Positions 1 through 64,000 of a stretch of 64,000 nt of DNA are shown here, in pieces (the first letter of the stretch is position 1; every line of letters starts with the position of its first letter). The position numbers and the translations under genes were made by a program. The notes below the pieces were generated by a model that saw nothing but the letters and a program-made list of their open reading frames with translations, made no database searches and was not told the DNA's origin. This stretch comes from an uncultured Faecalicatena sp. (lineage in GTDB: Bacteria; Bacillota; Clostridia; Lachnospirales; Lachnospiraceae): NCBI GenBank assembly GCA_948468385.1, contig CAOKHZ010000019.1, forward strand, positions 23,913 through 87,912, written 5' to 3'.

Positions 1-2
1 AG

Positions 3-1325
3 GAATATGTTCGGCATAATTATGTTTTGGATTCAGATTGTCTAACGGAGGCGTATCGTGAGAAATATGATGCCATTATGAATCGGCGGGCGGAGCCGAT
101 TGCTTATGCGAAGGCGATGGCCTTTTTATCGGAGTGCCTGAAAAAGTATCATGGAACCAATGCAATCATTTTGCTTGATGAATATGACGTGCCGTTAGAA
201 AATGCATTTTTCAAGGGATATTACGAGCAGATGGTGGACTTTGTGCGTTCTTTGTTCGAGTCGGCCTTGAAAACTAACGATTGCTTACAATTTGCGGTTG
301 TCACGGGGTGTTTGCGTATTAGCCGGGAAAGCATTTTTACCGGTTTGAATAACTTGAAAATTAATTCCATTTTGGATAATAGGTTTGGGGAGTATTTTGG
401 ATTTACGCAGGCGGAAGTCGAAGACATGTTGATATTTTATGATTTGCGTGACAAAATTGGTGAGTCAAAGGAATGGTATAATGGATATTTGTTTGGGGAA
501 ACGCAAGTGTACAATCCTTGGAGTATTATTAATTATGTAAGCACGGCCATTACGAATACTGTGGCATTGCCTCGCCCATATTGGTCAAATACCTCTTCCA
601 ACGCCATCATTCGGGAACTGGTGGAAAAGGCGGACGAGGGCGTAAAGGGGGAAATTGAGGAGTTGATTTCCGGTGGAACGATTGAAAAGCCGGTTCATGA
701 GGATGTCACTTATGGGGAGATTTACGAGAATCAGGATAACTTGTGGAATTTCTTGTTTTTTACCGGATATTTAAGGGCGGTGTCGCAGCGTCTTGAGGAG
801 GAAACCATTTATTTGACCATGGCGGTTCCGAACAAGGAAGTGAATTATATTTATAAAAACACGATTCGGAAATGGTTTGAGCGGCAGGTTCGGGCAATGG
901 ATTTTTCCGACATGCATCGGGGGTTGATGAAGCTAGATGCCGACGGTGTTCAGGATGTTATTAGACGGCAATTGAGAAAGACGATTAGTTACCATGACGG
1001 GGGCGAAGCGTTTTATCATGGCTTTTTGCTGGGGGTGTTAAGTGGCATTCAGGGATACCATATTCGTTCCAATCGTGAAAGTGGAAATGGAAGGCCGGAC
1101 ATTTTGTTGATTCCGTTGGATGAGATGCAGCCGGTCATCATTATTGAAATCAAGCAGGCGGAAAAGTTTAATCAGATGGAAGATGGCTGTGAAAAAGCAT
1201 TGGAACAAATAAAACGTCAGGATTATGCGGCGGGAGTTTTGGACGAGGGATACGAAAACATTTTAGAGTATGGGATTTGTTTTTGTAAGAAGAGTTGCGT
1301 GGTGAAAGGGCGGAAATGTCAATGA
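3..1325 (+). CDS. AAA-ATPase-like / PD-(D/E)XK nuclease family protein, 5' end missing
   Basis: The frame is already open at base 3 and continues upstream, so the true start, and with it the Walker A loop, lies outside the window. About 440 residues are visible. The segment IILLDEYDVPLENAF is the Walker B/DEYD signature of the AAA-ATPase-like family (PF09820), and the C-terminal RPDILLIPLD...IIIEIKQAE carries the D...ExK core of the attached PD-(D/E)XK nuclease-like domain (PF08011). These proteins are abundant in gut Clostridia and Bacteroidetes; their function is unknown, with defence or mobile-element roles suspected. The gene ends just before a hairpin shared with the convergent peptidase gene. 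Family assignment is secure; function is not. Confidence 0.9.
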   Translation, partial: EYVRHNYVLDSDCLTEAYREKYDAIMNRRAEPIAYAKAMAFLSECLKKYHGTNAIILLDEYDVPLENAFFKGYYEQMVDFVRSLFESALKTNDCLQFAVVTGCLRISRESIFTGLNNLKINSILDNRFGEYFGFTQAEVEDMLIFYDLRDKIGESKEWYNGYLFGETQVYNPWSIINYVSTAITNTVALPRPYWSNTSSNAIIRELVEKADEGVKGEIEELISGGTIEKPVHEDVTYGEIYENQDNLWNFLFFTGYLRAVSQRLEEETIYLTMAVPNKEVNYIYKNTIRKWFERQVRAMDFSDMHRGLMKLDADGVQDVIRRQLRKTISYHDGGEAFYHGFLLGVLSGIQGYHIRSNRESGNGRPDILLIPLDEMQPVIIIEIKQAEKFNQMEDGCEKALEQIKRQDYAAGVLDEGYENILEYGICFCKKSCVVKGRKCQ

Positions 1326-1330
1326 AACGG

Positions 1331-1357
1331 CGTGCGGGGGGTTATAACCCCCGCACG
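1331..1357. terminator. Bidirectional terminator-like hairpin between convergent genes
   Basis: A 10-bp GC-rich stem (CGTGCGGGGG with CCCCCGCACG) and a 7-nt loop lies between the nuclease-family gene and the convergent peptidase. The peptidase stop codon (TAA on the minus strand, 1344-1342) falls inside the loop, so the hairpin forms directly on the end of that reading frame. The T-run afterwards is weak (AATTCTTT). Confidence 0.6.
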
Positions 1358-2733
1358 AATTCTTTATAAAATTTTACGCACGGCTCAATGGCGGCGATGT
1401 CGATGTTTTCATTCTCGGAATGTACGGAGGCCAGCTGCGCGGCGGAGAGGCGAATCGGGGCGAAGCGGAAAATGCACCGGCAGATGTCCGTAAACGTCCT
1501 CGCGTCCGTCCCGGCCGGCAGGATGAAGGGTATCGCCGGGTAATCGGGAAACGTCTTGGCAATACATTTTTTCATATACTCGAATTCTTTCCCGGAAAAA
1601 TCGGCCGGTTCGTGGTATTCCGATTTTTCATCGATGGTGATTTCGACGTCGTATTTCTTCGCCAGTCGTCTCAGGGCTTCCAAATCGGTCATCATGTCCG
1701 TACCGTCCACGCTCTTGAAATTGGCATCGCAGGTGCAGGACTTGCCGTCGGGGAGCGTCCTTAGTTCGGTAAACGTGCAAGTCGTGCCAATCATGCCGCC
1801 CGCCTGCGGGTTTAATTTGGGCATGACTTGTTCCAACGGTTTTCCAAACAAGTCCAAGTTGGAAAACAAGGCATTCATCGGAAATTTGCAATGTGGCGCG
1901 ATGGCGGTAAACATTGCCTTTACCTGCGGGTTCAGCCTGCGGATGAAGGGCGGCGTTTCCATTGCGCTTGTGATAAATCGTGCCATCCGTTCCGTGGCCG
2001 TCGCGTTCGTGGCGGCGGTCAAAGACGGGTGCACGTTGGCGGCGTTGGCCGTGCAGTGCAAGAGATACCTCCCCTTTTCATGCACGGCGACCATGGCACA
2101 TTTCTCACATTTCATGCCTCCAATCGGCGGGTCGATGATGGCTCCGCCTTCGTCTAAAATCATTTCAAAGGTAATGCCCTGCTCGAGAAAATATTTGTTG
2201 ACTGTCGGGATGCCGTCTCCGGCGTATTCCTCATTGTGGGAGGAGGCGATGTAAATGTTGCATGGCATGTCAAAGCCTTCCTCCAATAATTCCTCGAGGG
2301 CTGAAAATTCGGCGAAGAGCGGGGTCTTGGTATCGACCGTGCCGCGCCCCCACAGCTTGCCGTCGGCGATGGTCGCTGAGAACGGGGGATATTTCCACTC
2401 GCCGGTTCCCTCTACCACGTCATGGTGCGACATCAGCATGACGTTTCGGCTCGTGTCCTTCCCTTCTATTTTGTAGACCCAGCAGTCGTCGCTGAATATT
2501 TTGAGTTCGCTTTTTTCGTGGACGAGGGGAAAGAGTTCCCTCATCACGTTTCGCAATGCGGTAAATTCCGCATCGTCATGAGGCTGGTTCTTTTTGGACA
2601 CGGTTTTGCATTGAATCATTTTTGCCAAACGCGTGGCGTAGAATTCTTGTTCCTTTTTTGTGTGGGACGCGGGATGCTTCGCGTCTCTTTCGCCTTGCAT
2701 TTTGGCGGGTAGTGGTGCAATGGATAAACACAT
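1342..2733 (-). CDS. M20 family metallopeptidase (carboxypeptidase/dipeptidase type)
   Basis: A 463-aa cytosolic peptidase of the M20 family. Visible metal-site motifs are SHHDVVEG (His-x-Asp), WGRGTVDTK (bridging Asp) and SSHNEEYAGDG (the catalytic/ligand Glu pair), with a late HSENE His. The pattern resembles the carboxypeptidase S/PM20D1 branch of M20 more than PepT. No signal peptide is seen. The start ATG lies one base after the stop of the upstream transporter gene, with its ribosome site (GGAGAAGG) inside the end of that gene, so the two are translationally coupled. This suggests import of a peptide or conjugate by the transporter followed by hydrolysis. The substrate is not predictable. 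Confidence 0.9.
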   Translation of the reverse strand: MCLSIAPLPAKMQGERDAKHPASHTKKEQEFYATRLAKMIQCKTVSKKNQPHDDAEFTALRNVMRELFPLVHEKSELKIFSDDCWVYKIEGKDTSRNVMLMSHHDVVEGTGEWKYPPFSATIADGKLWGRGTVDTKTPLFAEFSALEELLEEGFDMPCNIYIASSHNEEYAGDGIPTVNKYFLEQGITFEMILDEGGAIIDPPIGGMKCEKCAMVAVHEKGRYLLHCTANAANVHPSLTAATNATATERMARFITSAMETPPFIRRLNPQVKAMFTAIAPHCKFPMNALFSNLDLFGKPLEQVMPKLNPQAGGMIGTTCTFTELRTLPDGKSCTCDANFKSVDGTDMMTDLEALRRLAKKYDVEITIDEKSEYHEPADFSGKEFEYMKKCIAKTFPDYPAIPFILPAGTDARTFTDICRCIFRFAPIRLSAAQLASVHSENENIDIAAIEPCVKFYKEFVRGL

Positions 2734-2734
2734 G

Positions 2735-4114
2735 TTATTTTCCTTCTCCTTCCTTATGGTTTCGTATGGTTTCTAAGACTTCTTTTTCATCGTACATGAA
2801 ATAAACAATCACGGAGGCGATTGTGAACACCCCGCCGACGGCGGCGGTTAAAAGCAACCCGGTTTTCCCGATGCTTTTTCCACTGACCGCGCCGATGACG
2901 ACTAATGACGGGACGATCATCGTCGCGATGGAGGTTCCCATCTTGGTCACGAAACTTTTGGCGGCGGAGAACGTTCCCTCCTGGTTAATCCCGGTTTTTA
3001 CCGTGTCGAAACGGATGACGTCGGCCATCATGGAGCCGGGGATGATGTTGAGCACCGCGAACGGAAGTGACACGAACAAAGCGAAAAGAACCGCCGTTGC
3101 CATGGCGTATTGCCCGGGGAAATGCTCGACGAGGCAAATCAAGAATTCTGCCACGGTAAACACGATGCAGCCCACGATCATGGGGATTTTTTTGCCCTTT
3201 TGCTTGGTCCACTTGTTGATGAGCGGATAGAGAGCGAGGGAGCCGACGATGGAAGTGGCCATGATGATGATGGAATATTCCTCGGGAATTCCCATCAGTT
3301 CCGTGATGTAATACATGATACAGGCCTGGAAGAAGCTCATGCCGGTTCCTTCAAGGAGCTGTCCCAACGTGACGATTCGAAAATGCCGGTTGGAAAAGGC
3401 GTGCTTTAGGGATTGCAAAAGCGGCGTGGTGGGACGTATGGAAGTCACGTAGTCGGATTCACGGATGACCACGGTCGGCAAAAGCAAAAGAATCGCCCCG
3501 ATGACCGTGAAAACCAGGAACGTCATTCTCCATGCCATGACGGGCGTAAGCCCGAAACCTTTCATGAGGGCGACAATGGCCGTCGTGGCGTATCCAAGCA
3601 TGCTGCCCACGACGAAGAATAAGGAATGGAATGTGTAACTGTCCACCAGCATTCCCTCGTCTTTGACCATTTCCGGGAGCAGCGCCCCATGGGGAATCAT
3701 GTACAAGGTGTAGAAAACATAGTATCCCCAGATAAAGACGGCCAGCCAGACGTTGTTAAAGGCCGGGTTGGTGGACGGCGACCAGAAAATGAGGAGCGCG
3801 CTGACGGCGAATGGCACGGCGAACACCCGCATGAAGGGGATTCTCCGACCGTTCTTGAGCGTGCTTTTGTCACTCAGACTGGCCACGAGCGGGTCGGAAA
3901 TGGCGTCAATGACGTGGCCGACGGCCTTGATGAGCCCGATGACGGTGAGGATTCCCGCAAACACGTAGCCTTGCGTAATCAGGGTGGGAAGTCCGGATTT
4001 TTCCGTCGGCTGGTAAAAATAAATCAGGTAGTTGTTCAGCATGGTGGTGAACAGCCCGACCGCGAACATGGGCAGGCAGTAGATGATGATGGTACTTTGC
4101 GTCACTTTTTTCAT
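2735..4114 (-). CDS. GPH-family MFS transporter (glycoside/cation symporter type)
   Basis: About 459 residues with around 12 hydrophobic segments and the GPH-type cytoplasmic motif DPLVASLSDKSTLKNGRRIP after the second helix pair. The start is set at the ATG at 4114 because AAGGAG lies at the correct distance; a longer frame from 4147 adds 11 charged residues with no ribosome site. GPH proteins usually co-transport sugars or glycosides with H+ or Na+. Here the partner gene is a peptidase, not a glycosidase, so the substrate could be an amino-acid conjugate. The gene is first in a two-gene operon with the M20 peptidase. Confidence 0.88.
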   Translation of the reverse strand: MKKVTQSTIIIYCLPMFAVGLFTTMLNNYLIYFYQPTEKSGLPTLITQGYVFAGILTVIGLIKAVGHVIDAISDPLVASLSDKSTLKNGRRIPFMRVFAVPFAVSALLIFWSPSTNPAFNNVWLAVFIWGYYVFYTLYMIPHGALLPEMVKDEGMLVDSYTFHSLFFVVGSMLGYATTAIVALMKGFGLTPVMAWRMTFLVFTVIGAILLLLPTVVIRESDYVTSIRPTTPLLQSLKHAFSNRHFRIVTLGQLLEGTGMSFFQACIMYYITELMGIPEEYSIIIMATSIVGSLALYPLINKWTKQKGKKIPMIVGCIVFTVAEFLICLVEHFPGQYAMATAVLFALFVSLPFAVLNIIPGSMMADVIRFDTVKTGINQEGTFSAAKSFVTKMGTSIATMIVPSLVVIGAVSGKSIGKTGLLLTAAVGGVFTIASVIVYFMYDEKEVLETIRNHKEGEGK

Positions 4115-4216
4115 GGCATTTCTCCTTGGTTGTCGAATTGTTACCATGCGCGGCCGAAGGCTGTCAATAACAATGTCGAATTTATTTTAGCATACCATAA
4201 TCGGAGGACAAAGTCT

Positions 4217-4544
4217 ATGGATTTCAGGGATTTCGAAAAAAGATACGGGGATAGGCTTGTTTTTTCAAATTGCTTCGGCTAAAATGTTAGGAAAGTATAA
4301 ATATCATGACGGTATGGATGATTTGAGAGAAAAATCGAAAATAAGGAATGGAGTTGGGAAAATGAAGTATCATTTTCATTATCTGCATGAGTTGTTTCGA
4401 TATAAAAGAATACGGTATTCTAAAAAGAAGCCGGATTACGTTATGTCGAAAGCATATTTTGATGGGATTGTCAGGCGAATGACGGAGAAAAATCAAATCA
4501 AGTCGTTTCAAGAGTTTTATGAATATTTCAAAGTGGAGGCGTAA
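4217..4544 (+). pseudogene. Small hypothetical gene split by a +1 shift at a T6 run
   Basis: An ATG at 4217 with GGAGG upstream begins MDFRDFEKRYGDRLVF and then stops at 4280-4282. In the next frame a natural continuation (FQIASAKMLGKYKYHD...) runs to the stop at 4544. The two frames join smoothly at the T run near 4258-4263: removing one T gives a single protein of about 108 aa ending EFYEYFKVEA. I therefore read this as one gene with a homopolymer frameshift, or one that uses slippage, not as two genes. An ATG at 4284 could restart the second part one base after the first stop. It is rich in Lys, Tyr and Phe. No family is recognised. The next gene follows after 2 bases. Confidence 0.55.
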
Positions 4545-4546
4545 AA

Positions 4547-4981
4547 ATGGAGAATTTTGGATTTTCTATGTTATGGTATTGGGCGGCATATTTTGTGGTC
4601 ACAAGCATAGGCGTATTACACACAATTTTTAATATTGTAGTATTGCACATGAAATCAATGAAAGATGGTCCGGGTATGGGCGAGGGATATGAGAAAACGA
4701 AACCTTGGCATCCTTTATACAATTTGATTATATTTCCTATATTTGTATCTCTTTATTTTCATGGATTAGGAACGGTAACGTTGTCAAACGTTATAGCGAC
4801 ATCCATTATTTGGGGAACGATAACGGTAGTGTTTGACATAATTGGGTGGGTCTTAATAAAGCATCCCTGGTCTTTAACGTTTAAAGAGTTCTATATTGAT
4901 TATCAACCCTGGATAACATTAATATACATAACAATATATGCAAGTCCATTTATAACTTATGGACTGATGAACGTATTGTAA
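4547..4981 (+). CDS. Hypothetical integral membrane protein
   Basis: A 144-aa protein with four predicted transmembrane segments (roughly residues 8-30, 58-80, 80-102 and 120-142) and a short charged loop, KDGPGMGEGYEKTKPWHP, after the first. GGAGG precedes the ATG and the upstream frame ends two bases before it, so the two small genes form a unit. No family is recognised. The base composition is more AT-rich than the flanking housekeeping genes, which fits an accessory locus. Confidence 0.75.
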   Translation: MENFGFSMLWYWAAYFVVTSIGVLHTIFNIVVLHMKSMKDGPGMGEGYEKTKPWHPLYNLIIFPIFVSLYFHGLGTVTLSNVIATSIIWGTITVVFDIIGWVLIKHPWSLTFKEFYIDYQPWITLIYITIYASPFITYGLMNVL

Positions 4982-5013
4982 TTAAAAATGTCAGTTTTAC
5001 CGGGTGATTATTT

Positions 5014-5101
5014 AACCTCATCAGGGAAGTCCCTCGCTGACTTCCTTGTTTCAGTGGGAGTATAAGCTTCCACTGAAATGCCGCGAAGCGGCAATGAGGT
5101 T
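5014..5101. repeat. Cloverleaf-like structured intergenic element
   Basis: An 8-bp outer stem (AACCTCAT 5014-5021 with ATGAGGTT 5094-5101) encloses three separate hairpins: GGAAGTC/GACTTCC (5025-5045), TTTCAGTGG/CCACTGAAA (5049-5078) and TGCCGC/GCGGCA (5079-5093). A fourth hairpin, AAGCGGAT/ATCCGCTT (5116-5138), follows outside it just before the ribosome site of the next gene. All stems are perfect. It lacks tRNA consensus features, so it is not a tRNA gene. Confidence 0.6.
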
Positions 5102-5163
5102 ATGAGCAAGTAGCAAAGCGGATTGCGAATATCCGCTTGACAATGAAAAAGGAGGCGTTTTGT

Positions 5164-5706
5164 ATGCAGTACAAATGCAGGGTCGAGGTTATCGATAAAA
5201 AGGTGTTTCCAGAGTATCAGTCGGCTTACTTGGCTGACCCCGAGAGCGGCACGTGCCCGTTTTACCAGGTGGGGGACGTGACGGTGTTTGAACGTTATGG
5301 CGGCGAGGACACGTTCTGGACGGCGGCGAAGGGGGCACATTGCGCCGAGGCGTGGGATTGCATCAGCCGTTATATTTATACGGCGTTGCAGGGCGGTTCC
5401 ATCATGCGCGGCTGGACAAATGACGAGCATATGATGATTGCTTGTTGTAATGACGGCACGCGCCCCGTGATTTTTAAAATTGAGCGGCAGGATTACAAGG
5501 TCGTGAAGATTGAGGGGATGGGCTGTGAAAAATGTGCGGGGAAGGTCGAGGATGCCTTGTCGGCGGTGAAAAATGTCGACCGTGTGGCGGTTCGCTTGGA
5601 CAAGAAGTGGGCCGAGGTATTTTGTGACAGAGCAAACGCGCCGGATGACGGGGCGTTAATCAAGGCGGTAGAAGCGGCGGGATACGAGGCCGTGGGGATT
5701 GATTAA
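5164..5706 (+). CDS. TIGR04076-type protein fused to a heavy-metal-associated (HMA) domain
   Basis: A 180-aa cytosolic protein; the start at 5164 is chosen for its AAAGGAGG site. Residues 1-110 match the TIGR04076 pattern: CRVEVIDKKVFPEYQ, a central Cys/Trp-rich part, and the typical CCNDGTRPVIFKIER ending. Residues about 112-180 form an HMA domain with the metal-binding motif GMGCEKC (Cys121, Cys124) and a closing AVEAAGYEAVGID. HMA domains carry Cu(I) or similar soft metals between chaperones and P-type ATPases. No copper ATPase or chaperone gene lies nearby. TIGR04076 proteins have no assigned function, and the fusion suggests a metal-linked one (inference). Confidence 0.8.
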   Translation: MQYKCRVEVIDKKVFPEYQSAYLADPESGTCPFYQVGDVTVFERYGGEDTFWTAAKGAHCAEAWDCISRYIYTALQGGSIMRGWTNDEHMMIACCNDGTRPVIFKIERQDYKVVKIEGMGCEKCAGKVEDALSAVKNVDRVAVRLDKKWAEVFCDRANAPDDGALIKAVEAAGYEAVGID

Positions 5707-5709
5707 TAT

Positions 5710-5837
5710 GTAAGCGGCAGACTTAACTGCAGCTTACGTATAATATGATGCGAACAGCCGCATAAGGAACTGTGCCGCTTTGCGGCTGCGACTGGTGCCA
5801 ATGGTCACGACCGATAAAATCTGTCGTGAGTATAAGT
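5710..5837. repeat. Three-hairpin intergenic repeat, copy A
   Basis: Three hairpins in a row: GTAAGCGGCAG/CTGCAGCTTAC (5710-5737), CAGCCGCA/TGCGGCTG (5755-5788) and TCACGAC..GAT/ATC..GTCGTGA (5805-5829), followed by GAGTATAA. It lies between the HMA-fusion gene and the LysR gene. A second copy of the same length and order lies at 12895-13022, and stem bases differ in compensating pairs. Confidence 0.75.
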
Positions 5838-5883
5838 TGTTGACACGCAGGAGAATGCACGGCGGTAAAGGAGGGAGCGCATA

Positions 5884-6777
5884 ATGTATAACCCCCAGCT
5901 TGAAACTTTTTTGAAAGTGGCGGACGCGGGCAGTTTCAATAAGACGGCCGAGTTGTCTTATATCACGCCCACGGCGGTAATCAAGCAGATAAATTTGTTA
6001 GAGGCAAACTTGGGAGTGAAGCTTTTTGAGCGGACGCATCGCGGGCTGGCACTTACAAAGGCGGGAGCGTCCCTCTATAAGGATGCCAAATACATGATTC
6101 AATATTGTCGGGATTCGGTCATTCGGGCGAAGAACGCCATGCAGGAGGATGAGAATGTCATTCGCATCGGAACTTCTCCGATGACCCCGGCACAGATTCT
6201 CGTGGAATTGTGGCCGAAGATTCATGAAATCTGTCCCGAAATCAAATTCCAGCTCGTCCCTTTTGAAAACACGCCGGAGAATGCGAGGGAGATTCTGAAA
6301 AACCTCGGGCAAAATATCGACGTGGTGGCGGGGATTTTTGACGACACGATGTTAAACCTGCGCCAGTGCGGCGGGTTTGAAATTTCCAGGGAGCCATTGT
6401 GCTGCGCGGTCTCGATACATCATCCCCTTGCCAGTAAAAATAAATTGTCGATTCAGGACTTGTACGGGGAAAACTTGATGCTGATGCGTCGGAACTGGAG
6501 CCGTTACGTGGATTTGTTGCGGGATGACATGTGGCAAAATCACGAGCAGATTCATCTTGTGGATTTTGATTTTTATAGCGTGGACGTGTTTAATCGCTGC
6601 GAGAACGGTAACGATGTTTTGGTGGCGGTTCAGGCGTGGGACAACGTCCACCCATTGCTAAAGGTAATTCCGGTGGAGTGGGAGCACTCCATTCCCTATG
6701 GACTGCTTCATTCCAAAACCCCGTCAGAAACGGTTGCAAGGTTTCTCGGTGCGATACAGACGGTATTACACGGGTGA
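5884..6777 (+). CDS. LysR-family transcriptional regulator
   Basis: A 297-aa regulator. Residues 1-65 form the winged helix-turn-helix (FNKTAELSYITPTAVIKQIN, then LGVKLFERTHRGLALTKAG); the remainder is the two-lobed effector-binding domain. The ATG has a strong AAAGGAGG site. It sits alone between a structured repeat and an intergenic hairpin, without a clear divergent target, so its regulon cannot be assigned. The DNA-binding half is canonical; the ligand is unknown. Confidence 0.92.
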   Translation: MYNPQLETFLKVADAGSFNKTAELSYITPTAVIKQINLLEANLGVKLFERTHRGLALTKAGASLYKDAKYMIQYCRDSVIRAKNAMQEDENVIRIGTSPMTPAQILVELWPKIHEICPEIKFQLVPFENTPENAREILKNLGQNIDVVAGIFDDTMLNLRQCGGFEISREPLCCAVSIHHPLASKNKLSIQDLYGENLMLMRRNWSRYVDLLRDDMWQNHEQIHLVDFDFYSVDVFNRCENGNDVLVAVQAWDNVHPLLKVIPVEWEHSIPYGLLHSKTPSETVARFLGAIQTVLHG

Positions 6778-6854
6778 ACAGTATTATGGGTGATATTGGG
6801 AGGTAAATGGAGGAAAAACGGTTTTGCCGTGGCAGGTATAGTTGTTTTTAGCAG

Positions 6855-6892
6855 TGCCAATGTTTGGAAGGATATGCTTCCATACATTGGCA
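6855..6892. terminator. Terminator-like hairpin after the LysR gene
   Basis: Sixteen-base arms with a single mismatch (TGCCAATGTTTGGAAG with CTTCCATACATTGGCA) and a 6-nt loop, then TTATTAA. A second, looser inverted repeat (GATGATG..CATCATT, about 6902-6945) follows. No coding sequence is seen in 6778-7068, and I could not find a convincing promoter for the next gene. Confidence 0.55.
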
Positions 6893-7068
6893 TTATTAAT
6901 GTGATGATGCCAGGGTTAAAAACCTTTTGCCCCCAACATCATTAATATTTCGGAAACATAATTTAAACATTATAAAAATAATTGACTGGTATCTTATATG
7001 GCATACCGAGGGTATTTAATGCGGGATACCCAGAGAATATAAAAAAGTAAAAAAAGGAGAGAAAAGAA

Positions 7069-7389
7069 ATGGCAAAGTCGAAATTGGTAGAAGTGAATGA
7101 AAAGATTGCAGAGGGAGTCGTGGGCGGTTACAAGAAAATCGAGGAAGGGGTCGTGGGCGGCTACAAGAAAATCGAGGAAGGAGTCGTAGGCGGCTACAAG
7201 AAAATTGAGGATAAATTCGTGGACAATTTCCTGACAAAGGAAGGAGAATCCGTGGAGGAAGCAAAGGCTCGGATGGCGGCAGAGCAAAAGGAGCGGGAAG
7301 AAAAGGCACGGGCGGCGCAAAAGGAAAGAGAAGAAAAGATGCGGTTAGAGCGAGAGGAAAGGGAAGATAAAATAGGACATACGAAATAA
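7069..7389 (+). CDS. Small charged protein with three 11-residue repeats
   Basis: A 106-aa soluble protein behind AAAAGGAGA. Residues 15-47 are three near-identical copies of EGVVGGYKKIE, encoded by a 33-bp tandem repeat at 7111-7209. Then follow a KFVDNFLTKEGESVEEAK segment and an almost uninterrupted Glu/Lys/Arg helix (residues 62-104, coiled-coil type). No signal peptide or membrane segment is seen. Similar repeat proteins exist as uncharacterised small proteins in gut Firmicutes. Function unknown; a scaffold or surface-associated role would be a guess. The gene stands alone and ends before the repeated terminator hairpin at 7506-7547. Confidence 0.75.
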   Translation: MAKSKLVEVNEKIAEGVVGGYKKIEEGVVGGYKKIEEGVVGGYKKIEDKFVDNFLTKEGESVEEAKARMAAEQKEREEKARAAQKEREEKMRLEREEREDKIGHTK

Positions 7390-7505
7390 GGATTTTTCTG
7401 ACAAGTGTGTGGTAACATCGGAAAAATGGGCTCCCGTGGCGGACAAGTTGTGGAATGCAAAATTTGAAGAGCCGTCACGAGGCTATAACCTATAGGTGCA
7501 TACTG

Positions 7506-7547
7506 ATAAACAAAACGAGACTTCTTTGGAGGTCTCGTTTTGTTTAT
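7506..7547. terminator. Repeated 16-bp-stem terminator hairpin, copy 1
   Basis: Perfect 16-bp stem ATAAACAAAACGAGAC/GTCTCGTTTTGTTTAT with a 10-nt loop. The right arm supplies the T-rich tract, and the A-rich left arm supplies one for the other strand, so it can terminate in both directions. An identical stem with a different loop lies at 14408-14449. The sequence GGCTATAACCTA also precedes both copies. Confidence 0.75.
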
Positions 7548-7594
7548 ACTATGCATTACAAGACAAGCGTATACGTCAAGGAGTGTGCAACGAT

Positions 7595-9595
7595 ATGAAA
7601 AGGATGATTGTCATGGGAATTTTGACTGCTTTACTGGTTTCTTTGCTTGGCGGTTGCGGAAATGCGAACCCGCCGGAAGGGAAGGAAGAGAGAAAAACGC
7701 AAAGGTCGGGTGCGGAAGAGGGAGGGGCGGGAAATCCATTTCTGCAAGAGTTAAAAGAAATTCCGTCAAGTTATTATTCCGCGGCCGAAGAGCAGGGGAC
7801 GCTCATGGAACTCTCATATGAGACGTATGAGTCGATGTCGTATGAGCAAAAATCGCAGAAGATAATGAAGCGAGCCATCGTATACCTTCCTTATAATTAC
7901 GATGAGGAGGAACGATATCCCGTTTTTTATTTGATGCACGGGGGATGGAGCAACGAGACGACATGGCTGGGAACGCCGGATCATCCGGAAAGATTTAAGA
8001 ACGTGATAGATCACGCGATTGCCAATCAAGAGATGGAGCCGATGATCATCGTGTGTCCGACGTACAATAATTTAAGCGGTTCTGACAGCGGGGATTATGG
8101 CCTTGCAATAAAGCTCACGGAGAATTATCACAACGAGCTGGTCAATGATTTGATGCCGGCGGTGGAGGGGACGTATAGTACCTATGCGGAAGGAACCACC
8201 GCCGAGGATTTTAGAAACAGCAGGGACTATCGTGGATTTGGCGGCTTTTCCATGGGCTCGGTCGCGACGTGGCGGACATTCGAATATTGTCTGGATTATT
8301 TCCGTTATTTTATGCCCTTGAGCGGGAGCCTGACCACGAACGGGGGCTACATGGACGAGATTGTAAAAAATTCCGGTCGGACATGGGATGAATTTTTCAT
8401 TCTGGCGATGACCGGCACGGATGATTTCGCGGCCTCGGCCTTTGAGCGGCAGATTGAGTCCATGCGGGAGTATACGGAGAGCTTTCGCTATTCGGATTCT
8501 GAGTCGGAAGGAAACCTCACGTACCGAATCAAGGAAGGGTATTCCCATGACGGAAGGGCTTCGACCGAATATGCCTACAATGGCTTTCGCTGGATCTGGC
8601 ACGAAAATACCGATGCGGTAGGCGCGGAGGATGACGGCGTAAATGCCGCCACGGTACGGTCGGGACATGACGGCGGAGATGTCGACACAATGCAGTCGGG
8701 GAACGTGGATGAGACGTTTTATACGAGGGATACGAAAATCGAGGACGTGATTTCGGATTCCGCCTTTGCGGATTATGGGAGATTGATATTTCCAGTAGAT
8801 GCGGGATACTACGGCGGAGAGACGCTTGGAGAGCTTCGGCTTACGTGGTACAGCCAGATTGACCCGGATAAGACGGTGGAAATTGCCAATTATATGAAAG
8901 GGCATGCCGAGGCGGGAGACGTCATTTTTTATGACATTTATACGGAGGAGGAAAAGGCGGTCGACCCGGAAAAGGAGGATACCGGATTATTTTTCTTCAA
9001 GGGAAATCCGGGGGAAAAGTTTGCCATATGCAATGCAGGCGGAGGGTTTGCCTATGTGGGTGCCATGCATGACAGCTTTCCCCACGCGCTGGAATTGTCC
9101 AAGAAGGGCTATAATGCGTTTGCCTTGATTTATAGGCCGGGCGCGCAGACGGCATGTGAGGATTTGGCAAGGGCGATCCGTTTTGTTTTTGAACACGCGG
9201 AGGAACTGGAAGTGGACACGGACTGCTATTCTTTGTGGGGCGGCAGTGCGGGAGGACGGATGGCGGCCTATCTTGGTTCGTATGGGACGGCGGCGTTTGG
9301 CGAGAAAGATTTACCACGGCCGGGCGCGGTGATCATGCAGTATACCGGCCATGGCGAGTATGGGGAAAATGACCCGCCGACGTATGCCTGCGTGGGGGAA
9401 AATGACGGAATCGCCAGTTGGCGTACCATGGAGAGAAGGCTCGCGCGCATGAGCGACCTTGGCATTGACACGAAGTTTCACAAATATCCGGGGCTCGGCC
9501 ATGGTTTCGGATTGGGAACGAATACGGCCGCGGATGGATGGATTGAGGACGCGGTGGCATTCTGGGAGAGACAAATGAAGGCTAAAAGAGAGTAG
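7595..9595 (+). CDS. Lipoprotein with two alpha/beta-hydrolase (esterase) domains
   Basis: A 666-aa surface lipoprotein. The start at 7595 gives MKRMIVMGILTALLVSLLGGC, a lipoprotein signal with lipobox LGGC; AAGGAG lies upstream. Residues about 60-340 are an esterase-D/feruloyl-esterase type domain (PF00756): YPVFYLMHGGWSNETTW, the nucleophile elbow GFGGFSMGS, and a late GYSHDG His. Residues about 390-665 form a second alpha/beta hydrolase with elbow LWGGSAGG, acid region VGENDG and YPGLGHGFG His. Such pairs de-esterify acetyl or feruloyl groups on plant polysaccharides. No carbohydrate-binding module is visible. It is followed by an alcohol dehydrogenase gene after 62 bp. Confidence 0.85.
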   Translation: MKRMIVMGILTALLVSLLGGCGNANPPEGKEERKTQRSGAEEGGAGNPFLQELKEIPSSYYSAAEEQGTLMELSYETYESMSYEQKSQKIMKRAIVYLPYNYDEEERYPVFYLMHGGWSNETTWLGTPDHPERFKNVIDHAIANQEMEPMIIVCPTYNNLSGSDSGDYGLAIKLTENYHNELVNDLMPAVEGTYSTYAEGTTAEDFRNSRDYRGFGGFSMGSVATWRTFEYCLDYFRYFMPLSGSLTTNGGYMDEIVKNSGRTWDEFFILAMTGTDDFAASAFERQIESMREYTESFRYSDSESEGNLTYRIKEGYSHDGRASTEYAYNGFRWIWHENTDAVGAEDDGVNAATVRSGHDGGDVDTMQSGNVDETFYTRDTKIEDVISDSAFADYGRLIFPVDAGYYGGETLGELRLTWYSQIDPDKTVEIANYMKGHAEAGDVIFYDIYTEEEKAVDPEKEDTGLFFFKGNPGEKFAICNAGGGFAYVGAMHDSFPHALELSKKGYNAFALIYRPGAQTACEDLARAIRFVFEHAEELEVDTDCYSLWGGSAGGRMAAYLGSYGTAAFGEKDLPRPGAVIMQYTGHGEYGENDPPTYACVGENDGIASWRTMERRLARMSDLGIDTKFHKYPGLGHGFGLGTNTAADGWIEDAVAFWERQMKAKRE

Positions 9596-9657
9596 AGAGA
9601 AAGTCGCAATCCGCGGCCGGTTGGGTCGCGGATAGAGACGAAAAGGAGAGAAGGGCG

Positions 9658-10827
9658 ATGAATAATTTTATTTTTGAAAACGCGACGAAAACATTTTTTG
9701 GGAAAGGGTGCGTCAAGGAATACCTGGCCTGCCTTTCCAGCCACTATGGGAAAAATGTGATGCTTTGCTATGGCGGCGGTTCCATCAAAAAGAACGGCAT
9801 TTATGACGAGGTGGTGGAAAGCCTTGTAAAGGTGGGAAAGAACGTGGTGGAGTTTTCCGGCATCATGCCGAATCCGACCTATGCAAAGGTGCTGGAGGGG
9901 GCAAGGGCGGCCAGGGAAAATGAGATAGACTTGCTGCTTGGAGTGGGAGGCGGGAGCGTGATGGACTGCTGTAAGGGCATTTCCATGGCGGCAGTCTATG
10001 ATGGTGACATTTGGGATGATTTTTTTGCAAGACCCGGTGTCATGGAGTTTGAGCCGCTTCCTTTGGGAGTCATTGTCACCGTGTCTGGAACCGGAAGTGA
10101 GATGAACGGCGGGGCGGTCATCACGAATGAGGCGTTGAAGATGAAGACAGGCCGGGATTATGCAAAATGTAACCCGAAGTTTGCGCTGATTGACCCTGCA
10201 TACATGTATAGCGTGCCGAAACGGCAGATGGTGTCCGGGGCGTTTGACACGCTGTCCCACATCATGGAGATTTATTTTAGCAAACCGGATGAGAATAATG
10301 TTTCAGATGACATCGCGGAGGCGTTGATGAAAAATGTCATCCAAAATCTGCGCGTGGCAATCGAAAATCCGCAGGATCCGGTGGCGCGAAGCAACCTGGC
10401 CTGGGATGCGGCCATGGCGGAAAACCGTATCATCAAGCTGGGCAAGCAGACGGATTTTGAGTGCCATCAGATGGAGCATCAGCTTGGAGCATACACAGAC
10501 TGCAACCATGGCGAGGGATTGGCGGTATTGCATCCGGTCTATTATCGGCATATTTACAAGGACGGGCTTTCGAAATTCTGCAGGTTTGCCGTCAACGTGT
10601 GGGGAATACCCGAAAGAGGAAAGACGGAGGAGGAATTGGCGTATGCCGGGGTGGAGGCTTTGGCGGATTTTATCCGGGAAATCGGGCTGCCTGCAACCTT
10701 GCTGGAACTGGGCGTGGACGGGAGTGTGGATTTGAAGGAAATTGCTGATTCTTGTGCCATTGCCCCGGGGAGTTATAAAAAAATGACACACGAAGAAATT
10801 TTGGAGATTTTTAAAGAAAGTTATTAA
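9658..10827 (+). CDS. Iron-containing alcohol dehydrogenase
   Basis: A 389-aa NAD(P)-dependent group III alcohol dehydrogenase (YqhD/BdhA-like). The Rossmann part shows YGGGSIKKNG and GVGGGSVMDCCKGI, then the GTGSEMNGGAVIT turn. Metal-ligand candidates are Asp/His in FDTLSHIMEIYF and the two His of HQMEHQLGAYTDCNHGEG. AAAAGGAGAG lies before the ATG. It probably reduces short-chain or detoxifies reactive aldehydes; neighbours include flavodoxins, an aldo/keto reductase and a RibD-like reductase, which fits redox handling. Confidence 0.93.
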   Translation: MNNFIFENATKTFFGKGCVKEYLACLSSHYGKNVMLCYGGGSIKKNGIYDEVVESLVKVGKNVVEFSGIMPNPTYAKVLEGARAARENEIDLLLGVGGGSVMDCCKGISMAAVYDGDIWDDFFARPGVMEFEPLPLGVIVTVSGTGSEMNGGAVITNEALKMKTGRDYAKCNPKFALIDPAYMYSVPKRQMVSGAFDTLSHIMEIYFSKPDENNVSDDIAEALMKNVIQNLRVAIENPQDPVARSNLAWDAAMAENRIIKLGKQTDFECHQMEHQLGAYTDCNHGEGLAVLHPVYYRHIYKDGLSKFCRFAVNVWGIPERGKTEEELAYAGVEALADFIREIGLPATLLELGVDGSVDLKEIADSCAIAPGSYKKMTHEEILEIFKESY

Positions 10828-10940
10828 CCGGTAAAAAGGCAGACAACGCTATGGGCGTATGGAAAAAATGCCGGAAACATGATGAAAAATCATGATAAAA
10901 GAATGTGATAAAAAGAATGTGATAAATGGAGGAGATTAGG

Positions 10941-11618
10941 ATGAAAAAGATTATCGTATTATTTTTGGGTGTATGCATGCTTATCAGTTTAGTATCTTGC
11001 GGCAAGCAAGACGACGCGTCGGGGACGGATACGAATGCGACGACGCAGGAGGGCACGGAGAATGCTTCCGGTCAGGAGACGGTGGACGGCGCGAAAGATG
11101 ACGCTTCGGGTTCCGGGGAAAATACCGGGACGGGAAAGACGCTGGTCGTATATTTTTCGGCAACGGGAAATACGAAAGAGGTCGCGGATTATATTGCGGC
11201 AGAAACGGGTGCGGACATGTTGGAATTGCAGCCGGTGGATGCCTATAGCAGCGATGATTTGAACTGGAGGGATGACGACAGCCGGGTCGTCTATGAGCAT
11301 GAGAACCCGGAGGCACGGGTGATGGAACTTGTTGAGTCCACGGTCTCAGACTGGGAGTCCTACGACACAGTATTTATCGGATATCCTATTTGGTGGGGAA
11401 TAGCCGCCTGGCCGGTGGATGCCTTTATTGCGGCCAATGATTTTACGGGCAAAACCGTGATTCCTTTCTGTACTTCCTCTACGTCCGGTTTGGGTGAGAG
11501 CGGGGAGTTGCTGGAAGAAGCGGCCGGAACGGGAAACTGGCTGGAGGGAATGCGATTTTCGTCGAATGCCTCGAAGGAGACGGTACAAAGCTGGCTTGAC
11601 GGCTTGGGAGTATCATGA
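10941..11618 (+). CDS. Flavodoxin-domain lipoprotein
   Basis: A 225-aa protein. The ATG at 10941 follows GGAGGAGATTAGG and gives a lipoprotein signal MKKIIVLFLGVCMLISLVSC. A Ser/Gly/Asp-rich linker (to about residue 60) leads to a flavodoxin fold: VVYFSATGNTKEVADYI (FMN phosphate loop), LNWRDDDSR, FIGYPIWWGIAAWPVDAF and PFCTSSTSGLGESG. This variant (Flavodoxin_4) is typical of anaerobes. Membrane anchoring of a flavodoxin on the outside implies extracytoplasmic electron transfer (inference). A second, cytosolic flavodoxin lies at 14581. Confidence 0.88.
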   Translation: MKKIIVLFLGVCMLISLVSCGKQDDASGTDTNATTQEGTENASGQETVDGAKDDASGSGENTGTGKTLVVYFSATGNTKEVADYIAAETGADMLELQPVDAYSSDDLNWRDDDSRVVYEHENPEARVMELVESTVSDWESYDTVFIGYPIWWGIAAWPVDAFIAANDFTGKTVIPFCTSSTSGLGESGELLEEAAGTGNWLEGMRFSSNASKETVQSWLDGLGVS

Positions 11619-11672
11619 GAGTTCCCGATTGAAAAAATGTATGGAGCGTGAAACGGGTGTCAGAAGCTGAGT

Positions 11673-11704
11673 GCTGCGGGGAATAGGTGGAGCCCCGCAG
11701 CTTT
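11673..11704. terminator. Intrinsic terminator between flavodoxin and LysR genes
   Basis: Nine-bp perfect stem GCTGCGGGG/CCCCGCAGC followed by TTT on the plus strand. It lies between two convergent genes. Confidence 0.7.
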
Positions 11705-11720
11705 CAGTATGGCATCCGGC

Positions 11721-12608
11721 TTACGATGTCATCTGTTGCAATTGTAATAGAAACTTCTCGGCGGCTTTTGTAAAGATCTGATATTTTTTCCACACGACAT
11801 GCAGGGTGGTTTGGGTCGCGGAGGAGAGCGGTCGGAAGCATAAATTTCCCTCCCCCGTGACATTTATGATTTTGTCAAGACAGACGGCGTATCCCATCCC
11901 TTCTTCCACCATGAGGGAGCCGTTGAAAAGAAGGTTGTATGAAGCCACGATATTTAATTTTTCTTTGTCGCATGCAAGCAGCGTAGGGAGACTAGAGTCG
12001 AAAATGGCCTGCCTGGAGACGATGAGCGGCTTGTCCCATAAATCCGTTGGCTGAATGATTTCTTTTTGAGCCAGGGGGGAGTCTCGCCGCATCAGAATTC
12101 CGAAGCGGTCTTTTGAAGGGATTTTCAAATGCTCGTACTTTGACGTGTCAAACGCGCCGAATAAAAGGCCAAAATCTAGCAATCCCCGATCCAGGTTTTC
12201 GGTCACGGTAGTCTTGTCACCGCTGACAATGTGAAAATGAACGAGCGGGTATTCTTTTTGAACGGTTCGCGCCGCTTTGGCCAAAAAGCGGACGCAGTCG
12301 GATTCTCCGGCTCCGATGGTGATGTCACCGGCAACGGTTTCATCCGTCAAGGAAATTTCATCTTCTGTTTTCTTTACCAATTCCATGATTTCTTCCGCCC
12401 GTTTGCGGAGAAGCATTCCCTCTTCCGTCAACGTGATTTTGCGGTTGCTTCGGATAAATAACTGTTTTCCGAGTTCTTCTTCCATGTCCTTTAACTGCCT
12501 GGAGAGGGTGGGCTGTGAAAGATGCAAAGATTTTGCCGCGCCGGAGATGCTCTGCTCCCTCGTGACGGCCAGAAAATATTGTAAAACACGCAATTCCATA
12601 AAATTCAA
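11721..12608 (-). CDS. LysR-family transcriptional regulator
   Basis: A 295-aa LysR protein. The N-terminal helix-turn-helix reads ISGAAKSLHLSQPTLSRQL followed by LGKQLFIRSNRKITLTEEG; the co-inducer domain runs to the end. It is transcribed away from the MATE pump gene at 13044 across a 435-bp spacer, the arrangement in which LysR proteins commonly control the divergent gene. Its target is therefore probably the MATE pump, or the convergent flavodoxin unit. Confidence 0.92.
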   Translation of the reverse strand: MNFMELRVLQYFLAVTREQSISGAAKSLHLSQPTLSRQLKDMEEELGKQLFIRSNRKITLTEEGMLLRKRAEEIMELVKKTEDEISLTDETVAGDITIGAGESDCVRFLAKAARTVQKEYPLVHFHIVSGDKTTVTENLDRGLLDFGLLFGAFDTSKYEHLKIPSKDRFGILMRRDSPLAQKEIIQPTDLWDKPLIVSRQAIFDSSLPTLLACDKEKLNIVASYNLLFNGSLMVEEGMGYAVCLDKIINVTGEGNLCFRPLSSATQTTLHVVWKKYQIFTKAAEKFLLQLQQMTS

Positions 12609-12789
12609 CCTCCTTCTGTCAAAAGTTTTCCAACTGTGTGGTTGTGCGAATTTTGCGAATGTATGAGTTGGGTGGAACGCTTAATGAAGGTGACACTTGG
12701 CCTTGTCATCATATGGTTTCTAAATGTGGTATTAGTATATCATAATGCATCATGCTTGTAAAGCATATACAAATATTTAATATAAGTAT

Positions 12790-12818
12790 TTGCTATTTAT
12801 CAGCGTGCATATTATACT
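12790..12818 (+). promoter_or_regulatory. Candidate sigma-A promoter for the MATE gene
   Basis: TTGCTA (12790-12795), a 17-base spacer and TATACT (12813-12818). It lies in the LysR-MATE divergent spacer (12609-13043), which otherwise holds AT-rich palindromic stretches near 12730-12790 and copy B of the three-hairpin repeat. The transcript would begin with that repeat. Confidence 0.45.
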
Positions 12819-12894
12819 ATTCTCATGGAAAATGAAAAGCAAGTCATACGACCGGCTTGAGAAGGATAGGATTCACTGTCAACCCGGTTGTATA

Positions 12895-13022
12895 CTGAGC
12901 GGCAGATTTGACTGCCGTTCAGTATAATATGATGCGCACAGCCGCATAGGGAAATATGCCGCTTTGCGGCTGCGGCTGGCGCAATACTCACGGCAGATAA
13001 AATCTGTCGCGAGTATAAATTG
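12895..13022. repeat. Three-hairpin intergenic repeat, copy B
   Basis: Same order as copy A: CTGAGCGGCAG/CTGCCGTTCAG (12895-12922), CAGCCGCA/TGCGGCTG (12939-12972) and ACTCACGGCAGAT/ATCTGTCGCGAGT (12986-13014), then ATAAATTGT. The first stem pairs in both copies although its outer bases differ (GTAAGC/GCTTAC in A, CTGAGC/GTTCAG in B). It ends about 20 bases before the MATE start codon. Confidence 0.75.
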
Positions 13023-13043
13023 TAATGGAAGGGAGACTATAGG

Positions 13044-14390
13044 ATGGAAAAAGAAAATAAGATGGGAACGGGTGCGATTCCTTCATTACTGCTAAAGACG
13101 GCAATCCCGTTGATGCTTTCGTTGCTTGCAAATAATTTGTATAACATGGTGGATAGCATTTTTATCTCGCATATGAGCGAGGATGCCCTGACCGCGCTTT
13201 CCATGGCATCCCCGGTGCAGCAGCTGATGGCGGCGCTTGGCTGCGGAATCGCGGTGGGACTGAATGCGGCGGTTTCCAAGGCATTGGGGGAGAAAAACCC
13301 GGAGAAGGCAAAAAATACGGCATCCGCGGCAATTTTTCTGGGAATCTGCGCGTGGGTAATCATTATAGTGTGCTGCATTCTGTTTGTACGGCCGTATTTC
13401 CAATGGCAGGCGGGGCAGAACCAAAGAATCGCGGAGTACGGCGTCTCCTATCTTGAAATATGCATGCTGTTTTCCTTGGGACAAATGATGCAATGGGTGT
13501 TTGACCGCCTGATTATTGCCAATGCAAAATCCATGTTATTTTTGATAACGCTTGGCACGGCGGCGGTCGTGAACCTGATTTTAGACCCTATTTTCATCTT
13601 CGGACTCCTGGGATTTGCACCGATGGGAACCGCGGGAGCGGCATTGGCGACCGTGATAGGACAAAGCTGCGGAGCCGTTCTGGGCGTGATTTTAAATATC
13701 CGGTACAATAAGGAAATTCCAATCCGGTTTACCATAAAGCCGGATGGACGCATGATACTTGACATATTGCGGGTGGGGATACCGACTTCCATCATGCAAG
13801 GGCTGGTATCTGTCATGGGAATCGTAATGAACACGATTTTATACGGTTTTTCCTCAACGGCGGTCGCGGTATATGGAATTTGCGCGAGAGTCCAAAATCT
13901 CGCCGGGATTCCCGTGCATGGCATTGACAATGGGCTGATTCCAATCGTGGCATACAATTATGGTGCCAGGAAGAGAAAACGGATTGACGAAAGCATCCGG
14001 TGGGCATTTATTTACGCGATGACATTGACCGGAATTGTAATCGTGCTGTTGGAGATGTTCCCGGCTCCGCTGCTTGCCTTGTTTGACGCGTCGGAAACGA
14101 TGTTGGCCATCGGGGTTCCTGCCATCCGGATTTTGGCGGTTGGCTGGCTGCTTTCCGTGTTCGGCTTTGTAATCGGTACTACGTTTCAGGCACTGGGAAA
14201 CGGAGGTTACAGTATGTACGTGACGGTCATGCGGCAGGTGGCGCTGCCGATTGGATTTGCCATGCTTTTCTCGAGGACGGGGAATCTCCGGATGATTTGG
14301 GTGGCTTTTTTAATGGCGGAAATATTGACGATACCACTGGTGGTTTTCTTGTTTGGAAAAACGAAGAGAATGGTTTTGAACCGGCTATAA
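13044..14390 (+). CDS. MATE-family multidrug efflux transporter
   Basis: A 448-aa inner-membrane antiporter with about 12 hydrophobic segments in two homologous halves. Family marks are LKTAIPLMLSLLANNLYNMV near the start, MASPVQQLMAALGCGIAVG, and NLILDPIFIFGLLGFAPMG at the end of the first half. MATE proteins export cationic drugs or metabolites with H+ or Na+. AAGGGAG precedes the ATG. The coding region ends with the GGCTATAACCTA segment that also precedes the other copy of the 16-bp hairpin. The divergent LysR is its likely regulator. Confidence 0.93.
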   Translation: MEKENKMGTGAIPSLLLKTAIPLMLSLLANNLYNMVDSIFISHMSEDALTALSMASPVQQLMAALGCGIAVGLNAAVSKALGEKNPEKAKNTASAAIFLGICAWVIIIVCCILFVRPYFQWQAGQNQRIAEYGVSYLEICMLFSLGQMMQWVFDRLIIANAKSMLFLITLGTAAVVNLILDPIFIFGLLGFAPMGTAGAALATVIGQSCGAVLGVILNIRYNKEIPIRFTIKPDGRMILDILRVGIPTSIMQGLVSVMGIVMNTILYGFSSTAVAVYGICARVQNLAGIPVHGIDNGLIPIVAYNYGARKRKRIDESIRWAFIYAMTLTGIVIVLLEMFPAPLLALFDASETMLAIGVPAIRILAVGWLLSVFGFVIGTTFQALGNGGYSMYVTVMRQVALPIGFAMLFSRTGNLRMIWVAFLMAEILTIPLVVFLFGKTKRMVLNRL

Positions 14391-14407
14391 CCTAAAAGTA
14401 TAAACTG

Positions 14408-14449
14408 ATAAACAAAACGAGACTTCTGCACGGGTCTCGTTTTGTTTAT
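14408..14449. terminator. Repeated 16-bp-stem terminator hairpin, copy 2
   Basis: Perfect 16-bp stem identical to that at 7506-7547, with loop TTCTGCACGG in place of TTCTTTGGAG. It closes the MATE transcription unit. Confidence 0.75.
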
Positions 14450-14580
14450 ACTATAGGTGCGTGGAAAGTAGAATACGGTAAATGAAATATTGCACGCAGA
14501 ATAGCAGTTACAATCCAATCCGCGTTGGCGCGGCACTGAGTGGTAACGAATCGCGTGTCAAAGAAGAATGGAGGCAGAAC

Positions 14581-15069
14581 ATGAAAAAATCATTGGTTGC
14601 GTATTTTAGTGCGAGCGGTGTTACCGCAAGCGTGGCGAAAAATCTGGCAGAGGCGGCCAAGTCCGACTTGTATGAGATTATTCCCCAGGTGCTTTACACG
14701 AAGGCAGATTTAAATTGGATGGATAAAAAGGCCAGGAGCACGGTGGAGATGCATGATAAGGTGTTTCGTCCGGCCATGGCAAATGCGGATGCCGACATTT
14801 CGGCGTACGAAGTCATTTATGTCGGTTTCCCTATCTGGTGGTATGTGGCTCCGACCATTATCAATACGTTTTTGGAGGCGTATGATTTTTCGGGAAAGAC
14901 CATTGTTTTGTTTGCAACGTCGGGAGGAAGCGGTTTTGGAGATACATTAAAGGAGTTAGAGGGAAGCTGTCCGGGGGCGAAAATCATGGAAGGAAAATTG
15001 TTAAATGGCAGACCGTCTGTCGCGGAGCTGGAAAACTGGGTGAAAGGTCTTGGGATTGATGGAGAATAG
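14581..15069 (+). CDS. Flavodoxin
   Basis: A 162-aa cytosolic flavodoxin. The ATG at 14581 (GGAGG upstream) starts MKKSLVAYFSASGVTASVAK, with the FMN phosphate-binding loop at residues 8-15, YVGFPIWWYVAPTIINTFLE in the middle, and FATSGGSGFGDT near the second FMN loop. It is shorter than the lipoprotein flavodoxin at 10941 and lacks a signal peptide. Its last bases overlap the start of the next gene, so the two are co-translated. A role as electron donor to the neighbouring reductase is possible but unproven. Confidence 0.92.
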   Translation: MKKSLVAYFSASGVTASVAKNLAEAAKSDLYEIIPQVLYTKADLNWMDKKARSTVEMHDKVFRPAMANADADISAYEVIYVGFPIWWYVAPTIINTFLEAYDFSGKTIVLFATSGGSGFGDTLKELEGSCPGAKIMEGKLLNGRPSVAELENWVKGLGIDGE

Positions 15070-15796
15070 TCGAGAAATTAGAAAAAGGCCGTATGTCATT
15101 TGCCATATTTTAAGTTCCCTGGATGGGAAGATTAACGGTTCGTTTATGGCAACGGAAGCGACGCGTTCTCTCAGCGGGGAATACGGGCGGTTTCGTGAGG
15201 AAATGAATGCGGATGCCTGGCTGTATGGAACGACGACCACGAAAGAATTTTTAGGATTTCGCGAGCCGGTTTTGGAGGAAAACGCAGATGTCCCAGACGG
15301 AGATTTTGTGGTAGATGACAAGGCGGACTTGTATTATGTCTCGGTGGATGTCGATGGAGAGATTGGCTGGGAATCGGGTCGTTTTTGCAACAAAGGGAGA
15401 ACCGAGGCGCATGTGATTGAAATCCTCACAAAAGCCACTTCCGCGTCTTATAAGGCATATTTGCGGAAACATGGCGTATCCTATTTGATTGCTGGGGAAA
15501 ACAAGTTGGATTGCAAGGTGGCCATGGAAAAGCTTTACAAATTATTCCATATTGAGAAAGTATTGATTTGTGGAGGCGGTTTGGTGAACTGGTCTTTTTT
15601 GCAGGCCGGCATGATGGATGAATTGAGTCTTTTTCTCGCACCGGTGACAGATGGAAGCAGAGGAACCGCGTCCTTGTTCGCACACGGCGCGATGGCGGAA
15701 AAAGGGTGGCCGGTGGAATTTTCGCTGAAAGAGGTAAGGACGTTTGAGGACGGAGGAGTCCATCTGAGGTATTTGCCGAAGAACGTGGACGAATAG
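15059..15796 (+). CDS. RibD C-terminal-domain (dihydrofolate-reductase-like) protein
   Basis: A 245-aa cytosolic protein of the RibD_C family. The chosen ATG at 15059 overlaps the flavodoxin stop by 11 bases. YVICHILSSLDGKINGSF is the typical first strand and substrate loop, with WLYGTTTTKEF and KVLICGGGLVNWSFLQAGMMDE (nucleotide-binding GGG) later. Stand-alone RibD_C proteins often act as NADPH-dependent reductases of unknown substrates; a true riboflavin role is unlikely because no other rib genes are present. Confidence 0.88.
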   Translation: MENSREIRKRPYVICHILSSLDGKINGSFMATEATRSLSGEYGRFREEMNADAWLYGTTTTKEFLGFREPVLEENADVPDGDFVVDDKADLYYVSVDVDGEIGWESGRFCNKGRTEAHVIEILTKATSASYKAYLRKHGVSYLIAGENKLDCKVAMEKLYKLFHIEKVLICGGGLVNWSFLQAGMMDELSLFLAPVTDGSRGTASLFAHGAMAEKGWPVEFSLKEVRTFEDGGVHLRYLPKNVDE

Positions 15797-15826
15797 AGAC
15801 GGCTCGAAACTATGAATGAGGACGGC

Positions 15827-15892
15827 GATTGCGAAAGCACTTTGGACGAAGCAATCAGCGTTTAGCGATGGCAGTGTCACCGTCGGGTGACA
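15827..15892. repeat. Hairpin pair in the spacer before the aldo/keto reductase
   Basis: GATTGC (15827-15832) pairs with GCAATC (15851-15856), and TGTCACC/GGTGACA (15875-15892) forms a tight hairpin with a GTCG loop. The spacer is short and has no open frame. It matches the general habit of hairpin-rich spacers in this window but not the sequence of the other elements. Confidence 0.4.
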
Positions 15893-15921
15893 AGTAGGTT
15901 TAGGAAAATGGAGGTATGGTT

Positions 15922-16809
15922 ATGGAATATGTAACATTGTCAAATGGAGTAAAAATGCCGATTCTGGGATATGGTGTGTACCAGGTGACGAAGGAAGAGT
16001 GCGAGCAATGCGTGCTGGATGCCTTGGAGGCAGGGTATCGCAGTCTGGACACGGCGCAGTCCTATTTTAACGAGGAAGAGGTGGGCTCGGCCATCCAAAA
16101 GAGCCAGATTCCGCGTGAGGAGATTTTCTTGACTTCCAAAGTGTGGGTGGAGCATTATGGGTATGAGCAGACCAAAAAGTCCGTGGAGGAATCTTTGCGA
16201 AAGCTCAAGACGGATTATCTGGACTTGATGTTGCTTCATCAGCCGTTTAATGATTACTATGGCGCGTATCGGGCACTGGAGGACTTGTATGACGAGGGTA
16301 AGTTAAAGGCGATTGGCGTTTCCAATTTTTATCCAGACAGGCTGGTGGATTTGGCGTCCTTTACGAGAATCCCGCCGATGGTCAACCAGATTGAGACGCA
16401 TGTCTTGAACCAGCGCGTAGATGACAATACATGGATGAAGAAATACCAGGTTGCACATGAGGCGTGGGCACCGTTCGGGGAAGGCCGCGGAGGGCTGTTT
16501 GAGAATGAAGTGTTAAAGGGGATTGGTGAGAAATACGGAAAGACCACGGCGCAAGTCATGCTTCGCTGGAACATTCAGAGGGGAGTAATCGTGCTTCCGA
16601 AGTCCACCCATAAGGAACGGATGATTCAGAATCTGGACGTGTTTGACTTCCAATTGACAGAGGAAGATATGAGCACGATTGCGACGTTGGATACGAAGAC
16701 AAGTTCCTTCTTCTCACATTATGATCCGAACATGGTCGAGTGGTTCGTGAAGATGGTCGAGGAGAGAAAGACAAAGCATGACAGCGGCAAGGAAAAGAAG
16801 AATTGGTAA
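15922..16809 (+). CDS. Aldo/keto reductase
   Basis: A 295-aa NADPH-dependent reductase with a TIM-barrel fold. Start 15922 is preferred over 15916 because GGAGG would be only one base from the earlier ATG. Family motifs: GYRSLDTAQSYFNEEEVG (Asp and Tyr of the catalytic tetrad), FLTSKVWVEHYG (catalytic Lys, then His), DLMLLHQPFNDY, AIGVSNFYPDRL, and VLPKSTHKERMIQNLDVFDF (NADPH site). All four catalytic residues (D, Y, K, H) are visible. It probably reduces aldehydes or ketones. Confidence 0.95.
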   Translation: MEYVTLSNGVKMPILGYGVYQVTKEECEQCVLDALEAGYRSLDTAQSYFNEEEVGSAIQKSQIPREEIFLTSKVWVEHYGYEQTKKSVEESLRKLKTDYLDLMLLHQPFNDYYGAYRALEDLYDEGKLKAIGVSNFYPDRLVDLASFTRIPPMVNQIETHVLNQRVDDNTWMKKYQVAHEAWAPFGEGRGGLFENEVLKGIGEKYGKTTAQVMLRWNIQRGVIVLPKSTHKERMIQNLDVFDFQLTEEDMSTIATLDTKTSSFFSHYDPNMVEWFVKMVEERKTKHDSGKEKKNW

Positions 16810-16840
16810 ATGGGAAAATAATCGGTAATGAGAAAAAGGA

Positions 16841-16870
16841 ACGGGCATCTTTCTTGAGAAGGATGCCCGT
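16841..16870. terminator. Terminator hairpin, copy 1 of an identical 30-bp pair
   Basis: ACGGGCATCtTT/AAgGATGCCCGT stem between two convergent genes. The same 30 bases recur at 24458-24487, also between convergent genes. Confidence 0.75.
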
Positions 16871-16930
16871 ATTCTATCAATCGACAGATGCCCGCATATC
16901 AACGGTACGCTGGTAGCCAGAATTTAATCA

Positions 16931-18289
16931 CTATTCGGAATCATTAACCTTTGGAAAGTATTTCCGGTAGGTAAATATAAACAGTACGATTGCAAGGGCG
17001 GTAGACAGATAGTCCGTGATCGGCTGCGCCGCCGCAAGCATGGTCGCGGAGTCAAAAATGCTTCGGAACAGAAACAGTACCGGCAGATAAATGATTCCCT
17101 GACGGCTAATGGAAAGGATCAGGGCGGGAAGCGCGGCACCGGTAGACTGGATGGCATTGATAAATACAAACAGCAGTCCCATGATAGGCCCGGAGTAAAT
17201 ATAAATTCGGGCAAAAGACATGCCGTATGAAAATGCATCCGGTTCTTCCAAAAACGCATGTACCAACGGACCGGCCCCGCAGTAGCAGATAACGGTCATC
17301 ACGGCACTTAGGCAAAAGGCGAGAATCAGAGAAAACTTAAGGATTGCCATATAGCGTTTCCGATTCCCGGCACCGAAGCAATAGCCAAGGAGCGGTTGGA
17401 TGCCGGTGCCAAGCCCGATTAAGAGCATTACCACGATCATGTTGACTTTCATTGCCACGCCAAGTCCAGCAACCGCCATGTCACCGTAATAAATCATAAT
17501 ATTGTTGACGATGATGTTTGAAAGGCTCATCAGAATATTGTTCAGTGATGCCGGAACGCCAATGGCAAGGATCCCGGTAGCAATGCCCTTCCTCGCCCGG
17601 TAATATTTTGGATGGATGGAAAGCAATGCATTTTTTGAAACCAGGTGCCCAATGTAGAAAACGGCCGCAAAGATATTGCCAAGGACGGTTGCGATTGCCG
17701 CACCGGCCACGTCCCAGCCAAAGCCAAGGATCATGACAGGGTCTAGCACGATATTGATTATGTTTCCAATCATCATGCCCAACATGGCGATATTGGCCTT
17801 GCCCTCGGCACGAATAATATTACTAAAACTATTGCCGATGATCAAAAACGGAATGGCGGTGGAAACGATGCGCAGATATTGTGAGGCATAGCCCACGGTG
17901 TCATCGCTTGCACCGATGGCACGGCTTACCGGCTCGGCGAAAATAAATATGATGAACATCGCGATGATACCAATGCCAAGGCCGGTCCAGAAGCAGAAGG
18001 CAGACGCATTTTTCGCCTTTTTTGTATTGCCTTCGCCGAGCGACCTTGATATCAGGGACGTGCCTCCTATGCCGAAGAGCATTCCGACGGCCATAAACAA
18101 AAGGAATGCCGGAGTCGCCACGGAAATGGCGGCGACCATGTAGGCATTTTTGGTCTGTCCTATGAAGAAAGTATCGGCCAGATTATAAATCAATACCATG
18201 ATCATGCTGACGATAGATGGAACGACATTGCTGATAACTGCTTTCGGTACCGGGGCATCCCGGAATATTTCTGTTGTTTTGTCTTGCAT
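16931..18289 (-). CDS. MATE-family efflux transporter
   Basis: A 452-aa membrane protein with about 12 helices; VPSIVSMIMVLIYNLADTFF and RAEGKANIAMLGMMIGNIIN followed by IVLDPVMILGFGWDVAG are typical of the family. It is about as long as the other two MATE proteins here but differs in sequence throughout. It lies 91 bp downstream of a MarR gene on the same strand, and the pair forms the usual regulator-pump operon. Confidence 0.92.
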   Translation of the reverse strand: MQDKTTEIFRDAPVPKAVISNVVPSIVSMIMVLIYNLADTFFIGQTKNAYMVAAISVATPAFLLFMAVGMLFGIGGTSLISRSLGEGNTKKAKNASAFCFWTGLGIGIIAMFIIFIFAEPVSRAIGASDDTVGYASQYLRIVSTAIPFLIIGNSFSNIIRAEGKANIAMLGMMIGNIINIVLDPVMILGFGWDVAGAAIATVLGNIFAAVFYIGHLVSKNALLSIHPKYYRARKGIATGILAIGVPASLNNILMSLSNIIVNNIMIYYGDMAVAGLGVAMKVNMIVVMLLIGLGTGIQPLLGYCFGAGNRKRYMAILKFSLILAFCLSAVMTVICYCGAGPLVHAFLEEPDAFSYGMSFARIYIYSGPIMGLLFVFINAIQSTGAALPALILSISRQGIIYLPVLFLFRSIFDSATMLAAAQPITDYLSTALAIVLFIFTYRKYFPKVNDSE

Positions 18290-18380
18290 AAATGCATCTT
18301 CCTTTCTTTAAATAGTTTCGAGAGCGACGAGTCAGACTCCGTGAGTTTGCCGTCACTGTGAATCATAACAGTTTGTTAAG

Positions 18381-18839
18381 CTACAAGCTTTTGAACGCGT
18401 CGGATTTCAGGTTGGTATAAATCTGGTGAAGCATTTTTTCTAAAAATTGCCGATTGGCTTCTGATAAACCGGCAAACATAATCTCATCCAATAAAGGTTC
18501 TTGTTGCATTATTTCTGAAATGAGTTGTTCCCCAAGCAGTTTGCCACGGTCTGTCAGTAGAATGGGTTTGGCACGTGCGCCTTGGACTGTACTCTTATAG
18601 ATAAAGCCTTTCTGTTCCAGAAGCTTCAGCACATGGATTACGCTGGTATGCTTGACGTCGAAGTAAGCGGCAATATCCGAAAGCGTCTTCTCTGTGTCAT
18701 TTTTCTGTGAGAGATAGATTAAGACATCCAGCTGCGTGCTGGTAAGTCCGTATTTTTGATATTTCTTGTTAAAGCCGGTTTCTAATTGATTATGTATCTT
18801 TTTGAAATAGCCTTTTAGTTCATCCATTTTTTGTTCCAT
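18381..18839 (-). CDS. MarR-family transcriptional regulator
   Basis: A 152-aa winged-helix repressor: LTSTQLDVLIYLSQKN, the recognition helix region HTSVIHVLKLLEQKGFIYK, and the wing RAKPILLTDRGK. The ATG at 18839 lacks a strong ribosome site (GGGATGG only); the internal Met5 is an alternative. The promoter and a near-perfect inverted repeat lie directly upstream, so it most likely represses itself and the MATE pump until a ligand binds. Confidence 0.9.
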   Translation of the reverse strand: MEQKMDELKGYFKKIHNQLETGFNKKYQKYGLTSTQLDVLIYLSQKNDTEKTLSDIAAYFDVKHTSVIHVLKLLEQKGFIYKSTVQGARAKPILLTDRGKLLGEQLISEIMQQEPLLDEIMFAGLSEANRQFLEKMLHQIYTNLKSDAFKSL

Positions 18840-18842
18840 CCC

Positions 18843-18888
18843 ATCATGTAGCTTGCTACATGATATACCACGATATGAGAATTGTCAA
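18843..18888 (-). promoter_or_regulatory. Promoter with overlapping MarR-type operator
   Basis: On the minus strand: TTGACA (18888-18883), 17 bases, TATCAT (18865-18860). The -10 box overlaps a perfect inverted repeat with 10-bp arms, ATCATGTAGC-TT-GCTACATGAT (18843-18864), just before the MarR start codon. The position is typical of an autoregulatory operator. Confidence 0.65.
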
Positions 18889-18928
18889 TACAAAACTTTG
18901 CATTTGACGTTTGAATGGGGTGATGCAA

Positions 18929-19945
18929 TCATTTGGGTGATTTACATTGTTTTCGGTACTTCCCTGGAGCGATGCCGACTTTTTTCTCAAATTTCGCGTA
19001 AAATGCGGATAATGTGGAATACCCCACGAGCTCGCTGATTTGTTCTACGGACAAGTCGGTGTTGGAAAGATATTCTTTTGCATGTTCCATACGTAGATTG
19101 TCCCGGTATTCTATCGGGGAACTTCCCAGAAATTTTGTAAAAATATGTGCAAAACGACTGTCGCTCAAATTGGAGCGGAGTGCCAGGTCATGGACGCTCC
19201 AAGGCTGGTTGTAGCATTCTAGAATATAGGCGTGGATGTTAGACAGCCATTCGGGCAACGTCATTTTAGGACGTTCCGCTTTAGAAGAGATCAAGGTTAT
19301 TAACAGATTGGTTAGTTGCTGGTGAAAGTAAATATCAAAATTCTCCGGGTTATTGTTCGCCAGTGAAATGATGTCATTGTAAATTCGTTGAATCTCTGTT
19401 CCTTTTAAGTAGGGAAATAATAGTTCTTTTTTTCTGATTTCTTTGTAGAAATATGCAGTGGCATTCCCGTCAAAATGTATAAAGGAATATTCCCAACCGC
19501 TTTCATCATTAGAATAAAAATAATGGTAGGAACGGCAGTCCAACAAAAATAGACTATCTGGTGCCAGATGATAGATTTGGCTATCAAAATTCATGATTCC
19601 AGAACCAGCGTGAGTATAAATAAGTTGATAGAATTGGAAGTTAGAACGTTTAGTAAAATGTGTCGATAATGCGTGCCACCGACAGATGGTGATAGGATAA
19701 AGCAGGGCGGCAGCAATTTCTGGTGAGGGAAGATACATGAAATGATATAAGAGGGAGTTATATTGAATCTTGGCATCCAAAAATTCTGAAGTCATAACAG
19801 AAGGAAATGTGAAATTCCCATTCTTGTGTCCGGACATTGTTGTAAAAAGGTTTTCGCCACTTAGATGGCGCAGATATTCGACATATGAAGAGAGTTGTTG
19901 GTAGTCTATAGTATTGGGATTGGTGGAACCGTTGTATAGTAACAT
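18929..19945 (-). CDS. AraC-family transcriptional regulator
   Basis: A 338-aa regulator. The ATG at 19945 is chosen because GGAGG lies five bases away. The N-terminal two thirds resemble a cupin-type sugar-sensing domain (SLFLLDCRSYHYFYS, YSFIHFDGN). The C-terminal 100 residues carry two helix-turn-helices: WSVHDLALRSNLSDSRFAHI and LSVEQISELVGYSTLSAFYA. It diverges from the rhamnosidase-symporter operon across 157 bp and is probably its activator. Confidence 0.92.
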   Translation of the reverse strand: MLLYNGSTNPNTIDYQQLSSYVEYLRHLSGENLFTTMSGHKNGNFTFPSVMTSEFLDAKIQYNSLLYHFMYLPSPEIAAALLYPITICRWHALSTHFTKRSNFQFYQLIYTHAGSGIMNFDSQIYHLAPDSLFLLDCRSYHYFYSNDESGWEYSFIHFDGNATAYFYKEIRKKELLFPYLKGTEIQRIYNDIISLANNNPENFDIYFHQQLTNLLITLISSKAERPKMTLPEWLSNIHAYILECYNQPWSVHDLALRSNLSDSRFAHIFTKFLGSSPIEYRDNLRMEHAKEYLSNTDLSVEQISELVGYSTLSAFYAKFEKKVGIAPGKYRKQCKSPK

Positions 19946-20102
19946 AAACACCTCCGTAGCAGGATATAGGAAAAATATAGCAGGTTATCTGATTGTTTCT
20001 TGTACATTATAACAATAAAATAAGGCTATGAACAACTGTTTTGTGGAAAGTTGCAGAAAATTGTGAAAATGCACAAAAGAGAGGAGGAATCTTGAAAAAA
20101 TT

Positions 20103-23006
20103 ATGAAAAAACAAATTATGGAGGTGCCGGAAAAACAGTACCGGCCGGATGTGCGCTGGTGGCTGGCGGAGGGCATGCACACGGATCAAACTTTAAAACA
20201 TGAAATGCAAATGCTCGATGATGTGGGAATTGGAGCAATCGAATTTCTGGCGATGGATGAGCAAGGTGCGGACTCCAAAGTGTATGGCTGGGGTTCGGAA
20301 GAGTGGGTGCATGATACTCATGTTTTGATTGCCGAGGCGGCGAGAAGGCAGATGGGAGTCAGCGTGACCAGTGGGACGAATTGGTCTAATGCGAATCTGA
20401 TTTCCATTACGCCGGATGACAAGGCGGCTGCCAAGGAATTGGATTTTGTGGAGGAGACACTGAAACCTGGACAGTCAAGAAGTGGTGAACTTCCTAAATG
20501 CATAATTAAAACGGCAAACGTACATGCACAAGAGTTGATTGCCGTGGTGGCGGCCAGGGTAATCGGGGAGGAAGAAGGAAAAACAGTACTGGACAAGGAA
20601 ACGCTCGTCCTTACCGGCCAGGTGGCGGACAACGGTCTGGAGTGGACGGCACCAGAGGACGGAACTTATAAATTATTTGTTTTCTGGTTACATGGAACCG
20701 GACAAACGGCCAGTCCGTCCTGCGAGATTTCCTATACAATCAATTATATTGACCATTATGGAATCGACGCTTTTATTGATTATTGGAGCAAGGTAGTGCT
20801 GACAGAAGAACTGCGCAAAAACTTATTGGAATGTGGCCGTGGAATGATGTACATGGATTCATTGGAATTGGCAACGTTCGGGGCTGGAGGACAGTTTTGG
20901 GGATATCATTTCAATGAAGAATTCCAGAAAAGAAGAGGGTACGATATCGTGCCTTACCTGCCCTTTGTCGTAAAGAAATCCGGAATGATGACGTTGTTTC
21001 ATGATTACTATTTTGTGATGGAAGACAAAACATTTATAGAGAAATTCCATAATGACCTCTATCAGACCATGACCGACATGTATATGGAAAATATGTTAAA
21101 ACCCATGCAGGAGTGGCTACATACGGTCGGCATGGAGTTGAGGGCGGAGATTTCCTATGGCTTGCCCTTTGAAATTTCCCAGCCGGGAAAATACGTGGAC
21201 GGCATTGAGACGGAATCTCTGGAATTTGCTTCCCAGATTGAGAGCTATCGCGGCTTGGCTGGAGCGGCTCATATTTATAATAAGATTTATTCTAGTGAAA
21301 CAGGAGCTACTTTACTGAATTATATGATGCCCATTGATTTTTATAATCAGATTATTTTCACGCAGTTTGCGGCGGGCGTGACTCGTACGGTGTTCCATGG
21401 ATATTCCAGTATTTGCGGTTCGGAAGAATCCACTTACTGGCCGGGACATGAGGGAATGTTGCCGATGTTTTCCGAGCGGTTTGGATGTCGTCAGCCGGCT
21501 TTTCAGCATTACCCGGAATGGCTGGCGATGTTGGCCCGCTACCAGAAGTTGTTGCGAGATGGAAAGCCGAGAATGGATTTGGGAATTCTGCGACTGGATT
21601 ATTATTTTAACAATATGGTCTTTGGTGGAGTGGGAGAACAAGAATTTTATGAGTGCAAGATGATGCGCGGGGACGAGGGGATGTACTGGCAGGATATGAA
21701 TCTGCAACATGCCGGATTTACATGGGATTATTTCGCACCGCAAATTCTGGAGGAAGAGTTTACAGTTACCAAAGATGGTGAACTTTATCCAGACGGTCCG
21801 GGGTATCAGGCGTTGATTCTCTATCAGGAGGCATTGCCTCTGCAGACGGCGAAAAAACTCTTGAAACTGGCAGAGGCCGGGCTGAGAATTATATTTGTAA
21901 ATGGTGTGACAGAGCAGATTCGACCAATGGGAGTCAGTGCCACACACAAAAAGGCGGCGAGCAAGACTCCGTTTGTGATGGAGTCGGATGCCGAGTTGGG
22001 AGAAATCGTGGAACAGATTAAGGCATTGCCAAGTGTACGGGAGACCGATGTGCAGGCAGACACCATTCAATTGCTGCAAGAACTGGGAGTAGTACCCCGG
22101 GCGGCATTTGTGGAAGAAAATAAAAATATCCTTACTTGCATGCGCCAGACAGAAACCGAGACACATCTTTTCGTCTACAATATGCTTTATACCCAGATGG
22201 AACCGGTGTCGGTATCCCTGCAGATTGCGGGAGGTGGAAAGCCTTATGAGGTGGATTGTTGGACGGGAGAAATCAAAGAGATTTCCGGCACGTCCAGTGG
22301 AAGTGCAACCGTTGTCACGCTGACCTTGCAGCCGGGTGACGCGACGATGCTGGTGCTTGACCAGGGAGAGAAAGCATGTGAGTTTTTAACGGAATGCAGT
22401 GAGGTCTCAGAAATAGCGCTCCCCACATGGCATTTGGTGGTGGAAGACTGGAATGAGGGAGAGAAACGAGAAATTATAGAAGATCGTGGATTGGGGATCG
22501 TTACCAAGGAAGTCTATTTTGAAACAAAAAAGACGCGTTTGGATGCGGGAGAGGTCGCCACGATTCCATGGAAGGATATTTCTACCATAGGGTCGGAGGT
22601 GTCCGGAGTGGGAATTTACACGGCGACAGTAAAAATTCCAGATGACTGGTCAGAAGAATATGGCGCAAAGCTGGAGATTGGTTCCACAAATGGCTGTACG
22701 GCCGCCGTCTATGTCAACGGAGAGAAAGCGAGAGCCTACAACATCAATCGACGCACGGTAGAAATCGGTGAATTGTTGCAACCTGGGGAAAATGAATTGA
22801 GGGTAGAAGTATCGAGCACTCTGAATAATCGTCTGTTGGCTAGAGGATATTATGAGACATCGCTGCAAAATTCGATGATTTTTTCAACGGATGACATGAA
22901 AGAGGCCATGGAGGAAGGGCCGATGGGAAATATGGAGATATCCACCACGGTGAAGGATTACGGGATGACCGGCAAGGTTTGTTTAAAAATCTATCGGAAA
23001 GCATAA
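20103..23006 (+). CDS. GH106-type alpha-L-rhamnosidase
   Basis: A 967-aa hydrolase without signal peptide, so intracellular. The N-terminus RPDVRWWLAEG, then VGIGAIEFLAMDE, YGWGSEEW and VTSGTNWSNANLISITPDD follow the GH106 pattern, as do RRGYDIVPYLPFV and IETESLEFASQIESYRGLAG. The last 250 residues look like beta-sandwich domains. It would remove rhamnose from flavonoid glycosides or pectin fragments after uptake by the downstream symporter. The ribosome site GGAGG lies 15 bases from the ATG, unusually far; a 4-codon frame starting with TTG at 20092 ends across the ATG (ATGA overlap). Assignment to GH106 is by pattern only. Confidence 0.8.
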   Translation: MKKQIMEVPEKQYRPDVRWWLAEGMHTDQTLKHEMQMLDDVGIGAIEFLAMDEQGADSKVYGWGSEEWVHDTHVLIAEAARRQMGVSVTSGTNWSNANLISITPDDKAAAKELDFVEETLKPGQSRSGELPKCIIKTANVHAQELIAVVAARVIGEEEGKTVLDKETLVLTGQVADNGLEWTAPEDGTYKLFVFWLHGTGQTASPSCEISYTINYIDHYGIDAFIDYWSKVVLTEELRKNLLECGRGMMYMDSLELATFGAGGQFWGYHFNEEFQKRRGYDIVPYLPFVVKKSGMMTLFHDYYFVMEDKTFIEKFHNDLYQTMTDMYMENMLKPMQEWLHTVGMELRAEISYGLPFEISQPGKYVDGIETESLEFASQIESYRGLAGAAHIYNKIYSSETGATLLNYMMPIDFYNQIIFTQFAAGVTRTVFHGYSSICGSEESTYWPGHEGMLPMFSERFGCRQPAFQHYPEWLAMLARYQKLLRDGKPRMDLGILRLDYYFNNMVFGGVGEQEFYECKMMRGDEGMYWQDMNLQHAGFTWDYFAPQILEEEFTVTKDGELYPDGPGYQALILYQEALPLQTAKKLLKLAEAGLRIIFVNGVTEQIRPMGVSATHKKAASKTPFVMESDAELGEIVEQIKALPSVRETDVQADTIQLLQELGVVPRAAFVEENKNILTCMRQTETETHLFVYNMLYTQMEPVSVSLQIAGGGKPYEVDCWTGEIKEISGTSSGSATVVTLTLQPGDATMLVLDQGEKACEFLTECSEVSEIALPTWHLVVEDWNEGEKREIIEDRGLGIVTKEVYFETKKTRLDAGEVATIPWKDISTIGSEVSGVGIYTATVKIPDDWSEEYGAKLEIGSTNGCTAAVYVNGEKARAYNINRRTVEIGELLQPGENELRVEVSSTLNNRLLARGYYETSLQNSMIFSTDDMKEAMEEGPMGNMEISTTVKDYGMTGKVCLKIYRKA

Positions 23007-23025
23007 GAGAAAGGGGATTTTTAAA

Positions 23026-24378
23026 ATGAATGAGAAAAGTCAAAAAATAGGTATTGGAGAAAGTTTTTGTTACTTGTTGGCAAATCTGGGAAATATCCCA
23101 TTGATGACGTTGTTATCCACGTTTTTTCTGATTTTTTATACGAATGTGGTAGGACTTGATCCGGGAGCATTGGCAACCTTGTTCTTGATTTCCAAGGTAG
23201 TAGACGGTATCAGTGATCCAGTGATGGGTTTCGTGCTGGATAAATTCCCGGTAACAAAAATGGGGAAATTTCGTCCCATGTTGATTTTGGGAACCGTAAT
23301 CTGTGTGGCAAACTATATTTTGTTATGGTTTGGGGCAGTGTGGTCTCCGGTAGGGAAGTACGTGATTGTATATGTGACGTATCTGTTGCTCGGATGGACG
23401 TTTGACATCATGGATATCTCCTTGAACAGCCTGCTTCCGGTCATGACGGCAGATAATAAGGAACGGAATAAGCTTTCTTTGATTAAATCAGTTGGTTACA
23501 TGATTGGGGGGATGGGGTTATCTATTGTCGGTCCGATTATCGTGGCATCTGGAACGCTAGAGAGTTACTATATGTTGATATTTGGTGCGATGGTAGTGGT
23601 TTTGATTTGCTCCATCGGTGGCGCATTGGGGGTGAAAGAGCGTGTGGCATTTGAAGGTACGGAAGAGGAAAAATACAAATTTAAAGACTTAATCGGCATT
23701 CTTCTTACAAAGCCAGTGTTCGTTGCGTTTGCCACATCATTGATAACAACGGTAGGAACGGGAACGGCAATGGGAGCAAATGCATATTACTTTACCTACA
23801 TTATGGGAGATATGGCATTGTTTGCGGGTGTTTCAGGTATTTCCATGATTGCCATGGTTCCAGGTATGGTTTTATCTCCGTTGTTGGCCAACAAGTATGG
23901 AAAGAAAATTGTGTATGTGTCAGGGCTGATTATCGCCGTTGTTGGTCCTGCAATACGAATTTTATCCCCGACTTCTCTCACTCTGGCATATGTAGGAACG
24001 GCGATTGCAAGCCTCGGAGCAGGATTTGGAATGCCTCTGCTATATGGTATTCAGGCGGATAATACCACGTATGTTCAGTATACGACCGGAAAACGTGCGG
24101 AAGCGGCCGTTGCCTCTTTGAGTTCCTTTCTTGCAAAGGTGAGTCAAGGAATCTCAGGAGCTTTGCCGGGATACATGTTGGCATTATTTGGATTCGTTAC
24201 GGGGTCAATGGAGCAGCCGGAGAGCATTAACATAGGCATCATTATCTGTGTGCTGGTATTCCCAATCGTGTTAGGAATTTTGGGGAGTCTGATTTTTGGA
24301 GTTGGATACAAGCTTGATAAAAAGCAGATAGATGAGATGGCACTAGCTATTGCGGAAGGAAAGATGAAGGTGGAATAA
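23026..24378 (+). CDS. GPH-family glycoside:cation symporter
   Basis: A 450-aa MFS protein, about 12 helices, with the GPH motif DPVMGFVLDKFPVTKMGKFRP after helix 2 and KERNKLSLIKSVGYMIGG in the central loop. It begins 19 bases after the rhamnosidase gene and belongs to the same operon. By context it imports the rhamnosylated substrate with Na+ or H+. It is distinct in sequence from the GPH protein at 2735. Confidence 0.92.
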   Translation: MNEKSQKIGIGESFCYLLANLGNIPLMTLLSTFFLIFYTNVVGLDPGALATLFLISKVVDGISDPVMGFVLDKFPVTKMGKFRPMLILGTVICVANYILLWFGAVWSPVGKYVIVYVTYLLLGWTFDIMDISLNSLLPVMTADNKERNKLSLIKSVGYMIGGMGLSIVGPIIVASGTLESYYMLIFGAMVVVLICSIGGALGVKERVAFEGTEEEKYKFKDLIGILLTKPVFVAFATSLITTVGTGTAMGANAYYFTYIMGDMALFAGVSGISMIAMVPGMVLSPLLANKYGKKIVYVSGLIIAVVGPAIRILSPTSLTLAYVGTAIASLGAGFGMPLLYGIQADNTTYVQYTTGKRAEAAVASLSSFLAKVSQGISGALPGYMLALFGFVTGSMEQPESINIGIIICVLVFPIVLGILGSLIFGVGYKLDKKQIDEMALAIAEGKMKVE

Positions 24379-24457
24379 GTACTGATGCCAAAGAAAAAGT
24401 GAATACAGATAGAAAATAGTTCGTTTCATGGTAGTAGGGTGCGGAACATAACGACAT

Positions 24458-24487
24458 ACGGGCATCTTTCTTGAGAAGGATGCCCGT
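24458..24487. terminator. Terminator hairpin, copy 2 of the identical 30-bp pair
   Basis: Thirty bases identical to 16841-16870, in the same orientation, again between two convergent genes. Confidence 0.75.
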
Positions 24488-24541
24488 ATTAAGTTTGTGT
24501 CCGGCGGTTAATCACCGCCTACTACTCGATTTGTTTTGAAA

Positions 24542-25456
24542 TCAGTTTGCCAAGCCATAGTGGCGTAGCAGTTCCTGACAGAAGTCCGGCTCCTTGGATA
24601 GACGGGGGATTTCGGCCTCCCGATGGTCGGCGTACATCGCGTCAATCAGGGTAAAAATTTGAGCCATGCCTTGCTGTAGTCCTTGACTTAGTCCTTCACT
24701 TCTTCCTTGACTTAGTCCTTCATTTCGTCCCTTGACAATTCCGGTTTCCAATCCTTGTTGTTTTGCTTCTTCTAATTCTTCCGCGAATAACTCGCGTAAT
24801 GCCTGGCACATATTTTTAACCTCCTTCATTTTTTCCCAATTGGCGTGGATGATGACATCCATGACCGCCTGGTACAAGTTTGAATCCTGTTTTTCTTCGT
24901 AACGCTTTGCAAGTTCTTGAATATCATCGTCATTTTGGATGTCGTTTCGCAGGATCTTAAGCCAGAAATTGTTTTCTTTCGACAATTGGCGTACGACGAT
25001 AAGCTGCATGGAAAAGATGTCCCCGTTTATATAATAAATGCCCTTTTCGATTGCATTTACTGTAAAGTGACGAAATTCCACCAAATGTTTTAACAGATTC
25101 CGGGGAAATCTTGTGCTCACAAATGTAATGGTGATTTCGTCTGGTGAAATTTCCATTTCTTGTTCGGTATTCGACTGATATAAGCAGGCATATGCATAAA
25201 CTTTATAAAAATCGTTGATGCTAAAATAATCCGTCGGGCTTTTATATTCCACGAGATTGTACTTTTTGAAAATCCGTCCGATATTTTTCTTCAGTGGAAT
25301 CTGATCCATCTTTTTGATAATCAGAACATCCATTTGTAACGGCTTTTTGTTTAAGAGTTGTTCGTCCCGGATGTCTAAATATTTTAACTCATCAGTTAAT
25401 TCGATTCGCAAGGCGGCCTGAAAAGCAGGATGCCATTGCAATCTTTCATTTGTCAT
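24542..25456 (-). CDS. Rpn/PD-(D/E)XK nuclease-like family protein
   Basis: A 304-aa cytosolic protein starting MTNERLQWHPAFQAALRIEL. The segment PLQMDVLIIKK followed by KKYNLVEYKSPTDYFSIND places an Asp and E-x-K as in PD-(D/E)XK folds. A low-complexity Gly/Gln/Ser repeat (GRNEGLSQGRSEGLSQG) near residue 245 links to a short helical tail. Such genes are multicopy in Lachnospiraceae and relate to recombination-promoting Rpn nucleases; activity is unproven. It is isolated, with long intergenic DNA upstream. Confidence 0.75.
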   Translation of the reverse strand: MTNERLQWHPAFQAALRIELTDELKYLDIRDEQLLNKKPLQMDVLIIKKMDQIPLKKNIGRIFKKYNLVEYKSPTDYFSINDFYKVYAYACLYQSNTEQEMEISPDEITITFVSTRFPRNLLKHLVEFRHFTVNAIEKGIYYINGDIFSMQLIVVRQLSKENNFWLKILRNDIQNDDDIQELAKRYEEKQDSNLYQAVMDVIIHANWEKMKEVKNMCQALRELFAEELEEAKQQGLETGIVKGRNEGLSQGRSEGLSQGLQQGMAQIFTLIDAMYADHREAEIPRLSKEPDFCQELLRHYGLAN

Positions 25457-25706
25457 TCGTTTCCTCCATTATAAAATTTTTTTGTGGGTATTGCAAGTCT
25501 GTTGTTGGCTATTTGTTACAAGTTACGACCATGTTGGCGTGACATGTAACCATCTTTTACCTAAAAGCATGGATTTTCTTTTCCCGAGTGTCATCCGGGA
25601 GGCGGCCGCCGCGAAATTGCTGACAGAAAAAGATGTTTTGAAATGGAATGTTACTTCCAGATGAAATAAGCATAGCATGGGGCGGCGGGGGATGCAATGT
25701 GTTTTT

Positions 25707-25746
25707 TGTTGATAACTCGACTTTTTTGTGAATAACTTGTGGATAA
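25707..25746. promoter_or_regulatory. Cluster of three DnaA-box-like sites
   Basis: TGTTGATAA (25707-25715, one mismatch), TGTGAATAA (25727-25735) and TGTGGATAA (25738-25746) in the same orientation within 40 bp; the last two fit the consensus TTATNCACA read on the other strand. T-rich stretches lie between and after them. No replication gene is adjacent. Confidence 0.5.
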
Positions 25747-25878
25747 CTTTTTTTGCACATTTCAAAGTATGGTGGAATGACTTGCGGTGGCATGGCGGAA
25801 TGTGCTGGTTTTGTCGGAATAAGAATTGTTTTTTGATGTAAAAGTCCGTATAATGGAGGAAGCGTTTGTTATTGCCTT

Positions 25879-26103
25879 ATATCAGATGTGGAATGACTCC
25901 AGCCTCTATAGGCGGTGAGCAACATAATTGTATCAGTGGCGGGAGTCATTCCCCCATCTGATATGCCTCCGGCGGGCGCTGGACGTCCAGTGGACGTCCG
26001 TTTAGCGCCGACCGTAACGGAGTGAAGAGGCAGGCGCACAAAGATGTATTTTGTCAGCATAGCTGACTTGTGCGCCGCCGCAAGAACGCCAGTGGTGTTC
26101 TTG
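25879..26103. repeat. Hairpin-rich intergenic region before the two-component system
   Basis: Between 25457 and 26166 no gene is seen. The right part holds consecutive hairpins: a 21-bp stem ATATCAGATG..GGAATGACTCC with its complement (25879-25964); GGCGCT..AGCGCC around the pair GGACGTCC/GGACGTCC (25975-26009), with CCGTAACGG beside it, both enclosed by GCCTC/GAGGC (25965-26031); GGCGCACAA..GTCAGC/GCTGAC..TTGTGCGCC (26033-26076); and CAAGAAC..GTTCTTG (26081-26103). All lie in the probable 5' leader of the response-regulator gene. Confidence 0.6.
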
Positions 26104-26166
26104 AATTGAAAAGACGCGGAGAATATTTGACACTATCAGAGGTAGAAAAGGAAAAGAGGTAATCCC

Positions 26167-26841
26167 ATGATACGTATTTTATTAGTAGAGGATGACAAAG
26201 GCATCGTGTCCAATCTGACGGAGTTTCTCCATGCGGAAGGGTACGAGGTGGGCAGTGCGCCCGGTCAACAAGATGCGCTTCGGCTGTTGGAAGAAGGGAA
26301 ATTTGACCTCGTGCTTCTCGACATTTCCCTTTCGGATGGAAATGGTTTCGCCGTATGCAAGGCCGTCAAGGAAAATTATAAAATCCCGGTTATTTTCCTC
26401 ACCGCCTCGGGGGATGAATACAGTACCGTGACGGGGTTCGAGCTGGGGGCGGATGATTATGTCGCCAAGCCGTTTCGGCCGCGGGAACTGGTGATGCGGA
26501 TTAAGAACATCCTTAGATTGACGGGTGCGGGTGGTGGCAGCATCGTCCATCTTGGCGACGTGGTCGTGGATACGGAGCGGGGCACGGCGAGCAGGAACGG
26601 AAAGGACTTGTATTTGTCGGCTCTTGAATACCGATTGTTGCTCGTGTTTCTCAACAATCGCGGCAGGGTGCTGTCGCGTACCATGCTTTTGGAGTCGATT
26701 TGGGACATTGGCGGGGAATTTGTCAATGACAACACGCTGACGGTTTATATTAAGAGATTGAGGGAAAAACTGGAAGAGGATCCGCAGGACCCGCAAATCA
26801 TCAAGACAGTTCGCGGGCTGGGATATAGGGTGGACGCATGA
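26167..26841 (+). CDS. OmpR-family response regulator
   Basis: A 224-aa regulator. Receiver domain (1-115): acidic pocket EDD at residues 8-10, phospho-acceptor in VLLDISLSDGNG, Thr in FLTASGD, Lys in YVAKPFRP. The C-terminal winged helix shows LSALEYRLLLVFLNNRG and DNTLTVYIKRLREKLEEDP. Its stop overlaps the kinase start by 4 bases. Together with the kinase and exporter it resembles systems that sense and remove antimicrobial peptides. Confidence 0.95.
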   Translation: MIRILLVEDDKGIVSNLTEFLHAEGYEVGSAPGQQDALRLLEEGKFDLVLLDISLSDGNGFAVCKAVKENYKIPVIFLTASGDEYSTVTGFELGADDYVAKPFRPRELVMRIKNILRLTGAGGGSIVHLGDVVVDTERGTASRNGKDLYLSALEYRLLLVFLNNRGRVLSRTMLLESIWDIGGEFVNDNTLTVYIKRLREKLEEDPQDPQIIKTVRGLGYRVDA

Positions 26842-27902
26842 TGACATTTTTAAGAAATCTGGAAGTGAAGAGAACGGTTTTATTGTATGTGGCGCTGTCC
26901 GTCGCCGCGACGTTGGCGGCCTTTCTTTTGCCGGGCGTTGTCTGGCCAGGAGAGGGCGGATTTGGGGAGAAAATGCCTTTTATGGAAAAATGGGGATTTG
27001 GATTGTTCACGTTGGCACTCTGCCTTGTCTTTTTCCTTGTTTATTTTGTTGCCACATATAGGCGGTATCGCCGGATTGTCGCGCTGTCTGCCGAGATTGA
27101 CCATCTTTTACATGAGGACGATCAGAGTATCAACCTGGCGAAATATGCGGAGGGGGAGCTTGGCATTTTGCAGAGTGAAATTTATAAAATGACGGTGCGC
27201 TTACGGGAGCAGGGTCGGAGGCTTTCGGATGAAAAAGTATATCTGGCGGATTCGATAGCGGACATTGCGCATCAAATCCGCACACCGCTCACTTCGATCA
27301 ATCTGGTGGTACAGTTTTTGTCCGAACCGGATTTGACAGAGGAGCGTAAGCGGGAACTCGTACGTGAATTATATAGAAGGCTGTCCGGTATCGAATGGCT
27401 GATTACCGCATTGTTGAAAATTTCTAAATTGGATGCAGACACGGTGCGGTTTCAGCAAGAGGAAACGACCCTTTCGGAATTGATTCATGCGTCCGTCCAA
27501 CCCTTGCTCGTGCCGATGGAACTTCGGCACCAAGTGCTGGACGTGCAGGCGGACGGAACATGCGTCTGTGACATTTCATGGACGCGCGAGGCACTCGCCA
27601 ATATCGTGAAAAATTGTATGGAGCACACGCCGAATGGCGGACAAATCAAAGTACAGGCCACTGAAACCGTGCTGTATAGCGAAATTATCATTTCGGATAA
27701 CGGATTGGGAATCGACGAGGAGGATTTGCCGCATGTTTTTGAGCGGTTTTACAAAGGGAAGAATTCGAGTGAAACGAGCTTTGGAATCGGACTTGCCCTG
27801 GCAAGGATGATTGTTGCCGGGCAGAATGGCACGGTCAAGGTGAAAAACCAGGTGTCTGGCGGGGCGGAGTTTACGATTCGATTTTACAAGGGAACCATTT
27901 GA
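26838..27902 (+). CDS. Sensor histidine kinase
   Basis: A 354-aa membrane kinase. Two transmembrane segments (about residues 14-35 and 54-74) flank a very short outer loop of about 18 residues, so it may sense within the membrane or through the exporter. H box: DIAHQIRTPLTS; N box: NIVKNCMEHTPNGG; G box: DNGLGIDEEDLPHVFERFYK, then GIGLALARMIV. It lacks a large periplasmic sensor. It pairs with the overlapping response regulator. Confidence 0.94.
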   Translation: MMTFLRNLEVKRTVLLYVALSVAATLAAFLLPGVVWPGEGGFGEKMPFMEKWGFGLFTLALCLVFFLVYFVATYRRYRRIVALSAEIDHLLHEDDQSINLAKYAEGELGILQSEIYKMTVRLREQGRRLSDEKVYLADSIADIAHQIRTPLTSINLVVQFLSEPDLTEERKRELVRELYRRLSGIEWLITALLKISKLDADTVRFQQEETTLSELIHASVQPLLVPMELRHQVLDVQADGTCVCDISWTREALANIVKNCMEHTPNGGQIKVQATETVLYSEIIISDNGLGIDEEDLPHVFERFYKGKNSSETSFGIGLALARMIVAGQNGTVKVKNQVSGGAEFTIRFYKGTI

Positions 27903-27925
27903 AAGTCTTGGCGTATTACATTTGG

Positions 27926-27978
27926 TGACGGATTTGTCATTTTTAAGTCATCGGCGTGTCACGAAAGCGGGATATAAT
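27926..27978 (+). promoter_or_regulatory. Candidate promoter and operator for the ABC exporter
   Basis: A good -10 box TATAAT (27973-27978) lacks a recognisable -35, as expected of an activator-dependent promoter. Upstream lies TGAC-N6-GTCA (27926-27939) and a further GTCA/GTCAC series. This suggests a response-regulator site; it is an inference from position. Confidence 0.4.
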
Positions 27979-28006
27979 AAAGGTGTAAAACGGTATGGAT
28001 GCGCAA

Positions 28007-28044
28007 AGTGAAATACCCGATAGCTTGCTGCGGGGTACTTCACT
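28007..28044 (+). repeat. Leader hairpin before the ABC ATPase gene
   Basis: AGTGAAATACCC pairs with GGGTACTTCACT around TAGCTTGCTG. The right half (from 28021) recurs with one mismatch in 24 bases at 51869-51892. Confidence 0.5.
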
Positions 28045-28078
28045 CCGTGCATTGACACAAAAAGGAGATGCGAATCGT

Positions 28079-28762
28079 ATGGAAATATTGAAAGTGGAGC
28101 ACCTTTGCAAGACTTACGGGAAAGGTGAAAATCAGGTGAAGGCATTGGATGACGTGTCCTTTTCCGTGGACAAGGGAGAGTTCGTCGCCATTATTGGGCC
28201 GTCCGGCTCGGGAAAATCGACGCTGTTGCACATTTTGGGCGGGGTGGACCGCCCGACAAGCGGGAAGGTGTATATGGACGGATGTGACGTGTACGCACAA
28301 AATGAAGAGCAGCTTGCCATTTTCCGCCGCCGTCAGGTCGGACTCATTTATCAGTTTTATAACTTGATTCCGGTGCTGAACGTGGTTGAAAATATTACGC
28401 TGCCCGTATTGATGGATAAGCAAGTGGTAAATGAAGAGCGGCTAAATGAACTGCTTGACATTTTGCAGTTGAAAAACCGGGGAGAACATTTGCCGCAGCA
28501 GCTTTCCGGCGGCCAGCAGCAGAGGGTGTCGATTGGCAGGGCATTGATGAACGCGCCGGCGGTGGTGCTCGCGGATGAGCCGACGGGAAACTTAGACAGC
28601 AAGAACAGCCAGGAAATCGTGGAGCTTTTGAAGTTTTCCAATCGCAAGTATCATCAGACGTTGATCGTCATCACGCATGACGAGAACATTGCCTTGCAGG
28701 CGAACCGCATTCTTGCCATCGAGGATGGGAAAATCGTTCGGGACGAGGTGATTCACAGATGA
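28079..28762 (+). CDS. ABC transporter ATP-binding protein (antimicrobial-peptide/lipoprotein exporter type)
   Basis: A 227-aa ATPase of the MacB/BceA/LolD class. Walker A IGPSGSGKSTLLH, Q loop YQFYNLIP, signature LSGGQQQRVSIGRAL, Walker B VLADEPTGNLDS, H loop VITHDENIA. The start at 28079 is chosen because MEILKVEHLCKTYG is the usual N-terminus; AAGGAG is 12 bases upstream. Its stop overlaps the permease start by 4 bases. It energises the FtsX-type permease. Confidence 0.95.
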   Translation: MEILKVEHLCKTYGKGENQVKALDDVSFSVDKGEFVAIIGPSGSGKSTLLHILGGVDRPTSGKVYMDGCDVYAQNEEQLAIFRRRQVGLIYQFYNLIPVLNVVENITLPVLMDKQVVNEERLNELLDILQLKNRGEHLPQQLSGGQQQRVSIGRALMNAPAVVLADEPTGNLDSKNSQEIVELLKFSNRKYHQTLIVITHDENIALQANRILAIEDGKIVRDEVIHR

Positions 28763-31578
28763 GCAATGAGCATAATGAAAAACGCGGGAAAAATTTCGGC
28801 AATAAGGCCGTATCTCTGGGCGACCCGTTTTGCAGGGTGGTGCTGGAATCTTTGAAGAAAAACAAGATTCGCACGGCCGTGACCATCATCGGGATTATCT
28901 TGTCCGCCGCCATGATTTGCGCGGTGACAACGTTTGCTTATAGCACGCAGCAATATCTGGTGGAGTACGCCGTATATGAGACGGGGGACTGGCACGGGCG
29001 GGAGCAGAATACTTCCTATGAGATTTACGAGAAGATAAGGTCGGACGAGGAGATTGCGGATGCCGTGTATTTTCAACAGTTGGGATATGCAAAGGCGGAA
29101 GGCTGTAAGAACCCCTACAAGCCTTACCTTTACCTATTGGGAGTGGCAGAAGACGCAAGAGGGGCATTGCCGATTCATCTTTTGGACGGCAGGTATCCGG
29201 CCGCCGCGGATGAAATTTTGTTGCCGGAACATATGGAAACGTATGGCGGCATGAAATATGAGATTGGCGACAAGCTGACGTTGGATTTGGGAAATCGTAT
29301 GCAGGATGGTTATGCGATGACACAGAATAATCCGTGTTACTATACCATGCAGGACGGGGAAACAGTGACGTATGACGAGGAAATACAGGTGCGTGAAACG
29401 CGCACGTATACCGTGGTTGGTTTTTGTGAACGGATAAGCTGGCTGTTTGAGGATTATTATGCGCCGGGCTACACGGCGTTCACGGTCGCGGACGAGTCGC
29501 CTTCGGACGCGTGCCTTTATGACGTTTATTTTCATATGGAAAATTTATCGGACATTTATGATTATATGACGGACAATGAGTTGTCAGGCGAGCGAAACAC
29601 GCAGCTTTTGCTGTATTTGGGCGTTTCTCGCTATGACAGTTTCCACGTCGCGTTATATGGATTGGCGGCCATCGTCATTGCGCTTATCATATTTGGCTCC
29701 GTCTCGTTGATTTATAACGCGTTTTCCATCTCGGTGTCCGAGCGCACGAAACAATTTGGCCTTCTTTCGTCCGTTGGCGCGACGAAAAAGCAATTGCGAA
29801 AAATGGTATTGTTTGAGGCGTTGTGCGTGAGCACCGTCGGAATTCCAATCGGGATCTGTGCGGGAATCGCTGGAATCGGCATTACGCTTATGTTGCTCGG
29901 GAATCAGTTTCTGGACATGGGGATGCCCATCAAAATGAAGCTGGCGGTTTCCCCGTTTTCGGTCGTGGCGGCCGTGTTCATCGCGCTTGTGACGGTGCTG
30001 ATTTCCGCATGGATTCCGGCCAAACGCTCGGCAAAGGTTTCTCCAATCGAGGCCATTCGACAGAGCGCGGATGCCGATGCCAACCGGAAAGTGGCCAAAA
30101 CATTTGGCTGGGTATATAAATTGTTCGGCCTGCCGGGAATGCTCGCCGACAAATATTATAAACACAACGGGAAGCGATACCGGGCGACGATACTGAGCCT
30201 CTTTATGAGCGTCGTACTGTTCGTGTGCGCGTCGGCGTTTACCGAGTATCTGGTAATCGCGGCAAGCGGCGGCTTCAGTGGGGTGGAGTATGACTTGTGG
30301 GTTCAGCCGAATGAGGATGACTGGGAGCAGATGGGAAAGGAGGGGATGACAAAGGAAACGTTCATGGAAGAATTGCGTAACGTGCCGGGAATCACCGACG
30401 TGGCGATGCTGGGCAAGCATTATGAGAGCGCATGGATTTCAAAAAAATATTTGACGGATCGGTGTTTGGACGATTTGCAGCGGTGGGGAAGTCAGCCCGC
30501 GTATCTGGACGAGTCAGAGGCGCAACTGAATCTTTATATTGAATTTGTCGATGACGCGTCCTTTCAGACGTTGTTGGAAGAGCGGGGTTTAAACGAAAAG
30601 GAATATATGGATTCTAAGAATCCGAAAGCATTGGCCGTGGACGGCATACAAATGTTCAATCCGGATGCCGAACGTTATGAAACGACGAACCTCCTAAAAT
30701 CAGGGGACTTTGAGTTGACGGCGGTCATGACGAGGGAGCGTGACGGGTACTGGTTTTATGGCGAAACGGAAGATGAAAGCGGACAAGTGGTGGCAAGATA
30801 TGAAAAAAACGATGGCGGCATATTGGGAACGAGGCCGGGGGCAGAGCCTGAAACGGAGTCGCAATATCTGGACGTTCCGATTGAGGAGGCATATGATTTG
30901 GTCACGTTGAAGCTTGGGGACGTGATTTATGATGGGGCGTATTATTTACCGGACAACACGGACGGTCTTGTCCTGCTTTACCCGCAAAGTCTTGAAAAAA
31001 TGCTGTTTCCTAATATGGAAACGTCCGAAAGTGACTATGAATACTATCTTCTCTCCGAAAACCATAGGGTGAGTTGTCAGGAAATCCAGGCGTTTCTGAA
31101 AGAAAACGGGTTTAATGAGAACGGCGTGTTTGATGCCGCCGAGCAGGTGGAACAGGATCGCGGCATGATTACGGTCATTCGCGTCTTCGCGTACGGCTTT
31201 GTCGTGCTTATTTCCCTGATTGCCGTGGCCAATGTGTTTAATACGATTACGACCAACATCGGCCTGCGTCGTCGGGAATTTGCGATACTGAAATCCGTCG
31301 GGATGGAAGAGGGGGCTTTTTATCGGATGATGAATTTGGAGTGCGTCCTTTATGGAATCCGGGCGCTCATGTATGGCATTCCTGTTTCGGCAGGCATCTC
31401 CTTCCTGATTTGGCGGGTGGTTTGCTCGGTGTACGAGACCGGCTTTACGTTGCCGTGGGCGGCAATCGCGGTCGCGGTCTTTAGCGTGTTCGCGGTGGTG
31501 TTCGTGACGATGCTGTACGCGATGGGAAAGGTGAAGAAGGAAAACATCATGGACGCGTTGAGAAATGAAAATTTGTGA
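28759..31578 (+). CDS. FtsX-like ABC transporter permease
   Basis: A 939-aa permease with two FtsX-type domains. About eight transmembrane segments: one near residue 40, three between about 295 and 425, one near 480, then three in the last 140 residues. Two large extracytoplasmic domains (about 65-290 and 500-800) lie between them. Repeated family motifs are SERTKQFGLLSSVGATKKQL and RRREFAILKSVGMEEGAFYR. Such permeases move peptides or lipoproteins, or act mechanically to resist antimicrobial peptides. The neighbouring two-component system probably controls it. Confidence 0.93.
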   Translation: MSNEHNEKRGKNFGNKAVSLGDPFCRVVLESLKKNKIRTAVTIIGIILSAAMICAVTTFAYSTQQYLVEYAVYETGDWHGREQNTSYEIYEKIRSDEEIADAVYFQQLGYAKAEGCKNPYKPYLYLLGVAEDARGALPIHLLDGRYPAAADEILLPEHMETYGGMKYEIGDKLTLDLGNRMQDGYAMTQNNPCYYTMQDGETVTYDEEIQVRETRTYTVVGFCERISWLFEDYYAPGYTAFTVADESPSDACLYDVYFHMENLSDIYDYMTDNELSGERNTQLLLYLGVSRYDSFHVALYGLAAIVIALIIFGSVSLIYNAFSISVSERTKQFGLLSSVGATKKQLRKMVLFEALCVSTVGIPIGICAGIAGIGITLMLLGNQFLDMGMPIKMKLAVSPFSVVAAVFIALVTVLISAWIPAKRSAKVSPIEAIRQSADADANRKVAKTFGWVYKLFGLPGMLADKYYKHNGKRYRATILSLFMSVVLFVCASAFTEYLVIAASGGFSGVEYDLWVQPNEDDWEQMGKEGMTKETFMEELRNVPGITDVAMLGKHYESAWISKKYLTDRCLDDLQRWGSQPAYLDESEAQLNLYIEFVDDASFQTLLEERGLNEKEYMDSKNPKALAVDGIQMFNPDAERYETTNLLKSGDFELTAVMTRERDGYWFYGETEDESGQVVARYEKNDGGILGTRPGAEPETESQYLDVPIEEAYDLVTLKLGDVIYDGAYYLPDNTDGLVLLYPQSLEKMLFPNMETSESDYEYYLLSENHRVSCQEIQAFLKENGFNENGVFDAAEQVEQDRGMITVIRVFAYGFVVLISLIAVANVFNTITTNIGLRRREFAILKSVGMEEGAFYRMMNLECVLYGIRALMYGIPVSAGISFLIWRVVCSVYETGFTLPWAAIAVAVFSVFAVVFVTMLYAMGKVKKENIMDALRNENL

Positions 31579-31588
31579 GGCGTAAAAG

Positions 31589-31612
31589 AGGGGGCGGGGT
31601 AATACGCCCCCT
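31589..31612. terminator. Bidirectional terminator after the ABC permease
   Basis: Perfect 8-bp stem AGGGGGCG/CGCCCCCT between the convergent permease and Fe-S membrane protein genes; an A-rich stretch precedes and TTTA follows. Confidence 0.65.
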
Positions 31613-31617
31613 GAAGT

Positions 31618-32223
31618 TTATTGTGGGAAAGTTTGTTTTTGTGGCGGCGCGGCATTTTTGGCCTTGCATATGAGTTGCGTCATTGTTCCCATGGGGCAGT
31701 ATACGCACCATGATCGGGGCTTGAATAGTATCATGGTAATAAACCCGAGCACGGTGGACGTGAGCATCACGCTGTAAAAACCGAAAGCGAATTGTGCCAC
31801 GCCGTCGGAAAACAAGGTGCCGTGATAAGCCCAATGCCATGGGAGCTTGAACGTCCACAGAAGGGTCACTGCCATGCCCAGGTTCTTGACCCCGGCAAAT
31901 ACCAGGTACGTGTTCCACAGCATGAGAAAGAACATGGCAAAGAAGAAAATCAAAAACCCATATCGAAAGTATTTTGACTTCATCCATTTGGGAACGTCCT
32001 TTTTGCGGGAAAGCCCGAACCGGCCACCCACGAGGGAGAACAACTGTCCCCTTCCGCAATATTTGTTGCAGTAGGCCTTGTTGCCGCAGGCGATGGCGAT
32101 AATCAGCGGTATAAAAAAGCATAGAAGCCCAAGCCATGCGAATAGGATGTTGAAAAATCCTAAAATCAAGTAAGTAAGTGAAAAAATCCAGAGAAAGTCA
32201 TACCATTTCTTTTTTTGTCTCAT
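31618..32223 (-). CDS. Membrane-bound 4Fe-4S-type protein (NapH/Fer4_5-like)
   Basis: A 201-aa membrane protein starting MRQKKKWYDFLWIF, with GGAGGTG upstream. About four transmembrane segments and two cysteine clusters are visible: CGNKAYCNKYCGRGQLF in the first loop and CVYCPMGTMTQLICK near the C-terminus, as in polyferredoxin-type membrane proteins (Fer4_5). Its ATG overlaps the ferredoxin stop (ATGA). The pair probably moves electrons between cytosol and membrane; the partner enzyme is not in the window. Confidence 0.82.
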   Translation of the reverse strand: MRQKKKWYDFLWIFSLTYLILGFFNILFAWLGLLCFFIPLIIAIACGNKAYCNKYCGRGQLFSLVGGRFGLSRKKDVPKWMKSKYFRYGFLIFFFAMFFLMLWNTYLVFAGVKNLGMAVTLLWTFKLPWHWAYHGTLFSDGVAQFAFGFYSVMLTSTVLGFITMILFKPRSWCVYCPMGTMTQLICKAKNAAPPQKQTFPQ

Positions 32224-32417
32224 TGCTTCAACACCTCCAACGTAATGACGCTTGCGGGGCACTCTTTTGCACATTTTCCACATCCGATGCAAAGTTCCTC
32301 GTCGATTTTTGCGTGGATGCCTTGGGGAACGGTAATCGCGCCTCGCGGACAAACTTTGATGCAGCATCCGCAGGCGACACAATCCCGGACGTTGACGATT
32401 GCTTTTCGTTTAGCCAT
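32220..32417 (-). CDS. 2[4Fe-4S] ferredoxin
   Basis: A 65-aa ferredoxin with two clusters of the CxxCxxCxxxCP type: CVACGCCIKVCPRGAI and CIGCGKCAKECPASVI. All eight ligand cysteines are present. The spacing is the clostridial pattern. It is the first gene of a two-gene unit with the membrane Fe-S protein and likely serves as its electron donor or acceptor. Confidence 0.92.
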   Translation of the reverse strand: MAKRKAIVNVRDCVACGCCIKVCPRGAITVPQGIHAKIDEELCIGCGKCAKECPASVITLEVLKQ

Positions 32418-32535
32418 GATGATCTCCTTTTGTTTTTTATCAGTATACGATAGGGGCGCGATTTGTTCCGTGACAAAGTCACAGAGCGGAAATTGTCTAC
32501 AAAAAAATTATTAAATAAAAATTATTCCAAATAAA

Positions 32536-32574
32536 ATTGAAAACAAAAATTGAAAACAAAAATTGAAAACAAAA
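32536..32574. repeat. Three tandem 13-bp AT-rich repeats
   Basis: ATTGAAAACAAAA occurs three times in a row in the divergent spacer (32418-32655). No other structure is obvious there, and the phosphoesterase promoter was not identified with confidence. Confidence 0.7.
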
Positions 32575-32655
32575 ATAGTTGAGGTCGTGTTGTGAAAGGT
32601 GTATGATAGGATAAAAAAATAATGACTTGTGCTTATCTGTGAGGAGAGAATGAGA

Positions 32656-33999
32656 ATGTCTTTTATAAGTGTCATAGGCGGTATTGTGATGATGTTGGCG
32701 GTGTTTGGCGGTGCCAATTACTATGTGGGGCGGAGGCTGTATCGGTGGATGTGCGTGATTCCCACGGGGGAATCGGCTTTTCTACATATAAGTATTCCCG
32801 TATCTGTCGGCGTGTACGTGGCAATCGTACTGTTGATGGTTCTTGGATTTGCCCGTTCCATGTTGCCGGTTCCGGCGACGGTAAAAAATGCTCTGGGTTG
32901 GGTGGGTTCGTATGGCATGGGGGTTTTCATTTATTTGTTTTTGTACTTTTTGGCTGCCGACGTGCTGATGCTTTTGGGACGTTTGTTTCGGCTAGTTCCC
33001 TCCCCGGTGCCGCCGGTTGGCCGTTTTGGCGCGGGGCTGGCCGTGGTTTTGCTGACCGTTGCAACTGTCGGCTACGGCATGTACCATGCGGGGCAAATCA
33101 AACATGTGGCCTATGAAGTATACCTTGACGGACTCGAAGAGTCCGCTGGCGCGAAGCGCATCAAATGCGGGATGCCCGGATGGGTATACCTTGACGGACT
33201 CGAAGAGTCCGCCCGCCCCTCTGAGGCATGCGTTAAGGTGTCTCTGGGAGGCGTGGCACAAGGAGACGTGGAATTGGAAGACGTGGCAACGAATGAAATG
33301 AAAATCGTCATGATAAGCGACCTGCATCTGGGCGCGTTGGATTCGGAGGAGCGTCTTGCGGGCATTGTTGACGAAATCAATGGACTGGAACCGGATCTTG
33401 TGTGCATGGTGGGAGACATTTTTGACAATGACTATGAGGCCATACGTGACCCGGACGAGGCGGCTCGCTTATTGGGAAACATCGCGGCGACATATGGTGT
33501 TTATGCGTGTCTTGGAAATCATGACGCGGGGGAAACGTTGGGCGAGATGGAGAAATTTTTAGAACGAAGCGGCATTCAATTGCTCAATGACGAGTATGTC
33601 GTTATTGATGGGCGGTTCATCTTGGCCGGGCGGTTGGACTCGTCCCCGATAGGTGGGTTTGGGGACATGAATAGGACGGAGTTTGCAAGGGTGATGGAAG
33701 GGGCACCCCAAACGCTTCCCATCGTCGTCATGGATCACAATCCGGCCAATATTGGCGAGTATGGGTCAGAGGTGGATTTGGTGCTTTGCGGACACACTCA
33801 TAGGGGACAAATATTTCCCGGAAGCTTGTTCACGCGGCTTATGTACGTCGTTGATTATGGGCATTACCAAAAAGATGACGAAAGCCCCCACGTCATCGTG
33901 TCCTCCGGCGTGGGGACTTGGGGAATGCCGATGCGGGTGGGGACGGATTGCGAGATCGTGAGTGTCACGCTGCGTCATGGTTCGCCTGATGTCAAGTAA
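32656..33999 (+). CDS. Membrane-anchored metallophosphoesterase with in-frame insertion
   Basis: A 447-aa protein; GAGGAGAG fits the ATG at 32656 better than that at 32650. Four transmembrane segments occupy residues 1-150. The YkuE-like calcineurin fold begins at about residue 215: MISDLHLG (Asp, His), MVGDIFDN (Asp), CLGNHDAG (Asn-His), VMDHNPAN and CGHTHRGQ, so all metal ligands are present. Between membrane part and enzyme lies an odd segment (about residues 155-195) in which YLDGLEESA occurs twice, encoded by a repeated 29-bp palindromic unit. YkuE-type enzymes act on lipid A-like or cell-surface phosphoesters; the substrate here is unknown. Confidence 0.88.
   Translation: MSFISVIGGIVMMLAVFGGANYYVGRRLYRWMCVIPTGESAFLHISIPVSVGVYVAIVLLMVLGFARSMLPVPATVKNALGWVGSYGMGVFIYLFLYFLAADVLMLLGRLFRLVPSPVPPVGRFGAGLAVVLLTVATVGYGMYHAGQIKHVAYEVYLDGLEESAGAKRIKCGMPGWVYLDGLEESARPSEACVKVSLGGVAQGDVELEDVATNEMKIVMISDLHLGALDSEERLAGIVDEINGLEPDLVCMVGDIFDNDYEAIRDPDEAARLLGNIAATYGVYACLGNHDAGETLGEMEKFLERSGIQLLNDEYVVIDGRFILAGRLDSSPIGGFGDMNRTEFARVMEGAPQTLPIVVMDHNPANIGEYGSEVDLVLCGHTHRGQIFPGSLFTRLMYVVDYGHYQKDDESPHVIVSSGVGTWGMPMRVGTDCEIVSVTLRHGSPDVK
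33118..33212 (+). repeat. Duplicated palindromic unit inside a coding sequence
   Basis: Two identical 29-base copies (33118-33146 and 33184-33212), 66 bases apart, each containing the hairpin GGACTCGAAGAGTCC. Between them lie further hairpins (GCGCGAAGCGC, GGGATGCCC). The spacing is a multiple of three, so the reading frame is kept. Confidence 0.85.
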
Positions 34000-34011
34000 G
34001 GAGAGGATGCC

Positions 34012-35559
34012 ATGAAAAAAGACTTATGTTCTGTAAGATCAGAACAAAGGGTTGCAAAGCCGGGAGAGGTATATTCCTTTTATGTTGAAATGTTAGGGAA
34101 GTACGGAGCCTGCCAGATCCTTGCCGTGGATGGCAGGAGCATCTGCTATGTGTTACTTGATTATCTGGAAGATGACCTGCCCAAAGAGGATGTCCTGGAG
34201 CACCTGAAAACCTATCACCGGGAGTCCTTCCGGTATCATCATCAGATTATAAAAGCGGGGATTGAAAACACTCCTGTTCCACGGGATTATCAATACATAG
34301 GCCGGTGTGGGCTTAAAAGTAATCCGGCATGGGATTCCTACTCCTGGAAGTGGCCTTCAGGAGAAGATTATTATTATGAGGAGCGTTGGAAGTCTTTTGA
34401 CGAAAATGCCAGGTCGGCATATAAAAAATATATAAACTGCGGTGATTTTGTTTCCGTCCATGGCCGGATGTTCAGAAAGAATACCGGAGGACTGCGGGAT
34501 GAATTGTACCAGTGCCTGACAGAAAAGGATACGTTAGAAGATTTTCCTTGTATTACCTATGCCGAATTGCAGGGGTATTCCGGCAAGCTTGAGAAGCTGA
34601 TCTCCACGGCACCGCTGCTTCGGACACTGCGGCTGAAAAAGGCAGGGGTGGAGGTGCTTGACCTTGGGAAAACCTGCCTGGACGATTTGGAGCTGGATAT
34701 GAGCGGAATCAGAAAGCTGGTACTTCCGAAAGATACCCGGTCTCTTAAGCTGTATGGAAAGATTCAGCCGGATCTGCAGATTGATGATAGTTTTTGTGAT
34801 GGGAAGTTGAATCTGGAAATTTCTTTGAAAAAGGCGTTGCCTCAGAGATATGGGCTTCAAAAAACGCGGCTCCACAAGATACGCCTGACCGACATAAGGG
34901 AGCTGGATATGGAGCAGGTGGCCGGGCAGTTTTCAGAGGCAGAATGCTTAAATATGAGTGGAAGCCCCGGCACTGTAATCCATATGCGGGTAGTGGGAAA
35001 GTTGCCCAGGTTGCGAAATCTTTACAGTAAGGACTTGTTTGGATACGGTGCAGGGGATATGGAAGCATTAGAGGGTTTGCATGAACTGCGTGAACTGGAT
35101 TTTGACAGCGTACCGAAAGAAGCAGGCTTGTATTTGAAGAAACATTGGAAAGGGAAGCTGGATAGGCTCAGTGTCACCCACCTTCGGGACGAAGGCTGGT
35201 TGAAGGATAATCTGGAGAATCCGCTCCGTCATTGGGACGGAAATGAGTTCATTCCCAGGGCGGCATACCAAAGTGCCAGGAAGTGCTACAAAGATACAAG
35301 AAAGCAGCTTTTGGAAACGACGGACAGGAAAGAGATAGAGGAGATTGTCCGCAGGTACACACGATATTTTAATAAGCTTAATGACCGCTATGAGGAGTTC
35401 ATCGAGACAGAGGAACGGGAGGATATTTTTATGGCGATGCAGAGACTTTACGAAGAGTGCATCCTGCACGGGGAGTGCGGGCAGGCGGACGAAAAGGCGG
35501 CACCGCTGACACTTTTGCAAATCTGGGATGTGATGGACGAGGTGCGGGAGAACTGGTGA
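34012..35559 (+). CDS. Large protein with Imm26-like N-terminus and leucine-rich-like middle
   Basis: A 515-aa cytosolic protein behind GGAGAGG. Residues 15-55 (GEVYSFYVEMLGKYGACQIL...YVLLDYLEDDLP) resemble the Imm26 immunity-protein family. The middle (about 190-370) has irregular leucine-spaced strands reminiscent of leucine-rich repeats (LRTLRLKKAGVEVLDLGKTC, LRELDFDSVPKEAG). The C-terminus is helical and charged. No signal peptide is seen. Imm26 proteins are predicted antitoxins for polymorphic toxins, but no toxin gene is nearby. Function remains open; an effector-recognition or immunity role is inference. Confidence 0.65.
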   Translation: MKKDLCSVRSEQRVAKPGEVYSFYVEMLGKYGACQILAVDGRSICYVLLDYLEDDLPKEDVLEHLKTYHRESFRYHHQIIKAGIENTPVPRDYQYIGRCGLKSNPAWDSYSWKWPSGEDYYYEERWKSFDENARSAYKKYINCGDFVSVHGRMFRKNTGGLRDELYQCLTEKDTLEDFPCITYAELQGYSGKLEKLISTAPLLRTLRLKKAGVEVLDLGKTCLDDLELDMSGIRKLVLPKDTRSLKLYGKIQPDLQIDDSFCDGKLNLEISLKKALPQRYGLQKTRLHKIRLTDIRELDMEQVAGQFSEAECLNMSGSPGTVIHMRVVGKLPRLRNLYSKDLFGYGAGDMEALEGLHELRELDFDSVPKEAGLYLKKHWKGKLDRLSVTHLRDEGWLKDNLENPLRHWDGNEFIPRAAYQSARKCYKDTRKQLLETTDRKEIEEIVRRYTRYFNKLNDRYEEFIETEEREDIFMAMQRLYEECILHGECGQADEKAAPLTLLQIWDVMDEVRENW

Positions 35560-35634
35560 GATATCAGATGCGTGTGGCTTGTGATGGATACTGCAGTGGC
35601 GGAAAAGATGAAGCATGTATGAGGGAGAATGAAA

Positions 35635-36699
35635 ATGGGTTTTCGGGATGAAATGAAACAAGTGTTTTTACGCGTTGCGGCAGGAAAAATAGAACCGGAG
35701 GAATGGGAAAAATGGTGGAACGGCAATAAGGTCGAGCTGGAAGAAATTCTGACCCGGGGAGACCGGGGGCGGATGATGCCCGCCTTATGGAATGCAAACT
35801 ATTATTGGATGGCAAAGACGCAAAGCGGCGTTGCCTATTATTTTCATGCCCAGGGGCGTCCGGTAAAGACTTCCGGTTATTATGGGGAAAAAGCAAGGGA
35901 AGAGGAAATCCGTGATAGGCGGAAAGCCATGGAGACATATTATAGGGATACGGCTTCGGTCAGACATCCGTGGGAAGAATATCTCGAGCGACATCCGGCA
36001 GAATCTATCATTTTTGACTGGAAAAGCCTTCTGGGCGCGCCGCCCGGACAGAAACCGGCGAAAATTTTCGGCTATAAAAAAGCAAGGACGGGAGAACAGT
36101 GGAAAGAGTGCAAAGATGAATTGAAGCAGCGCCTGAAGGAGAACTTGCAGGCAAAGATTGCTCCTGCCGCAAAGGCATATGGCATGAAAAAGGCAGGTCC
36201 CAAAACTTTTGTACGGGAAAAGAACGGTCTGGTATCCCGCATTCAGTTTATCGGCTATTTCAGGGGCGGCGGATATGAGGCCATGAGCTGTTATCTTTGC
36301 CCCATATATGCCATAGAGTATGGCATCCTGGGCCTGCCGGGCCACGTCAGCCAGGGGGATTACTTTCAAAACATGCATAAAGGGTGGGGCGTGATCGAGT
36401 ATGGCACGGAAGCCGTGGATGCCGGCATGGTAGAAAGTATCAATAGAAAATTTGATGATATTCTGGCGTTTCTGGTCGATGGTGTGCTGCCGGAATGGCA
36501 GAAAATCGACAGCCTGGAGACATACAATGACCCCAGGGAACCGATTGCAGTGATGTACCACAACGCGCAGCTTTTTGCCAGGACAAAGCAGATTGCGGAT
36601 GCAGAGAAACGCAGGAACACGCTCCGGGAGACTTATGAGGAAGTATGTCGGTTCATGCGGTATTACCATGGTCTGACCAAAAGGACGAAAAGGGATTGA
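35635..36699 (+). CDS. Hypothetical protein, partner of the Imm26-like gene
   Basis: A 354-aa cytosolic protein; GAGGGAG fits the ATG at 35635 (35629 would be too close). The N-terminal half is rich in Trp, Tyr and charged residues (EEWEKWWNGNKVELEEILTR; ANYYWMAKTQSGVAYYF). From about residue 165 the pattern LKENLQAKIAPAAKAYGMKK followed by short strands (SRIQFIGYFRGGG, YAIEYGILG) recalls DUF4304-type proteins, weakly. It follows the Imm26-like gene by 75 bp on the same strand. No function can be given. Confidence 0.6.
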   Translation: MGFRDEMKQVFLRVAAGKIEPEEWEKWWNGNKVELEEILTRGDRGRMMPALWNANYYWMAKTQSGVAYYFHAQGRPVKTSGYYGEKAREEEIRDRRKAMETYYRDTASVRHPWEEYLERHPAESIIFDWKSLLGAPPGQKPAKIFGYKKARTGEQWKECKDELKQRLKENLQAKIAPAAKAYGMKKAGPKTFVREKNGLVSRIQFIGYFRGGGYEAMSCYLCPIYAIEYGILGLPGHVSQGDYFQNMHKGWGVIEYGTEAVDAGMVESINRKFDDILAFLVDGVLPEWQKIDSLETYNDPREPIAVMYHNAQLFARTKQIADAEKRRNTLRETYEEVCRFMRYYHGLTKRTKRD

Positions 36700-36842
36700 T
36701 GACAAGGAGGATTTGCGGATATGTTGTATATGATTTTAGTGAAATTTGTTGCGGAGTTATGAGAACTCTCTTTACATTTTCGGAGAAATATGACAAGATA
36801 AGAAATATATTTTAAGGGCATAAGTGGAAGAGGAAAAAGAAT

Positions 36843-37610
36843 ATGACGAACAAGGACATTTTACAAATTGCCATGGAGCAATCCGCACGGGACATGAACT
36901 GCACGGGAAACGATTTTTTGAAGAACGAACATGTCATTGTCGAGTCGAAGATTGGGAGTGCGGCGAGGAAGTATTACAAAGAGCCGGTTGCCGCGAATTT
37001 GGTTTCATATGGGAATAACATTGTCGCGTCCGTAAAGAACGAGTATCGTGAAATCGTGTCGGAATATATCAAGAAGTTTGAGTTTTATCATTGCTTTGAA
37101 ACGCCGAACATGCATTGGCTGGATGAACGGCTTTCGTCAATGGGGCAAAACGTTTGCTTCATGGCAGAGTATTATCTGCCGGATGTCGATAAATTAAAGA
37201 GGCTTCCATGCGGCTATCGTTTGAAAATGCTTGGCGCGGCGGACTTTGCGGCCTTGTATAAACCGGAGTGGGGTAATGCGTTATGTACGGACAGAAAGGA
37301 ATTGGACGTTCTGGGAATCGGGGCTTACGAAAATGATACATTGATTGGGCTGGCGGGGGCTTCGGCCGATTGTGACACGATGTGGCAGATTGGTGTTGAC
37401 GTGTTGCCGCAGTACCGCAGGAGGCAAGTCGCGGCCGCGCTGACAAGCAATCTGGCGGTGGAAGTCATGGAACGCGGCAAGGTGCCATTTTATTGCACGG
37501 CGTGGTCAAATGTCCGTTCGGTGAGAAACGCGATTAAGTGCGGTTTCATTCCGGCCTGGGTCGAGATGACGGCGAAACCGGCGGAAATGGTTCGTGAGTT
37601 AAATAAATGA
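36843..37610 (+). CDS. GNAT-family N-acetyltransferase
   Basis: A 255-aa protein. The acetyl-CoA-binding core is at residues 180-235: IGVDVLPQYRRRQVAAALTS (variant of the R/Q-x-x-G/A loop) followed by YCTAWSNVRSVRNAIKCGFI, with the Asn and late strand of GNAT enzymes. The N-terminal 130 residues are family-specific. The substrate is unknown. It stands alone upstream of purF. Confidence 0.85.
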   Translation: MTNKDILQIAMEQSARDMNCTGNDFLKNEHVIVESKIGSAARKYYKEPVAANLVSYGNNIVASVKNEYREIVSEYIKKFEFYHCFETPNMHWLDERLSSMGQNVCFMAEYYLPDVDKLKRLPCGYRLKMLGAADFAALYKPEWGNALCTDRKELDVLGIGAYENDTLIGLAGASADCDTMWQIGVDVLPQYRRRQVAAALTSNLAVEVMERGKVPFYCTAWSNVRSVRNAIKCGFIPAWVEMTAKPAEMVRELNK

Positions 37611-37724
37611 GGAAATGATATTTGAGTCATGGTGGTGTTAAGTCTTGAAGAATATTCCAAATTAACAGATGGTGTGGGAACCGCTCTGGGGCTCGGTGCT
37701 GAACCGTAATAGAATTCTCCATGA

Positions 37725-37753
37725 TTGACATTCGCCTATCCTTGTATTATAAT
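37725..37753 (+). promoter_or_regulatory. Consensus sigma-A promoter of purF
   Basis: TTGACA (37725-37730), exactly 17 bases, TATAAT (37748-37753): a perfect consensus promoter. The expected leader is only about 55 nt, too short for a purine or ZTP riboswitch. No PurR box was recognised. Confidence 0.9.
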
Positions 37754-37814
37754 CTTTTTGCAGAAATGACATAAGGGACTTAGGATAAAACTTAGGAAAT
37801 GAAGGCGTGTTTAG

Positions 37815-39242
37815 ATGGACAGATTGGAAAAGGTTACAACGGGCATGGGCGAGGAATGCGGGGTGTTTGGAGCCTATGACATGGATGGCGGCGACGTGGC
37901 ACCTTCCATTTATTATGGGCTGTTTGCCTTGCAGCACCGTGGGCAGGAGAGTTGTGGCATCGCTGTGACGGACACGAACGGGCAACGGAAGGTATTGTCC
38001 CAAAAGGGACTGGGGCACGTGGACGACGTGTTTGACCGGGAAGCCCTGGCCAGGCTGCAGGGGAATCTTGGCGTCGGGCATGTCAGGTATTCGACGGCGG
38101 GCGGTACTTGCGTGGAGAACGCGCAGCCGTTGGTCATCAACTACGTGAAGGGGACGCTTGCCATCGCGCACAACGGAAACCTGGTCAATGCCGTCGAGCT
38201 TCGGGAAGAACTGGGGCGCACGGGAGCCATTTTTCAGACGACGATTGATTCCGAGGTGATTGCTTACCATGTCGCGCGGGAACGGCTGAACACGAGGAAG
38301 GCCGAGGACGCGGTCAAGAACGCGATGAAGAAAATCAAGGGAGCTTACGCGTTGGTCGTCAGTTCTCCGCGTAAACTGATCGGGGCGCGGGATCCGCTTG
38401 GATTGAAGCCGCTTTGCATCGGTCGGCGGGACAACACCTGGTTTTTGGCATCGGAAAGCTGCGCGGTGGCGGCGGTTGATGCCGAGTTCGTGCGGGACGT
38501 GCGTCCGGGCGAGATTATCAGCATTACCAAGGACGGGCTTGCCTCGGACATGGAGATGGCGATAGAGGCGGGGAAGCAGTCGCGATGCATTTTTGAGTAT
38601 ATCTATTTTGCCCGTACGGACAGTACGTTGGACGGCATCAACGTCTATCATTCCCGTATCGTGGCGGGGAAGGCTTTGGCAGAGTCGTACCCGGTGGAGG
38701 CCGATTTGGTGGTCGGCGTGCCGGATTCCGGCCTGGTGGCGGCCAAGGGGTATTCCGAGCGGTCGGGCATTCCTTATGGGATGGCATTTCACAAAAACAG
38801 TTACGTGGGTCGCACGTTTATCAAGCCGCTCCAGAGCGAGCGGGAATCCAGCGTGAAGATTAAACTGAGCGTGATTGAAGAGGTGGTGCGGGGCAAGCGG
38901 ATCGTCATGGTGGATGATTCCATCGTGAGGGGAACCACTTGTGCCAATATCATTAAGATGCTGAAAAAGGCCGGGGCGAGGGAGGTTCATGTACGCATCA
39001 GCTCGCCGCCGTTTTTGTATCCGTGTTATTTTGGGACGGACGTTCCGTCGAACGAGCAATTGATTGCCCATTCTCATACGACGGAGGAGATTCGACAGAT
39101 GATCGGGGCGGATTCGCTCGGGTACATGAAGATTGAGAAACTGTCGGACATGGTGGACGGTATCGGGTATTGTGACGCTTGTTTTACGGGAAACTACCCG
39201 ATGGAGGTGCCGGGATATGACATCAGTCACGCTTTCGAATGA
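37815..39242 (+). CDS. purF: Amidophosphoribosyltransferase
   Basis: A 475-aa enzyme for the first step of purine synthesis: PRPP plus glutamine to phosphoribosylamine. The sequence MDRLEKVTTGMGEECGVFGAY shows a 14-residue propeptide before catalytic Cys15, as in the Bacillus-type enzyme. Later come RYSTAGG, the PRPP motif IVMVDDSIVRGTT, and Cys residues fitting a 4Fe-4S cluster (SRCIFEYIYF, YCDACFTGNYP). It is followed by purB after 82 bases. Confidence 0.97.
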   Translation: MDRLEKVTTGMGEECGVFGAYDMDGGDVAPSIYYGLFALQHRGQESCGIAVTDTNGQRKVLSQKGLGHVDDVFDREALARLQGNLGVGHVRYSTAGGTCVENAQPLVINYVKGTLAIAHNGNLVNAVELREELGRTGAIFQTTIDSEVIAYHVARERLNTRKAEDAVKNAMKKIKGAYALVVSSPRKLIGARDPLGLKPLCIGRRDNTWFLASESCAVAAVDAEFVRDVRPGEIISITKDGLASDMEMAIEAGKQSRCIFEYIYFARTDSTLDGINVYHSRIVAGKALAESYPVEADLVVGVPDSGLVAAKGYSERSGIPYGMAFHKNSYVGRTFIKPLQSERESSVKIKLSVIEEVVRGKRIVMVDDSIVRGTTCANIIKMLKKAGAREVHVRISSPPFLYPCYFGTDVPSNEQLIAHSHTTEEIRQMIGADSLGYMKIEKLSDMVDGIGYCDACFTGNYPMEVPGYDISHAFE

Positions 39243-39324
39243 CCGAAAGGTCGAGCTTAGCGAAAAGAACATGAAAGTCGAACTTGGCGAAAAGAACTTC
39301 CTTGGAAACGAAAGGAGAGAGGTT

Positions 39325-40758
39325 ATGGGTACAGATTGTTATACGAGTCCGTTGTCTGAGCGTTATGCCAGCAAGGAGATGCAGTACATTTTTTCACAGG
39401 ACAAGAAGTTTCGCACATGGAGGAAACTGTGGATTGCCCTCGCGGAGACGGAGAAGGAGTTGGGGCTTCCCATTACCGACGAGCAGATTGAGGAATTGAA
39501 GGCGCATGCGGAGGATATCAATTATGACGTGGCCAAGGAGCGCGAGCGCGTCGTGCGCCATGACGTGATGTCCCATGTCTACGCGTACGGAGTGCAGTGT
39601 CCGAAAGCAAAGGGCATCATCCATCTGGGTGCAACTTCTTGTTACGTGGGTGACAACACCGACATCATTATCATGGCGGAGGCCTTGCGGCTCGTGCACC
39701 GTAAGTTGGTCAACGTGATTGCCGAGCTTTCTAAGTTCGCGGACGAATACAAGGCGCAGCCGACGCTCGCGTTCACGCATTTCCAGCCGGCGCAGCCGAC
39801 GACCGTGGGAAAGAGGGCGACGCTTTGGATGCAGGAGTTCGCCATGGACTTGGAGGATGTCGAGTACGTGCTTGGAAGTTTGAAGCTCCTCGGTTCCAAG
39901 GGGACAACGGGGACACAGGCAAGCTTCTTGGAGCTTTTCGACGGTGACCAGGAGACGATCGACAAGATAGACCCGATGATTGCAAAGAAGATGGGATTTG
40001 AGGCCTGCTACCCGGTATCGGGGCAGACCTATTCCAGAAAGGTGGACACGAGGGTGGTAAATGTTTTGGCAGGAATTGCCGCCAGCGCGCACAAGTTTTC
40101 CAACGACATCCGTCTTTTGCAGCATCTAAAAGAGGTGGAGGAGCCGTTCGAGAAGACGCAGATTGGTTCTTCGGCGATGGCGTATAAGCGAAACCCGATG
40201 CGTAGCGAACGAATCGCCTCACTATCGCGTTACGTGATGGTTGACGCGCTCAATCCGGCTATTACTTCGGCGACGCAGTGGTTTGAGCGGACGCTGGATG
40301 ACTCGGCGAACAAGCGGTTGAGTGTGCCGGAAGGCTTTTTGGCGGTTGACGGCATTTTGGACTTGTGCCTAAACGTCGTGGACGGGCTGGTCGTTTACCC
40401 GAAGGTGATTGAGAAGCGTCTGATGTCAGAGTTGCCGTTCATGGCCACGGAGAACATCATGATGGATGCCGTGAAGGCGGGTGGTGACAGGCAGGAACTG
40501 CATGAGCGCATCCGCGAACTTTCGATGGAGGCCGGGCGTAACGTGAAGGAAAAGGGACTCGACAACAACCTTCTGGAATTGATTGCCGCGGATCCGGCGT
40601 TCAACTTAAGTCTTGAGGATTTACAAAAGACGATGGATCCGGCGAGGTACGTCGGCCGGGCAAAGGAACAAGTGGAAGCGTACCTTGAGAACGTGATAAA
40701 CCCGATTCTCAAAGAGAATAAGGACGTGCTCGGGGAAAAGGCGGAGATAAACGTATAG
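39325..40758 (+). CDS. purB: Adenylosuccinate lyase
   Basis: A 477-aa enzyme acting twice in purine synthesis (SAICAR and adenylosuccinate cleavage). The ATG at 39325 has AAAGGAGAG; a long in-frame extension upstream is only the purF tail in another frame. Motifs: HLGATSCYVGDNTD, TLAFTHFQPAQPTTVGKR (catalytic His), and the signature GSSAMAYKRNPMRSERI (Ala where Pro is usual). It is cotranscribed with purF. Confidence 0.97.
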   Translation: MGTDCYTSPLSERYASKEMQYIFSQDKKFRTWRKLWIALAETEKELGLPITDEQIEELKAHAEDINYDVAKERERVVRHDVMSHVYAYGVQCPKAKGIIHLGATSCYVGDNTDIIIMAEALRLVHRKLVNVIAELSKFADEYKAQPTLAFTHFQPAQPTTVGKRATLWMQEFAMDLEDVEYVLGSLKLLGSKGTTGTQASFLELFDGDQETIDKIDPMIAKKMGFEACYPVSGQTYSRKVDTRVVNVLAGIAASAHKFSNDIRLLQHLKEVEEPFEKTQIGSSAMAYKRNPMRSERIASLSRYVMVDALNPAITSATQWFERTLDDSANKRLSVPEGFLAVDGILDLCLNVVDGLVVYPKVIEKRLMSELPFMATENIMMDAVKAGGDRQELHERIRELSMEAGRNVKEKGLDNNLLELIAADPAFNLSLEDLQKTMDPARYVGRAKEQVEAYLENVINPILKENKDVLGEKAEINV

Positions 40759-40925
40759 GCCGGCCGAAAGCAACTGGCATTGAACGCTTGGCGAGCGCAT
40801 AAGGCGCGAGGTTAGCGTGAAAGCCCATCCCGAAACTTGGCGAGGTGTTTCACGAGCCTAGTTGAGTGGATGTTAAAATGTTAGCGAAAAGAACTTCCTT
40901 AAATATAGAATATGGAGATAGAAAC

Positions 40926-42386
40926 ATGAACAAAGTTAGAACGAGATTTGCGCCGAGCCCGACTGGCAGGATGCACGTGGGGAACTTGCGGACGGCGCTT
41001 TATGCGTATTTGATTGCCCGGCACGAGGGCGGGGACTTTATCCTGCGGGTGGAGGACACTGACCAGGAGCGGTTCGTGGCGGAGGCTCTCGACATTATTT
41101 ATCGGACGATGGAAAAGACGGGGCTTGTGCATGACGAAGGCCCGGACAAGGACGGGGGGTACGGCCCCTACGTGCAGAGCGAGCGCACGGCTTCGGGATT
41201 GTACTTGAAGTACGCGAAGCAGCTCGTGGAACAAGGGGACGCGTATTATTGCTTTTGTGACAAGGAGCGGCTTGCGTCCTTGAAGACCTCGGTTTCTTCC
41301 GACGGGACGGAAATCGTCAATTATGACAAGCATTGCCTGGGGCTTTCGAAGGAGGAGGTCGAGGCGAACCTGGCGGCGGGCAAGCCGTGGGTCATCCGGC
41401 TTAACGTGCCGAACGAGGGGACGACGACCTTTCACGATGAGATTTACGGGGACATTACCGTGCCGAACGAAGAGCTCGACGACATGATTTTGATTAAGTC
41501 GGACGGATACCCGACCTACAATTTTGCCAACGTCATTGACGACCATTTGATGGAAATCACGCACGTCGTGCGCGGGAACGAGTACCTTTCTTCCGCGCCG
41601 AAATATAACCGGCTTTACGAGGCGTTTGGCTGGCAAGTGCCAGTGTACGTGCACTGCCCGTTGATTACGGATGAAAACCATAAGAAATTGAGCAAGCGCT
41701 GCGGGCACTCTTCTTATGAAGACTTGCTTGAGCAGGGGTTCGTGTCCGAGGCAGTGGTCAATTTCGTGGCACTTTTGGGATGGTGTCCGGATGACAATAG
41801 GGAGATTTTCAGCTTGGAAGAGCTGGTGGAGGCGTTTGATTATCGCCATATGAGCAAGTCCCCGGCGGTGTTTGACACCGTGAAGCTGAAGTGGATGAAC
41901 GGAGAATACTTGAAGGCCATGGAATCTGAGCGGTTTTACGAAATGGCAAAGCCGTATATCGAAGAAGTGGTGACGAAGGATTTTGATTACAAGAAGATTG
42001 CCGCGCTTGTTAAGACGCGAATCGAGGTGCTGCCTGACATCAGGGAGCAGATTGACTTCTTCGAGGAAGTACCGGAGTACGACGTTTCCTTGTACACGCA
42101 CAAGAAAATGAAAACCGATGCCGAGAAGTCACTGGCACTCCTTCGCGAGGTCTTACCGGTCTTGGAGACTCAGGGAAATTTTGACAACGACGCACTGTTC
42201 GAGACTTTGAAGGCGTACGCGGGAGAGAAAGGATACAAAATCGGTTACGTGATGTGGCCCCTTCGCACGGCGGTTTCCGGGAAGCAGAACACGCCGGGAG
42301 GCGCGACGGAAATCATGGACGTGTTGGGAAAAGAGGAATCTCTGGCGAGAATCCGAAGGGCGATAGAAAAATTGGCAGGAGAATAA
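40926..42386 (+). CDS. gltX: Glutamyl-tRNA synthetase
   Basis: A 486-aa class I synthetase. The ATG at 40926 (GGAG upstream) gives [20 protein letters not shown] with the HIGH-type motif, [13 protein letters not shown], and the KMSKS-type motif KKLSKRCGH. The helical anticodon-binding part forms the C-terminal third. It probably charges tRNA-Glu, and possibly tRNA-Gln in combination with GatCAB. The helicase gene follows after two bases. Confidence 0.97.
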
Positions 42387-42388
42387 AA

Positions 42389-44224
42389 ATGGGATTTAGC
42401 CGGGCGCAAAGCCAAGCAATCACGCACGGGGACGGGCCATGCCTGGTATTGGCGGGTCCGGGCTCCGGCAAGACCCTGACAATCGTGAACCGTATCAAAT
42501 ATTTGATTGAAAAACGGAAAGTGCGGCCGGAGGAAATCCTGGTCATCACGTTCACGAAATATGCGGCCGCGGAAATGAAGCTGAGGCTGAAGGCACTGTC
42601 GGAAGGACGTAACCTTCCGGTGGTGGCGGGGACGTTCCATGGCATTTATTATGGCATTTTGAAATGGGCGTATCGGTTCGGGCCGCAGAATATTTTTTCG
42701 GAGGAGGAGAAATTCAACCTCTTAAACCAGATTGTCAGCCATCAGGAGGAGTTGGAAATCGAGGACGGGGAAGATTTTATCCGGCAGGCGGTCGGTGAAA
42801 TCAGCATCGTCAAAAACAACCGGGTGGATTTGGACGCGTACCAGGCGAAATGCTGTGCGCCGGATATTTTCAGGAAGATTTACGAAGAATATGAGACAGG
42901 GCGCAAGCAGTTGAAAAAAATCGACTTTGACGACATGCTGGTGCTCTGTCATGAACTTTTTATAAAAAGGCCGGACATGCTTGCAGCATGGCAGAAGAAA
43001 TTTCGTTATGTCTTGATTGACGAGTTTCAGGACATCAACCAGGTGCAATATGACGTGCTCAAGATGCTGGCCGCCCCGGAGGACAATTTGTTCGCGGTGG
43101 GCGATGACGACCAGGCCATCTATGGGTTTCGCGGGGCGGATTCGGGATTGATGTTTCAATTCAAGGAAGATTTTCCGCAGGCGAGGGAGATTTTGCTGGA
43201 TGAAAACTATCGTTCGGGAGCCAACATCGTGCGTAACGCGTTGAAAGTCATTGGGCATAACAAGGTGCGTTTCGAGAAGGAAATACGGACGAAAAAGGAA
43301 AACGGCGCGACCGTTCACGTGCAGGAGACGAAGGACTCCGCGCAGGAGGCGGAATATGTGGCAGGGGAAATCGCGAGACGGATTGGCGAGGGAATCAAGC
43401 CGGAAAACATTGCCGTCCTATATCGGGTACATACGGATGTCAGGGCTCTGTCGGAAAAGCTGGTGGACAGCCAGATTCCCTTTCAAATGCGGGAGCGTTT
43501 GCCGAACGTGTACCAGCATTTCATTGCCAAGGATTTTTGCACGTACCTCCGTATGGCGGCAGGCGGTCGGTCGCGGAGGGACTTTTTGCAAATCATGAAC
43601 CGACCGAAACGGTATCTGGGCAGGGATTGCGTTTCCACCGGGGAAAAGGTGGATTTCGAGGAGTTGCGCAAATTTTATTTTGACAAGGGCTGGATGGTGG
43701 ATCGCGTCGACCAATTGGAGTGGGATTTGAAGATGATGGGGGACATGGCACCGTATGCGGCGATACAATATTTGCGCAAGCGGATTGGCTATGATGATTT
43801 TTTGCGGGAATACGCGAAAGGCAGGCAGACGGATGCCTTGTTTGACGTCGTGACGGAGCTTGAGGAGGCGGCGAAGCCGTTTTCCACGGCAACGGAGTGG
43901 TTTTCGCACATCGAGGAATATACGGAAGTCTTGAAACAAAAGGGGCAGCGGCAGGAACAAGCCGGCGGAGTGCAATTATTGACGCTCCATGCGGCGAAGG
44001 GTCTGGAATTTGACACGGTATTTATCATACAGGCAAACGAGGGACGTCTTCCGTATCAAAAGGCCTTGCGTGAAGACGGCGAGGAAGAGGAACGCAGGCT
44101 CTTTTATGTCGGGATGACGCGAGCCAAGGAAGTGTTGAAAATTTCTTATGTGAAATTAAAAAACGGAAAAGAGATTTCCCCATCCCGCTTTGTGGAGGAA
44201 TTGCTTGAAGAAGAGGGAAAATAA
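42389..44224 (+). CDS. UvrD/PcrA-type superfamily 1 DNA helicase (short form)
   Basis: A 611-aa ATP-dependent 3'-5' helicase. Motif I LVLAGPGSGKT, Ia VITFTKYAAAEM, II LIDEFQDIN, III GDDDQAIYGFRG, IV LDENYRS, V LTLHAAKGLEFD, VI EERRLFYVGMTRAK. It is 100-150 residues shorter than PcrA/UvrD and lacks the usual long C-terminal tail, so I do not call it pcrA. It is coupled to gltX and followed after 18 bases by a lipoprotein gene. Confidence 0.92.
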   Translation: MGFSRAQSQAITHGDGPCLVLAGPGSGKTLTIVNRIKYLIEKRKVRPEEILVITFTKYAAAEMKLRLKALSEGRNLPVVAGTFHGIYYGILKWAYRFGPQNIFSEEEKFNLLNQIVSHQEELEIEDGEDFIRQAVGEISIVKNNRVDLDAYQAKCCAPDIFRKIYEEYETGRKQLKKIDFDDMLVLCHELFIKRPDMLAAWQKKFRYVLIDEFQDINQVQYDVLKMLAAPEDNLFAVGDDDQAIYGFRGADSGLMFQFKEDFPQAREILLDENYRSGANIVRNALKVIGHNKVRFEKEIRTKKENGATVHVQETKDSAQEAEYVAGEIARRIGEGIKPENIAVLYRVHTDVRALSEKLVDSQIPFQMRERLPNVYQHFIAKDFCTYLRMAAGGRSRRDFLQIMNRPKRYLGRDCVSTGEKVDFEELRKFYFDKGWMVDRVDQLEWDLKMMGDMAPYAAIQYLRKRIGYDDFLREYAKGRQTDALFDVVTELEEAAKPFSTATEWFSHIEEYTEVLKQKGQRQEQAGGVQLLTLHAAKGLEFDTVFIIQANEGRLPYQKALREDGEEEERRLFYVGMTRAKEVLKISYVKLKNGKEISPSRFVEELLEEEGK

Positions 44225-44242
44225 TCGAGGTGAACAATATTT

Positions 44243-45262
44243 ATGAATCTATTTAGGAAAGCGTTTATGAAGAAAAAGCCATGGATTTCCATTGTCATGA
44301 CCACCGTGCTTGTGTGCGTGGCTTTGTCCGGGTGCAAGAAGAACGTCGGAACGCCGGAGGATAACGCGATTGTGGGGGACGACGAGGAAGCGCTTCCTGA
44401 AAGGGAAGGCTATTTATTTGGTTATAGTTGTGTGGATTCGGAGGAGCCGTATTTCCAGGCAGTGGAAAAATCGCTCCGGGTGTTTTTGCAAAAAGAGGAG
44501 GCCGAACTGCTCGTGATGGACGCGAAGGGGGATGCCGAGTTGCAAAGCCAGCAGATTCAGGAGATGATTGGCGAGAGGGTGGACGCGGTGTTTTTGACCC
44601 CGGTCGACGGCGGCGATATCACGGAAGTGCTGAGGTCCCTTGAAGAGGCAGGGATACCGGTCGTTAACCTTGACATCCGGGTAAAGGAGGCGGGGATGGT
44701 GGACGCGTATGTGGGATCGGACAATCGAAATGCGGGATATGCCTGCGGGGAGGATTTGATTGACAGATGCCCCGATGGAGGGAAGATCCTTATTATGGAA
44801 AATCCATCCATTAGTTCGCTGAATGAACGGATTACGGGTTTTGAGCGGTCGATTGCCAACAAGGGGTTCGAAGTGCTTTCGCGCGCGCAAGTGTCCGGAG
44901 ACAAGGAACAAGCCAAGGAAAAGATGGAGGAGTTCCTGGAAAAGTACCCGCAAATTGATGCCGTGATGTGTGCCAGCGACCAAATCGCGCTTGGCGCATT
45001 GGACGCGGTGAAAAAGTCGGGAAGAGAGGACTTGCGCATTTATAGCGTGGGTGGTTCGCCACAGATCAAGGCGGAGATTGCCAAGGAGGATTCCCTGGTG
45101 TGCGGGACGGGGGCGCAGTCCCCAATCAAGGTGGGACAAGAGGCCGTGGAGGCCTGCATGGCCGTGCTTAAGGGAGGGGAACATCAAAGCGAGGTGTTGG
45201 TAGAGACGGTATTTATCAATCGGGAAAACGTGGAATTATATGGGACGAATGGCTGGCAATAA
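44243..45262 (+). CDS. Sugar-binding lipoprotein (periplasmic-binding-protein type)
   Basis: A 339-aa lipoprotein: signal with lipobox VALSGC, then a type I binding-protein fold of the ribose/galactose class (Peripla_BP_4): GYSCVDSEEPYFQAVEKSL, VDAVFLTPVDGGDI, VVNLDIRV, IDAVMCASDQIALGALDAVK. The ATG at 44243 has GAGGTGA; 44267 is an alternative start. No ABC permease or ATPase accompanies it, so it may serve a transporter elsewhere or act as a sensor. Confidence 0.9.
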   Translation: MNLFRKAFMKKKPWISIVMTTVLVCVALSGCKKNVGTPEDNAIVGDDEEALPEREGYLFGYSCVDSEEPYFQAVEKSLRVFLQKEEAELLVMDAKGDAELQSQQIQEMIGERVDAVFLTPVDGGDITEVLRSLEEAGIPVVNLDIRVKEAGMVDAYVGSDNRNAGYACGEDLIDRCPDGGKILIMENPSISSLNERITGFERSIANKGFEVLSRAQVSGDKEQAKEKMEEFLEKYPQIDAVMCASDQIALGALDAVKKSGREDLRIYSVGGSPQIKAEIAKEDSLVCGTGAQSPIKVGQEAVEACMAVLKGGEHQSEVLVETVFINRENVELYGTNGWQ

Positions 45263-45343
45263 TTTGTGGTATTGAATGGTAACAATAATCTGGACGACAC
45301 ATAAGGTGGACTCGACTAGTCTGGGAAAGGACGGGACATTCAT

Positions 45344-47149
45344 ATGAGAAAGGTGCAGGGATCCCCACAACCGCTGGGGGCAACCAGGAGGAATGACGGA
45401 ATTAATTTTGCGGTTTCCGTACCGGCAGGAAAGACTTGTGAACTGCTGCTGTACAAAGTGGGGGGCCAGGAGCCCGAAATTGTGTTTGACATGCCCGAGG
45501 AGGAAGGATTGGGGGAAGTCCGTTTTCTCGCGGTGGAAGACTTGGACGCGAATTTGTATGAGTACAATTTTTGCATAGAGAAAGAAGTCGTGATAGACCC
45601 TTACGTGAAGGAGCTTTCACGTTCCTTGAAATTTGGCGACGTGTTGGACGTGTCAGAGCACCAGATACGGGGGCGGATTCCAAACACGGATTATGATTGG
45701 GAAGGTGACAGGCAGCTTCGTATTCCTTATCACGAGGTCATTGCCTACGGCTTGCACGTGCGGGGGTTTACGAAGCATTTTTCCTCGAAAGTGAGGCATA
45801 AGGGGACGTTTGCCGGCGTGGTGGAAAAGATTCCGTATTTGAAAGAACTTGGCATCAACCAGATTCAATGCATGCCTATATATGAATTTGAAGAGAATAA
45901 TGCGGGCAAGGTGAATTATTGGGGATATGGGAAAGGTTACTATTTTGCCCCAAAGGCTGCCTACAGCGTGGACGGGCATGCCAATCTGGAATTAAAGGAC
46001 ATGGTGAAGGCGTGCCATACGGCAGGCATAGAGGTCGTGTTGGAAATGCCGTTCGTGCCGGACATTTTGCCGCAGGATGCCGTGGATTGCCTGAAATATT
46101 ACATGATGGAGTATCATGTCGACGGGTTTGTCGTTAATCCATACCATGTGCCGTGGGAGGGATTGAAACAAGACCCGCTTTTGAAGGGCGTGAAGATTTT
46201 TCAGAAGGACGACCGTTTCCAGAATGTCATGCGCCGTTTTCTGAAAGGGGACGAGGGGATGATTGGCGAGGTGATGTGGGCGCTGCAGCATAATACCGCG
46301 GGGGACGGGAAGTGCAATTATATCACGACCCACACCGGCTTTACCATGCAGGATCTCGTTTCCTACGACGCGAAGCACAACGAGGCGAACGGGGAACGAA
46401 ACCAGGATGGCCCGGAGTATAATTACAGCTGGAACTGCGGGGCGGAGGGGAAGAGCAGAAAGCGCGCGGTCGTGGAATTGCGCAAAAAACAAGTACGCAA
46501 CGCGTTCCTTCTCTTGTTGACGGCGCAGGGAACCCCGTGTATTTTGGCGGGGGACGAGATGGGACACACGCAGAAGGGAAACAACAACGTATATTGCCAG
46601 GACAATGATACCTCTTGGCTGAATTGGGATAAATTGAAAAAGAACGATGCCTTGTTCCAATATGTGAAGCAGTTAATCGCGCTTCGCAAGGCGCACCCGT
46701 CGTTGCATAGGCCGGAACCGCTTTTGGGATTGGATAAGACGGCGTGCGGACTGCCGGACGTGTCTTATCATGGTGAGAGTGCCTGGAGGGCTCCGACGGA
46801 GGTGTGGAGCAGGCAGTTGGGAGCGTTGTTCTGCGACGGGGAAAAGGCAGGCGACAAGTGTTACATCGCCTATAACATGCATTGGTTGAAACATGAGTTT
46901 GCCGTGCCGAGGCTCTCCAAGAAGAAAAAGTGGCATATGGTGCTTGACACCGCGGTTCAAGGTTGGCCCGGGGAGGAGAAGGGCTTGCCGGAGGCCGAGG
47001 GAAAGGCGGTGACTACGGCGGGAAGCAAGGCCGTGGAAAGGCCGGTGGCGACGGGCGCAAGGAAGGCGAGGGACGCGTCCGACCTGGACGGGGTGGAGAA
47101 AAGTATCACCGTGTCCGAGCGCAGCATCGTGGTGTTGGTGGGAGAGTAG
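45344..47149 (+). CDS. GH13 debranching-enzyme homologue lacking catalytic residues
   Basis: A 601-aa cytosolic protein related to isoamylase/GlgX/pullulanase enzymes: N-terminal beta domain (GSPQPLGATRRNDGINFAVS), then the barrel (LKELGINQIQCMPIYEF, YWGYGKGYYFAPKAAYS, SYDAKHNEANGERNQDG, FLLLLTAQGTPCILAGDEMG). The nucleophile motif, usually DGFRFD, reads DGFVVNPY; the strand with the acid Glu is missing between DPLLKGVKI and RRFLKGDEGM; the third Asp motif, usually HDGFT, reads HTGFT. All three catalytic acids are therefore lost. It is probably a pseudoenzyme, perhaps glycogen-binding. The C-terminus has an Ala/Lys-rich extension. Confidence 0.85.
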   Translation: MRKVQGSPQPLGATRRNDGINFAVSVPAGKTCELLLYKVGGQEPEIVFDMPEEEGLGEVRFLAVEDLDANLYEYNFCIEKEVVIDPYVKELSRSLKFGDVLDVSEHQIRGRIPNTDYDWEGDRQLRIPYHEVIAYGLHVRGFTKHFSSKVRHKGTFAGVVEKIPYLKELGINQIQCMPIYEFEENNAGKVNYWGYGKGYYFAPKAAYSVDGHANLELKDMVKACHTAGIEVVLEMPFVPDILPQDAVDCLKYYMMEYHVDGFVVNPYHVPWEGLKQDPLLKGVKIFQKDDRFQNVMRRFLKGDEGMIGEVMWALQHNTAGDGKCNYITTHTGFTMQDLVSYDAKHNEANGERNQDGPEYNYSWNCGAEGKSRKRAVVELRKKQVRNAFLLLLTAQGTPCILAGDEMGHTQKGNNNVYCQDNDTSWLNWDKLKKNDALFQYVKQLIALRKAHPSLHRPEPLLGLDKTACGLPDVSYHGESAWRAPTEVWSRQLGALFCDGEKAGDKCYIAYNMHWLKHEFAVPRLSKKKKWHMVLDTAVQGWPGEEKGLPEAEGKAVTTAGSKAVERPVATGARKARDASDLDGVEKSITVSERSIVVLVGE

Positions 47150-47222
47150 TGTTGGCATACATGGGCGCGCCGTCGGCATGGGCGGCCGCGGGTGTTAAGA
47201 AAGAAGAGGGAAGTTTGTCAAA

Positions 47223-47756
47223 ATGAACGTGATAGGACATTTTCGAACGATAACGAAACATAAGATGCTTGTCATGAAGGAGTGCTTCAAGGTGGGCTTG
47301 TACAAGCAGGGGCTTTTACATGACTTGTCAAAGTATGGCTGGACGGAATTTCATGTCGGATGCAAATATTATCAAGGGAATCGAAGCCCCAACAACGCGG
47401 AGCGCGAGACCATCGGATATTCTTCGGCGTGGCTGCACCATAAGGGCAGGAACAAGCACCATTATGAGTACTGGATTGATTATGGGCTGGACAAGGGAAA
47501 GGGTCTGGAAGGAATGCCGATGCCCGCCAATTACGTGGTGGAGATGTTTTTGGATCGTATCGCCGCCTGCAAGGTCTATAATGGGGCGGCGTATCAGGAT
47601 TCGGATCCGCTCGCCTATTATGAGCGGGGCGGAACGGAAATGTATGTCATGCACCCGGACACGAAAAGACTGCTGGAGGGGCTTTTGCGCATGCTCTCGG
47701 AGCGCGGGGAGGAAGTGACTTACCGCTATATCCGCAAGAAAGTGTTGAGGAAGTAG
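47223..47756 (+). CDS. DUF5662 family protein
   Basis: A 177-aa cytosolic protein beginning MNVIGHFRTITKHKMLVMKE. Conserved His/Asp positions (GLLHDLSKYGWTEF, WLHHKGRNKHHYEYW) look like a metal-binding, HD-like arrangement and are typical of DUF5662. No activity is known. It follows the GH13 gene by 73 bp and ends at a terminator. Confidence 0.85.
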   Translation: MNVIGHFRTITKHKMLVMKECFKVGLYKQGLLHDLSKYGWTEFHVGCKYYQGNRSPNNAERETIGYSSAWLHHKGRNKHHYEYWIDYGLDKGKGLEGMPMPANYVVEMFLDRIAACKVYNGAAYQDSDPLAYYERGGTEMYVMHPDTKRLLEGLLRMLSERGEEVTYRYIRKKVLRK

Positions 47757-47766
47757 AAAATATTTA

Positions 47767-47804
47767 GGGGCTATCGGAAACGCCTTATGTTTCCTGATGG
47801 CCCC
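47767..47804 (+). terminator. Intrinsic terminator after the DUF5662 gene
   Basis: Stem GGGGC-TATC-GGAAAC with GTTTCC-(T)-GATG-GCCCC and a 7-nt loop, then AATTGTTTTTGT. It also lies downstream of the convergent luxS. Confidence 0.8.
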
Positions 47805-47839
47805 AATTGTTTTTGTCGGAAGTCTTATGGATGGCGTGT

Positions 47840-48319
47840 TTATGCCGGATAGTGCAACCGTTCTTTCGTGATGTCCGCGAGTACTTCCCGATAAAATTTG
47901 TCCGCGACATATTTTGCCATCGGCAGGTTCATGTCCAGATAATTCCCGCAGTCGTGGGCGCAGGCACCGGGTACTTCGCCGTCAAAGGTGGCGATGAACC
48001 GGAACATTTCCTTCATCAGGGGCACGACGTCCTCGGACTCGTAATCTCCGGTGAGCAGCAGGTAAAAACCGGTGCGGCAGCCCATTGGGCCGAAGTAGAG
48101 AACCTTGTCCTGCCAGGCAACGTGGTTTCGAAGGAAGGTCGCGCCGAGATGCTCGATGGTATGTATTTCCGCGGTGTTCATCACCGGCTCGTCGTTCGGG
48201 CTCGTGATGCGGATGTCAAAGGTCGTGACGGGCGTTTCGCCGGCAAAATCCTTGCGGGACACGTAAATCCCAGGTACCAGCCTGATGTGGTCGACGGTAA
48301 AGCTTGTGATTTTTTTCAT
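47840..48319 (-). CDS. luxS: S-ribosylhomocysteine lyase
   Basis: A 159-aa enzyme of the activated methyl cycle; cleaves S-ribosylhomocysteine to homocysteine and the autoinducer-2 precursor. Metal ligands are the two His in HTIEHLGATFLRN and Cys in CAHDCGNYLDMN; the catalytic Cys lies in GPMGCRTGFYL. The length is typical. AAGGAAG lies upstream. It is monocistronic, and its leader contains a three-way-junction-like element. Confidence 0.97.
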   Translation of the reverse strand: MKKITSFTVDHIRLVPGIYVSRKDFAGETPVTTFDIRITSPNDEPVMNTAEIHTIEHLGATFLRNHVAWQDKVLYFGPMGCRTGFYLLLTGDYESEDVVPLMKEMFRFIATFDGEVPGACAHDCGNYLDMNLPMAKYVADKFYREVLADITKERLHYPA

Positions 48320-48357
48320 GATGATATAACTTCCTTTCTGAACAATGATGATTGGCT

Positions 48358-48449
48358 ACTATTCACGGGGCCGTGCGCTTTGCCGCACGGCCTTCGTCCG
48401 ATAAAGCGACGATGCCGTTACTGTCGCGGCCGTAGGCCGTGAATAGTAA
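48358..48449. repeat. Structured element in the luxS leader
   Basis: A 12-bp outer stem TACTATTCACGG/CCGTGAATAGTA (48358-48369 with 48438-48449) encloses hairpins GCCGTGCG/CGCACGGC (48371-48392) and GCGAC/GTCGC (48407-48428). No SAM or SAH riboswitch consensus was recognised. The spacer 48320-48532 has no open frame. Confidence 0.55.
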
Positions 48450-48532
48450 CGATTGGCGTTCGCCATAAAGTTCATGACAAACAACCGTATGATGAAAATT
48501 ATATCCTGATTGCCGGGAAAAAACAATAGGTA

Positions 48533-49699
48533 TTACAACACTTTGCTCAAATCGCTTGCATAATTCGTGGACGCGCCGTCGGTTTCGTTTTCTGAAAACA
48601 AGTATAGCGTGTCGCCGTCGTTATATTTGTCTTTCAAATTCATGAGCAAAAACCCGTCCGTCTTGTCTTTCGCGACGGTTCCGTAATACGTGATTTCGCC
48701 GTCGCCGTTGACTATGACGGCGGATACGCGCTCGTTTTCACCGGATTTTGCTCCTTCGAAATGGATTGCGCAAAAACCAAACAAGTGAAAAATACGGGTG
48801 GCCTGAAATTCATTGCGATTTTCGTCCTTGATGGTCAGCTTCCATTGGGACGTGTCTGCCGTGGCGACTTCTTCTAGCGTGCCGACTTCCGTTTCCACGT
48901 CGGAACCAGCGTCCACGGAAGTGGCGAATAAAATCTGCGAGGTGTCGAGGTTCAGTGCCAGGCGCGCGGTATAAGGCGTGTGGAGCATGGAAAACCCGTT
49001 GACGTACAAATCTGCCTGCCAACCATTGGCGAACACGAATCCCACGTCCAGGGGATATTTATAATCATGGGGCGAACGCAGCCACCAATTGCTGTCCACG
49101 CCGTTAAACGTTGCAATTCGCGATTCGTCACCAGTGAATCCATATTCGGGATTGTTTACCTCTTCTGCCGACAATAGGAATACTTTGTCGTTGTCCAGAA
49201 TGCCTTCTGCGGGGTCAAAGTTTACCGTGGTATTTTTTCCTTGGAAAAAAACGGGCGTTTTAAATTCCGCGTCTGACTTCGAGGTGGCGATGATGGCGGC
49301 ATTTTCCGCGTCGGAAAAATGGGTTTCCGCAAATTCAGTACAGAATTTCTGGATGGTGCTTCCCCGATATTCGTTGCCAACCGGGTCGTCCGTATCCTCA
49401 AAAAGGATGCCTTTTTCGTCCTGGTGCGCGACAAGGTTCCTAGTCATTAAGAACATGCCGTCCTCGTTGGTGTTCGTGTGTTTTGCGTCAAGTACCTGCC
49501 AGCAGGTGTCGAAACTGAGTTCGTCGTCGTTTTGACCGAAATAAATCAAATCCCCTGTTTTGATTTGCAGGGAATCCAGATTGCCGTCCAAAAGTTGCAT
49601 GACCCTACCTTCTTCCGCATGTACGGTGGAAACAAAAATACATGGCAGGATGGCCGTTGCCAGCATCATGGAAACTAATTTTCGTATTTTCTTTTTCAT
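48533..49699 (-). CDS. Secreted DUF6273-like protein
   Basis: A 388-aa secreted protein. The ATG at 49699 has GGAGG; the first 30 residues are a cleavable signal peptide ending near STVHAEEG. Family marks: GDLIYFGQNDDE, CWQVLDAKHTN, NEYRGSTIQKFC, KVFLLSAEEVNNP and the hallmark NWWLRSPHD. The domain occurs in surface proteins of gut Clostridia; function unknown. It has no sortase or repeat anchor, so it is probably released. Confidence 0.82.
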   Translation of the reverse strand: MKKKIRKLVSMMLATAILPCIFVSTVHAEEGRVMQLLDGNLDSLQIKTGDLIYFGQNDDELSFDTCWQVLDAKHTNTNEDGMFLMTRNLVAHQDEKGILFEDTDDPVGNEYRGSTIQKFCTEFAETHFSDAENAAIIATSKSDAEFKTPVFFQGKNTTVNFDPAEGILDNDKVFLLSAEEVNNPEYGFTGDESRIATFNGVDSNWWLRSPHDYKYPLDVGFVFANGWQADLYVNGFSMLHTPYTARLALNLDTSQILFATSVDAGSDVETEVGTLEEVATADTSQWKLTIKDENRNEFQATRIFHLFGFCAIHFEGAKSGENERVSAVIVNGDGEITYYGTVAKDKTDGFLLMNLKDKYNDGDTLYLFSENETDGASTNYASDLSKVL

Positions 49700-49872
49700 G
49701 TCTTTACCTCCGCTTGAGATGATATGGCTTGAATTTGACATCCGGCGCACGCGCTTGTCAACTTGTCATGGGCGTGCGTGGATGCCATGCATGTATCTTA
49801 TCATAGGCAGGAAAGATAAAAAAGCGACAAAGTGCGACAATGTGTCGCAGGGGTCGCAAAAAGAAAAGTCGG

Positions 49873-50445
49873 TCAATCGTCCAACGTTTTTTCCAGTTGT
49901 TCCATCAAGGAACGCAGAACCTTTTGACCGCCGTCCAATAGCTTGGGGGACGCGTCGGAAAGGCGGTAAATTAACATTCGGAACGCGATGTCCGCGAATA
50001 ACTCTTTTTCCAGCTGCGGACTCGGCGAAGATTCTGATGGGATATAAGCGTGCATGAACCCGTCATGTATCATTTTTTGCAAGTTAAAATTCGCGGTTTG
50101 AATCTGCATTAGCTGGAAGAAATATTTCTTATATTCTTCTGGAAAATGTTCTTCCAGATAAGAAGTGTGAAATAAAATGTCAAAAAGGTTTTTTGATGAG
50201 CCGAAAAAGGAATGGAGCATTTTATTGGTGACCGGCAGAGCGGATTTCTGGATTTTTTCCAATATGTCATATTTGTCCTGGTAATGCCGATAAAAGGTGG
50301 AGCGATTGATGTTCGCGGTATCAATGATTTGCGAAACGGTTATTTGGTCGAAGGAAAAATCCTCCAATAGAGTAAAAAATGCCTGAAGGATCGCCTCCTC
50401 CGCTTTCAAGTATTCCTTGTTTCCAGAAGATGAAATAAATTCCAA
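49873..50445 (-). CDS. TetR/AcrR-family regulator
   Basis: A 190-aa regulator if it starts at the TTG at 50445, which has AAGGAGGGAG at good distance; an ATG at 50487 adds 14 residues but lacks a ribosome site. The helix-turn-helix reads ITVSQIIDTANINRSTFYRH. The C-terminal domain is all-helical (TetR_C). It lies downstream of, and probably in one unit with, the PfkB kinase gene, which it may regulate. Confidence 0.85.
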   Translation of the reverse strand: MEFISSSGNKEYLKAEEAILQAFFTLLEDFSFDQITVSQIIDTANINRSTFYRHYQDKYDILEKIQKSALPVTNKMLHSFFGSSKNLFDILFHTSYLEEHFPEEYKKYFFQLMQIQTANFNLQKMIHDGFMHAYIPSESSPSPQLEKELFADIAFRMLIYRLSDASPKLLDGGQKVLRSLMEQLEKTLDD

Positions 50446-50496
50446 ATAGGTCTCCCTCCTTGCGTTGATATTAGTGCTGCCATTCATACACCGGCG

Positions 50497-51444
50497 TTAA
50501 GAAAACATTTGATAGCGTTCCATGACTTGTTCCCTATTTTTGATCCCGCCGGTTGCGCCAATTTGTTCGACGCAAATGGAAGCCCCGGCGTTTGCAAATT
50601 TTCCGCATTCCGGCAACGTCATCCCGTGGCTTAGCGCGTCCAGAAAGCAGGCGGTGAACGTGTCCCCGGCTCCGGTCGTGTCCAGGCAGCGGGCATGGGG
50701 ATAGGCTGAAATCCAATGTCGTTCGCTCTTTGTCTTTATAAAGCATCCCTTGCGTCCCGCTTTTAATACGACGCATTTGACTCCGCGCTGAAGGAGCGCG
50801 TCCGCGATATCATCCCAGTCCGTGAGGCCGGTAAGGAGGCTTGCCTCTTCCTGATTCGGGAAAATGTAATCCAGTAGGGACAAACTGTTTTTCAAATCGT
50901 CCAAAGTCTCGCCGTGTTTTGGCTTCGTCATGTCCGCACAGAGAACCAGGCCGTGCTCTTTCGCCTTGGAAAATAATTCGGCCAGGGCATCGTCGTCGAA
51001 AGCGGGAAACACGAAAATGCTGGCAAAGCATAGGTATCGTGCCCCGAGGAGCGCGGTATCCGATATGTCCGCAGGATAAAGCTTGCGAAGACAGCCATTG
51101 GGCGAAGTGACGAAATGCCGTTCTCCCAGGTCGTCAACCAGCACGAGGTTCACGCTTGTTTCAAGGGAGGTCTCCCTTCGCAGGAAAGTGGTGTCCATCT
51201 TCATGCGTTGGCAATGTGCGTCTATGTAATTTCCCGCGTAATCCGTGCCGATTTTGCTCACCAGCCGGACGGATGCGCCAAGTGACGCGAGCACCGTGGC
51301 CTCATTTAACGCGTCCCCGCCGGTGTGCATGGCAATATGGTCGGCGGCGACGGAGCCCGTTTCAAATACGTTTGACGCGACCGGAAGTGCCAGAACGTCC
51401 AGGACGGATGCGCCGATGATCATGTAATCAGGATTGTTATTCAT
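50497..51444 (-). CDS. PfkB-family carbohydrate kinase
   Basis: A 315-aa ribokinase-like enzyme: N-terminal MHTGGDALNEATVLASLGA (substrate Gly-Gly motif) and C-terminal DTTGAGDTFTACFLDAL with the catalytic Asp and anion hole. It phosphorylates a sugar or nucleoside; adenosine-, fructose- or ribose-type cannot be told apart here. Its first codons overlap the upstream small gene by 8 bases. Confidence 0.93.
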   Translation of the reverse strand: MNNNPDYMIIGASVLDVLALPVASNVFETGSVAADHIAMHTGGDALNEATVLASLGASVRLVSKIGTDYAGNYIDAHCQRMKMDTTFLRRETSLETSVNLVLVDDLGERHFVTSPNGCLRKLYPADISDTALLGARYLCFASIFVFPAFDDDALAELFSKAKEHGLVLCADMTKPKHGETLDDLKNSLSLLDYIFPNQEEASLLTGLTDWDDIADALLQRGVKCVVLKAGRKGCFIKTKSERHWISAYPHARCLDTTGAGDTFTACFLDALSHGMTLPECGKFANAGASICVEQIGATGGIKNREQVMERYQMFS

Positions 51445-51733
51445 ATGATTTTTTCCTTATGCTTGCTAAAAATAATTCGTAAAAGTCATCCTGCCCGGTC
51501 AGCATCGGGGAATTTTCCCCACCGCCGTTGGTGCTTCGCTTCATTGCCGCATGGAATTCCTCTCCGGCGCAAATTAAATCCATTTCGTAAAGTTCGTATC
51601 CGAGCTTTTGGCAAACCTGGCAAAATTCCGTAATTGGCTCTTTCGCCTTCTCGGTTTCTAAAAACTGATTTCGAATTTCGGGATTTTGCAATGCCATGCT
51701 GTGCAATTCGTCTAACATGGTAACGACCTCCAT
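51437..51733 (-). CDS. Small acidic protein, Nif11-like in layout
   Basis: About 98 aa from the ATG at 51733 (AAGGAGG upstream); Met13 of the longer frame, with its own GGAGG, is an alternative. The first part, LQNPEIRNQFLETEKAKEPI followed by FCQVCQKLGYELYEMDLICAG, is arranged like Nif11-type helical leaders. It ends in a Gly/Asn-rich tail NGGGENSPMLTGQDDFYELF. No lanthipeptide or other maturation enzyme is nearby, so a leader-peptide role is unsupported. It overlaps the PfkB gene, implying co-expression. Confidence 0.6.
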   Translation of the reverse strand: MEVVTMLDELHSMALQNPEIRNQFLETEKAKEPITEFCQVCQKLGYELYEMDLICAGEEFHAAMKRSTNGGGENSPMLTGQDDFYELFLASIRKKSYE

Positions 51734-51863
51734 CCATTTCGTCCTCCTTGTCATGATTTATTCCCGCGGGCAACGAGCCAAGCGGCCATGCTTGCATGGA
51801 CATTCGGCGACTGCCGCGAGGGTGCAATACCCCGCAGCTTGCTGCGTATTCAAGTCATGATGC

Positions 51864-51883
51864 CCCGTAGCTTGCTGCGGGGT
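51864..51883. repeat. GC-rich hairpin in the spacer before the pheS leader
   Basis: CCCCGTAGC-TT-GCTGCGGGG. It extends a hairpin series that starts near 51765 (CCATG/CATGG and CGCAGC/GCTGCG are others). The bases 51869-51892 match 28021-28044 with one mismatch. Confidence 0.5.
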
Positions 51884-51927
51884 ATTTCACTTTCAGTTTA
51901 GTACAAATGCACGATAGCGTCAAGAGA

Positions 51928-51974
51928 TTCGTTACAATTCACGCCCACGTCGACGTGGGATGAATTGTAACGAA
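51928..51974. repeat. Long near-perfect palindrome upstream of pheS
   Basis: TTCGTTACAATTCA (51928-51941) and TGAATTGTAACGAA (51961-51974) pair completely, with an inner CCCACGT/ACGTGGG. Neither strand has a T-run after it, so it is not a standard terminator. Confidence 0.65.
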
Positions 51975-52000
51975 AAAAGCGGTTTTGGAAAATTTTTGGC

Positions 52001-52028
52001 TTGACTTTCTTTTTTGATATGTTAGAAT
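52001..52028 (+). promoter_or_regulatory. Promoter of the pheS-pheT transcript
   Basis: TTGACT (52001-52006), 16 bases, TAGAAT (52023-52028), placing transcription start near 52035 at the beginning of the T-box leader. Confidence 0.75.
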
Positions 52029-52034
52029 AAGTAA

Positions 52035-52356
52035 GGTAAATAGGCGGCAGGCATGACGGCCGTGACATAGGAAAAGGCAGTGACCATGCAAAGTAGAGAA
52101 CCATTTTCCATCAGAGAGGGAGAACCACCGGCTGAAAGTTTTCCTTGGTTTGGATGGCAATCGAATTTCACATGTGAGCCGCATCGTTGAACGTGGAGGG
52201 TCAAGAACCATTTAGGGAATGGTTTTGGGTGGTTTCCAAGTAGGGGATGACGTAGGTCGTACGTTACACGACAATTGAGTGTCCATGAGTTTATCATGGG
52301 AATCAGGGTGGTACCGCGAATGAAGCATTCGTCCCTTTTGGGATGGGTGCTTTTTG
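52035..52356 (+). promoter_or_regulatory. T-box riboswitch of pheS-pheT
   Basis: The conserved T-box sequence AGGGTGGTACCGCG is at 52307-52320. Upstream lies a stem I-type region with AGAGAGGGAG (52113-52122) and a specifier-loop candidate GAATTTCACA in which TTC (52167-52169) is the Phe codon. Downstream is a terminator. Uncharged tRNA-Phe is expected to pair with the specifier and the T-box bulge and allow transcription. Start and specifier positions are inferred. Confidence 0.92.
52324..52356 (+). terminator. T-box regulated terminator
   Basis: A 12-bp stem AGCATTCGTCCC/GGGATGGGTGCT, with G-T pairs, then TTTTT. Its left arm overlaps the region that would form the antiterminator with the T-box. 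Confidence 0.85.
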
Positions 52357-52376
52357 TTTGACAGCGAGAAGCTTAA

Positions 52377-52433
52377 GCCACCGGAGGTGGCGACAGACGC
52401 AGAGCGGACGGCTTCGCAGCTGTAAGGCGAAGC
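52377..52433. repeat. Two hairpins between T-box terminator and pheS
   Basis: GCCACC/GGTGGC (52377-52391) and GCTTCGC/GCGAAGC (52411-52433), loosely enclosed by GCTTA/TAAGC (52371-52466). They would lie in the read-through mRNA leader. Confidence 0.4.
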
Positions 52434-52498
52434 GCCCCGTAAACGGTAACGACAAGTGAGCTAAGCAATGGTAAAAAATGATAAAGGAGTAGGAAAAG

Positions 52499-53518
52499 AT
52501 GAAGGACAGACTGGAACAAATTAAGAAGGAGGCTATCGGGGCCATCATGGCTTCGGATGTGCCGGAAAAACTGAACGACGTGCGTGTCAGGTTTCTGGGG
52601 AAGAAGGGGGAACTGACAGCCGTCTTAAAAGGAATGAAAGACGTGTCGCCGGAGGAGCGCCCGAAGGTGGGACAGATGGTTAATGAGACTCGCGCGGCCA
52701 TCGAACAAGTCTTGGAGGAGACGAAGTCGAAGATGGAGCAAGCCATTCGCGAGGAGAGGTTAAAGAAGGAGGTCATCGACGTGACGCTCCCGGCCAAGAT
52801 GAACAATGTCGGCCATAGGCATCCGAATACCATCGCCTTGGAGGAGGTGGAGCGTATTTTCGTCGGCATGGGCTATGAGGTAGTGGAAGGTCCGGAAGTG
52901 GAGTACGACGAGTATAATTTCGAAAAGCTCAATATTCCGGCGGATCATCCGGCGAAGGACGAGCAGGACACGTTTTACATCAATAAGGAGATTTTGCTGC
53001 GCACGCAGACTTCACCGGTGCAGGCGCGGGTGATGGAGCAGGGGAAACTGCCCATTCGCATGATCGCGCCCGGGAGGGTGTTCCGCTCCGACGAGGTGGA
53101 CGCGACGCATTCACCCTCGTTCCACCAGATTGAAGGGCTGGTCATCGACAAGGATATTTCCTTTGCCGATTTGAAGGGAACGCTGGAAGTGTTCGCCAAG
53201 GAGCTGTTCGGGCCGGAGACGAAGACGAAGTTCCGTCCGCATCATTTCCCATTCACGGAACCAAGCGCGGAGGTGGACGTGAGTTGTTTTAAATGCGGCG
53301 GCAAGGGATGCCGGTTCTGCAAGGGTTCCGGTTGGATTGAAATCCTGGGTTGCGGCATGGTGCATCCTCACGTACTGGAGATGTGCGGCATTGATCCGGA
53401 GGAATATAACGGGTTCGCGTTCGGCGTGGGCCTGGAGCGTATCGCGCTTCTGAAATACGAGATTGACGACATGCGCTTGCTGTATGAAAACGACATCCGG
53501 TTTTTGAAACAATTTTGA
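52499..53518 (+). CDS. pheS: Phenylalanyl-tRNA synthetase alpha subunit
   Basis: A 339-aa class II synthetase subunit. The N-terminal coiled coil is followed by the catalytic core: motif 2 [34 protein letters not shown], a zinc-like [12 protein letters not shown] loop, and motif 3 [17 protein letters not shown]. It forms an alpha2-beta2 enzyme with PheT. AAAGGAG precedes the ATG. Confidence 0.98.
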
Positions 53519-53571
53519 CCGAAAGCGGCTTGAAGAAAGTTTAAAGATAGAGAAAGCGAGGATTTTATACA

Positions 53572-55992
53572 ATGAATACTTCATTATCATGGATTAAGGC
53601 GTATGTTCCTGACCTGGACGTGACGGCGCAGGAATATACCGACGCGATGACGTTGTCCGGGACGAAGGTGGAGGGCTTCGAGGAGACGGACGCGGATTTG
53701 GAGAAAATCGTCATCGGGCAGATTGAGAAAATAGAGAAACATCCGGACGCGGACAAGCTGGTCATCTGTCAGGTAAACGTGGGAAATGAGAAAATCCAGA
53801 TTGTGACCGGGGCACCAAATGTTTATGAAGGAGCCAAGGTTCCGGTGGTGCTTGACGGCGGACGCGTGGCGGGCGGCCACGAGCCGGGGCAGCGCGTCGA
53901 GGGCGGTATCAAAATCAAGAAGGGAAAGCTGCGCGGTATCGAGAGCGATGGCATGATGTGCTCCATCGAGGAATTGGGTTCCAACCGTGACATGTATCCG
54001 GAAGCGCCGGAGCATGGCATCTACATTTTCCCGGAGGACGCAGAAGTGGGCGCGGACGCGGTGGAGGCACTTGGCCTGCACGACGCGGTGTTTGAATACG
54101 AGGTCACTTCCAACCGGGTGGACTGCTACAGCGTGATAGGCATCGCGCGGGAGGCGGCCGCGACCTTTGGCAAGAAATTCGTCCCGCCGGTGGTGACGGA
54201 GACGGGAAATGCGGAGGACGCGGCAGATTATATTCAGGTTTCCGTGGAAAATAAGAAGCTTTGTCCAAGGTATTGCGCGCGGGTGGTAAAAAACATCAAG
54301 ATTGCCCCGTCGCCAAAGTGGATGCAAAGGCGGCTGGCTTCCGTGGGCATCCGGCCGATTAACAACCTGGTTGACATTACCAATTACGTGATGGAAGAGT
54401 ATGGACAGCCGATGCATGCCTACGATTTGGACACGATTGCCGGACGGCAGATTATCGTCAAGACCGCCGCGGACGGGGACGTGTTCACGACGCTGGACGG
54501 GCAGGAGCGAAAGCTGGACAAGGACGTCTTGATGATTTGCGACGGGGAGAAGGAAGTCGGCATTGCCGGCATCATGGGCGGGGAAAATTCCATGATTACC
54601 GATGACGTGAAGACGGTGCTGTTCGAGGCGGCCTGCTTCGACGGGGTGAACATTCGCAAGTCGGCCAAGAGAGTGGGACTTCGCACGGACGCTTCCGGCA
54701 AGTTCGAGAAAGGCCTTGACCCGAACAACACGAAAGCCGCGATTGACCGTGCCTGCCAGCTTGTCGAGGAAATGGGCGCGGGCGAGGTCGTTGGCGGTAT
54801 GGTGGACGTGTACGACGAGGTGAGGGAGCCGGCGCGGGTGGCATTTGACGAGAAAAAGATTAACCGGATGCTGGGCACGGACATTTCCAAGGAGCAGATG
54901 ATTGCCTATTTTGAAAAGTTGGATTTGACGTATGACGAGGCGACGAACGAGGTGATTGCCCCGACATTTCGTCAGGATTTGCACTGTCTCGCGGATTTGG
55001 CGGAGGAAGTGGCGAGATTTTATGGGTACGACAATATTCCGACCACGCTGCCGGACGGGGAGGCGACGACCGGGAAAATGACGTTCAAGCTGCGTATCGA
55101 GCAGGTGGCGCGTGACATCGCCGAATTCTGCGGGTTCAGCCAGGGCATGAGTTATTCGTTCGAGAGTCCGAAAGTGTTTGACAAATTGCTGTTGCCGAAA
55201 GACTCGCCATTGCGGGACGCGATTGAAATCATGAATCCGCTGGGTGAGGATTACAGTGTCATGCGGACGATTTCCCTAAACGGGATGTTAAGTTCCCTGG
55301 CGACCAATTTTAACCGGAGGAATAAAAACGTCCGCTTGTACGAGCTGGGCAACGTGTATTTGCCGAAGAGCCTGCCGCTTGCCGAGCTTCCCGACGAGCG
55401 GATGCAGTTCACGCTGGGAATGTACGGTGACGGGGATTTCTTCAGCATGAAGGGCGTGGTGGAAGAATTTTTTGAAAAAATCGGCATGAAGGGCCGGAGG
55501 ATCTACGAACCAAAGGCAGACAGGCCATACCTCCATCCGGGACGGCAGGCCGACATCGTGTATGACGGGAAACTGCTTGGCTATCTGGGCGAGGTGCATC
55601 CGCAGGTGGCGGACAATTATGGAATCGGGACGCGCGCTTACGTGGCGGTGCTTGACATGCCAATGATTTTGGGATATGCTACATTCGATAGGAAATATTG
55701 CGGAATCGCCAAGTATCCGGCAGTTTCCCGTGACATCAGCATGGTCGTGCCAAAGGGCGTGTTAGTCGGGCAGATTGAGTCGATGCTTTTGCAGCGGGGC
55801 GGGAAATATTTGGAGAGCTTTGAATTGTTCGATCTGTATGAGGGCGCACAGATTCAGGAGGGATTCAAATCCGTGGCATATTCGGTCGTGTTCCGCGCAC
55901 CGGACAAGACGTTGGAGGAGGCGGACGTCACCGCCGTGATGAAGAAGATTCTCAACGGTTTGGAAAGCTTGGGAATTAAGTTGAGAGAATAA
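53572..55992 (+). CDS. pheT: Phenylalanyl-tRNA synthetase beta subunit
   Basis: An 806-aa subunit of normal length. Domains: N-terminal region with the tRNA-binding EMAP-like domain (about 40-150; KLVICQVNVGNEKIQIVTGA), the B3/B4 editing domain (about 210-385), B5 (about 400-470), the inactive catalytic-like core, and the ferredoxin-fold anticodon-binding domain at the end (KYPAVSRDISMVVPKGV). It shares the T-box-controlled transcript with pheS. Confidence 0.98.
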   Translation: MNTSLSWIKAYVPDLDVTAQEYTDAMTLSGTKVEGFEETDADLEKIVIGQIEKIEKHPDADKLVICQVNVGNEKIQIVTGAPNVYEGAKVPVVLDGGRVAGGHEPGQRVEGGIKIKKGKLRGIESDGMMCSIEELGSNRDMYPEAPEHGIYIFPEDAEVGADAVEALGLHDAVFEYEVTSNRVDCYSVIGIAREAAATFGKKFVPPVVTETGNAEDAADYIQVSVENKKLCPRYCARVVKNIKIAPSPKWMQRRLASVGIRPINNLVDITNYVMEEYGQPMHAYDLDTIAGRQIIVKTAADGDVFTTLDGQERKLDKDVLMICDGEKEVGIAGIMGGENSMITDDVKTVLFEAACFDGVNIRKSAKRVGLRTDASGKFEKGLDPNNTKAAIDRACQLVEEMGAGEVVGGMVDVYDEVREPARVAFDEKKINRMLGTDISKEQMIAYFEKLDLTYDEATNEVIAPTFRQDLHCLADLAEEVARFYGYDNIPTTLPDGEATTGKMTFKLRIEQVARDIAEFCGFSQGMSYSFESPKVFDKLLLPKDSPLRDAIEIMNPLGEDYSVMRTISLNGMLSSLATNFNRRNKNVRLYELGNVYLPKSLPLAELPDERMQFTLGMYGDGDFFSMKGVVEEFFEKIGMKGRRIYEPKADRPYLHPGRQADIVYDGKLLGYLGEVHPQVADNYGIGTRAYVAVLDMPMILGYATFDRKYCGIAKYPAVSRDISMVVPKGVLVGQIESMLLQRGGKYLESFELFDLYEGAQIQEGFKSVAYSVVFRAPDKTLEEADVTAVMKKILNGLESLGIKLRE

Positions 55993-56104
55993 AGCCAAGA
56001 GAATAAAGCCGGGGGCGGCTTGCCCTTGAATCGGTGGGAGAGGCAGGGACGGATTCATAAATCCAACGAAACGGTAGTAAATGAAGAAAGACAGGTGGTT
56101 GCAA

Positions 56105-57091
56105 ATGAAAAAGAAACAGATAATCGGCATGGTGGTGGCGGCATTATTGTTTATCGCGATTGGCGTGAGCAGCGTCCTTAGCAATGCCACGGCGACGAGC
56201 ATGCAGGAGGAATATCTGGCAAACCTCTTGCTGGACAATTATTATGGGTATACGTTCAATCCGCCGATGAGCGAGTATATTGGCGTCGTGAACGTGGTGG
56301 GAACGATTGAGGGGCAAATGGCGACGGGCCCCTTTGACACCCCGCAGAGTTATCTGCATATTTCGACTTTGAATTTTATCGACGAGTTGATGGCGGACGC
56401 TGACAACAAGGGGATTTTGTTGTACGTGGATTCACCGGGCGGTACGGTTTACGAGTCTGAAGAATTGTATTTGAAGCTACAGGAATACAAGGAGTCCACG
56501 GGAAATCCCATCTGGGTGTACATGGCGCATTACGCGGCATCGGGCGGTTACATGGCTTCGATGGCGGGTGACGTGATTTATGCCAACCCGAATACGACGA
56601 CGGGCTCCATCGGCGTAATCATGTCCGGCTATGACATGTCGGGCTTGTATGAAAAGCTGGGAATTCGTTACTATAGCATTACAAGCGGGGCCAACAAGGA
56701 CGGCAGTCTCATGACGGATGAACAGATTGCAATTTATCAGTCGCAGATTGACGAGTGCTACGAACGGTTCGTGGAGATTGTTTGTGACGGCCGGGGAATG
56801 TCGACGGAAGAAGTGAAGGCTTTGGCCGACGGGCGCACCTATACGGCGAAGCAGGCTTTGGCAAACGGCCTTGTTGACGCGATTGCCTTGGAAGATGACA
56901 TGACTTATGAAATGTGTTTGGAGCTTGGCGTATATCAGTTCTATTCCATGGAAACCACGGATAATTTCATGTCTTCGTTTTTCTCAAAGATAGGGAGCAT
57001 GATGCCAAAGTCGGACAGCCAGGTTTTGAAGGAGACCGCGGCGGAGATGGAAAGCGGGGTGCTGATGTACTATGCAGAGCAATTACGATGA
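56105..57091 (+). CDS. Signal peptide peptidase SppA-type S49 protease
   Basis: A 328-aa membrane-anchored protease with one N-terminal transmembrane segment (residues 5-27). The S49 domain shows VDSPGGTVYESEELYLKL, nucleophile Ser in YAASGGYMASMAGD, and TTTGSIGVIMSGYDMSGLYE followed by the general-base Lys in SGANKDGS. The ATG at 56105 is preferred (AGGTGG) to 56081. It degrades cleaved signal peptides or membrane-bound peptides. Its end overlaps the RDD gene by 20 bases, implying a linked role. Confidence 0.9.
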   Translation: MKKKQIIGMVVAALLFIAIGVSSVLSNATATSMQEEYLANLLLDNYYGYTFNPPMSEYIGVVNVVGTIEGQMATGPFDTPQSYLHISTLNFIDELMADADNKGILLYVDSPGGTVYESEELYLKLQEYKESTGNPIWVYMAHYAASGGYMASMAGDVIYANPNTTTGSIGVIMSGYDMSGLYEKLGIRYYSITSGANKDGSLMTDEQIAIYQSQIDECYERFVEIVCDGRGMSTEEVKALADGRTYTAKQALANGLVDAIALEDDMTYEMCLELGVYQFYSMETTDNFMSSFFSKIGSMMPKSDSQVLKETAAEMESGVLMYYAEQLR

Positions 57092-58820
57092 GAACGTGCA
57101 TGAAAAGGGACTACTTGATGAGAGCGTGAATGAAAAGGGAATGTTTGATGAGAGCGTACATGAAGGGGGAATTCTCGACGAGAACGTTCTTGACAAGGAC
57201 ACGCATGATGGAAACGTGCAAAAGGAGTCAGAAGGCTTGAACACGGAAAGTCCGAGCGTGGAAGAGTCGAACGTGGAAAATGCAAGTATGAAAAGTTTGG
57301 ATGCAGGAAGCGCAGGTGCAGAAAGTTCGAACGTTCAGAATACGAACGTAAAGAACCAGGAATCGCAAGCTCAGAAGAAATATGGCGTGCGGGACGGGTT
57401 TGTGTTTGAGGAACCCGAGGCCGTCGAGAATGTGGCCTATGCGGGATTTTGGACGCGGTTGGCGGCCTTTTTGATTGATAGCGTGCTTGTCTGGGTGGGA
57501 CTTTTGCTGGTGCGCTTGGTGATGGTTTTTGTCTCGTCCGGCTTGGATGGGACGATTTTAGGCGGGAATATATTGTTCCATTATTCCTTGACGGACATCG
57601 TTGTTTATGTGGCGGAAGTCGTGTATTTTATCTTGTTCACCTATTATTCGGGCGCGACGCTGGGAAAACGCGCGTTAAATTTGCGCGTGGTCAATGCAAA
57701 CGGCGGAAAGTTGAGTTTGTGGGACGTGGTATATCGGGAAACCATCGGAAGGTTTTTGTGTGCCGTGACGATTGGGATTGGCTATATATTCGTTGCCGCC
57801 GACAAGGAAAAAAGAGGGCTGCATGACATGTTGTGCGATACCCGCGTCATTTATGCCAAGACGATGAAAATATACCCCGTTTATTATACGACTGCCGGCA
57901 GAAGAGTGCCAGGCGGCGGAGTGGCGCCAAATAGGGGGCCAGTAAACTATGGTGGTTCTGTGCCAGGCAGGGGGCCGGTCAATTATGGAGGCCCTGCGCC
58001 GGGCAGGGGAGCGGTCAATTATGGAAGTCCCGCGCCGGGGAAGGGGTCGGTCAACTATGGCGGTGTCACGCCGGGACGTGGGCCAGTAAAGTCCGGCGGC
58101 TATACGGCAAGCGCAAGGCCGGGAAACTATAGTGGCTTTGAAGGGAATAGAGGAGCATTTTCTTACGGAAATGGCATGCAGGGGAAAGAAAACGCGGCTT
58201 ATGGAAGTACGTTGCAGGGAAAGGGAAATAACTTTTATGGCGGAGGCGCGCCAAACGTAGGAAATGTGTCAAACATGGGAAATACGCCCAATATGGGAAA
58301 CGCACCGAACACATGGCACACGCCGAATATGGAAAGAACGCCGAACATGTGGGACACGCCAAATGTAGGAAGTACGCCGAACGTGGGAAGCACATCGAAT
58401 ACATGGAATACGCCGAACGTAGGAAGTACGCCGAACGTGGGAAACGCATCGAATGCATGGAATACGCCGAACGTAGGAAACATGCCGAATATGGGAAGCG
58501 TACCAAATACATGGAATACGCCGAACGTAGGAAGTATGCCGAACGTGGGAAGTACGCCAAACACGGGAAGTGTACCGAATACTTGGGATACGCCGGACGT
58601 TGGTTATGTGCCGCGAGAGGTTCGTTATGAGGAAACCTCAAGGCCGGAGGAGCCGACGTGGTCAAGTCGGCTGGGTCAGCCGAATTGGACAGGGCCAGCC
58701 CAGTCAGGCCAACCGGGTCAATCAGGCCAGCCAAACTGGACTCGGCCGGAGCAGCCAGGCCAGTCGACACGTTCAGACCAGAAGGGGCAGGACAATCGAG
58801 GTTCAGGGACTCCATGGTAA
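57072..58820 (+). CDS. RDD-family membrane protein with repetitive C-terminal tail
   Basis: A 582-aa protein. Residues 1-110 are acidic and degenerately repetitive (DENVHEKGLLDESVNEKG). The RDD domain (about 122-265) has three transmembrane segments, with YAGFWTRLAAFLIDSVLVW at its start and GATLGKRALNLRVV. The tail (275-510) consists of PGRGPVNYGG-type units, then more than ten short Asn-Thr-Pro-Asn-Val-Gly units, and ends in Gln/Pro/Gly repeats. Such tails are intrinsically disordered. It starts inside the SppA gene. RDD function is uncertain (transport or stress). Confidence 0.85.
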   Translation: MQSNYDENVHEKGLLDESVNEKGMFDESVHEGGILDENVLDKDTHDGNVQKESEGLNTESPSVEESNVENASMKSLDAGSAGAESSNVQNTNVKNQESQAQKKYGVRDGFVFEEPEAVENVAYAGFWTRLAAFLIDSVLVWVGLLLVRLVMVFVSSGLDGTILGGNILFHYSLTDIVVYVAEVVYFILFTYYSGATLGKRALNLRVVNANGGKLSLWDVVYRETIGRFLCAVTIGIGYIFVAADKEKRGLHDMLCDTRVIYAKTMKIYPVYYTTAGRRVPGGGVAPNRGPVNYGGSVPGRGPVNYGGPAPGRGAVNYGSPAPGKGSVNYGGVTPGRGPVKSGGYTASARPGNYSGFEGNRGAFSYGNGMQGKENAAYGSTLQGKGNNFYGGGAPNVGNVSNMGNTPNMGNAPNTWHTPNMERTPNMWDTPNVGSTPNVGSTSNTWNTPNVGSTPNVGNASNAWNTPNVGNMPNMGSVPNTWNTPNVGSMPNVGSTPNTGSVPNTWDTPDVGYVPREVRYEETSRPEEPTWSSRLGQPNWTGPAQSGQPGQSGQPNWTRPEQPGQSTRSDQKGQDNRGSGTPW

Positions 58821-58856
58821 GAATGCGGATAACGAGTACGGAAGGAAATAGGATAA

Positions 58857-59882
58857 TTGAAGACGAGTGATTTTTATTATGAGCTTCCTCAAGAATTGAT
58901 TGCGCAAGATCCGTTGGAGGATCGCTCCGCCTCCCGCCTTTTAGTGCTTGACAAGGAGTCGGGAAAGATAGAGCACCATATATTTAAGGAAATCGTGGAT
59001 TACTTGAATCCGGGCGACTGTCTGGTCATCAATGACACGAAAGTGATCCCGGCAAGGTTGTTGGGAGAGAAGGTGGATACGAAAGCAAAGGTTGAGGTGT
59101 TGCTTTTAAAACGGAAAGAGAATGATGTTTGGGAGACTTTGGTAAAGCCGGGGCGCAAGATGCGGCCGGGTACGAAGGTCAGCTTTGGAAACGGACTTTT
59201 GACGGCAGAGGTTTTGGACGTGGCGGAGGAAGGAAACCGCCTGATTCAGTTTCATTATGAAGGAATTTTTGAGGAAATATTGGATCAGTTGGGGCAGATG
59301 CCCCTTCCGCCCTACATTACGCACCAGTTGAAGGAGCGTGAACGATACAATACCGTCTATGCGAAACATGAAGGCTCGGCGGCCGCGCCGACGGCGGGGC
59401 TGCATTTTACCCCTGAGATTTTGGCGGAGCTAGAGAGAAAGGGCGTGGATATTGCAAGAGTCACGCTACATGTAGGACTGGGGACGTTTCGTCCGGTGAA
59501 AGTGGAAGAAGTGACAAAACACCACATGCATTCCGAGTTTTATCAAATCAGCGCGGAGGCCGCAGAAAAAATCAACCGTGCAAAGTCAGGTGGAGGGCGC
59601 GTCATCTGCGTGGGGACGACGAGTTGCAGGACGATTGAATCGGCGGCAGACGAACAAGGACGGTTGCAGGATTGCAGCGGTTGGACGGAGATTTTTATTT
59701 ATCCAGGATATCGGTTTAAGGTGTTGGACGGGCTGATTACAAATTTCCATCTGCCAGAATCGACGCTGATTATGCTGGTGAGCGCGCTGGCGGGAAGGGA
59801 ACAAGTATTGGCGGCATACGAAGAGGCCGTGAAGGAAAAATATCGCTTCTTCAGCTTCGGGGATGCAATGTACATTGGGTGA
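58857..59882 (+). CDS. queA: S-adenosylmethionine:tRNA ribosyltransferase-isomerase
   Basis: A 341-aa enzyme of queuosine synthesis: adds the epoxycyclopentane part from SAM to preQ1-tRNA. It starts at TTG (58857), behind GGAAGGAAATAGG; the sequence [20 protein letters not shown] matches the usual N-terminus, so the rare start is convincing. Other marks: RDD-like [53 protein letters not shown]. No other queuosine genes are in the window. Confidence 0.96.
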
Positions 59883-59967
59883 GTAAAAAATTGAGTCGTA
59901 GAAAAGCCCGCAAAAGCGCAGTATTACTGGGGTTTTGCTAATATTCAAGTGCTATTATATTAAAATC

Positions 59968-60008
59968 AGAGGAGGCCGCAAAAATGCTGCCTCCTCTGCA
60001 CTTTTTTG
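59968..60008 (+). terminator. Intrinsic terminator downstream of queA
   Basis: Nine-bp stem AGAGGAGGC/GCCTCCTCT followed by GCACTTTTTTG. It marks the end of the housekeeping block; the next 450 bases hold no intact gene. Confidence 0.8.
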
Positions 60009-60198
60009 TATACTATCGATGAAACTGATGAAGGATATTTTTTCCTGCTTAGTGAGAAACTCAATTGCTTTAATCTCTCCACTTTCGACAGATATCCCTT
60101 TGATCACATCTTGAAAAAAATGTTTTAAGTCATAGAATGGGATGACTTTTACACAGCCCGAGAAATTAATATTAGAAAGATGATATTGGTTATGTTGG

Positions 60199-60315
60199 AT
60201 GTCTTTTAAAGATCTGCTGAAAGAGCAGGGTTTTCCAGATATGAAATGGCATGGACTGCGCCATAAGGCTTGTCGAACAGATTTTGCTTGTTGGGAAGAA
60301 TCCCAAACCCTCTGA
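60199..60315 (+). pseudogene. Relic of a tyrosine-recombinase (integrase) gene
   Basis: A 38-codon frame whose core, FKDLLKEQGFPDMKWHGLRH, resembles the catalytic box II region (H-x-L-R-H) of phage/ICE integrases. The usual continuation (helices leading to the LGH box and Tyr) is absent; after ACRTDFACWEESQTL it stops. No start or ribosome site is credible, so it is a fossil fragment. It marks the boundary of the foreign-looking segment to the right. The remainder of 59883-60491 shows no intact gene. Confidence 0.5.
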
Positions 60316-60460
60316 AATATTTCTTGCTTCCCGCAATACCATATAGGGCGGTTTCGCCAAAGGCATACAAAGTTTCTTTTTTGCCATTTGTGAAAATGAT
60401 ATGAACTTTTCATCCGCACTTGACAACGGAAAAGCTTAGTAGTAATATAAATGCGTTTAA

Positions 60461-60472
60461 TTAGAATTCTAA
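60461..60472. promoter_or_regulatory. Palindromic operator TTAGAATTCTAA, site 1
   Basis: A perfect 12-bp palindrome 19 bases before the MarR start codon; identical sites lie at 60941 and 61040. Probably bound by the adjacent MarR protein for autoregulation. Confidence 0.75.
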
Positions 60473-60491
60473 ATAAAAATAGGACGGTGCC

Positions 60492-60920
60492 ATGATGGAC
60501 GAAAAAAAGCTGATGGAAAAATATGACAAGTTAAACAGGAGAATGTTGAGATACTTTTCCGGTTTTTTTACGGGTACATCAATAACCAGTATTCAAGGTC
60601 TTATCCTGCATTATATTATTGTCGAATCAGAAGCGAGGGATATCTTCCCGAAAGACATAGAAGAATTCTTGGAAATTAAGGGTTCTTCTGTCACAAGCCT
60701 TATCAGCAATCTGGAGCGTAATGGCTATTTGCGCCGTGAAAGTTTAGACAGTGACAGGCGTTATAAAAAACTTGTCTTGACTGAACAGACACTTGCGATA
60801 AAGGATGATATTACAAGCCGCATCAATGAGTATATGCACAGTATGTTTGTCGGTATCTCCGAAGATGATTTAAAAATCTTTGAAAAAGTCATTTTGCAAA
60901 TGACGGAGAATACGAAATAG
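60492..60920 (+). CDS. MarR-family transcriptional regulator
   Basis: A 142-aa winged-helix repressor: recognition region GSSVTSLISNLERNGYLRR, wing SLDSDRRYKKLVLTEQ. Lower GC and different codon use from the genes to the left suggest transfer. It lies before a MATE pump, and both have the same 12-bp palindrome upstream, so it probably represses itself and the pump. Confidence 0.92.
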   Translation: MMDEKKLMEKYDKLNRRMLRYFSGFFTGTSITSIQGLILHYIIVESEARDIFPKDIEEFLEIKGSSVTSLISNLERNGYLRRESLDSDRRYKKLVLTEQTLAIKDDITSRINEYMHSMFVGISEDDLKIFEKVILQMTENTK

Positions 60921-60940
60921 GTACTCTTTTACCCAAATGC

Positions 60941-60952
60941 TTAGAATTCTAA
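60941..60952. promoter_or_regulatory. Palindromic operator TTAGAATTCTAA, site 2
   Basis: Identical to site 1, 21 bases after the MarR stop codon and upstream of the short leader frame. Confidence 0.7.
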
Positions 60953-60975
60953 TTAAATGGAAAGGAGGAGTTCCA

Positions 60976-61023
60976 ATGAGATTACCGCCCGCAAAAAATA
61001 ATATGATTATTTGCATAAACTAA
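60976..61023 (+). CDS. 15-codon leader reading frame
   Basis: A strong AAAGGAGGAG ribosome site precedes ATG and a 15-residue frame, MRLPPAKNNMIICIN, ending TAA. It precedes the MATE gene and overlaps the -35 region of the proximal promoter, so it would be translated only from the upstream promoter. It could be a regulatory leader peptide or the remnant of a lost gene. No homology is recognised. Confidence 0.4.
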   Translation: MRLPPAKNNMIICIN

Positions 61024-61051
61024 TTTTTTGCCTTTATACTTAGAATTCTAA
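61011..61051 (+). promoter_or_regulatory. MATE promoter with operator site 3
   Basis: TTGCAT (61011-61016), 18 bases, TATACT (61035-61040), directly followed by the third TTAGAATTCTAA (61040-61051), where a bound repressor would block transcription. Confidence 0.65.
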
Positions 61052-61066
61052 TCAAAGGAGGACACG

Positions 61067-62449
61067 ATGATGAATCACACACAGACAACAGCCAATCCGC
61101 TTGGCTATGAAAAAATCGGAAAATTGCTTACAAGCTATGCCATTCCCAGTATCATAGCACTGATTATCAATTCCCTTTACAACATGGTAGACCAGATTTT
61201 TATCGGTCAGGGCGTGGGATTTTTGGGGAACGGAGCCACCAACATTATCGCCCCAATCGCAACAATCACGATTGCCATTGCTACACTTTTCGGCGACGGT
61301 CTTGCTGCCTTTTTCAGCCTTAGCCTTGGGAAAGGCGAGGGCGAAAAAGCCGCAAAAGGTTTAGGGACTTCGATTATGTTCGGGAGTGTTTTCGGCATTA
61401 TCTGGACGGTTCTTGCTTTTGCTTTTTTGAAGCCGCTATGTCTGATATTCGGGGCAACGGAAAATATACTGCCCTATGCCCTTGATTATGGACGCATTAT
61501 TGTCATTGGGTTTACCTTTCAAATTGTTGGAAATACCATTAACAGCGCAATCCGGACAGACGGAAGCCCACGTTATGCCATGCTTTCCATGATGATCGGG
61601 GCAGTCCTCAATATCATTCTTGACCCGATTTTCATATTTGTATTTCATTGGGGTGTTGAGGGGGCGGCGATTGCAACCATTATAAGCCAGTTATTTGGGC
61701 TTTTGTTTAATATTGCCTATCTGTTCCGAATGAAAACAATCAAACTTTCCAGACAGTCTTTTACTTTGGATATTCGGACTGCGGGAAGAATTGCAAGCCT
61801 TGGATTTGCAAGCGGAGCAAATAACTTGACTTCGACAGTGGTAGCATTTGTATCAAACAATCTGATGACAAAGTACGGCGCACTCTCTCCCTATGGTGCG
61901 GATATTCCTCTCACCACCTTTGGCTTGTGCATGAAAGTGAGTATGCTCGCATTTTCCATTGGAATTGGTGTCGCAAGCGGCAGCCAGCCGATTATCGGGT
62001 TCAATTACGGCGCAAAAAAATATGACCGTGTGAAAAAAACATTTTTGCTGAGTGCCGGGGTCGCTACGATCATCACATTTGTTTCTTGGATTATTTTCCA
62101 GTGCTTCCCGTTACAGCTTATTCGGATATTCGGTACGGAATCCAGTCTGTACGAGGAATTTGCCGTTAAATGTTTCCACATTTATTTACTGCTTACCTTT
62201 TTGAACGGCTTACAGATGTGTGCAGGAGTATTGTTCCAGGCAATCGGACAGCCCATGAAAGCCGCGATCACTTCCCTGTCAAAGCAGGTGATTTTCTATA
62301 TACCTGCCATGCTTATTTTATCCCGTTTCTTCGGGCTTATAGGTATTCTGATGGCAGGACCTACCGCAGACGCTTTAGCCTTTGTCCTTTCAGGTGTTTT
62401 TTGCTTTAAAGAAATTAAGAAAATGGAGCAGATAGACAGAAATGACTAA
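61067..62449 (+). CDS. MATE-family multidrug efflux transporter
   Basis: A 460-aa pump: LLTSYAIPSIIALIINSLYN, VDQIFIGQGVGFLGNGATN, LDPIFIFVFHWGVEGAAIA, FGLCMKVSMLAFSIGIGVAS. About 12 helices. AAAGGAGG precedes the double ATG. It is the third MATE gene of the window, is under MarR-type control, and has the composition of the foreign-looking block. Confidence 0.94.
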   Translation: MMNHTQTTANPLGYEKIGKLLTSYAIPSIIALIINSLYNMVDQIFIGQGVGFLGNGATNIIAPIATITIAIATLFGDGLAAFFSLSLGKGEGEKAAKGLGTSIMFGSVFGIIWTVLAFAFLKPLCLIFGATENILPYALDYGRIIVIGFTFQIVGNTINSAIRTDGSPRYAMLSMMIGAVLNIILDPIFIFVFHWGVEGAAIATIISQLFGLLFNIAYLFRMKTIKLSRQSFTLDIRTAGRIASLGFASGANNLTSTVVAFVSNNLMTKYGALSPYGADIPLTTFGLCMKVSMLAFSIGIGVASGSQPIIGFNYGAKKYDRVKKTFLLSAGVATIITFVSWIIFQCFPLQLIRIFGTESSLYEEFAVKCFHIYLLLTFLNGLQMCAGVLFQAIGQPMKAAITSLSKQVIFYIPAMLILSRFFGLIGILMAGPTADALAFVLSGVFCFKEIKKMEQIDRND

Positions 62450-62475
62450 ACATACAAAAAGATTGGAGGAGCAGC

Positions 62476-62601
62476 ATGAAAAAGAGAGTTATCACAATCA
62501 GCCGGGAGTTTGGCAGTGGAGGGCACAGCATAGGAAAGATACAATGTTCTCAATGGCCTGCAAAGGCTTCGCAACGTGGATATCTACGTGACCGGAAGTA
62601 A
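62476..62601 (+). pseudogene. Truncated cytidylate-kinase-like gene (5' end only)
   Basis: Behind GGAGG the frame MKKRVITISREFGSGGHSIG is the start of cytidylate kinase-like proteins (P-loop variant GSGGHSIGK). Homology ends abruptly after Gly-Lys at about 62538; the rest (SQWPAKASQRGYLRDRK) is out-of-frame sequence of the AAA-ATPase fragment. It is the stump of the third gene of the MarR-MATE operon. Confidence 0.75.
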
Positions 62602-63121
62602 TTCCAAAATGCTCTCTAAGGATGTGATGACGGCCTTTCGGGGCCGTGGGGATTCGGTTGAAGTCCATCCTCTTTCCTTCAAGGAATACTACGACTACGT
62701 AGGCGGAGACAAGGCAGAGGCATATGAGGAATATGCCTTGTACGGCGGTATGCCGCTGGTGCTGTTCCGAAAGACAGAGGATGACAAATTCAAATACCTA
62801 TCCTCGCTCTTTGAGGAAGTCTATTTTAAGGATATCATTGAGCGGTATCAAATCGGGCTTCGGAATGTGCGGCTGAACCTGCGGCAGCAGGAGGAGACGC
62901 ATATCATGGAGAACATCATGTACAACGAGCTGGCCAGTAGGGGCTATTCGGTGGATGTAGGTGTCGTTGATATTTTTGAGACGGACGCAGAAGGGAAAAG
63001 AAAGAAAATCAGTTGTGAGATTGATTTTGTTGTTAATAAGGGGAGAAAGAAGTACTATATCCAGTCCGTCTTAAGCTTTGGAGATGCCCGGAAGCATATG
63101 AAGAGTTCAGCAAGAACATAG
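62543..63121 (+). pseudogene. AAA-ATPase (DUF4143 type) gene fragment with internal deletion
   Basis: Open from 62543 without a proper start (NVLNGLQRLRNVDIYVTGSN), so Walker A and B are missing. It continues FRGRGDSVEVHPLSFKEYY...EEYALYGGMPLVLF, typical of ATPases with a C-terminal DUF4143 domain. FKDIIERY then joins directly to QIGLRNVRLNLRQQEETHIM, where family members normally have about 100 more residues. It ends out of frame after YIQSVLSFGDA. I read it as a decayed piece recombined into the kinase gene. Bases 63085-63190 open a further unrelated fragment (AYEEFSKNIENRPAALEHLF). Confidence 0.75.
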
Positions 63122-63192
63122 AGAACCGTCCGGCGGCGCTGGAGCATCTCTTCTATGAAGATTGGGTCAATTACTATATTGTTTGTGGTATA

Positions 63193-63831
63193 TCAGTTTC
63201 CACTGCCGGACGGCAAGGTTTGCATGAGTGCAAAGAAATGTTCAGGCCTACCCGTATTGAAATAGTCGTACCACGCTTCCAGAGTATTTGTTTCAAAGAC
63301 GTCTAAACGTTCAATAATTTGTTTCGCCCATAACAAAGCTCCGGTGGAACTTGCAGTAATGAGGTTTTCATCGGCTACCGACGGCTTATCGATATAAAAA
63401 TCTTTCCCTTTATAGCAAGGACAAACCATTTCAAGAAACCCCGCTCCATTACTGGTATGCGGACGATTATCCAATAGCCCCAAACCTGCAAGGGCAGCGG
63501 TTGCACCACAAATTGCACACACCGTAGCTCCTGAAGAGAGAAACTCGCCTGCTTTTTTGAGGATGGCTCCATGCTTTGGGTCGTCCCATGTATTTGCGCC
63601 CGGTAAAAGTAACACGCTTGTTTCGCTCACAACAATATCATCAATAGAATAATCCGGTATCATTGTCAGACCGCCCATTGTATGGATTGGCTCCTTAGTA
63701 AAGCCGACTGTTTTGAGCGATACACGCTGCGCGTCCTTTTTGAAAAATCGACCAGAATTAAGTTCTGAAATAACGTGTCCTAACTCCCAGTCAGCTAAGG
63801 TATCAAGAACATAAACATAGATTGTAATCAT
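63193..63831 (-). CDS. DJ-1/PfpI-family protein (class I glutamine-amidotransferase fold)
   Basis: A 212-aa protein. The nucleophile elbow is VCAICGATAALAGLGLLDNR (Cys), with VLLLPGANTWDD and SNGAGFLEMVCPC around it and ENLITASSTGALLWAKQII near the end. Members act as deglycases, chaperones or regulators; the activity here is open. It diverges from the YafY-type gene, which may control it. Confidence 0.88.
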   Translation of the reverse strand: MITIYVYVLDTLADWELGHVISELNSGRFFKKDAQRVSLKTVGFTKEPIHTMGGLTMIPDYSIDDIVVSETSVLLLPGANTWDDPKHGAILKKAGEFLSSGATVCAICGATAALAGLGLLDNRPHTSNGAGFLEMVCPCYKGKDFYIDKPSVADENLITASSTGALLWAKQIIERLDVFETNTLEAWYDYFNTGRPEHFFALMQTLPSGSGN

Positions 63832-63938
63832 AAACTCCCTCCGCCTTCATTGGTATATTGATTATCTTTCTTTTTTAGTGTACCATATAATTGTTGACAG
63901 CAGTATGGCAACAATCTAAATTGAGAGGCGGATGCCGG

Positions 63939-64000
63939 ATGAAAGTAGACAGGCTTGTCAGTATTATTATGATACTTCTTGATAAAAAGCGGATAGGCGC
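63939..64000 (+). CDS. YafY-type HTH regulator, 3' end outside the window
   Basis: Only the first 20 codons are present: MKVDRLVSIIMILLDKKRIG, the standard N-terminal helix of HTH_11/WYL regulators. GAGAGGCGG lies upstream. It diverges from the DJ-1/PfpI gene across 107 bp. Confidence 0.7.
   Translation, partial: MKVDRLVSIIMILLDKKRIG

Follow-up and report, generated by a model that had tools for sequence, protein, structure and literature searches.

Two short stretches in the DNA of an uncultured Faecalicatena sp. (Lachnospiraceae; assembly GCA_948468385.1, contig CAOKHZ010000019.1; genome 4.25 Mb) carry the same three hairpins in the same order, and the question they raise is whether they belong to a mobile hairpin element or to a cis-regulatory RNA family. 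The original prediction left both choices standing and described two copies of about 128 bp in the window, the whole 64,000-nt stretch analysed here. Both were found again and folded, and their true limits (5705-5834 and 12891-13017) lie about 5 bases to the left of those first given (5710-5837 and 12895-13022). Our answer is that they are very probably copies of a non-autonomous mobile element (a MITE or small mobile sequence) of about 125 bp, which carries no evident gene and is presumably moved at TA by a transposase acting in trans. The parts referred to below are as follows.

12891..13017, forward strand: intact copy 2, from left TA to right TA with 123 bp between; covariance model (CM) score 142.9 bits; empty counterpart in G008
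12891..12892, no strand: left target TA of copy 2, from the occupied/empty comparison with L206/L216
13016..13017, no strand: right target TA of copy 2, from the same comparison
12891..12926, forward strand: copy 2 hairpin 1, the palindromic left end TATACTGAGCGGCAG...CTGCCGTTCAGTATA (MFE fold)
12933..12983, forward strand: copy 2 hairpin 2, the core, common to a second repeat family, B (MFE fold); an outer stem, an unpaired 11-nt TAGGGAAATAT (12947-12957) and an apical GCCGC-TTT-GCGGC stem
12984..13016, forward strand: copy 2 hairpin 3, the palindromic right end (MFE fold); helix 5 of the covariation count
5705..5834, forward strand: copy 1, an older copy of the same element (CM 110.7 bits; alignment)
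5706..5741, forward strand: copy 1 hairpin 1 (MFE fold)
5801..5833, forward strand: copy 1 hairpin 3 (MFE fold)
5884..6777, forward strand: LysR-type regulator, 3' neighbour of copy 1, outside the element (Pfam HTH_1 and LysR_substrate)
13044..14390, forward strand: MATE efflux protein, 3' neighbour of copy 2, outside the element (Pfam MatE)

Copy 2 has a folding energy of -74.6 kcal/mol (z -10.6) and copy 1 of -49.8 kcal/mol (z -5.0), and for neither copy does any of 200 shuffles reach the same stability. The terminal inverted repeats are imperfect (TATACTGAGnGGCAG vs TATACTCACGGCAG); the reverse complement of copy 2 hairpin 3, taken with base 13017, starts TATACTCGCGACAGAT and resembles the left end. 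Copy 1 has AA at the expected left TA and an intact right TA, and begins on the stop codon of an upstream HMA-domain ORF (5137-5706). As had been seen, both copies end just before start codons, 49 bases from LysR and 26 from MatE, and these neighbors are of different, unrelated types. No other strong copy lies in the window, where the best remaining separate site (25997-26105) scores 20.9 bits.

The check put forward with the original prediction, a CM search of this genome and its relatives, gave further copies both in the own genome and in the genus. The own genome has 29 DNA matches, some of them single hairpins alone, and 69 CM matches at E ≤ 0.01; 24 of the latter are clear copies of at least 54.9 bits (E ≤ 7.7e-10), and many of the remainder score weakly, cover a single hairpin or read a palindrome on its other strand. 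Among 12 genomes of the same genus the CM matches range from 0 to 79 (the latter in G001), a patchy occurrence, and five letter-identical 127-bp copies sit in unrelated flanks. The element is thus dispersed, and at 127 bp with no transposase gene it falls in the size class of MITEs and small mobile sequences (below about 200 bp). The A+T-richness typical of MITEs, and not required of them, is not seen: GC is 0.50 in the element and 0.48 across 314 kb of the own genome. Copy 2 had no match in the plasmid and phage collections, and a plasmid or phage origin was dropped. Rfam, run on the whole window at the gathering score, gave only a T-box elsewhere in the window; run on each copy at E ≤ 5 it gave one sub-threshold, chance-like match; for 14 distant relatives its only hits were a T-box and a SAM riboswitch close by; and for one family B copy it gave seven matches, all far below gathering. 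That no known riboswitch had been recognised agrees with this absence of any match above the gathering cut-off. A literature search, with most subscription journals outside it, found no published account of such a repeat in Lachnospiraceae.

Occupied and empty sites can be compared at three loci. At the LysR/MATE locus of G008, copy 2 is absent and a single TA stands where the window has two: the empty site reads GTTG-TA-AATTG and the window GTTG-TA-[123 bp]-TA-AATTG, with flanks about 90% identical. In the second pair, L134 is occupied and the own-genome site empty, fitting TA with one substitution; in the third, own L011 is occupied and L176 empty, with an exact left junction and TC for the right TA in a diverged flank. 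Target duplication is thus exact in one TA case, and the other two sites are consistent with it, allowing for the substitution and the decayed junction; from one extra TA alone, a duplication and a TA carried by the element are not distinguishable. Ends are intact in 77 of 124 distinct copies, and among these the preceding base is T in 59 and the following base A in 52, with no constant flank found beyond T-TA-A.

Because of the dispersed copies, the empty site with its TA duplication, the two partial ones, the identical copies in unrelated flanks and the patchy occurrence, the mobile half of the either/or is supported. The cis-regulatory half is not established, because the window copies precede unrelated genes, 62 of 122 copies have a co-directional gene downstream, and occupancy varies between relatives. 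The two ends form imperfect inverted repeats (TACTGAGnGGCAG, TACTCACGGCAG), each also a palindrome that makes up hairpin 1 or 3; a candidate transposase in trans would insert the element at TA, preferably in the context T-TA-A, and the TA would be duplicated in the process. Copies landing within transcribed leaders would become part of the mRNA.

The original prediction pointed to outer bases of the first stem that differ between the two copies yet pair, and took this as an argument for selection on RNA structure. The observation is right and extends beyond these bases: when 15 copies from the own genome are compared, two-sided changes appear at 16 of 42 pairs (7 of 12 in hairpin 1, or helix 1), far more than in column shuffles (mean 5.3; 0 of 500 reach 16), and the same count on slid structures gives 2-4 pairs. 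The covariation is real, but it does not securely imply RNA selection, because palindromic ends may stay paired for DNA reasons such as end recognition and hairpin processing. Seven ortholog pairs with 24 differing positions show 3 pairs broken, 4 kept via one-sided change and 0 two-sided. Arm-to-arm copying may restore pairing after mutation, and matching hairpin changes by themselves do not prove a regulatory RNA. This is a worked case of strong pair covariation in a mobile palindrome, where RNA selection, DNA-end selection and hairpin processing all could preserve the stems, and such palindromes call for caution when RNA-discovery pipelines rely on counts of covarying pairs.

Inserted palindromes may indeed be processed as DNA hairpins with the inside inverted in place. 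In the ortholog pair L063/L064 the inside of hairpin 1 is inverted in place, with loop and mismatch positions changed, which is a DNA-level hairpin event. Among 50 distinct hairpin-1 cores one pair is exactly reverse-complementary, and a stricter rule found no further near-inverted pairs; the inversion is seen in one orthologous pair. As the origin of two-sided pair changes inversion was dropped: an inverted perfect stem keeps every Watson-Crick pair, so the event shows hairpin processing and not where the covariation came from.

What transposition alone does not explain is a bias in orientation, which counts against a plain mobile-element reading. With genes placed by crude ORF calls, 47 of 63 copies in tandem-gene loci point with the genes and 16 against (p 1.2e-4). 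Co-directional downstream starts lie at a median of 38 bp (n=62), starts facing the left end at 109 bp (n=31). This bias in orientation points to selection against antisense copies or to retention of sense ones. A replication-strand preference was dropped as its cause: in convergent and divergent loci 8 of 17 informative copies are on the G-rich strand and so do not follow local G-C skew, a count from few loci, and with tandem genes the skew cannot be told apart from the direction of the genes, which confounds the two there. A promoter from the left-end TATACT was also dropped, -35-like hexamers (at least 4 matches) occurring in 22 of 127 copies vs 11-25 of 127 at shifted positions. Between convergent genes lie 12 of 90 placed copies, as a raw count; one account reports pneumococcal repeats as over-represented there (PMC3049150).

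Compatible with mobility is the reading that many copies have been retained for a function in mRNA leaders, acting on stability, RNase processing or translation. The orientation bias, the closeness of sense copies to starts and the indifference to G-C skew outside tandem loci all favor it, and BIME, ERIC and Correia repeats are described as altering mRNA fate once transcribed (PMC3049150). Set against the crude ORF calls and the confounding in tandem loci, these sequence patterns leave it a tentative possibility.

The core may bear on the same bias. Its copies repeatedly show a purine-rich, unpaired AAGGAA together with a start-like triplet; in the 24 own copies the triplet is ATG 14 times, ATA 3, CTG 3, GTG 1 and TTG 1, and was not found in 2. 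The frame it opens is short, mostly 14-18 codons, and coding by such a mini-ORF is unsupported, with ATA, CTG or TTG in 7 of 22 readable own copies. Family B, in the own genome, has the same order of hairpin 1, core and hairpin 3, and the same core, GGATGCGCAC-stem-TAAGGAAA-ATG-hairpin-stem-GGCGC; the model of the element's own family, A, finds 5 of 22 family B copies (E 1.7e-4 to 0.0085). It differs in the sequences of hairpins 1 and 3 and in that many copies lie, by eye, directly 3' of terminator-like T-runs. A and B are related repeat families of gut Lachnospiraceae, apparently undescribed so far; they lie near start codons, and adjacent genes may be retuned by them. A core common to a second family with differing ends would be unusual were end recognition all that matters. 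It may be, though we think it rather unlikely, that the inner core, with its unpaired AAGGAA beside an ATG-like triplet, is a functional structured RNA (or ssDNA) module found in two or more mobile families whose ends are unrelated, needed for their spread or tolerance through contact with the ribosome or a host factor, and that this explains the sense bias. If so, these would be mobile elements with a leader module plugging into 5' UTRs.

That the copies are instead leader RNAs of a cis-regulatory family (acting as attenuators, like riboswitches or on translation), with stems kept by RNA selection, we consider improbable. It would account for the strong covariation, the sense orientation close to starts and the recurring AAGGAA and triplet. 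However, orthologous loci differ in occupancy, the two examined downstream genes, LysR and MatE, show no relation, and the next gene is on the other strand for 28 of 90 placed copies; Rfam has no match, no T-run follows hairpin 3 in the copies inspected, ortholog differences include no two-sided pair, and the triplet varies as described.

Profiles of DDE_3, Y1_Tnp and DDE_Tnp_1_2 were run against the 12 same-genus genomes, and DDE_Tnp_1 against four, the assemblies being fragmented. DDE_3 and DDE_Tnp_1_2 had 0 matches in the own genome and G001; Y1_Tnp had 0 in the own genome, one partial match in G001 and matches in 8 of the 12; DDE_Tnp_1 had 2 in the own genome and 4 in G001. None of 53 transposase loci, among them four over-cut-off DDE_3 loci in relatives, is flanked on its two sides by ends of the element that match, and a single-hairpin scan of the collected loci gave no transposon with those ends; L236 has TATACT/AGTATA 648 bp apart in otherwise unlike sequences. 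An autonomous partner among the four families was not found in these genomes and loci. For bacterial MITEs an autonomous relative with the same ends is often not known. Least probable is ssDNA transposition of a REP or IS200/IS605-like element by a hairpin-recognising Y1 (HUH) transposase, with the extra TA belonging to the element: the hairpin ends, the lone TA (which fits either origin) and the Y1_Tnp genes of the genus suit it, but the own genome has no Y1_Tnp match, the flank beyond T-TA-A is not constant, and the Y1 loci inspected have no paired ends, only one solo hairpin (L258).

Known repeats resemble the mobile element in part. BOX, from Streptococcus pneumoniae and relatives, has ends that resemble those of the element, and is likewise multi-hairpin, modular and in many copies. 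We compared one pneumococcal copy, which we take to be BOX, running ATACTCAATG to GAAGAGTAT. The full BOX terminal form is TATACTC/GAGTATA. Against the ATACTC...GAGTAT termini of that one copy, the element's right end and its reverse complement match, and the left end is mostly ATACTG. The boxA/boxB/boxC sequence modules do not recur here (alignment at most 14 bases, best E 1.1, for the one copy), and the two ends of the BOX copy pair together in its fold, whereas those of the element are separate palindromes. BOX is reported to have terminal inverted repeats and to duplicate its target (PMC3049150). RUP of S. pneumoniae, by one description, is 107 bp with a TA target, TA termini and target duplication (PMC2229807); set beside the element by description, not sequence, it is alike in these TA features, but it has a proposed IS630 partner, and DDE_3 is without match in the own genome. 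ERIC/RU-1 of enterobacteria, given as 127 bp (PMC2759123) with TA termini and target duplication (PMC2229807), is likewise compared by description, not sequence, and is alike in length and TA ends and unlike in host lineage. REP/BIME are described as palindromic intergenic repeats in many copies (PMC2817692), as here; REP with RAYT differs in that the own genome has no Y1 match, no Y1 locus inspected is flanked by the repeat, and the flank is not constant beyond T-TA-A.

The middle of the element may also be lost, apparently via deletion from the 5' arm of hairpin 1 to the similar 5' arm of hairpin 3, which would leave one chimeric hairpin. Such a chimeric solo hairpin lies in L381, whose ortholog in the own genome (C8:99652) is fully occupied, and another in L427, one of the transposase loci. 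L095, L116 and L144 have a common extension, a longer 3' hairpin with no transposase gene. A further chimeric solo hairpin was read by eye in the own genome at C5:2238-2272.

Two copies of the three-hairpin element, which we call family A, are present in the window, with the same hairpins in the same order as originally predicted.

5705-5834, + strand: family A copy 1, more decayed than copy 2
12891-13017, + strand: family A copy 2

In both copies, hairpin 1 is followed by a short linker, hairpin 2 and hairpin 3. Hairpin 1 is a palindrome, which in the second copy opens with TATACT and closes with AGTATA; hairpin 2 consists of an outer stem, an 11-nt unpaired purine-rich stretch and a small apical stem; and hairpin 3 is a palindrome with GAGTATA as its end. 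The fold energy is -74.6 kcal/mol (z -10.6) for copy 2 and -49.8 kcal/mol (z -5.0) for copy 1, in which hairpin 2 is only partly folded. An Rfam search with the element gives no match, in keeping with the prediction that it is not a known riboswitch.

A DNA search with copy 1 as query gives 29 matches in the same assembly (the own genome); the weaker of these extend over one hairpin only. A covariance model built from 15 own-genome copies, the kind of search proposed with the original prediction, finds further copies there and in relatives. The own genome has 69 matches at E ≤ 0.01, 24 of them at 54.9 bits or more; among the rest, many score low, consist of one hairpin or read a palindrome on its other strand. 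A weak match at window 25997-26105 (20.9 bits, E = 0.0019) is perhaps a decayed copy. In the relatives search, 12 of 41 genomes, own genome counted in, have a match at E ≤ 0.01. Among the 12 same-genus genomes searched, matches number 42 to 79 in each of G000, G001, G002, G007 and G008, 11 in G006, 2 in G009, 1 in G004 and zero in G003, G005, G010 and G011. A 19-base core pattern is found in at least 117 stretches of the named genome collection; among the matches listed, titles are Lachnospiraceae or other Clostridia save two (Prochlorococcus and Dehalococcoidia), and those two sequences have no family A model match at E ≤ 1e-9. None of the plasmid and phage collections searched has the element.

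The LysR/MATE locus of relative G008 is about 90% identical to the window and lacks the second copy, reading GTTG-TA-AATTG against GTTG-TA-[123 bp]-TA-AATTG in the window. The reverse case, with locus L134 occupied and the own genome empty, fits the TA rule with one substitution, and in a third occupied/empty pair (own L011 versus L176) the left junction (GTTA) is exact and the right one decayed. Five 127-bp copies are letter-identical with unrelated flanks. Ends are intact in 77 of 124 distinct copies, with T before the first TA in 59 of these and A after the last TA in 52. Because the left end TATACTGAGnGGCAG resembles the reverse-complemented right end TATACTCACGGCAG, the two are terminal inverted repeats, each palindromic.

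Internal rearrangement is also seen. At L381, the G001 ortholog of own C8:99652, the element is replaced by a single 36-bp hairpin in which the left half of hairpin 1 is joined to the right half of hairpin 3; L427 has the same kind of fusion, as does own C5:2238-2272, read by eye. Hairpin 3 or 1 alone, with no evident full element, is found at own C25:41637, C10:58397, C2:82926, C16:35760 and C20:1073, possibly as remnants. In a variant, hairpin 3 is exchanged for a longer hairpin of about 100 bp (L095:1834-2037, L116, L144), common to these three loci with different flanks.

For comparison, a copy that we take to be BOX spans ATACTCAATG to GAAGAGTAT; its termini are like those of the element, but its interior gives no alignment, and its two ends are base-paired to one another. 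One source describes ERIC, RUP and Correia as small mobile sequences that have inverted repeats, carry TA at their termini and duplicate their target (PMC2229807), and another places BOX, RUP and SPRITE in the same known kind (PMC3049150). We file the element as a new family of this kind, probably working like BOX or RUP and a member of neither, RUP being judged by description.

A transposase partner was sought by family. DDE_3 and DDE_Tnp_1_2 match nothing in either the own genome or G001. For Y1_Tnp, the own genome is likewise without a match and G001 has one partial match; DDE_Tnp_1 matches twice in the own genome. None of 53 transposase loci is bounded by a matching pair of element ends. 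At L236, 648 bp separates TATACT from AGTATA and the sequences that follow them are unlike; L258 and L427 each carry one hairpin. The own genome is in 62 contigs and G001 in about 500, and with such fragmentation a multicopy IS partner may be missing from the assemblies.

The compensatory stem changes of the original prediction are borne out; in a mobile palindrome, selection on RNA structure is one of several candidate causes. In the 15-copy alignment, 93.9% of cells pair and 16 of 42 pairs have two-sided changes, against a shuffled mean of 5.3; no shuffle or slid structure attains this, and the covariation is real. The candidates are selection on RNA, selection that acts on the palindromic ends as DNA, and template switching during replication, of which one source reports that it creates stems and fixes their pairing (PMC8794818). 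L063 in G007 and L064 in G002 are orthologous copies whose 300-bp flanks show 98.7 and 99.7% identity. They differ at six bases, five of them inside hairpin 1; inverting the inside of hairpin 1 in place leaves one difference there, and one mismatch became a pair. The change is a hairpin event at the DNA level. Inversion in place alone gives no two-sided changes, because a perfect stem keeps its pairs when inverted. Among 50 distinct hairpin-1 cores there is one exact reverse-complement pair and, under a stricter rule, no further near-inverted pair. Hairpin 3 is forward relative to its consensus in 77 copies, reversed in 17 and neither in 3 (97 callable of 124). Across seven orthologous pairs, 24 positions differ, of which the minimum-energy fold leaves 17 unpaired; the remainder are 3 broken pairs, 4 kept by one-sided change and 0 two-sided, seven pairs being too few to decide the cause.

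Crude ORF calling gave the gene context of 24 own copies and 110 others. Of the 110, 80 are the rows of one listing that are not truncated at a contig end, and 30 come from a second listing of 64 rows; the 34 excluded there are own loci, repeats and a small number of additional rows. With repeats and distant-family loci removed, 122 copies are kept for orientation. Between tandem genes, 47 point with the genes and 16 against (p = 1.2 × 10−4). Divergent genes flank 15 copies and convergent genes 12; 14 overlap a called ORF and 18 are at locus edges. Co-directional starts lie a median 38 bp beyond the right end (n = 62), and starts that face the left end lie a median 109 bp from it (n = 31). Selection in leaders may account for the sense bias, and an effect of the replication strand is another possible source.

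A second three-hairpin repeat, family B, has the pattern GGGGATGCGCACT at 22 own-genome sites (0 in the reversed control) and in 6 of 120 genomes, one per genus. Its copies (e.g., L307, L315, L275) have the plan and core of family A, here GGGGATGCGCACT...TAAGGAAAATGG, with different ends, and the family A model finds 5 of the 22 (E = 1.7 × 10−4 to 0.0085); the two families have the core, not the ends, in common. Many family B copies lie directly downstream of terminator-like hairpins with T-runs. In the cores of both families (e.g., window 12947-12958), an unpaired AAGGAA/AGGGAA followed by ATG at the apical-stem foot resembles a ribosome-binding site; 14 of 24 own-genome family A copies have ATG as this triplet. 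In G009 (L068), a family B-like element directly follows a T-box leader. The window has a T-box leader at 52071-52339 (Rfam RF00230, 103.9 bits). Just upstream of copy 1, window 5011-5143 belongs to another repeat family, whose predicted fold is a multi-branched cloverleaf (-63.5 kcal/mol, z -7.8). The own genome has eight or more additional matches to it, and G001 and G008 also have matches. G114 loci among L286-L310 carry a third, A+T-richer repeat, which has GGGGATGCGCACTAAAACCGCGC and a ATAATGTC...GACATTAT hairpin, with ten exact pattern sites in that one genome of another genus.
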